From positions 1 to 41,317 of IMG/VR virus record IMGVR_UViG_3300004369_000040: a stretch of 41,317 nucleotides of DNA, one strand, 5' to 3'. This document shows positions 1-41,317 of the stretch, in pieces (position 1 is the stretch's first letter; each line of letters starts with the position of its first letter). This stretch comes from a virus. Under the pieces are notes generated by a model. That model was not told the DNA's origin. It ran no database searches and was given only the letters and a program-made list of their open reading frames with translations. Made by a program: the position numbers and the translations under genes.

Positions 1-239
1 TTACTCAATACAAGTTTCTCTAGGTTAATAACATAAGTGTCACCACCGTCAACACTAAGAGCTTTAACAATTTTGTTAGATGCAGTTGCACTGCCGCCAT
101 TTTGCACAACATGAAGATCCAATGTTCTTGCTGTGGCATTGTCATTCATAAAAAACATACATGTAATAGCAGTTGTGCCACTGCTTGTGTATACTGTGGT
201 TGCACCTGTTCCTACTGCACCTGCTTGTGTAATTGCCAT
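1..239 (-). CDS. Small virion-type hypothetical protein, 3' part cut by window edge
   Basis: The frame is open from an ATG at 239 to the left edge of the window, at least 79 codons, so the C-terminus is missing. An AAAGGA Shine-Dalgarno lies about 8 bases before the ATG, and the gene follows the 252-890 gene by 12 bases, so the two are probably co-transcribed. The protein starts MAITQAGAVGTG, is rich in Thr, Ala and Gly, and has alternating hydrophobic and polar residues typical of beta-rich phage surface or decoration proteins. I do not recognise a named family. A virion role is inferred only from composition and from its position after the capsid genes. Confidence 0.6.
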   Translation of the reverse strand, partial: MAITQAGAVGTGATTVYTSSGTTAITCMFFMNDNATARTLDLHVVQNGGSATASNKIVKALSVDGGDTYVINLEKLVLS

Positions 240-251
240 TTGTTATTTCCT

Positions 252-890
252 TTAAAAAATTAATCCATATACGATGGCTTTTGATTTACTTACAAGTTCG
301 TCACTGGTACTGCCATCTACAAAGTACACACCTGTGCCGCCACCTGACGCTGTATCTGCATATAATAGTGTTGCGCCTGTTACACTGCTAGGAGTAATTG
401 ACTGATCATTTAATTTAAGCGCACTTGCAATTGTAACTTTTCCTGTGCCACTAGGGATAATGTTAATATCCTGGTTAGTGTTTGCACTTGTAATGTTAAA
501 TCCGTTGATGTCTAAATCACCGCCTAGTTGTGGTGTGGTGTCATCAACAACTACTGTTAATCCCGAGCTACTGGTAACCATTAAATTATTGAATGTAGCG
601 CCGGCGTCTAAACTTACTTTAAATTTATCATCTGCTTCATCAAACACAAACTGTGCATTTGCTAAACTACCACGATCAATTTCAATACCCGAATACTGTC
701 CTGTTACGCCTGCGCCACTTTCACCCTGGTTATAGGTTACAATTCTATCAGTAATTCTTGTATTGGTAGTTTCAATACTATTTGTCGTACCGGTGACTGT
801 TAGGTTACCCGATACTGTAACATCATTGTCAAGTGTTAAACTTGTTGCACTAATAGTATAGGCACCAGAAACTCTTTTAGTTTGACTCAT
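252..890 (-). CDS. Virion structural / fibre-like protein, 212 aa
   Basis: The gene encodes 212 residues, low in charge and rich in Thr, Ser, Gly and Asp. The N-terminal part (about residues 10-45) has beta-strand wording such as TLDNDVTVSGNLTVTGT, the pattern seen in phage tail fibres and T4-like virion proteins where short strands build a beta-helix or prism. Residues 120-150 (GGDLDINGFNITSANTNQDI) resemble the same kind of fibre repeat. An AGGA Shine-Dalgarno lies 11 bases before the ATG. A late box, GATAAATA at 923-916, puts the predicted +1 about 20 bases before the start. It is clearly structural in character, but I cannot assign the exact location on the particle. Confidence 0.65.
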   Translation of the reverse strand: MSQTKRVSGAYTISATSLTLDNDVTVSGNLTVTGTTNSIETTNTRITDRIVTYNQGESGAGVTGQYSGIEIDRGSLANAQFVFDEADDKFKVSLDAGATFNNLMVTSSSGLTVVVDDTTPQLGGDLDINGFNITSANTNQDINIIPSGTGKVTIASALKLNDQSITPSSVTGATLLYADTASGGGTGVYFVDGSTSDELVSKSKAIVYGLIF

Positions 891-907
891 AGTTTAATAA
901 TCCTGCT

Positions 908-1495
908 TTATAGTTTATTTATCATCCTCTTGAACTCCCCCAATGTCATTGTTTCAAAGTTTGGATTTTTACGGAATTCATCTGCAGTAAAGTTATCTAA
1001 AGGATTTATATGCATGAATCTTTTATTACTATGTTTTTTTATAAGTGTGCAAATTTGATCAACCCAATTGCCAAAATACATAGGTTCCGCACGTTTTTCT
1101 TTATAGTTTGCTGTGCCTGCATAAATGTTATTAATCCGATTATTAACACCTTTTAGATCCATACCGATCATAAACAGATAGTTTGCTTCGCTAAGAGCCG
1201 CAAGTCCGAGTGCAGCAGGGCCACTGCTATAACCATGTATTTCTTTAGGTAAAATGTTTGCGCCACTGTTTTTAATTTTATTGTTACTTCTGGTATAATG
1301 TGTATATCTAGCACTGTATCCACTTTGTTGTATCTCTCTAGCCATATCTGTGTCTGTGCTGACTAGTACTGTTGGTGCGAACTCCTGATAAATCCTATTG
1401 CAACCATATACAGCACCATAGTCAAGCAAACCTTCACAGTCTATTTCTAGCCGTGTAATTCCATTACCTAATATAAATGCAAAATCTTTATTCAT
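908..1495 (-). CDS. GT42/DUF115-like Rossmann protein, possible sugar-transferring enzyme
   Basis: The gene encodes 195 aa. The N-terminus FAFILGNGITRLEID followed by GAVYGCNRIYQEFAP and VLVSTD, and the later SSGPAALGLAAL plus YLFMIGMDLKG, follow the layout of bacterial sialyltransferase-like (GT42) and DUF115-type Rossmann proteins: a glycine loop, a 'CN.(F/I)Y' segment, then 'TSG...A...A...G' and 'I.L.G.D'. This is recognition from memory of motifs, not a search, so the enzyme activity is an inference. Unlike its neighbours it is not structural in composition. It has a perfect sigma-70 promoter about 24 bases before its ATG and no visible Shine-Dalgarno, so it is probably expressed early, inside a late gene block. 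Modification of host surface sugars or virion proteins would be a reasonable guess. Confidence 0.6.
   Translation of the reverse strand: MNKDFAFILGNGITRLEIDCEGLLDYGAVYGCNRIYQEFAPTVLVSTDTDMAREIQQSGYSARYTHYTRSNNKIKNSGANILPKEIHGYSSGPAALGLAALSEANYLFMIGMDLKGVNNRINNIYAGTANYKEKRAEPMYFGNWVDQICTLIKKHSNKRFMHINPLDNFTADEFRKNPNFETMTLGEFKRMINKL
916..923 (-). promoter_or_regulatory. Late promoter box before the 212-aa virion gene
   Basis: The minus-strand reading is GATAAATA, seven of eight bases of the T4 late box TATAAATA. It overlaps the last codons of the 195-aa gene. A +1 six bases beyond the box would fall at 910, about 20 bases before the ATG at 890 and just before the AGGA. Confidence 0.5.
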
Positions 1496-1505
1496 GTCGT
1501 TAAAA

Positions 1506-1535
1506 AAGGTTACAGTGTATTATAACTGTAACCTT
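1506..1535 (-). terminator. Strong hairpin terminator after the 153-aa virion gene
   Basis: An 11-bp perfect stem (AAGGTTACAGT with its complement) and an 8-base loop are followed on the minus strand by six T residues (1507-1502, the first two paired in the stem). It would end the late transcript of the 1558-2019 gene. The loop holds the -10 box of the promoter listed next. Confidence 0.75.
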
Positions 1536-1547
1536 CTTGAGTGTCAA
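1519..1547 (-). promoter_or_regulatory. Consensus sigma-70 promoter for the 195-aa gene
   Basis: On the minus strand TTGACA (1547-1542) is separated by exactly 17 bases from TATAAT (1524-1519), a perfect match to the bacterial housekeeping consensus. The expected start is near 1512, giving a leader of about 17 bases before the ATG at 1495 with no Shine-Dalgarno. The -10 box is the loop of the terminator stem at 1506-1535. Confidence 0.75.
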
Positions 1548-1557
1548 TAGCAAAAAA

Positions 1558-2019
1558 TTATGCTGTTACAACTTGGAATCTGCCTGGCTGATTTACATCG
1601 CCAATAGCATATGTGCCTGTGTTAATTAAAACTGCTGATGTTTGATCATCGACCCACTGCACACGATCGCCCGCTGCTACCTGTGAGCCTGTGCCTAATG
1701 CACCAATTTCAATCCAGTTAGGGCCGATACGACTTACAAAGTAAGTACCGCCTGCACTGTCTGTTGCTGTTAGTTGGCACTGACCTGCTGTTAGCGAGCC
1801 ACTTGCCACTGCTGTTAGTGTGCAAGTTTCTGTACCATCTGATGTTGTGCAACGGAAACGGTGTGTACCTTTTTGTGTAATACTTGATGTATTATTAGCA
1901 CTACCGCCTGTTACAAAAGCAATCATACGAATCTGTTCACCGGCTGCACTATCTGCACCAATAACACCTGTTTTTGCAGTACCGCCTACGGTTTCTGCTG
2001 TTCTTAGTGGTCTACCCAT
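1558..2019 (-). CDS. Small virion structural protein, 153 aa
   Basis: The gene encodes 153 residues rich in Thr, Gly, Ala and Ser, starting MGRPLRTAETVGG. The middle has short beta-type stretches (HRFRCTTSDGTETCTLTAV, then TYFVSRIGPNWIEIG, then VAAGDRVQWVDD), as in small capsid decoration or neck proteins of marine T4-like phages. The start is supported by AAGGAG seven bases upstream. The gene has its own unit: a terminator after gp23 (2116-2139), then a late box CTAAATA (2109-2103), a leader of about 78 bases and this gene, and finally a strong terminator at 1535-1506. Individual late expression and the position next to gp23 suggest a capsid-associated protein, but I cannot name it. Confidence 0.65.
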   Translation of the reverse strand: MGRPLRTAETVGGTAKTGVIGADSAAGEQIRMIAFVTGGSANNTSSITQKGTHRFRCTTSDGTETCTLTAVASGSLTAGQCQLTATDSAGGTYFVSRIGPNWIEIGALGTGSQVAAGDRVQWVDDQTSAVLINTGTYAIGDVNQPGRFQVVTA

Positions 2020-2102
2020 TTGTTTTCTCCTTCAAGAAGTCCAATCCCAGTTCTCCTGGGTACGCGGTGGTGTCCGCATAACACTGTCTTTGCAGTGGCT
2101 AG

Positions 2103-2109
2103 TATTTAG
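2103..2109 (-). promoter_or_regulatory. Late promoter box before the 153-aa virion gene
   Basis: The minus-strand reading is CTAAATA, directly after the gp23 terminator. The predicted +1 near 2097 gives a 78-base leader that contains two small hairpins (around 2046-2060 and near 2063-2077) before the AAGGAG of the gene. Confidence 0.5.
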
Positions 2110-2115
2110 TCATAA

Positions 2116-2139
2116 AAACAGGGACCGAAGTCCCTGTTT
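2116..2139 (-). terminator. UUCG tetraloop terminator after gp23
   Basis: On the minus strand a 10-bp perfect stem AAACAGGGAC closes a TTCG tetraloop, and the 3' arm runs into TTTTT (2118-2114). This is a textbook intrinsic terminator, 25 bases past the gp23 stop. Confidence 0.9.
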
Positions 2140-2163
2140 CTGTTTCTCTGTAAGTAAGTCGAC

Positions 2164-3348
2164 TTATGAGAATGAGATGTTTGACATTGCAACTTCACCA
2201 ACGTAGTCGCCTGCGTTACCTAGTGAACTTGCTGTGTTTGATAGCTCAACATAACCATAGCGTGTCATGAATGATACGACTGGCTCGAAAGTTGATGGAT
2301 CAAGCACTGTGCCTGATGACATTAGAGGTACATATGGGCAATAGAACGCTGCCGCGTCTGTCTCAGATGAACCTTTGTAGCCAACAAGTACTGCTGTACT
2401 GTCTGCTGCATATGAATCAACATATACACGCATTGCACCGTTAAGTGTACCAACAAACTTAGTGTTTGTAGGTGCCTCAAATGTGCCTTCTGTTGTGCGA
2501 GCAAACGCTGAAGTTGATGCTGACTGAAGAACTGTTAGTGCCTCAGGTGAAACAACTGCATAGTTACCTGCACCGCGGCGTGTGCGCTGTGCAATCTTGT
2601 TTGCTGTACGGTTGATTAGAACTGCAAGAGCTGCATGCTCGTCACCAACATATGTTGCTGTACCAGAAACTGCTGCTTGGTTGAAAGTTTCTTCGGTAGC
2701 TGCTAGTGAACGTAGTGAACCTAGAACTTCCTGATCAATTTCTGCAGTAATTTCTTGTGCAAGTGCTGCCATGATTTCAGCTTCGACATCAATACCATGC
2801 ATTGACTGTGCGTCTTGAGCTGCTTCAAATGTCCAGCGTGCCTGTAGCTTGCGAGTCTTTGCTTCAACCGGCTGCTTTAGGATCTGGATACTTAGCTGTG
2901 AACCACCTGTGCCTTCTTTTGCTGCAGTTGTGTCACCTTTACCTGTTGAGGTAGAGCCTGAATATGCTGTAGCAATTTTGAATGGTGATAGTGCTTCTTC
3001 ACCTGCTGTTGTGCTTGTATCAAACGGTGCACTTGCTGTTGAAGTTACACTGTCTGCATAGCGAACACGAAGTGTGTGAATTTGTCCAACTGGACCTTGC
3101 ATTGGCTGCACACCAACGATTTCGTTAGCAATAACAGTTGGCATAACACGACGGATAACTGGTAGGATAACACGGTTTAGTGTTGCTACGTTACCTGCTG
3201 CTGATGCACCTGTTGATGCTGCCTCTTTCAAGTATTTGCGTGTGTTTTCTAAAACAACACTCATGCTGTTGCGGCGATTACCTTCTAGACCTTCAAGAAG
3301 TGCGTCTTTAGTATCGTCCCAACGGCTCTCTAATAGTACGTCTGACAT
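2164..3348 (-). CDS. gp23: Major capsid protein
   Basis: This is the T4 gp23 family, which builds the hexamers of the head. It encodes 394 aa, shorter than T4 gp23 (521 aa) and typical in size for marine T4-likes. The N-terminus carries the propeptide; LKE/A at residues 40-43 fits the L-x-E cleavage rule of the gp21 prohead protease. The segment NRVILPVIRRVMPTVIANEIVGVQPMQGPVG split over residues 58-90 is the most conserved gp23 landmark. The middle contains the Gly/Thr-rich insertion region (residues 100-145). A GAGGAG Shine-Dalgarno lies six bases before the ATG. The gene follows gp22 by 21 bases and is closed by a UUCG-loop terminator. It is the last gene of the head-assembly operon 20-67-68-21-22-23. 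Confidence 0.95.
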   Translation of the reverse strand: MSDVLLESRWDDTKDALLEGLEGNRRNSMSVVLENTRKYLKEAASTGASAAGNVATLNRVILPVIRRVMPTVIANEIVGVQPMQGPVGQIHTLRVRYADSVTSTASAPFDTSTTAGEEALSPFKIATAYSGSTSTGKGDTTAAKEGTGGSQLSIQILKQPVEAKTRKLQARWTFEAAQDAQSMHGIDVEAEIMAALAQEITAEIDQEVLGSLRSLAATEETFNQAAVSGTATYVGDEHAALAVLINRTANKIAQRTRRGAGNYAVVSPEALTVLQSASTSAFARTTEGTFEAPTNTKFVGTLNGAMRVYVDSYAADSTAVLVGYKGSSETDAAAFYCPYVPLMSSGTVLDPSTFEPVVSFMTRYGYVELSNTASSLGNAGDYVGEVAMSNISFS

Positions 3349-3369
3349 TTAAGTCTCCTCTATTGTACT

Positions 3370-4473
3370 TTATTTTAAGCCAGCAAGTTTACGGATATCA
3401 ACGATGTTATCGTTTCCTTCTTCAACCTGGACTGTTTTTTGTTCTTTGTTACCTGTTACTTCAGTGCGGCTTTCTTTGATAATTTCTTTCTTTGATTCCT
3501 TGATCATTGATTTGCCGTCTAGCACTGCCGGTAAGTAACGGTCGAAAGCAGTCTTCAACTTTGAAGTCTGTACGCTTTCAAGTAGGTCAGTCATAATCGC
3601 TGCCTTATCTTTGTTGAGTGGCTTCAATAGTGTATTAAGTGTTTCTTTACGCTCAATACCCTCTTGAATAATTGCAATTTCTTGCTCTTTGCTCTCAACT
3701 AGTTTAGCCTTCTCTTCAAGACTCTCATTGATTTGAGCAACTTCTTCAGTAGCCTTAACGACCGCTGCTTCTAGTTCCTTAATCTTTTGGTTTTCATTGA
3801 GATGACTTGCAGAGAATTCTGTAGCAAAAGTTTCGAATAGTTTACGCCCGAAAGTATTTTCTTTTGCAATTTGAATATCTTCTTTAAGTTGAGTCATTTC
3901 ACCTTTTAGATAGCTGGTTACTGCTTCGTTTACTGCCTTGCTTGTGTGCTTAACAAACTTCTCTTTAAGAGAAGCAAACTGCTCACGAGCCTCTTTAACT
4001 AAACGAACCTTAGTTTCAACAACATCTTGACGATCTTTTTGGAATTCACTGATCTCTTCAGAAAGTTGTGAAGTAACAAACGATTCAAGTTTGCTAATCA
4101 GTTCTTGCTGTTGAGCTCTTTCACTGTGAAGTTCTTTAATTTCTTCAGATAGTGTTTTAACTAAAAACTGGTCGAATGTTCCTGATGCTTCTTGCATCTT
4201 TGCAACAAACTTAGTGCGGTCTTCAGCAAGTGCTCTGCGCTCTGCAGCGATTTGCTCTAGCTCTGTAGTAAGACCTTCTGTAACCATACGATCTAAGGCT
4301 TCAACCATAGTAGATTTATCATGCTCATAGCGTTGTGCAAACTCCTCACGAAGTTCTGCAGTAACCTTTTGACGAGTTTCGTTCATCTTTGCTTCCCATT
4401 GTTCAGCAATAGCAGAGCGAGTTTCCTCATTTACAAGGTCGCTATCCAATAGTGGTTTGATAGCATCTAGCAT
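3370..4473 (-). CDS. gp22: Prohead core scaffolding protein
   Basis: The gene encodes 367 aa of almost entirely charged, helical, heptad-like sequence with no cysteine: long runs of Glu, Lys, Gln and Leu from about residue 20 to 290, as expected of an elongated coiled-coil scaffold. T4 gp22 (269 aa) forms the inner core on which gp23 assembles and is then degraded by gp21. Position between gp21 and gp23 matches T4 exactly. Several L/I-x-E tripeptides that could be cut by the protease are present. The C-terminus (VQVEEGNDNIVDIRKLAGLK) is a short, different tail. AGGAG seven bases before the ATG supports the start; gp21 ends nine bases upstream. Confidence 0.85.
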   Translation of the reverse strand: MLDAIKPLLDSDLVNEETRSAIAEQWEAKMNETRQKVTAELREEFAQRYEHDKSTMVEALDRMVTEGLTTELEQIAAERRALAEDRTKFVAKMQEASGTFDQFLVKTLSEEIKELHSERAQQQELISKLESFVTSQLSEEISEFQKDRQDVVETKVRLVKEAREQFASLKEKFVKHTSKAVNEAVTSYLKGEMTQLKEDIQIAKENTFGRKLFETFATEFSASHLNENQKIKELEAAVVKATEEVAQINESLEEKAKLVESKEQEIAIIQEGIERKETLNTLLKPLNKDKAAIMTDLLESVQTSKLKTAFDRYLPAVLDGKSMIKESKKEIIKESRTEVTGNKEQKTVQVEEGNDNIVDIRKLAGLK

Positions 4474-4482
4474 TTTGATCTC

Positions 4483-5115
4483 CTAGATCTTTAGATCCCT
4501 GATAAGACGAATCATTTCCTCTTTCAGGTATTTTTGTACTTTAGCATCGCCGCTTGCTTCACGAGCCATGTCAAGCACTTTATGCCCCCCACGCATATTA
4601 AGTAGTCCTTCGTAAATCGCTACTGGATATGCATTTGGTGCACTGGGTTGTGCCACGACATCCACCGTGACAATTTCAAAATCAGCAACATGACCAGTAG
4701 ATTCATTAACGTTTCCACTGCCTCTGCTACTAACTCCTAATTTTACTCCACCTTGAATCATTGTTTTCACAAGTTGACCCATAGGTGTTTCAAGAATCTT
4801 TAGCTTACCATATCCGTTAGGTCCATCCATCCACATTTCTGAAATCATATGTGAGACTCGATCAAGATTAATTTTTAGATCATCTGGGTGGTCAACTTCG
4901 CCAAGAACGCTATTGCCTTCTTTAATTTGCTCGTTGATGGTTTTCACAGCATTAGTAATCTCAGAGACAGGGTAAACACGCTTGTTTGCGTTTTCTACCC
5001 CGCCCTGGATACAAATGCCTTTCATGTAGAGATCCTTGCCGCCATTAGAATTCTCTGTTGCTTCATAAACAACATTTGCATCTTTAAACGTTAGGTTTTC
5101 TCTCAAGTATAACAT
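4483..5115 (-). CDS. gp21: Prohead core protease
   Basis: This is a serine protease of the T4 gp21 / herpesvirus assemblin-like type, which matures the prohead by cutting core proteins and gp23. It encodes 210 aa, close to T4 gp21 (212 aa). Visible landmarks are the substrate-strand GICIQGGVENANKRVYP (residues 33-49), the catalytic-His motif GEVDHPDD (His76), and the nucleophile motif GVSSRGSG (Ser129/Ser130), followed by VDVVAQPSAPNAYP (residues 151-164). Its position between the gp68-like gene and gp22 is the T4 order. No clear Shine-Dalgarno precedes the ATG, which lies five bases after the upstream stop, so translational coupling is likely. Confidence 0.93.
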   Translation of the reverse strand: MLYLRENLTFKDANVVYEATENSNGGKDLYMKGICIQGGVENANKRVYPVSEITNAVKTINEQIKEGNSVLGEVDHPDDLKINLDRVSHMISEMWMDGPNGYGKLKILETPMGQLVKTMIQGGVKLGVSSRGSGNVNESTGHVADFEIVTVDVVAQPSAPNAYPVAIYEGLLNMRGGHKVLDMAREASGDAKVQKYLKEEMIRLIRDLKI

Positions 5116-5120
5116 AGAAA

Positions 5121-5771
5121 TTATGCTTTACTCATTGTTGCTTTACGAGGATCGGCTGCATCAGTTTGTACTGTTGACTTAGGAGTTGCTACTGCACCTT
5201 CTTCGCCAGTTGGGTCAACTGCTTTACCGCCCATGTCGTTTTTTCTAGCTACTGGACCTGCTGATCCATCGCCTTCTTCGCTAGTTACAGGTGCTGGAGC
5301 TTTTTCGGTGTATTCGCGGACCATAGATTCTTCCATTTCGTCCTCTTCTTCACCTTCTTCTTCGTCGCCCATGTCCATGTCCATATCCATGTCCATTGCG
5401 TCGTCGTCAGCAGCATCGTCTGCACCCATTAGTGCTTCAAATTCTGCTTTCAATTCGTCTAGTGCGTCTTCTAGGTCAACAACACGATCTTCGATTTCTT
5501 CATCGCCTTCGTGCTCATCTTCCATTGAAAGACCTTCTTCGTCTGCTTCGATGTCGTCGATCATGTCGTCTGCTGCATCGCCACCTAGCTCTGCTTCATC
5601 AAAGTCTGACTCTTCAATTTCTTCTGCAGTTTCTTCAACTTGATCCTCATCTACAAGACTCTCGTAGATGTCACGTGACTTTTCAACCACGATCTCATGG
5701 AACAAATCTTTTGCGCCCTGCTCATCTTCTGCGATAAACAGTTCAATCAATTGCTCAAATTTGTTTGTCAT
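5121..5771 (-). CDS. Acidic prohead core protein, gp68-like by position
   Basis: I choose the ATG at 5771 (MTNKFEQLIEL, 216 aa) over an upstream in-frame ATG at 5792 because AGGAG lies between the two, eight bases before the inner ATG. Residues 1-40 look folded (IELFIAEDEQGAKDLFHEIVVEKSRDIYESLV). Residues 45-150 are extremely acidic, with a Met-Asp run (AMDMDMDMDMG) and long Glu/Asp blocks. The C-terminal 60 residues are low-complexity and Pro/Gly/Thr-rich. In T4 the small prohead core genes 67 and 68 lie just before 21; position and acidity point to a core protein of gp68 type, but direct sequence likeness to T4 gp68 is not obvious to me. A late box lies at 5815-5809. Confidence 0.7.
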   Translation of the reverse strand: MTNKFEQLIELFIAEDEQGAKDLFHEIVVEKSRDIYESLVDEDQVEETAEEIEESDFDEAELGGDAADDMIDDIEADEEGLSMEDEHEGDEEIEDRVVDLEDALDELKAEFEALMGADDAADDDAMDMDMDMDMGDEEEGEEEDEMEESMVREYTEKAPAPVTSEEGDGSAGPVARKNDMGGKAVDPTGEEGAVATPKSTVQTDAADPRKATMSKA

Positions 5772-5808
5772 TTGTATAACTCCTATATTCATAAGGCATT
5801 TGTAGTTT

Positions 5809-5815
5809 TATTTAG
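5809..5815 (-). promoter_or_regulatory. Late promoter box before the gp68-like gene
   Basis: The minus-strand reading is CTAAATA. The predicted +1 near 5803 lies 32 bases before the ATG at 5771 and before its AGGAG, but also before the outer ATG at 5792, so it does not by itself decide the start. Confidence 0.4.
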
Positions 5816-5844
5816 TTTTAATATAAAAACCATAATAAAACACA

Positions 5845-5865
5845 TACTTTTTGAGCCAAAAAGTA
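5845..5865 (-). terminator. AT-rich hairpin after gp67, possible weak terminator
   Basis: A 9-bp perfect inverted repeat (TACTTTTTG / CAAAAAGTA) with a 3-base loop lies in the 124-base gap between gp67 and the gp68-like gene. On the minus strand it is followed by TGTGTTTTATT rather than a clean T tract, so termination is uncertain. It could instead be an RNA end or processing structure. Confidence 0.35.
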
Positions 5866-5895
5866 GACTATATAAAAATTTTTAAGGAAAATTGT

Positions 5896-6105
5896 TTATT
5901 CTGCTGGTGCAGGTGCAAATTGGCGTCTAATCTCTTTGATAGACTCTTGATATTCTGCTGCCTTAAGATCACTAAGTTTACGCAGTTTGCTCAACTGTTC
6001 TAGTGTCAAACGAGTTTTGCGGGTATCGGTTTTCATAGCAGCACTGCTATCCTGATACTGCTTATCTTCTTCTTGCTTTTTTGCGTCTAGTTCAAATAAT
6101 AACAT
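5896..6105 (-). CDS. gp67: Prohead core protein, gp67-like
   Basis: The gene encodes 69 aa. The central segment KTDTRKTRLTLEQLSKLRKL (residues 25-44) and the Pro/Ala-rich end QFAPAPAE match the small marine T4-like protein found between gp20 and gp21 and equated with T4 gp67, a component of the prohead core that is processed by gp21. It starts five bases after a CATAAATA box that overlaps the gp20 stop codon, and no Shine-Dalgarno is visible between box and ATG. It is followed by an AT-rich 124-base gap holding a hairpin and a late box. The assignment rests on position plus the conserved basic/helical motif. Confidence 0.75.
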   Translation of the reverse strand: MLLFELDAKKQEEDKQYQDSSAAMKTDTRKTRLTLEQLSKLRKLSDLKAAEYQESIKEIRRQFAPAPAE

Positions 6106-6113
6106 GATAATAT

Positions 6114-12027: not shown

Positions 12028-13791
12028 CTATACTAGTTCTACATCAGTGTCATAACTGGTAAAGCCATTTTCTTTGATAACTTTAAGGACATTGTTGACC
12101 CTGCCTATGAGTTCATCTTTATGGCTTACCAACCATATACTTTTGTTTCTTTCTCTGCTCATGCGCTTTAGTACGCCCATAGCATTTTCTACACCTGCTG
12201 AATCCATTCCGCTGTCTACTAGTTCGTCGATAAACAACAGGTTAATAGGCTGATATAAACTTTCCCAAACATCTCGAAATGCCCAACTAAGACTTAGTAT
12301 AAGTCTGTTGCGTTCACCTCTGCTTAGATTGTCAAAGTCTAAATCTCTTCCTAATTCTTGTATTTCTACTGTTAGATCATTTTGAAATACCACTGTGTGA
12401 GGTAATCCAACTGCTCCTAAGTATCCTTCTAGTCTTGTGTTCAAATACGCAAGATTTTGATCAATGATCCTCTTGCGAATAAAACTATCTTTATTAGTTA
12501 GCAATTTTAACAAAAATTCTTGATGATTCTGCACACGAGTAAGTTCATTAATTGTATCCCAACTTATTTCTTGTACTGCAGTAGTTTCCATGTCTGCTAT
12601 TTGATCGGTGTAAAGGTCACTTTCATCTTGCTTACTTTGTAGTTGTGATTCCAATGTGGATAGGCTTGAACGATGGTTGTGTGCATCAGTGGCGCTATCA
12701 TAGAAAGTTCGCGGTTTGCTTGGCACTGTTTCTTCTTGAGTTCTGAGTTCTGTAATTGCTGCTTGTAGTTCAGCAAGGAAACTATTTGCTTCGTCATATT
12801 CTTTCTCCGCTTTTTCAATCTCTTTTTTATGGCTGTCCAAGTGTTCAATGCTTTGCTTGCAACTGTGACACACTCCATCTTGCCAGCCCACTAGAGCCTT
12901 TTTTGCTTTAGCAACATCACGCTCTGCTCTACCTTCTTGTGCTTGCAGTGCAGCAATGTCTTTTTGTAGTTGTACCTGTGCATTGTTTAGTGTGTTCCAG
13001 TCTGCAAGTTCAGTGTGCGCTCTAAGTTCAGCATCAATGTCAACATGACTAAGATCATTGATTGCTGTTTTAAAGTTAGCAATGTCCTGATCTTTTTTCT
13101 CTTGCCACATACGCTGTCTGCGCTTTAGTGCCTCAACTTGTTCTACAATCTTGCCATTGGCTTCTTCGACTGCTTTGATGCGGAACTCTTCTTCTTGTAT
13201 CTTGTTCTTAGTTACACGCACCATCTCTTTGAGATTCTCTGCCTTTTCAGACAAAATTGTAATACCCAACAACTGTTCAATAATAGCTCGCTGGTCGTTA
13301 GTGCGCATGCTTAAAAATGGCTCACTGTAGGTGTTCAGCGCAAGTACATGTTTAAACATATCATGACTCATACCCAACAGTTCTTCAATAGCCTTTTGTG
13401 TTTCCCTGCTATCGCCTTGTGCGTTATCGTCTGTTTCTTGTTCTGTATTGTTGATGTAAAACTTTAGTACATTTGGTTTGCGGCCGCGCTCGATGCGATA
13501 ACCTAGTCCATCTTTTTCAAATTCAACAGTGACCAGCATGTTTTTGCCATTGGTCTTGTTGATCAAGTTATCCTTGCGAATGTTTGTAAGTGCATTGCCG
13601 TATAGTGCATAACTTAGTGCATTGATAATAGTGGTCTTGCCAGTACCATTTCTACTGCCAGCATCACCTCCACCTGTGTCTAAATTTTCACCCAGCACAA
13701 GTGTAAGGTCATTGCGGTTAAAGTCAATGGCTTGTGTGGTATTACCCACACTCATAAAGTTTTTTACTGTAAGTGTATCAAGTTTGAACAT
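12028..13791 (-). CDS. gp46: Recombination endonuclease subunit gp46 (Rad50-like ATPase)
   Basis: This is the Rad50/SbcC-type SMC ATPase that works with gp47 in resecting DNA ends for recombination-dependent replication. It encodes 587 aa (T4 gp46 560). The Walker A is GSRNGTGKTT (residues 45-54). A coiled-coil arm (about 190-430) is interrupted by the zinc hook CHSC (Cys308, Cys311). The ABC signature is LSRGERNR (489-496), and the Walker B is LLFIDE (about 518-523) followed by a D-loop-like DSGMDSAGV. The N-terminus LTVKNFMSVGN is typical of the family. Its start overlaps the end of the SGNH-like gene by 28 bases, so translation is probably coupled. Confidence 0.96.
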   Translation of the reverse strand: MFKLDTLTVKNFMSVGNTTQAIDFNRNDLTLVLGENLDTGGGDAGSRNGTGKTTIINALSYALYGNALTNIRKDNLINKTNGKNMLVTVEFEKDGLGYRIERGRKPNVLKFYINNTEQETDDNAQGDSRETQKAIEELLGMSHDMFKHVLALNTYSEPFLSMRTNDQRAIIEQLLGITILSEKAENLKEMVRVTKNKIQEEEFRIKAVEEANGKIVEQVEALKRRQRMWQEKKDQDIANFKTAINDLSHVDIDAELRAHTELADWNTLNNAQVQLQKDIAALQAQEGRAERDVAKAKKALVGWQDGVCHSCKQSIEHLDSHKKEIEKAEKEYDEANSFLAELQAAITELRTQEETVPSKPRTFYDSATDAHNHRSSLSTLESQLQSKQDESDLYTDQIADMETTAVQEISWDTINELTRVQNHQEFLLKLLTNKDSFIRKRIIDQNLAYLNTRLEGYLGAVGLPHTVVFQNDLTVEIQELGRDLDFDNLSRGERNRLILSLSWAFRDVWESLYQPINLLFIDELVDSGMDSAGVENAMGVLKRMSRERNKSIWLVSHKDELIGRVNNVLKVIKENGFTSYDTDVELV

Positions 13792-14480
13792 AAAGGATAA
13801 AGTTTCTTTGCTATTTCTTGCTGTGCTTCTTCGAGTAAATGCCCAGTTTTTCCAATTGGATAGATTAGCCTCAACTGTGTAATATAAAAATCTTCTATAT
13901 TATAATAACATCTGGTATCAATTAAATCAATATATTGCTGTATCTCGCAGTATTGTGCGTACAGTTGTTCATCGGTCATTACATCAAAACACACTAAGTT
14001 TTTGATGTTGTTATTGAAGTTTTTCCATTCGGACACATAACTAGAATATCTGTTATGTGTAGCATTTAGCATTACATAAGGCTGATCTTGCATGTATCTT
14101 TGCAATAGTATTATCTGTTGTAACCAATGCTTAAATGCATACAAATCGTTGTACCAATGCATGTAATGCAACTTGCTGTATTTTTTAAAACTATCACGCT
14201 TTCCGTATAAACTGTGTTTAAGTTGTGGGTTGAAGTTTACTTCGAAATTATTATCTGGGTCGTATCTGGTAGTGCGTTCTATATGAGTCCAAGCAATGAT
14301 TTTTAGTGTAGTAGGTTTAGATTTTACTGTTTGATAGACTATTCTTTCGTTTGATCCGCCACTTACTGCATTGTTTACACAGTCTAACTCTAACATGTTT
14401 GCCAGCAAATAGGGCCATGCTTGTGTTTTATCCGTTAAATCGTCACCATAAGTATGACTGCATCCAGTTACCCAAAGCAT
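13764..14480 (-). CDS. SGNH/GDSL-hydrolase-like protein between gp47 and gp46
   Basis: The gene encodes 238 aa. The N-terminus VTGCSHTYGDDL (residues 4-15) resembles block I of SGNH hydrolases (G-x-S-x-T/x-G-D, nucleophile Ser8), followed by AVSGGSNERIV (about 38-48) as in the glycine/Asn block, and a C-terminal GHLLEEAQQEIA where His214 sits like the block V histidine. The usual Asp three residues before that His is Lys here, so catalytic competence is uncertain. Middle residues are rich in Tyr, Trp and His. The ATG shares bases with the gp47 stop (TAATG), and the 3' end overlaps gp46, so it is fully embedded in the recombination operon. Esterase or deacetylase activity is inferred from fold motifs only. 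Confidence 0.6.
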   Translation of the reverse strand: MLWVTGCSHTYGDDLTDKTQAWPYLLANMLELDCVNNAVSGGSNERIVYQTVKSKPTTLKIIAWTHIERTTRYDPDNNFEVNFNPQLKHSLYGKRDSFKKYSKLHYMHWYNDLYAFKHWLQQIILLQRYMQDQPYVMLNATHNRYSSYVSEWKNFNNNIKNLVCFDVMTDEQLYAQYCEIQQYIDLIDTRCYYNIEDFYITQLRLIYPIGKTGHLLEEAQQEIAKKLYPLCSNLIHLQ

Positions 14481-15490
14481 TAAAGATTCCTGTAGATATC
14501 TAACATCAAGTTACGATCATATTGATCGCTTTCGATCTGTTGCAGTTGACTAGTAACAATAGTATCCACACTTTCAAAGTTGATCTCACCTGAGATTTGC
14601 ATGTCCATGTCCTCAACTTTTACAGGAATCAAACTCATTTCACGCAGTTGATACTCATCCATAAAAGTTTCTTTGATAAAGTTTGCTTCTTCGTAACTGA
14701 TGTCTACATCTAAGTTAACACGAGCATAGGTCTTTGGACCAAGATACTTTTCAGGACCTTCAAGTAGTTGGCTGATCTTTAACATGCGATACTTGGGTTG
14801 CTCGGGCCAAGCAATAAACTCTCTTGTGCCGTCCCAGTCCAATAGCATCATACCTCTGTCATCATCCCATGCATCGCTGTAGTTGTGTGCAAATGCATTA
14901 CCTGTATATACAACATTTCCTCGTTCTTGACGCTTGTGAAAATGTCCTGTGAACACAGTACCACAACGACCAAAGTCATTTGCATTAAGCTCACCGTGAT
15001 CAGGCATCTGTACCATAGCGTTCATATAAAAGTGAGGAAGTTCAAAGTGACCGATAACATAGTCAGCAGTAATTTTCTGCATTTGCTTGTGTTCATCACC
15101 TACTAACCATGGAACAAACGCAACACCATCCACTGTGGTAATGTCATTGTAAAGTTGGATATTCTCAAACTTTTTAATAAAAGCAATGCTGTTGTAGTCG
15201 CGTTTGTCACGATAGTATTCATCATGGTTTCCGGGGATAAAGTGTATTGTATCAAACGAATCGTTTAGTAAATCCAATGCGGCAATACTGTAGTTCAGCG
15301 TAGCGACATTAATACTTGCTCGTTGATGATGCCAGTCGCCCATAAAGATGCAGGTATCTGCACCCTGTGCTTTAGCCTCTTTACAAAACCAAGTAACAAA
15401 GTCCAGACAATCTTTGTTGAATGTCTGGCTATTGCTTTTGTTACCAAAGTGAATATCCGTGAATACGGCGGCCCGTTTGAACAAACTCAT
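14480..15490 (-). CDS. gp47: Recombination endonuclease subunit gp47 (Mre11-like nuclease)
   Basis: This is the Mre11/SbcD-type metallophosphoesterase, 336 aa (T4 gp47 339). All phosphoesterase motifs are visible: FTDIHFG (Asp12, His14), MGDWHH (Asp52), IPGNHDEYY (Asn88, His89), GHFELP (His148) and TGHFHKRQ (His183, His185). With gp46 it processes double-strand ends. The ATG at 15490 is the only sensible start because the first strand begins immediately after it. It lies just six bases behind a TATAAT box (15502-15497), which would give a leaderless or nearly leaderless transcript. The stop overlaps the start of the SGNH-like gene. Confidence 0.96.
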   Translation of the reverse strand: MSLFKRAAVFTDIHFGNKSNSQTFNKDCLDFVTWFCKEAKAQGADTCIFMGDWHHQRASINVATLNYSIAALDLLNDSFDTIHFIPGNHDEYYRDKRDYNSIAFIKKFENIQLYNDITTVDGVAFVPWLVGDEHKQMQKITADYVIGHFELPHFYMNAMVQMPDHGELNANDFGRCGTVFTGHFHKRQERGNVVYTGNAFAHNYSDAWDDDRGMMLLDWDGTREFIAWPEQPKYRMLKISQLLEGPEKYLGPKTYARVNLDVDISYEEANFIKETFMDEYQLREMSLIPVKVEDMDMQISGEINFESVDTIVTSQLQQIESDQYDRNLMLDIYRNL

Positions 15491-15496
15491 GTGTGT

Positions 15497-15524
15497 ATTA
15501 TAGCACCTTGTAAGTTATTGTCAA
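15497..15524 (-). promoter_or_regulatory. Sigma-70 promoter for gp47
   Basis: On the minus strand TTGACA (15524-15519), a 16-base spacer and TATAAT (15502-15497) are followed by ACACAC and the gp47 ATG. The -35 overlaps the gp55 stop codon. The expected start is at or next to the A of the ATG, implying a leaderless mRNA. Confidence 0.6.
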
Positions 15525-16363
15525 GAAGAAGTAGTAGAGGTTTCTAGTGGTTTTTCGTAATCTGCTCGTGCTTGAATCTCATTTTCAGTTTGCCGAGTGT
15601 AACTTGGATTTAGACCAGCATGTTCTAAAATATCATCTCTAATTATTTGATTTTTTTTCTCTAGATTCAATACACGGGTAAAACTATTTGTAATAGCCGC
15701 AGTGTAGTAAGCAAATGGATTCTCACTTTTGCTTTCATCAAACTGTAGACCTATCTGTGTAAGTTGTAGCAGTGCTTGGCTACGCATTTCATCATTGTAG
15801 GTATAGCCGCGCCAGTTACTACGAGTTCCGTAGCGTTCACATAACTTCATGTACATACGGGCAAGTTTGTTTGTGGTCTTGCCGTGTATTTTACTAAAGT
15901 TACCATTTTCTAGTCCACCTTCCCAGTGACTTTTGCCAACACAAACTGCAACATCATTGTCATCCAGTCTAAAGTGTTGAAAAGGAGGGAAGTTGCACTG
16001 GATGTGATGGTCAGCAACAGTTTTAGGATTCTTTTTACGACCTGGGTGCAGAGGAATGTGATCATGTGTCATAACACGAAATACCACATCTTTTTTGTCA
16101 ATTTTCTTCCAGTCTACTGCAAAGTCTGCTTGTTTTACTTTTTCACCGCGTTCTTTTGCTGCTTCGTATGCTTGTTTTTGTATTCTGTCTGCCTGATTGC
16201 GTTTTGCTTGTGCAATAGTACGAATGTTGATTTTATCCACATTTGGTAGGATAATGTCATAAACATCGTCGCCATCTGCAACAAAACTACTGTAAGTATT
16301 CTTAGATAAATGAATTTCTTTCAACAAATCGCGATTGTTGAGATAATTTCTCCGTTTAATCAT
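15521..16363 (-). CDS. gp55: Late-promoter sigma factor gp55 with N-terminal extension
   Basis: T4 gp55 is a reduced sigma factor that directs host RNA polymerase to TATAAATA late promoters. The sigma-like part is the C-terminal half: YGTRSNWRGYTYNDEMRSQA (about residues 186-205), then NPFAYYTAAITNSFTRVLNLEKKNQ (about 225-249), which corresponds to region 2. At 280 aa it is longer than T4 gp55 (185 aa). The first 175 residues hold a basic helix (AKRNQADRIQKQAYEAAKERG) and a His/Pro-rich segment (HDHIPLHPGRKKNPKTVADH). A near-consensus sigma-70 promoter (16420-16392) lies upstream. AGGA is 10 bases before the ATG. The TGA stop overlaps the -35 box of the gp47 promoter. Confidence 0.88.
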   Translation of the reverse strand: MIKRRNYLNNRDLLKEIHLSKNTYSSFVADGDDVYDIILPNVDKINIRTIAQAKRNQADRIQKQAYEAAKERGEKVKQADFAVDWKKIDKKDVVFRVMTHDHIPLHPGRKKNPKTVADHHIQCNFPPFQHFRLDDNDVAVCVGKSHWEGGLENGNFSKIHGKTTNKLARMYMKLCERYGTRSNWRGYTYNDEMRSQALLQLTQIGLQFDESKSENPFAYYTAAITNSFTRVLNLEKKNQIIRDDILEHAGLNPSYTRQTENEIQARADYEKPLETSTTSS

Positions 16364-16391
16364 GTGGTGAGATTCCTTTTAATATGCGTAT

Positions 16392-16420
16392 ATTATACAG
16401 CCTATAAATATACTTATCAA
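16392..16420 (-). promoter_or_regulatory. Sigma-70 promoter for gp55
   Basis: On the minus strand TTGATA (16420-16415), exactly 17 bases, then TATAAT (16397-16392): one mismatch to consensus. The expected +1 near 16385 gives a leader of about 21 bases with AGGA before the gp55 ATG at 16363. The spacer contains the plus-strand late box of gp48. Confidence 0.7.
16403..16410 (+). promoter_or_regulatory. Late promoter TATAAATA for gp48
   Basis: This is an exact late box with predicted +1 near 16416, followed by AAGGA (16431-16435) and the gp48 ATG at 16443. It lies wholly within the spacer (16398-16414) of the oppositely directed gp55 promoter. Confidence 0.75.
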
Positions 16421-16442
16421 ATAAAAAAACAAGGATTTTTTA

Positions 16443-17294
16443 ATGGCATTTGATTTAGGTAGTAAATTTAGTAGAAAGATTAGCGGTACTGTTACCGGTG
16501 GACTGGATAAAATCCTTCCTGGTAATGATATTGTTAGTAAAACTGCAAAAAGTGTATTAGGTGCTAGTGGTAACAGATTACTACAAGCAGGCCTTAATTT
16601 TGCAGGAGTTAACATTCTTGGCGAAGATCTTTTTAATAATATTAAAAGTGCAACATTTAGAGATAATGACACAAGAGTGCGGATAGGGCTAAGTCCGGGC
16701 AGTGGCAGTATTTTTTACAAAGATCCTGGTAATCAAATACTTGCTCCGCTGTTAGACACAGATGGCATACTTTTTCCTTATACACCAAATGTAAACATTA
16801 ACTACAGTGCAAGTTACAGTGCAATACAGCCAACTCACACAAATTATGCGCAACACAGCTATGCTCAAAGTGCAGTTGACTATATTGGTATAAATGGCAT
16901 GTTTACTGCAAACACAGCAGACGAAGCACGATATGTACTAGCAGTACTACACTTTATGCGTTCAGCAGTTAAGATGTTTTATGGTACAGATGGTACAAGA
17001 GGCACACCTCCACCAGTTTTAAGATTTAGTGGATATGGGCCATTTCAATTCAATAGTGTACCAGTTGTATTGGGTAGTTTTGCACATGATTTTGAAAACA
17101 GTGTGGATTACATTGAAGTACCTCTTGCAAGTAGTCCAGATGCAAGCACTAAAACAATGGTTCCTACACAGATGATGATTAATATGAACTTGCTTCCTAT
17201 CTATACTAAATCACAGGTAAGACAGTTTAGTTTAGAAGGATTTGCAAAAGGTGATTTCATAGGCAAACCTGGCGGTCCTGGAGGGTTTATTTAA
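16443..17294 (+). CDS. gp48: Baseplate tail-tube cap protein, gp48-like
   Basis: The gene encodes 283 aa. The core ILFPYTPNVNINYSASYSAI (about residues 109-128), then THTNYAQHSYAQSAVDYIGINGMF, and later PPPVLRFSGYGPFQFNSVPVVLGSF, is the conserved layout of gp48 proteins in marine T4-like phages, which cap the baseplate hub and start tube polymerisation. The N-terminal 75 residues are Gly/Ser/Leu-rich and helical. T4 gp48 has 364 aa; the related gp54 is the main alternative. Late box TATAAATA at 16403-16410 and AAGGA at 16431-16435 precede the ATG. The stop shares bases with the gp53 start (TAATG). Confidence 0.7.
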   Translation: MAFDLGSKFSRKISGTVTGGLDKILPGNDIVSKTAKSVLGASGNRLLQAGLNFAGVNILGEDLFNNIKSATFRDNDTRVRIGLSPGSGSIFYKDPGNQILAPLLDTDGILFPYTPNVNINYSASYSAIQPTHTNYAQHSYAQSAVDYIGINGMFTANTADEARYVLAVLHFMRSAVKMFYGTDGTRGTPPPVLRFSGYGPFQFNSVPVVLGSFAHDFENSVDYIEVPLASSPDASTKTMVPTQMMINMNLLPIYTKSQVRQFSLEGFAKGDFIGKPGGPGGFI

Positions 17295-17596
17295 TGGCTG
17301 TACAATATAGACCAGATAGTCCTTATGCAGATACAGAAATGTTTGAAAACTATTTGGATGTGCTAACACCTAGATTTATCAGGCCTTATCAAGATGATGT
17401 TCTGCACACGCTAACTAAAGTTCACGAATATCGTCCAGACTTATTGGCATTTGACTTGTATAGTAACAGTAATCTCTGGTGGGTTTTTCAAGCTCGTAAT
17501 CCAAATGCAATCGAAGATCCAATTTGGGATTTTAGACAAGGACTTAAATTTTACATTCCGAAAAAAGCAAATATTGAAGCATCGCTAGGAATCTAA
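17294..17596 (+). CDS. gp53: Baseplate wedge protein gp53
   Basis: The gene encodes 100 aa. The segment RPDLLAFDLYSNSNLWWVFQ followed by ARNPNAIEDPIWDF and GLKFYIPKKANIE is the LysM-like gp53 domain. T4 gp53 (196 aa) joins six wedges around the hub; this version keeps mainly that domain, with only about 45 residues before it. It begins inside the stop codon of gp48 (TAATG) and is followed after one base by the 908-aa gene, so the three are translated as one coupled unit. Confidence 0.85.
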   Translation: MAVQYRPDSPYADTEMFENYLDVLTPRFIRPYQDDVLHTLTKVHEYRPDLLAFDLYSNSNLWWVFQARNPNAIEDPIWDFRQGLKFYIPKKANIEASLGI

Positions 17597-17597
17597 C

Positions 17598-20324
17598 ATG
17601 CCAGAACCAACTTACAAAAAGTTGAACAATCCAGTACCACAAGACCTTAGTCTTTATGATGATACTCAGGCTGGGCAAAAAACTGATGATCTTAGTGTTT
17701 ACAATTACCAAGATATAGATGGTATTACTAGATTTAATGTAGGCCAAGCACAAAAAGATGGACAACTTGTAGACAGAGGTAATTCATTTATTGATGAATA
17801 TGGTAGACAGGTCATTAACATTGCTCCTGCACCGAAAGATCAAGGCACTAAAAATCAAAATGTTAGTTCGGGCCCGCCCGAAGAGCCTTATAAGGATTAC
17901 GATGATGCAATTCGCCGCAAACTTAGAACTTCGCCTGAGGGCAGTAAATATCTAGGTACAGATCGTGCAGCACTGGATATTGGAATCCCTGGTGCAGGCG
18001 GGCTTGCAACTACAAAAATAAAAAATAGTAAAGATGTAAGCAATAAAACTCCTCCTGTTTTTGCAGCAGATCTCAGTACAATTAACATTGATGCTAGGCG
18101 CAATGAACTTCATAATTTTAGCAGTTATACTTACAACATTGCACTTTATATGATGGATAGCAAGAAGTACATTGACCTAACTAGAAGTCCTCGTAATATT
18201 CAACAAGTTCTTGCGAGTAGTCAACTGCTAATGCGTAGTGGAGGAGTAGGCTTTCAAGGCAGTGAACTATTTGGTGATCAGTTCTATATAGATGACTTGG
18301 AAATTTATACAGTAGGGCTTGCTCCTAGTAAACTTAAACACAATACAAACGCTACAAATATATCATTTAAAGTATACGAACCTCGAGGTGTAACACTTTT
18401 AGATAAACTAAGACAACAAGCAAGTCAATTTTTGCGCACGGGCGAAAGATATACACAAGCGCCATATCTATTAGAAGTAAGTTTTAAAGGATATGATGCT
18501 AATGGAACACCTAGTACAGATATAGTAACTCCAAAATATATTCCTATTAAAATTACAGACTTTGATTTTCAAGTACAAGAAAGCGGCAGCGTTTACAAAA
18601 TTTCAGCAATACCTTTTGCACATTTTTCTTATGGACAAATTACAAGCACTATTCCTGTAAACTTAGAAATTAAAGCAAGTACAATTGGGGAAATTTTTTC
18701 ATCTAAGGGAAAAACTACTACACAAGAACTAACAGGTTATAGATATGATGACGATGATGAAGGCGAGGGTGAACCACAGTACAAAACAGTGTATGGCACA
18801 GCACCTGTTACACTAGGAGAAGCACTTACTAACCATTACAAAAATCAAACCATACCGCCGCAGCAGAGGGCCCAAACGCAATTAGATAGCAATGGCGAAA
18901 CTGTTTCGTATGAAAAATTAAGTGATGTTTCGGATGCATTGCTTTATGATGAATATAAATTCACAATAGGCGACGCCATTGCCAATGCAACAATTAATCA
19001 TGCGGATCTTTTTGAAGCATTGAACAGTCCAATGCCTAAAGACAATAGTTCAAGTAAGCAAGCAGATGCAAGTCAATTTAAAGCATATGCTGCAGGCTTG
19101 GCAAATCAAATTCAACTTGATAAAGAAACTTTTATTTTCAAAATTAATGCTGGTACTGATTTAATAAAACTGATCAATCTACTAATAATGCATAGTAGTT
19201 ACATGGATAGCAATATACTAGATCGTCCGGATAGTTCTGTTACTTCAGGTAAGCCAATTAATTGGTTTAAAGTTAATCCTTTCCTGGAAGAGTTTAGGGG
19301 TTACGATGCTAAAACTGGAAATAGCAAATATACAATAAACTATGCTGTTGTACCTCAAGCCATATATGGGCACGACTTTCCATGGGCACCTAAGAGTCTG
19401 CCGCCGGGCGACGGTGTACACAAAGTTTATAATTATATCTTTACTGGACTAAATGAAGATGTATTAAAATTTGATCTGAGATTTGACACTACATATTTTC
19501 GTACGATGCTGCAAAAGAATGGCACAATTGATGACAAGCCTGCAGATGCAGATTTTCAACATCAAATCAAATATGTTGCAAACAGTGTAGAAGGTGATAC
19601 AACTAATAATTCTCCGAACCTAAAACGCAGCCGAGCAAAAGATTTGTTTAGTAGCATGCTTGCAGATGGCATGGATCTAATTAATTTAGATCTAGACATT
19701 GTAGGAGATCCATGCTATATTACTACAAGTGAATGGTTATGGCAAGATTTGCTATACCAAGGTAGACAGTATGAATCGGCATGGATGCCAGATAATACAA
19801 TAAACTTTGAACTAGGAACTCCGTATATACTTGTAAACTTTCAAACACCAACAGACTATGATCCGATTACTGGACTAGCAGATCCTAACAGAGCAGAAAA
19901 CAGTAGATTTAGTGGAAAATACAAAGTAATGGGAATTGAAAGCACATTTTCTGGTGGTGTATTTCAGCAAAATTTAAGCGGAGTAAGATTAGATTTACAA
20001 GAATTAAGAAAAGGTCAAGTAGGAAAAACAGGAACTAGCATTGGCAGCAAAGAAAGAACCGAAACTGCTATCGAATCTGAAAAACTTACACTACAAAACA
20101 GTAGTGGTTATGGAGAAATTGGCAGAGTTCCTAGAGTAAATGGTGCAGCAACAGTACTAGGCACCGCTGCTAGTGAAGATGCTTATAGTGAAATACCACA
20201 AACATTTCCGCTTACAAACACTGCATTAACTGCAGACATAGCACTAGGCCCAGATCAAACAGTAAATTATATTGAAGATCCGGATGGTGTAAGTGCTACT
20301 GCACAATGGTTATCAAGATTATAG
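17598..20324 (+). CDS. Large baseplate hub-type structural protein (gp27-like by position)
   Basis: The gene encodes 908 aa with the ATG one base after the gp53 stop. Residues 1-150 are low-complexity and polar. From about residue 165 the text becomes beta-rich (YTYNIALYMMDSKKYIDLTR, then SGGVGFQGSELFGDQFYIDD, then LEIYTVGLAPSK and ISFKVYEPRGVTLLDKLR), followed by YLLEVSFKGYD and KYIPIKITDFDFQVQESGSVYKI, which looks like the paired tube-type domains of tail hub proteins such as T4 gp27 or P2 gpD. The C-terminal third contains FELGTPYILVNFQTP and YKVMGIESTFSGGVFQQNL, again hub-like. Its place directly before the gp5 spike fits a gp27 partner. T4 gp27 is only 391 aa, and I cannot show homology by eye. 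Confidence 0.55.
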   Translation: MPEPTYKKLNNPVPQDLSLYDDTQAGQKTDDLSVYNYQDIDGITRFNVGQAQKDGQLVDRGNSFIDEYGRQVINIAPAPKDQGTKNQNVSSGPPEEPYKDYDDAIRRKLRTSPEGSKYLGTDRAALDIGIPGAGGLATTKIKNSKDVSNKTPPVFAADLSTINIDARRNELHNFSSYTYNIALYMMDSKKYIDLTRSPRNIQQVLASSQLLMRSGGVGFQGSELFGDQFYIDDLEIYTVGLAPSKLKHNTNATNISFKVYEPRGVTLLDKLRQQASQFLRTGERYTQAPYLLEVSFKGYDANGTPSTDIVTPKYIPIKITDFDFQVQESGSVYKISAIPFAHFSYGQITSTIPVNLEIKASTIGEIFSSKGKTTTQELTGYRYDDDDEGEGEPQYKTVYGTAPVTLGEALTNHYKNQTIPPQQRAQTQLDSNGETVSYEKLSDVSDALLYDEYKFTIGDAIANATINHADLFEALNSPMPKDNSSSKQADASQFKAYAAGLANQIQLDKETFIFKINAGTDLIKLINLLIMHSSYMDSNILDRPDSSVTSGKPINWFKVNPFLEEFRGYDAKTGNSKYTINYAVVPQAIYGHDFPWAPKSLPPGDGVHKVYNYIFTGLNEDVLKFDLRFDTTYFRTMLQKNGTIDDKPADADFQHQIKYVANSVEGDTTNNSPNLKRSRAKDLFSSMLADGMDLINLDLDIVGDPCYITTSEWLWQDLLYQGRQYESAWMPDNTINFELGTPYILVNFQTPTDYDPITGLADPNRAENSRFSGKYKVMGIESTFSGGVFQQNLSGVRLDLQELRKGQVGKTGTSIGSKERTETAIESEKLTLQNSSGYGEIGRVPRVNGAATVLGTAASEDAYSEIPQTFPLTNTALTADIALGPDQTVNYIEDPDGVSATAQWLSRL

Positions 20325-20336
20325 TAGGAACAATCA

Positions 20337-23057
20337 ATGGGTACTGATACACCAAGAATGAGTCGCAGAGGAGGAGATCCAGACTACGATAGTGGTCAAA
20401 TACGCGGCGTAAGAGAAGAACGAGGAATTGTAGAAGGCATTGTAAAAGCAAATGTTCATGGCACCCATATGGGCGTCATCAGCGTATTCATACCTAGATT
20501 TGGTGATGCAGAAAACAATAAAGAACAATGGCGACAAGTAAAATACTGTACTCCTTTTTACAGCAGAACTAATACTGTCGGTCCAAATGATAATTTTTTA
20601 GATGTAAAAACCACTGCAGGGATCATTACTCCTCCGCCTGATCTAGGCACAAAAGTTTTGTGTTTTTTTCCTGATGGCAGAAATGCTGCAGGTTATTATT
20701 TTGCATGTGTTCCGGACACATACATGATGCAAACCATTCCTGAAGCAAGCGTAAACAAACAAGGCGAAGCAGCTACAGAATTTAACGATAATATTAATGG
20801 CAATTTTCCTATTAAGAAAGTTAACAATTACAAAGAACCTAATAGACCGCTAGATGTATACACACAAGGGCAATTGATTGCTGCAGGCTTAGAAACTGAC
20901 ACTGTTAGAGGCACTAGCACAAGTACTGTTATGCGCGAAAGTCCAAGCGAAGTAATGGGCATTGCTAGTAAAGGTAGAAGGATTACAAACCAGGGCTTGG
21001 ATTTTTTAACTACTTACAAGTCGCAACTAACGGATCAAAGCACAACAGATAAAAAAATACTAGAAGGGTTGCTCAATCCTACCTATCGTAAAAAAGGACA
21101 TAGTATTTCGCTTGACGACGGCGACATAGATGGCGCTAGTAATCAAATTCGTTTGCGCACAAGCACCGGTCATCAGATACTATTGAACGATAGTGAAGGT
21201 GTAATTTACATCAGTAATAGAGCAGGCACTGCCTGGGTAGAGCTTGGTAGTTCTGGCACAATGGATGTCTATGCTATAGACAGTATTAATTTTAGAACAA
21301 AAGATTTTAATGTGCATGCTGATGGAAATATTAAATTTCACAGTAAAGGATATAGTCAATTTATAAGTGACCAGCAACTGCAAATACAAAGTAAAAGTCA
21401 AACTGTGATTGGTAGTCAAGGTGAAACAGGTGTAAGCGGTACTAGTGGACTGCATCTTTACAGTGGCGCCGATCTTCGTGCAACTTCTAGTAGTGCTATG
21501 TATCTAAATACAGGCGGAATTGCAAGTATTAAAGGCAGTCTTATTCTTTTACAAGGCCCATCGATTCCGGCAAAGAGTGCAAAAACTATTGCAAATTCTC
21601 AAAAACAAGACACACAGTTTGACGAAGGCCAAGGCAAATGGATTATCAGAGATCCTGTGCAAACCAGTGTTGACCGTGCAGTTACTCATGAACCTTTCCC
21701 GGAACATAATCAGCCTAACCAACCGGCACCATTTAGCGGAGGCTTGCAAGGCGGTGGCGGCGGTTTTGCTGGAGCATTTAGTATTGTTAGTAGTGCAGCC
21801 AGTTTTGCTGGTGCAGCAGGATCAATTGGCGGCGCAATACCAACAGGTATTGATGGAGGACTAGTTGCAGGTGCAGCAAATGCAGGCGGACTTGGGTTAG
21901 GAGCAATACCAACAGGTATTGATGGAGGACTAGTTGCAGCCGCTGCACAGAATTCTGGGTTCACCGGCGGATTTGCAAATCAATTTAGCAGTAGTTTGTC
22001 GCAGTTTTCAGCAGCAGGCGGTGCATTTGGACCATTGCAACAAAGTCTAAGCACTGGCACACTTAGTAAAGTTATAGGTGATGCCAACGGAGCATTCGCT
22101 GGCGCCTTCAACAGTTTACCAGGTGCTTTGTCGCAAGTGCAAGATGCACTTCCGGGTGTGGTTGGACAATTAAACAGTGGTGCATTTGCAAGTCAGTTTT
22201 CCGGTGATCTTGCTAGTTTTTCAACTCAATTTCCTCAGGCGTTAGGAACTGTAGGGAACTTTTTTCCTCCAGAAATTACAAGCATTGTTACAGACAATAT
22301 TGGTAATATAAGCAATCTTGCACTGCAAAACGCAGAAAATTTGCCAAGTATTGCTGGAGGGTTATTACAAACTGCACCTGCTCAATTTGATAATCTAAGT
22401 AATATTCTAAACAGTCCTAATTCATTTAAAATACCAATAACAGATATTGCAAAACAAGTTAATACAGGTTTTAGTATTGGTGCATTGGATACAGAAGCAA
22501 TTGCAGGATTAAATGCTGCAGTTGCTAAATCTGCAGGCACATTAAACAATCCTGCTTTTGTTGATAGCATAACAAAAAGTGTAGGGAAATTTGGATTTAA
22601 TGTTGATCAATTAAAATCAACAGGATTTGTTCGTCCGGATGCAATATTTAATGACCAACTTAGTGATGCTAGTGTATGGACAGGCAAAAATGGAATGAGC
22701 AATTTGTCAACCTTCCTAAGCAATAGCCAGGTACAAGATCAAGTGCAGCAACAGTTGATTGCCAACGACTATCAAAGTTTAGTGAACACAGGAGCAATTA
22801 AGTCCGGAGATGGTCTTGCGGAAACAATGGGTATGCTTACTGCAAGCCTAAACAGTAGTCCGGAAGTAGCAGCTCTTGTTCGTGCGAATCAACAAAATCT
22901 TAATATCTTAAAAAACACAACCAATATTCAAGATCCGGCTAATGCACAAACAATAATAGAACAAATGATGAAAACCGGTGCTGCGGCTGCTAACGAAATT
23001 GCTAGACTTAAAACTCAAAACCAAGATCAAGCAGTTCAGAACTATGCACCTCGGTAA
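20337..23057 (+). CDS. gp5: gp5/VgrG-like central spike protein without lysozyme domain
   Basis: The gene encodes 906 aa. Residues 20-125 form an OB-fold like the N-terminus of T4 gp5 (GIVKANVHGTHMGVISVFIP, then KVLCFFPDGRNAAGYYFACVPD). Residues 250-400 are the VgrG/gp5C-type beta-helix: GHSISLDDGDIDGASNQIRL, SGHQ-like TGHQILLNDSEGVIYISN, then WVELGSSGTMDVYAIDSINF and repeated strands. No lysozyme motif lies between them; residues 130-245 are a linker. After residue 460 comes a Gly/Ala-rich block with a 37-base exact repeat and then about 370 residues of helical, Gln/Ser/Asn-rich sequence with no counterpart in T4 gp5. AGGA precedes the ATG. It sits between the hub-type gene and gp25. Confidence 0.8.
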   Translation: MGTDTPRMSRRGGDPDYDSGQIRGVREERGIVEGIVKANVHGTHMGVISVFIPRFGDAENNKEQWRQVKYCTPFYSRTNTVGPNDNFLDVKTTAGIITPPPDLGTKVLCFFPDGRNAAGYYFACVPDTYMMQTIPEASVNKQGEAATEFNDNINGNFPIKKVNNYKEPNRPLDVYTQGQLIAAGLETDTVRGTSTSTVMRESPSEVMGIASKGRRITNQGLDFLTTYKSQLTDQSTTDKKILEGLLNPTYRKKGHSISLDDGDIDGASNQIRLRTSTGHQILLNDSEGVIYISNRAGTAWVELGSSGTMDVYAIDSINFRTKDFNVHADGNIKFHSKGYSQFISDQQLQIQSKSQTVIGSQGETGVSGTSGLHLYSGADLRATSSSAMYLNTGGIASIKGSLILLQGPSIPAKSAKTIANSQKQDTQFDEGQGKWIIRDPVQTSVDRAVTHEPFPEHNQPNQPAPFSGGLQGGGGGFAGAFSIVSSAASFAGAAGSIGGAIPTGIDGGLVAGAANAGGLGLGAIPTGIDGGLVAAAAQNSGFTGGFANQFSSSLSQFSAAGGAFGPLQQSLSTGTLSKVIGDANGAFAGAFNSLPGALSQVQDALPGVVGQLNSGAFASQFSGDLASFSTQFPQALGTVGNFFPPEITSIVTDNIGNISNLALQNAENLPSIAGGLLQTAPAQFDNLSNILNSPNSFKIPITDIAKQVNTGFSIGALDTEAIAGLNAAVAKSAGTLNNPAFVDSITKSVGKFGFNVDQLKSTGFVRPDAIFNDQLSDASVWTGKNGMSNLSTFLSNSQVQDQVQQQLIANDYQSLVNTGAIKSGDGLAETMGMLTASLNSSPEVAALVRANQQNLNILKNTTNIQDPANAQTIIEQMMKTGAAAANEIARLKTQNQDQAVQNYAPR
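21834..21939 (+). repeat. Two exact 37-base direct repeats inside gp5
   Basis: Copies at 21834-21870 and 21903-21939 are identical and in frame, 69 bases apart, each encoding about AIPTGIDGGLVA within a Gly/Ala-rich segment. Perfect nucleotide identity points to a recent duplication or recombination. Confidence 0.85.
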
Positions 23058-23060
23058 ATA
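23054..23060 (+). promoter_or_regulatory. Weak late-type box before gp25
   Basis: GTAAATA overlaps the gp5 stop codon. The predicted +1 near 23066 sits right at the AAGGA of gp25. Weak because the match is partial and the site may simply be a stop codon in AT-rich sequence. Confidence 0.25.
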
Positions 23061-23076
23061 GTTATAAGGAAAACAA

Positions 23077-23454
23077 ATGGCAGTAGCAACTTACAAAGGT
23101 TTTAGTACAGTTAACAATACTTTTGGTACTGTAAAACTTACAGACACAGATTTGATAAAAAGAGATTTACTTAATCATTTTGCAATTCGCAAAGGCGAAA
23201 AACTAATGAATGGTAACTTTGGAACCAGTCTGCGTGACTTAATAATGGATCCGTTAACTGAGCAAACAAAACAGGTTATTGTGCAAGAAGTCAACGATGT
23301 TATAAGCACTGATCCTAGAGTTGTGCCAGAAAATGTATTAATAGATGAATTCGATAAAGGCATTTTAATTGAAATGACACTAAGGTATCAGATTACAAAT
23401 CAAGTAGAAACCCTACAAATAAGATTTGATCGATCTGACGAAACTATAAGTTAA
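23077..23454 (+). CDS. gp25: Baseplate wedge protein gp25
   Basis: The gene encodes 125 aa of the GPW/gp25 family (T4 gp25 132 aa), the small protein found in all contractile tails that starts sheath assembly on the baseplate. Landmarks are FGTVKLTDTDLIKRDLLNHF (residues 17-36), IRKGEKLMNGNFGTSLRDLI (37-56), the EPR-type core around DPLTEQTKQVIVQEV (58-72), and DPRVVPENV followed by two beta strands. AAGGA lies six bases before the ATG. A weak late-type box GTAAATA (23054-23060) overlaps the gp5 stop and would place +1 just before the Shine-Dalgarno. Confidence 0.95.
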   Translation: MAVATYKGFSTVNNTFGTVKLTDTDLIKRDLLNHFAIRKGEKLMNGNFGTSLRDLIMDPLTEQTKQVIVQEVNDVISTDPRVVPENVLIDEFDKGILIEMTLRYQITNQVETLQIRFDRSDETIS

Positions 23455-23481
23455 TTAATAATATACCTACTTTATTCCGTA

Positions 23482-23489
23482 AATAAATA
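23482..23489 (+). promoter_or_regulatory. Late promoter box before gp6
   Basis: AATAAATA lies in the 61-base gap between gp25 and gp6. The predicted +1 near 23495 is 21 bases before the ATG at 23516 and before the AGGA. Confidence 0.5.
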
Positions 23490-23515
23490 CTGCAATAGAA
23501 TAGGAATGTTATAAC

Positions 23516-26500
23516 ATGGCTGCCAGTACAAGACAATCAAATTTATTCGCTGCTGAAGATTGGAAGAAAGTCTACGAGACCTTCCGCGAAGCAGACTTTC
23601 AGAGCTACGATTATGAAACCATTCGCAAGAGTATGGTCGAATATATTCGTAACTACTATCCGGAAGATTTCAATGATTTCATTGAATCGAGTGAATATGT
23701 TGCACTTATTGATCTAATTGCATTCCTAGGTCAGAGCCTTAGTTTCCGTGCAGACTTAAACGCTCGTGAAAACTTCCTGGAAACAGCAGAACGCAGAGAC
23801 AGCATACTACGCTTGGCTCGCATGCTTAACTACTATCCAAAACGCAATCAAATTGCTCGCGGATTATTAAAGATTGTTAGTGTAAGAACTACTGAAGAAA
23901 TTTCCGACAGTAATGGAAATAATTTGCGCGATGTAGATATAGAATGGGCAGATATTACAAACACTGACTTTTTAGAGCAATTCACTACTATTATCAATGC
24001 TGCTTTGGTTAGTACACAAAAGTATGGAAATCCAGCATTAAAAACTACTATTGGTGGTGTAAATGTTGAAGAGTATCAGATTAAACTTCAAAGTAACACT
24101 ATTCCAATTTATGATTTTCAAAGTACTGTAGGTGCACAAAGCCTTGACTTTGAGCTTGTAAAAGGCACTTACAGTGGCACTGATTACTTGTATGAAGTTC
24201 CTCCTGCTCCGAGCAGTACATATACTATTCAGTACAGAAATGACAACAGAGGTTTTAGCAGTGCCAACAACGGATTTTTCTGTTACTTCAAACAAGGAAG
24301 TTTACAGAGCGCAGACTTTACAATTGAAGAGAAATTGCCTAATAGAATTGTTGACATTGATATTAATAACATCGATGATAATGATGTTTGGTTATACAAA
24401 TTAGATGATCAAGGCAGAGAATCGACTCGCTGGACAAAAGTGCCTGCTATTAGCGGTAACAATGTTATCTATAACAGTTTAAGTAATAAGAATAAAGATC
24501 TATTTACAGTTCGAAGCCGGGCCAATGATCAAATTAGTCTTGTGTTTGGTGATGATGTTTTTAGCAATATCCCAGTGGGCGATTACCGTGTATACTTTCG
24601 TGTAGGTGCAGGAACAACCTATAAGATTTCTCCAAATGATATGAAAAATATCACTGTTAATATTCCTTATATCAGTCATGCAAACCAAATTGAAAATCTA
24701 GTGTTGACACTAAGTCTACAAACCACAGTTGCAAATGCAAGTGCAAGAGAAAATCTTGCAGATGTAAAAATAAAAGCACAGCAACAGTATTACACACAAG
24801 ATCGTATGATCACTGGCGAAGATTATCAAATTCTGCCATATACAAAATTTAATAATATTCTAAAAGCAAAAGCAATTAACAGGACTGCTAGTGGTATTAG
24901 TCGTTACTTGGATGTGCGTGATACAACAGGCAAGTATAGTAGTACAAACATTGTTGCAGAAGATGGCATTTTCTATCGCACAGAAGATTTACAACAATTT
25001 CAATTTACTTTTGTTACAAAAAGTGATATTAATAATACTATTAGTACACAAGTAGAGCGCAACATTCTTAAAAATTCTAGTTTACATTTTTACTATAAGA
25101 ATTATGGAGGCATTAGTGTAACTGGACTAAGTGCAAGTTGGAATCTAACAACTACCACTAGTGGATCATGTACAGGTTACTTTAAAAATGATGTCAACAG
25201 TCCGTTAAAAATTGGCGACTTTGCAAGTAGTAATTTAAAATATGCAAAAGTAGGTGCACTTGTAAAATTTACTGCTCCTAGCGGCAAAGTCTTTGATATT
25301 AATAACAACCTAATCGACGGAACCAGTGGAACTATTAACACTAGAGACTTTATTTGGGCAAGTTTAAGCCAGGTAGTAACAGATGGTACCAATCAGGGCG
25401 TTGGTAATTTAGAAACAGGCGTTGGGCCAGTAACACTTAGTGAAGTTATTCCGCAAGATGCAATCTTAGATCAAATTATTGCAAACTGGAATACAACAAT
25501 TAGTAGTACAACGAGAAGTGCTATTATTGATGCAATAAGCGATTATAAAACTTTTGGCATAAGATTTGATAGAGACACACAGCAATGGATTATTATTGAT
25601 GCATTGAATTTGGATCAAGCAACAACATTTAGTTTAGTCCATGCAGGCAATACCAGTAATACCGGATTAGATAACAGTTGGTTCTTTAAGTTTACAAATG
25701 ACGGAAGTACCTATACTGTAAACTTTAGAGATACAAGTTACATTTTTGAAAGCAAATTAGAAACACGCTTTTACTTTGATAATGATTTGAAAATTTTTGA
25801 TCCTAGAACTGGTAAAACAATTAGAGACAAAATTAATATTTTGAAAGTTAATAGTTTGCCTGACAGTAATAGCAGTCTTGCAGTTGACTATGCTATGCAG
25901 GTCGACGATGTAATAACAGAAACAGATGGCTATACACTAACAAATCGCATTAAAGTAACATTCCCAGATACAGACAGTGACGGAGTAGTAGACAATCCGG
26001 AAATATTTGATATTGTTGTAGCACCAAATACAAATTCAAGTACTAAAGTTGTATTTTATCAAACAAGTACAGCAAATGGCGGGTATCTAACATACACCCC
26101 AGTCGCTACTACTAGTGTTGAACAAAGATATACAACGAGAGCAGCAATTAATGAAGTGCTTGCACAATTTGGTAGCGGCCAAGTTTTCTATGCAAGTGCA
26201 GAAGATACATTTTATACACTAAGCATAAGTGGTACTAATGTTAAAAGTATAGCACGATCTACTGATTATGTTAAACGCATTGGACGCAGTGATTTGTTGT
26301 TCCAGTATACACACAACAGTCCAAACAACAGACGCATTGATCCTAGTCCAAGCAATATTACCGATTTGTTTTTGCTAACAAGCCAATATGATAGAGATTA
26401 TAGAAACTATATAGTAGACTTATCTGGCAGTATTACAAAGCCAGTAAAACCTACTACTAATGATTTGCGTGACCAATACGGCAGTTTGGAGCAATATAAA

Positions 26501-27067
26501 AGTGTAAGTGATACAATTATTTTTAACAGTATAACCTACAGACCACTATTTGGCGACAAGGCAGAAGAAGAATTGCAAGCAAGTTTTAAAGTAGTAAAAA
26601 ATAACAGTACACTAATTAGTGACAGCGAAATCAAAGAGCGTGTAATTGTAGCAATTAACGAATACTTTGCAATAGAAAATTGGGACTTTGGAGATACTTT
26701 TTACTTCAGTGAGCTAAGTGCTTATTTGTATAATGTACTAAGTCCAAATGTGTTAAGTATTGTAATTGTACCAAAACTTGCAACAAGTAATTTTGGTAGT
26801 TTGTTCCAAATTCAAAGTCAGAGAGATGAGATATTGATTAGTGCAGCAACAGTAAACGATATTGAAGTTATCGATGTTATTACTGCAAACAGTTTACAAG
26901 CAAGTGGTAATGTTGTTAACACTACTAGTACTAATTTAAGTGCTGAAAGTGCAAGTGCAAACGGTTCTAATACTTCAGTAAATACATCAACAAATACAAC
27001 AACTACTTCGACTACTACTTCGACTACTACTTCGATTAGTTCAAGCACTGGGGGTTATAGTTACTAA
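23516..27067 (+). CDS. gp6: Baseplate wedge protein gp6, enlarged
   Basis: The gene encodes 1183 aa, against 660 in T4. The N-terminal 140 residues are clear gp6: NLFAAEDWKKVYETF, MVEYIRNYYPEDFNDFIESS, ALIDLIAFLGQSLSFRADLN, ARENFLETAERRDSILRLAR and MLNYYPKRNQ. The C-terminal quarter again looks gp6-like (EIKERVIVAINEYFAIENWDFGDTFYFSELS, split over about 1040-1070). Between them are extra beta-rich domains, including a DTDSDGVVD loop (residues 818-826) resembling a thrombospondin-type-3 calcium loop. The end is Ser/Thr low-complexity (27000-27035). T4 gp6 dimers form the iris ring of the baseplate. A late box AATAAATA (23482-23489) lies 26 bases upstream. The stop overlaps the next ATG (TAATG). 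Confidence 0.92.
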   Translation: MAASTRQSNLFAAEDWKKVYETFREADFQSYDYETIRKSMVEYIRNYYPEDFNDFIESSEYVALIDLIAFLGQSLSFRADLNARENFLETAERRDSILRLARMLNYYPKRNQIARGLLKIVSVRTTEEISDSNGNNLRDVDIEWADITNTDFLEQFTTIINAALVSTQKYGNPALKTTIGGVNVEEYQIKLQSNTIPIYDFQSTVGAQSLDFELVKGTYSGTDYLYEVPPAPSSTYTIQYRNDNRGFSSANNGFFCYFKQGSLQSADFTIEEKLPNRIVDIDINNIDDNDVWLYKLDDQGRESTRWTKVPAISGNNVIYNSLSNKNKDLFTVRSRANDQISLVFGDDVFSNIPVGDYRVYFRVGAGTTYKISPNDMKNITVNIPYISHANQIENLVLTLSLQTTVANASARENLADVKIKAQQQYYTQDRMITGEDYQILPYTKFNNILKAKAINRTASGISRYLDVRDTTGKYSSTNIVAEDGIFYRTEDLQQFQFTFVTKSDINNTISTQVERNILKNSSLHFYYKNYGGISVTGLSASWNLTTTTSGSCTGYFKNDVNSPLKIGDFASSNLKYAKVGALVKFTAPSGKVFDINNNLIDGTSGTINTRDFIWASLSQVVTDGTNQGVGNLETGVGPVTLSEVIPQDAILDQIIANWNTTISSTTRSAIIDAISDYKTFGIRFDRDTQQWIIIDALNLDQATTFSLVHAGNTSNTGLDNSWFFKFTNDGSTYTVNFRDTSYIFESKLETRFYFDNDLKIFDPRTGKTIRDKINILKVNSLPDSNSSLAVDYAMQVDDVITETDGYTLTNRIKVTFPDTDSDGVVDNPEIFDIVVAPNTNSSTKVVFYQTSTANGGYLTYTPVATTSVEQRYTTRAAINEVLAQFGSGQVFYASAEDTFYTLSISGTNVKSIARSTDYVKRIGRSDLLFQYTHNSPNNRRIDPSPSNITDLFLLTSQYDRDYRNYIVDLSGSITKPVKPTTNDLRDQYGSLEQYKSVSDTIIFNSITYRPLFGDKAEEELQASFKVVKNNSTLISDSEIKERVIVAINEYFAIENWDFGDTFYFSELSAYLYNVLSPNVLSIVIVPKLATSNFGSLFQIQSQRDEILISAATVNDIEVIDVITANSLQASGNVVNTTSTNLSAESASANGSNTSVNTSTNTTTTSTTTSTTTSISSSTGGYSY
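27000..27035 (+). repeat. Short tandem repeat at the end of gp6
   Basis: A 12-base unit ACTACTACTTCG is repeated nearly three times and encodes a Thr/Ser run near the gp6 C-terminus. It is a likely slippage site that can vary the tail length without breaking the frame. Confidence 0.75.
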
Positions 27068-30000
27068 TGGCACTTCGTAAAAGTTCAGTATTACTTCCGG
27101 ATATTTTCCAAACAGGTAAGAACAGCAAGTTCTTAAATGCTACAGTTGATCAATTAATCAGTGAACCTAATCTTAAAAGAATCAATGGTTACATTGGTAG
27201 AAAGTTTAGCAAAAACTATACAGTTGGTGATAGTTATATAACTGAAATTGACAGTGGCAGACAGAACTATCAATTGGAACCAGCGATTGTATATAAATCT
27301 CAAGATAAAAGAATTGAACACTTAACAGGTTATCAAGACTTTATTGCAAGATTAGGATATAACAATGTCGACATACGCACTCATAGCGATTTGTTTACAC
27401 AAGAATACTATAACTATAGTGGATTTGTCGACATGGATAAACTTGTAAACTATGGTGAATACTTTTGGTTGCCTGCCGGCCCAGATAGTGTGCAAGTTTT
27501 TAACAATATTGTTGACAGTGAAAAAGATTACACAGTATACCGCGATGGCACAACCTATAGAAGTATAGGGCTAGATGAAGTAGAGTATGATGTAGGAAAA
27601 TATGACGAAACTACTAGTGATATTGTACAAGGCGAACCTAACTATAGATTTGATAGCACAACATCAGATCCTAATCCTACATTAATTCTTGCTCGCGGTG
27701 GTGTTTATACATTTAAAGTAACACAGCCTGGCATTCCTTTTTGGATTCAAACAGAACCTGGCATTAGTGGTGTAACTAGTTTCAGTAAAAATACCAGTAC
27801 AAGAGAAGTATTAGGAGTAACAAACAATGGCACTGATGAAGGTACAATTACATTTTTTGTACCAGAAGCAGATGATCAAAATTTACAAATTAATGCAACG
27901 CTAAGTGCAAATCCCGATTTTGCTACAACACTAACATATAAGCAACTTCATAATGTCCCTCTACAGTATATTCTAGACACATATGGCGGAATAGATGGTC
28001 AAACAGAAATTGATGGCAAAAGTTTAGTCTTTATTAATACTACAACAGAGGATGCTGCTTGGGATCAAGGTGCACTTTTTGATGCATACGGCTTTGATGA
28101 TCCAAGTAATCCATTTGATGAAACAACAACTATTCCTGTTGATACACGATACGATGTATATGACATTGAAGTTAACACAGTAGGTGGGCAACAGATTGTT
28201 CAGTTGAGAAGAGATAGTGCTTGGCCCGTTGCAACAAAAGTTAAAATTAAACAGGGCAACAATTATGGTAACAGAGAGTTTTACAAAGATGCTAGTGGTA
28301 TACCAGAAATTATTAAACCATACACAGCAGGAATAGACACGCTATATTATCAAGACGGCAAGGATGCAACTAGATTTGGAAAAATTAAACTTGTTGAACT
28401 TGCAACAGTTGCTCCAATTGATGTAGTAGACGACATTATAGGCAAACTTTCTTATACTAGCAATAACGGCGTTAAACTAACAAATGGTTTAAAAATTGAA
28501 TTTAACGATACTGTTACTCCGAGCACATATGCTGGACGAGAATATTATGTTGAAGGTGTTGGGCAACCCGGAGGTATTGACTTAGTTCCTGCAGACGAAC
28601 TTCTAACACCAGAAACTTATACAGTGAGTACAAGTGATGGGTACGACACAGTTGCTTATGACAGTGGCGGCTTTGATGGAACACTTAATGCACCAACTAC
28701 TCAAGATTACATTGTAATTAATCGTGCAAGTCATGATAGAAATGCATGGAGTAGAGGAAATCGTTGGTTTCATAGAGAAGTAATTGAGATTACTGCTCAG
28801 TACAATAATTATACTGCAACAGTAGATGATAACGCAAGAGCAAAACGCCCTATTATTGAGTTTAACAGAGGACTAGGACTTTATAATATGGGCAATACTA
28901 GTATTGCACCAGTTACTGTAATTGATTCTACGCAAACAGATGCACTTAGCAATGTTAATGGTACTGCTGGTTATTTTGCAGACGGTATTGATATTCAGCA
29001 AGACAATACAATTATTTTTACAGCAGACACAGATGAAGATGTAAGAAACAAGATTTATCGTGTTGATTTTATCAACCAGGACAGTGATATTTTAACAAAC
29101 GAAATTATTAACCTGGTAGAAATAGGCACAGTAGTAGATGGTAATTGTGTGCTTAGTACACTAGGTGCTACTAATCAAGGTAAACAATTTTGGTTAGACG
29201 GAAATGTTTGGAAATCTGCACAACAAAAAACAGGAATCAATCAAGACCCGTTATTTGATGTTCATGATCCTGATCATGTAAGTTTCAGCAATCAAACAAA
29301 ATATCCTAGTAGTAACTTTGTTGGAAGCAAACTGTTTAGTTATAAACGCAATAACAATGTATCACCAGATGCTGTTCTTAATTTTGGTTTAAGTTATCAA
29401 AACTTTAGTCAAATTGGCGATATTGTATTTGAAAACAATTTTGATAAAGATACATTCCAGTATACAAAGACTGCAGGAAACACAGATGTAATAATAAGAA
29501 GTGGACATGCGCATTCGTTTGATAGAGACAGTAATAGATCTTTAGTTAACGGATGGACTAAAACAGTAGAACCAAGCATTCAGTATCAAGTTGTATCTTA
29601 TGATGTGAACGGCGAACTTTATAGTTTTGAAATAGGTGCTCCTATTGATACATCTAAAGTTAGACAACCACTACAGGTATTTGTTAACGGAGATTTTATA
29701 AGTCCAAGCAATTACACTTACTTAAATCAAAATGATCGTTACTATGTTGTTTTTTCAACTGCTAGAACAATTAACGATAGTATAACTATTAAGTTTTATA
29801 GTAGAACAAAAGCTGCAAATAGCTATTACACTGTGCCGGATAATTTAGAAAACAATGCATCTAATACTACTTTTACCAGTCTAACGTTAGGTCAATTAAG
29901 AAACCATGCAATAGAAATCACACACCAAATTAAATCGTTCCTCGGAGAAGCACCTGGCAAGAGTAATTTACGAGATTTAAATTATAGAGCATATCCAGGT

Positions 30001-33000
30001 AAAATTCTACAGCACAGCGCAGGCATGATTGTTCCTGGATATGTATTGAACAATGAAAAAGCAAATCTCGTTGACAGTATTGTTTATGTAAAAAATGAGT
30101 ATTCTAAATTTAAAAACACATTTTTACAAACACTAGAACAACTTGATTTGGACTTAACAAATCCAAGTAAATGCGTTGATGATATTCTAGATAGAATGAA
30201 TAATAAAAAGAATAGCGTATTTCCTTTCTATTACAGTGACATGCTACCTTTTGGTAATCAAAAAACACAATTAGTATACACAATTGATGATGCTACTGAA
30301 ACAGAATTTGAATTTAATACACAGTTTGATCTGACAAGCCTTAGCAATAGGGCTGTGTTAGTATATCATAACACTAATCTTCTAATAGAAGGACAAGATT
30401 ATACTTTTGATACAGTAGAAGCAAAAATTGTATTAACTACAACTGGCGGCGCGGCGACACCGAGCATTAATTTACAAGTTAACGATACAATTACAATTGT
30501 AGAATACACTGACACAAACGGTAGTTTTGCTCCTCCTACTCCAAGTAAACTAGGACTGTATTATAAATTCATACCTAGAAAGTATACAGATGACACTTAC
30601 AAAACTCCAAAGACTGTTGTACAAGGGCACGATGGAAGCATTTGGGTAGGATATGGTGATCTCAGAGACGATGTTATTTTTGAATTTGAAAAACGCATTT
30701 ACAACAATATCAAAACTCAGTATAACAGAAACCTGTTTGACTTTGCAGATGTGATCCCTGGATACTACCGTAGTACTATTACAGACTTTGCCGAATCTAA
30801 TAATATTATTAGAAGTTATTTTGGCGAATGGAGTTTACGCAATAGAGTCAAAGTGCAAGAAAATAACATTACACAAAGTGAAGATTTGTTTAGCTGGAAT
30901 TACAGAAACAGTGTTAATAAACTAGATGGTACTAGAGTTCCTGGATACTGGCGAGGAATATATAAGTGGATTTACGACACAGATAGCCCGCATACTAAAC
31001 CATGGCAAATGCTTGGAGTATCAGAAAAACCAAATTGGTGGGATGATCGCTATGGCGAAGCACCTTATACATTTGGTAACACTGTTCTTTGGGAAGATTT
31101 GCGTGATGGCAAACTTTATAGTGATGCAACTGGTACAACATACGAGACTTTATTAAATTATCAGCGTCCATCATTGATGGATATTATCCCTGTAACAGAA
31201 CAAGGTGAACTAAAAGCACCTGCAGACTTTTTGATTAGAGATGCATATGAAACTAATGTTAATGGACAATGGGCATTTAGTGATCAAAGTCCAGTAGAAA
31301 CTGCGTGGAGACGCAGTAGTGAATTTCCTTTTGTAGTGCAGATTCTTGCTGCTAACTTATTGCCTGCAAAATATGGCACACTTATGTTTGATACAAATTT
31401 GTATACCAACGATAATCAGTATGACCAAATTTTACAAAAAGGTAAAAGTTACAGACCTGGAATTGCTGATTATAAAATACATGGCAGTACTTCATCTGAT
31501 GGTAGCATTAACCGCGTAGAAGGGTATAATCAATACATTGCTGAATATGTAAAAAATCAAGGGTATACCATTGACATCATTAATAATGAAATAAACAATC
31601 TAGAACTTAATCTTTGTTATGGTGTATCAGGATTTACAGATAAGAATTATATTAAGGTTGTTGCAGAGAGTGTTAGTCCTGGTAGTAGTAGTGAAAACAT
31701 TTTTATTCCAGACGAGGACCTCACAATCTATACTAAGAAAAGTGCTCCGTTAGAGCGTGTTGTATACAGCGGTATTCAAATTATTAAAAGAGCAAGCGGA
31801 TACGAAATACAAGGATATGATGTAGAAAATCCATTCTTTAAGATTATTCCTAGTGTGCAAAACAATAATTTTAATAATCGCACACTTGCTGATATAACCT
31901 TTTTCGAGTATCAAGATTTTGAATCTAGAATTATTAACATCCCATATGGCACAGTGATCACAACTCCGCAGCAAGTTTTTGATTTTATAGTAGGATATCA
32001 AAGATACTTGTTAAGTAGAGGTTTTGTTTTCAATGAAATCAATGAAGACGGACAGCCTTTTGATTTTGTAAGTGCTGGAATGGAGTATGCATTTTGGCTA
32101 CAACAAGGATGGGCAGTTGATAGTGTATTTGTTATAAGTCCATGTTTTAATAAACTTACTATTAACAGAGAATTCACCACAGTTGATAATATTCAAAATG
32201 TAGGACGAATTAAGGATGTTAATGGAAGAATTATTAAACCTGAATTTTATGATGTAAGCAGAATTGATAATCGTTTTGAAATTTCTATAGATATTGAAAA
32301 TACGCAATTGTACAGTGTACAAATCGATCCTGTACAGCACGAACATGTTCTTGTGTTTAATAATACTACAATCTTTAATGATATTATCTATCAACCAGCA
32401 CTAGGAAATAGACAAGAACGATTGAAATTGATCGGCAGTAAGAGCGGTGACTGGAATGGCACAATGCATGCACCTGGCTTCTTTCTTAGCAATGATACGA
32501 TTAACTTATGGCAGACTTATACAGACTATAAAAAAGGCGATATAGTAAGTTATCAAAACATAGTATATGTTGCAAAAGTAAATCATTTAGGAACACAGAT
32601 ATTTGATTTTAATCAATGGCTAGTTGCAGACAATATTAGTACTGGTATGATTAAAAACCTTACTACTAAAAGTGATCAATTTAAACAATTCTTTGATTTA
32701 GATAATTTGAACCTGGAAGATGGTGTTGACAAATTAGGCAAAGGTATTATTGGATTTAATGAAAAAAGTTATCTTGCAGGACTAGGGCTAGATGATGTTA
32801 GCCAAGTAAAGTTCTATCAAGGTATGCTAAAACAAAAAGGTACTAGTGCTACAATCAACAAACTAATCGATGCAGAACTTACTAACTTGAATCAAGAAAT
32901 TGACTATTTTGAAGAATGGGCATTCCGTGTTGGCGAGTTTGGCAGTATTGATAGTAACCAGGTTATTGAAACAATTATTCCAGAACAACAAGCATCTAAT

Positions 33001-36000
33001 AATCCATTTGTTTTACACTTTCATGCCGACGGCGAATTGCCAGCAGATAATCACGCAGGGCATTATCATGTACAAGGTAAGGATCTCTATAAGCGTCCTG
33101 GTAATTATAATGGTGATGTATTTGGAGTCAGAGATGCAAACAGTCTGACACTAGATGATTTGGACAGTGCAGGCTATGCAAGACTTGATGATGTTGATTT
33201 TACAGCGTTTAGCGGAGATGAATTAGAAGCACTAAGCAGTCGAATCAGTGAATTGGGCAAAGGTAAAAAGATTTGGGTTGCTACTGATGCTACAAATACC
33301 TGGGGTGTGCGCAGAATTGATGAAATGCTTAGTACAATTATTGAGGTACAAAGCACTACTAACGGATATCTAATATACACTACTGATAGAAATCACGGAC
33401 TTATCGCTGATGATTATGTTATTATCCGTGCAAATCTACCGGTAGGCAGAGTAAGCAAAGTACATAGTGTTGATAGTCCTAATAAGTTTACTATAAAAAT
33501 TACAAGTAATGCGTTTGAAATTAGTTTAACAAATGTTAAACTTCCTATGTATAAGTTAAGCAGTGTAAGATTTACACAGCCAAGCGATATACATGCATTT
33601 ACACCTGTGAGTGGCTGGGACAATCAAGAACTAGTCTGGGTTGATAAAGATAACACAGGTGCTTGGCAAGTATTGCAAAATACAAGACCATGGGCAAGTG
33701 TAGGAACAAAAACACAAAGTCCTATTAATGCACTTGACAAAATGGGAACTAGTATATCAATTAATAGTGCCAGCACACTTGCAGTTTCAGGTGCTCCAGA
33801 CGCCGGCACCGGATTGATTATTCCTTATGGCAGAAGTGAAGCAGGACCACTAGCAGAAGGCAATAGTCTAGGAGCAGCAACTATTGGTGATAGTCTAGAT
33901 AGTTTTGGTTTTAGTACCGGTGTTAGTGTTGATTATGTAGCAGTTGGTGCGCCCGACACTCAAAGTGCGCACGGCGCAGTATTTGTTTATTATGTAGACA
34001 GCTCCGGCACATTTAACAGAAGACCTACTCTTAGACCAAATGGACTTACTGCTAGTGATAAGTTTGGTTATGCAATTGCAATGAGTGGAAACGGAAGATA
34101 CTTGTTTGTGAGTGCTCCGGGCAGCAACATAGTATACGCATATACACTGATAGAAATTGCAGATACTAGTGTAAGATCGTATACAATTACATCAGATGGA
34201 AGTGCAACCTACACACTAGACTTTATTCCTATTAACAGTCAAGCATTAAATGTTGTTGATGAAAACGGCAAAGTTTACCTTCCAAATAAAGATTGGACGT
34301 TGAGCGGATCAAACATTACTTTTACAAGTAGCCCAGCAAGTAGTTTACAAATTGTTATAAGACAGCAAGATTATTTTGCACAGGTAAATTCATTCACTGG
34401 GCACGATACAATGCCGGGTGATCAGTTTGGATATGCAATAGATTGCGACTATTATGGTCGTTATATTGTTGTTGGAGCTCCGGATGCTGCAGTGGCGAAT
34501 AGCGATAGTACAGTGCTAAGTCAAGCAGGCGAAGCATATATTTTTGCACAACAAGTAGAGCGTTTTATCGGTGACGGCACAACAAAGGCATTTACAACCA
34601 CAGGCACACTACAAACAAAAATATTTGTAGAAGTAGACGGAGTTTTGCAAACAGAAACAGACAACGACGATGTTCCTACAGACAATGAGGGAAGCACTGA
34701 TGGGTTTTACACCAGAAGTGCAAATACAGTAACATTTAAACAAGCACCAATTAGCGGTGCAAAGATTGTTGTGTTTACAGGAAGTTTTGCTGAAAAACAA
34801 AAATTAGATCAAAATATTAGCGGTGAAACAATTGTTAGTGAAGAGCAGTTTGGTAAAAGTGTTAGTATAGACACTCGTGGCACAATAGTAGCAATCGGAG
34901 CGCCGGGCGAAGATGAAACAAATCCTAATACAGGTAGTGTGTTTATTTTCCAAGACACTGGTAAAAATTATGGATCCGTAACAACCAGTGTTACACACAA
35001 TCAAACTGCTGGTGATGTTTTCTATATTAACGATTACAAAGTTACAGTTAGCGAAACTGGAACAAACCCAACAGGCATCGCAACTGATATTAATCTTGCT
35101 GCTATACCTGGAATTAGTGCTAGTGTCAATAGTCTAGGACAAATTGTTATTTCTTCAACAAATACCGAAGATCTAAACAAACTAACATTAAACCCTGGCA
35201 CTGGACAACTTTTTACTAGAGATGGTGTGATTGCACCATTTGTTAACACACAAAAAATTAATCATCCTAATGCATTTGAAAACGAAAATTTTGGAAACAA
35301 AGTTATGTTTGACAAGCATGTTGGAATAGGACAAGATGCTTTTCCGGGTACAAGAAATCTAGTAATTGCAAGTGATAGAGCAAGCACACTATTAGGTGTT
35401 GGGTTTGATATTCAAAACAACAGCAATAGTGAAAACTATCTAGAAGCTACAACAACATTTGATGAAAAAGGCACAACATTCACCGACAGAAGAACGCAAA
35501 GCGGTGCTGCTTATGTGTATGAGTTATTAGATGCAAACAATCCATCTAGTGTAAATCCTAGTAAACTAGTGTTTGGTCAGCAATTAAAGAGCACAAACAT
35601 TCAAGACTTGGATGAATTTGGTGCAGCAGTTGCGTTCAGTGATAACAGAATCATTGTCGGCGCGCCGGGCGATACGACTAGTGTTGGCTCTAATGTTTAC
35701 GAAGACAGCGGCAGTATATACGAGTTTAATAACAATAGTAGAAAAAGTGCATGGAATGTTTTCCGAAATCAAGGCGATAGAGTTGATGTTTCTCGTATAA
35801 ACAGAGTAGCTCTTTACAATAAAAAAACAGGACAAGTAAGTGTATTTTTAGATTATATTGATCCTGCAAAAGGAAAAATTGCAGGCATAGCAAAAAGTGA
35901 ACTAGATTATATCAGCCACGGCGATCCTGCAATTTATAATGACAATAGCTGGAACTATAAGCAAGAATATAGATTGTGGTGGGACACAAGTACTGTTCAT

Positions 36001-39000
36001 TATCTAAATGCAGAGCAGGGTGATATAGATTTTAGATCTGACTATTGGGGTGTTCCGTTTCCTGGAAGCAGTATTGATGTATACGAATGGATTATGAGTG
36101 ATGTTCCTCCTAGTCAGTACACAGGCGAAGGTACAGTAAAAGACATTACAAAATTTACAACTGCAGAAGTATATGACAGTAAACACAATCACACAAAAAC
36201 ACATTGGTTCTTCTGGGTTAAAGGTCGCACAAGTATACCAAGTGAAGCAGAGTTTAGAAATATAAGTTCAGATAGTGTAACAAAAATTATCGAAGATCCA
36301 AAAGCACAAGGCATACCGTATGTAGCGTTTTTAGACAAAGATACCATTTCGTTATACAATTGTAAAAACTATTTTCAAGATAATAATATTGTATTAAGTA
36401 TTAACTATGATGTAGTTAAAAACGAAGGTATACTACACAGCGAATTTGAGTTATTTGGTAAAGGCAATACTGATCAAGAAATACCTTCAAGACTATACAG
36501 AAAACTTGTTGATAGTCTAGCAGGCAGCGATAGTGTAGGCAACTTAGTCCCCGATCCATATTTAAGCGATGTGGAAAAATACGGTGTGCTTACACAACCA
36601 CGCCAGGGTTTATTTGTAAATCGTGCTGCTGCTATTAAAATTATGGTGCAGTATTGTAACAATATATTTAAAACTGCACCATTTGCTAGATTTAGTAATC
36701 TTAACACATTGTTTGGAAGTGAACCATTACCTACTGTTAATAGCGGCGAATATAACCAAAAGGTAAATTCAATTCAAGAAAGAGATTTTCTAAATACCGC
36801 AATACTTTCCGCTGGTTTTAAAGTTTTAGTTTCTGCAGATGAAAATAATAATGATTATTGGAGTGTATATACACTACAAAGCAACAAAAGTTGGTTGCTT
36901 ACAAATATACAAGGATATAATACTGCAGACTATTGGAACTACATAACATACTATGCTGCCGGCTATGATAGTACAACTGTTCCAAAATATCAAGTGACAC
37001 TAGAAGCAGACTTGCTTACACTTACTGATGCAGTAACAGGCGACATTGCTAAAGTAACCAGCAATGATGAAGGCAACTTCAGTATGTTTGTTAAAACTGA
37101 TACAAACTGGGATGAAGTCATTATAGAGCGTGGCACTATCGAACTAAGTGCTAACTTATATGATTTTACAAAATCTAACGCTAATTTTGAAAGCACAGGT
37201 TTTGATAATGGCGGGTTTGATTTTAGTGCATTTGATAAGGTACCATCTCAAGAAATTAGACAAATTATCACTGGCATTAATAATGATATTTTTGTAAACA
37301 ATTACAAAATTAATATGAATGAACTGTTCTTCCGTTTGATGGAATATGCATTAAACGAAACAGAATTTACACAAGATTGGTTGTTTAAGACATCATTTAT
37401 TACAGTAGCACACAAAATCCGTAGTTTGGATCAGTATAGTACATTTAAATTTGATAATACTACATTCATCGAAAACTTCATCGAAGAAGTTAAGCCATAT
37501 AAAACTAAAATACGAGAATATGTGAGCAAGTATGACAAACTAGATACTTATGGCAGCGACACCACAGATTTTGATCTACATGCATTCTACGATGAAACAA
37601 ACTTTCTATTCCGCAAACCTAGTGGCGAGTATACTGGTGATGCAATACTACAAACACAAGGATTAAACAAGCCTTGGAGTGAAAATTACGGTTATAGACT
37701 AGAAAGTATACAAATTGTAAATGCAGGAACTGGATATCTAGATGATCCTGCAATTACAATCAGTGCACCGCAATTAGCAGGCGGTGTACAAGCAACTGCA
37801 ACAGCAAAAACAAATGGTAGTAGTATTGTAAGTGTTACAGTAACAAACAAAGGTAGTGGATATACAAGTAACCCAACAATTACGATTGCTGGAAGTGGCA
37901 GTAATTTAAAACTAAGTCCTAGACTAGTAAACAACACCGTAAGAAGTTTTGATAGTACAATAAAATTTGATCGCATTAGTTACAGTAGCACTATCGAAGC
38001 CTGGGCAAAAAACACTGCTTATAGCACAGGCGATATTATTGCATATCAAAACACTGTTACTAAAACTCAAGAAGTATACACTGCACAGAGCAACTTTACT
38101 TCAGGATCAGCATTTAGTGTGGAAGATGCTAACGGGTTCACTGTACTAGAAGTAGCAAAAGACGAAGACTTTGCAACTACTGCAGACAGAATTGCTGCTT
38201 ATTATTATCCTACAGCAGGCATGATAGGTGATGATTTAGAACTATTACAAAAAGGTACTGGTTACTTGGGGAACAAAGTAACAGGACCAGGATTTGATCA
38301 AAATCCCGGTTTTGATAGCAGTAACTTTGATACTGTAGCGTTTGATAACTTTGAAATTGATAATGACGGATTAGCAGTTCTAGCAGGCCTTGATACAAAT
38401 ATTAGCAGTTTGTTTACCGATTTAGATTTAGGTACACGCCCAGAAGATATCAATGTTGACGGCGCTGGCTTTGTTGATACTTATAACAGTCATGCTCCTG
38501 AGGAACTAGTACCAGGAAGAGTTTATGATACACTGGATATGGAAGTGTACACTCATGCAAGTCATGATTATGAAAAAGATGGCAATGCTCCTGAAATACG
38601 CTATACTAGTTTCACAGATGATACAGCAAGTAAGGTAGATTTCCAATATGGAGATCCTACAAAGAGTGCAGACGACTTTGAATATTTGATTGTATACAAA
38701 AATGCAGATAGAGTGTATAACTTTACAGTTGATTATGAAAGCAAAGAAGTTGTACTAAGTTCGACACTAACAGCAACAGACATACTACACATTTATGCTT
38801 ATGGTGTAACAGGTGAGAAGATTGTTGGTGAATATACATATGAAGGCGATGGTTCAACAACAGGATTTGTTCTAAGTAATATTCCTACACTTACACAACA
38901 AAGTTTGGTGTTTGTAGATGGTGTAGAAACTGCAGTAACAGTTGGGCAACAAGATAATAGATCATTGATTACATTTGCTACTGCACCAGACAATGGCGCA

Positions 39001-41317: not shown

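Follow-up and report, generated by a model that had tools for sequence, protein, structure and literature searches.

A T4-type late box lies within the spacer of the gp55 sigma-70-type promoter in a marine jumbo phage sequence: probable compaction of divergent promoters

Two divergent genes face away from each other across a short gap in the window, that is, the whole 41,317-bp viral sequence from IMG/VR analyzed here (Table 1). Their start codons are separated by 79 bp (gap 16364–16442). The minus-strand gene encodes a homologue of gp55, the sigma factor of late transcription, an identity that the first-pass annotation had assigned from the sequence and that profile matches bear out. Among named phages, its nearest counterparts are the gp55 proteins of Phosso, PA5oct, Atu_ph07, and similar large phages, followed by those of RaK2-like phages; identity to gp55 of PA5oct-like phages is ~44%. 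The plus-strand gene had been called gp48. This name stays unconfirmed, as its profile match is described only as a virion structural protein, and no solved structure was matched by a profile built from 14 homologues. Elsewhere in the window, an ORF at 11396–11821, beside a gp46-like gene, matches phrog_447, labeled "NAD synthetase," together with several homing-endonuclease families.

The gap holds a promoter element for each direction. Upstream of gp55, minus-strand TTGATA and TATAAT hexamers match the sigma-70 consensus at 11 of 12 positions across a 17-bp spacer, and the leader that follows carries an AAGGA ribosome site, features expected of a sigma-70-type promoter. Inside that spacer, in its entirety and on the plus strand, lies a T4-type late box, TATAAATA. 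The overlap, which places an early and a late element in the same bases, is real and confirmed, and the first-pass description of the hexamers and of the box wholly within their spacer proved exact to the base. A hexamer scan of both strands of the 41,317 bp, with spacers of 15–19 bp, returned four sites with at most one mismatch in all, the gp55 promoter included. A promoter scan of positions 15000–17500 yielded 11 sigma-70-like sites, not above shuffled sequences (mean 7.9), and its top two scores fell on the gp55 promoter and on the perfect promoter at the end of gp55. Exact TATAAATA occurs three times in the window and NATAAATA seven times. The predicted starts in Table 1 are rule-of-thumb positions. 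A further perfect sigma-70 promoter, TTGACA-N17-TATAAT at 1519–1547, stands upstream of the ORF at 908–1495, on the head-gene strand, and a late box at 923 adjoins.

Table 1. Features of the gp55 junction and of a control junction in the window
Feature	Position	Strand	Basis or remark
Control late box TATAAATA for baseplate-hub gene	9823..9830	+	Faces minus-strand box 9845..9852
Control late box TATAAATA, opposite strand	9845..9852	-	Late/late overlap; gp55 feedback inapplicable
gp47/SbcD-like nuclease subunit, downstream of gp55	14480..15490	-	phrog_100, E 4e-67
Second, perfect sigma-70 promoter TTGACA-N16-TATAAT, end of gp55, upstream of gp47-like gene	15497..15524	-	Sequence scans
gp55 homologue, late-transcription sigma factor, 280 aa	15521..16363	-	phrog_12791, E 1.4e-80; phrog_234, E 8.2e-24
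AAGGA, likely gp55 ribosome-binding site	16374..16378	-	Read from sequence
-10 hexamer TATAAT of gp55 promoter, spacer 17	16392..16397	-	Sequence; predicted start ~16385
T4-type late box TATAAATA in gp55-promoter spacer	16403..16410	+	Sequence; box family enriched upstream of genes; predicted start ~16416
-35 hexamer TTGATA of gp55 promoter	16415..16420	-	Sequence
AAGGA, likely ribosome-binding site of structural gene	16431..16435	+	Read from sequence
Virion structural protein, 283 aa (earlier "gp48")	16443..17294	+	phrog_12050 "virion structural protein," E 3.6e-44
gp53-like baseplate wedge subunit, next in late operon	17294..17596	+	phrog_7145, E 3.6e-23; Pfam PF11246 just below cut-off

Searching named phages at the DNA level with the junction gave no matches, and protein searches were therefore used to collect relatives. 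The window, together with 80 loci from IMG/VR and 13 named jumbo phages, makes up a comparison set of 94 sequences; eight further named phages stand outside the 94-row tree. A divergent homologue of the structural gene accompanies gp55 in 74 of the 80 IMG/VR loci, and the remaining six have just 87 to 440 bp upstream; the start of the structural gene is readable in 72 (six have no match to the gene and two more no start). Three of the 13 named phages have a different neighbor at gp55: an extra nucleotidyltransferase-type gene intervenes before the structural gene in Atu_ph07 and Phosso, and in XacN1 the neighbor is a large ORF annotated only as predicted.

All 81 marine sequences, the 80 loci and the window, hold both elements together, and the promoters, arranged in at least three geometries, always lie close enough to clash. 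The nested register, with 5 bp from the end of the late box to the -10 hexamer, is found in 11 of the 94 sequences (the window, L001–L009, and L019). In the abutting register the late box touches the -35 hexamer or overlaps it by 1–2 bp (47 of 94, plus four with a slightly shorter offset), and in the start-site register it lies at the gp55 start, downstream of a promoter of the TTGCTT-N17-TATACT type (19 of 94). Seven named phages place the box 1–3 bp beyond the -35. The last six were classed as separated or unclear, with offsets of 44 in PA5oct, 46 in Atu_ph07 and XacN1, and 94 in Phosso, and ambiguous assignments in Vibrio 2.275 and SCTP-2; all six sit on very long branches of the gp55 tree, where their placement is unsure. 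The best-scoring sigma-70 site was taken for each sequence, save for L054, L055, and L077, for which the second-best, clade-fitting site was used. Starts of gp55 in the start-site clade were set at least 3 bp off by the script, which leaves element-to-element spacing unaffected. Mapped onto the gp55 tree of the 94 sequences, the six layout labels, assigned by hand from the element survey, cost 6 changes where 5 is the least possible; judged from these sequences, then, register is inherited within clades and shifted between them. In L008 and L009, two of the nested-type junctions, a weak second promoter (TTGGCT-16/17-TATAAA) also begins at the edge of the late box, and these junctions may represent a step between nesting and abutment.

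The first-pass annotation had read the overlap as a possible self-limiting early-to-late switch, proposing a conserved register among relatives as a check and naming separated elements between unchanged flanking genes as the observation that would speak against it. The register did not prove to be conserved, since layout differs by clade. The adverse case exists in PA5oct, where the same two divergent genes flank elements that are apart, the late box lying 21 bp beyond the -35.

Both the gp55 promoter and the late box look genuine, given that late boxes in this phage group are strongly enriched upstream of genes, structural genes included, and that the gene pair and its elements recur in relatives. 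Late boxes of the form NNTAAATA number 83 upstream of ORF starts versus 11 inside ORFs in eight contigs, and 44 versus 0 in CBB and again in Munch. To this enrichment the window adds an exact TATAAATA box and a phage-encoded gp55, both expected of a T4-type late promoter. That one of the two elements is an unused chance match, with the true gp55 promoter elsewhere, for example, or structural transcription coming from further upstream, is very unlikely. Sigma-70 scores in the start-site clade are weak (7.2–10.1), the best-scoring site of L054, L055, and L077 lies elsewhere, and transcript data for the window phage or its kin, PA5oct-like phages among them, were not found in the literature searched. 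Chance, however, would hardly make both elements recur at a spacing fixed within clades, nor put TATTTA at the -35 edge of all three gp55 promoters in three abutting-clade contigs and beside no other promoter listed for those contigs. Scores of the gp55 promoter range from 9.5 to 14.1 across the 47 abutting loci and stand at 11.7 in the window. The same distribution of TATTTA led us to reject the idea that, beside TTGACA, it forms part of a general early promoter. We likewise dropped, by eye, the idea of a conserved operator or palindromic element in the spacer, which AACTACGTAGTT in some members of the abutting clade had suggested, as other members differ.

The leaders of gp55 in relatives have features of their own. 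A hairpin opens the leader in 13 of 15 gammaproteobacterial jumbo phages (L086, L088, L090–L093, L136–L139, and L141–L143), with a loop of AAGGAUC, ACGGAUC, or AAGGAUU, one base longer in XaC1, and with stems that vary in sequence while pairing is kept. Among the 15, RaK2 and KP13-7 are without a gp55-leader hairpin with an A(A/C)GGAU(C/U) loop, and none was seen by eye in the window's short gp55 leader. Some 20–26 nt downstream of the hairpin follows a GGA-bearing ribosome site (ACAUGGAG in most), and the pair, which resembles the CsrA/RsmA consensus, makes a candidate CsrA/RsmA-like double site. Control loops gave 0 to 2 matches each upstream of genes. Hairpins of the A(A/C)GGAU(C/U) class also stand before a RecA-like gene in CBB and before two Munch genes, one of them for a recombination protein. 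A long gp55 leader of another kind, in which a conserved GACC-TGTTTGT-GGTC hairpin is accompanied by repeated GGC(A/G)C motifs, occurs in L012–L014, L020, L032, L033, L039, L042, L044, L049, L052, L054, and L078; this hairpin is missing in six relatives (L045, L048, L050, L056, L062, and L079).

Overlapping divergent promoters of the lambda PR/PRM type make two polymerases compete for common DNA; lambda does so with operators and one holoenzyme, whereas the window pairs two different sigma factors. Late promoters of T4 work with gp55, gp33, and the gp45 clamp. The T4 late promoter is described as a TATAAATA box of 8 bp lying roughly one turn before the start, with no -35 element and read by gp55 polymerase, and A/GCTAAATA variants are known from Aeh1 (PMC2988020). 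The window box is of the T4 type, and the A/GCTAAATA variants of Aeh1 are also present in the abutting clade; the window differs from T4 in that its late box sits inside the sigma-70 promoter of gp55 itself. For CBB and GAP32, an ATAAATA late motif has been reported before structural genes, with 35 predicted sites in CBB, together with a second promoter class, of the TGAAACG/TATA type, upstream of the gp55-like gene; overlap at gp55 goes unmentioned in the accessible portion of that description (PMC5259590). The late box of these two phages, unlike that of the window, lies 3 bp outside the -35. In phi29, adjacent early A2c/A2b and late A3 promoters constitute an early-to-late switch (PMC3100819). 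That switch involves the DNA-binding proteins p4 and p6, whereas polymerase exclusion alone is proposed for the window. The titles and abstract openings searched, with most subscription papers outside the search, contained no description of an overlap between a gp55 promoter and a late box.

The geometry of the junction suggests how it would work. Two ordinary promoters would stand on common DNA in the 79-bp gap between divergent operons: a host sigma-70-type promoter leading to gp55, and a T4-type late promoter, read by gp55 polymerase, leading to the structural operon. From the position of the two promoters we infer that gp55 polymerase and sigma-70 polymerase would be unable to occupy the site simultaneously. 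Since they would not bind together, gp55 polymerase at the late promoter would reduce initiation at gp55 on the DNA copy it occupies, with the converse effect from sigma-70 polymerase. Once the elements had bases in common, the nested register would become locked in.

Such an arrangement must be weighed against what a short gap produces by itself. When leader lengths from the same genomes (60 late and 45 sigma-70) are placed at random in a 79-bp gap, nesting results in 15.8% of placements, any overlap in 58.5%, and starts less than 75 bp apart in 100%, so that the polymerases would inevitably clash; in a gap this short, overlap is close to forced. Divergent junctions elsewhere tell a similar story. 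Twelve late/late junctions were drawn from seven IMG/VR contigs, the window (its own 9823/9852 pair included), CBB, and Munch; the late boxes cross in 10 of them, and in the other two stand back to back, 23 bp apart. The window pair consists of face-to-face perfect late boxes between a baseplate-hub gene and a 651-aa ORF, and G001 has a like layout at 31422/31496. At a divergent junction of CBB and Munch, between a structural gene and a ClpA-like protease gene, a late box lies within a few bp of the -35 belonging to a TATAAT promoter, a composite almost identical to the one these phages have at gp55; the structural-side gene is virion-structural in CBB and hypothetical in Munch. Overlap is not specific to the regulator gene, as late/late and ClpA-like junctions show it too. 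Across this survey, which relied on crude ORF calling and a promoter score made by hand, early and late promoters overlap frequently, yet not universally.

A self-limiting feedback, in which gp55 polymerase at the late box would shut the gp55 promoter and cap the late sigma, with the exclusion selected and the register free to drift, seems unlikely to us. T4 late complexes melt DNA from -12 to +2 and have gp45 at their upstream end (PMC7892883); were this extent valid here, a nested late complex at 16403–16410 would melt into the gp55 -35. The feedback reading also gains from the several geometries in which all 81 marine sequences keep the promoters within clashing distance, and from the gp55-strand NATAAATA late boxes of the window, which lie only at 9852, 6118, and 923; with none upstream of gp55 on its own strand, gp55 would be shut off late. 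Against it stand PA5oct, whose elements are separated between the same flanking genes, the ClpA-like gene of CBB and Munch, served by the same composite, and the usual overlap of late/late junctions. Moreover, early promoters in T4 are silenced by means other than promoter exclusion. Of the switch as first proposed, the overlap is real and the exclusion may be deduced from geometry; a feedback purpose gains no specific support, because register shifts between clades, PA5oct has its elements apart, and overlap appears at junctions where feedback has no logic. The bolder evolutionary version, by which marine jumbo phages re-created a selected exclusion of the gp55 promoter by a gp55-dependent late promoter in at least three geometries (nested, abutting, and face to face), so that the late sigma would curb its own supply at the onset of late transcription in a negative feedback free of any regulator, strikes us as distinctly unlikely.

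The exclusion could in principle act in the other direction, with strong sigma-70 occupancy of the gp55 promoter silencing the structural late promoter until early shutdown, and the gp55 promoter does come close to consensus in the window and across most of the abutting clade. But late promoters in T4 depend on gp55 and are silent early regardless, and the other late promoters of this phage have no such lock, which makes a lock of this kind very improbable.

The probable explanation, in our judgment, is that these are compact divergent promoters: mutual exclusion would be a by-product of compaction, and the nested register an accident of lineage rather than a dedicated switch. Compaction has its own difficulties, for not all early/late divergent junctions overlap, the elements being separated at CBB 54740, CBB 323175, Munch 234070, and G002 67516, and clashing distance kept in 81 of 81 marine sequences by at least three geometries could mean that exclusion itself was selected. 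An overlap in a single genome is weak evidence for regulation before relatives and other junctions have been checked. Were the feedback true, the junction would be among the simplest of early-to-late timers, needing no repressor but only the competition of two polymerases for 29 bp; if it is false, the site still shows how tightly phages of this group pack divergent promoters.
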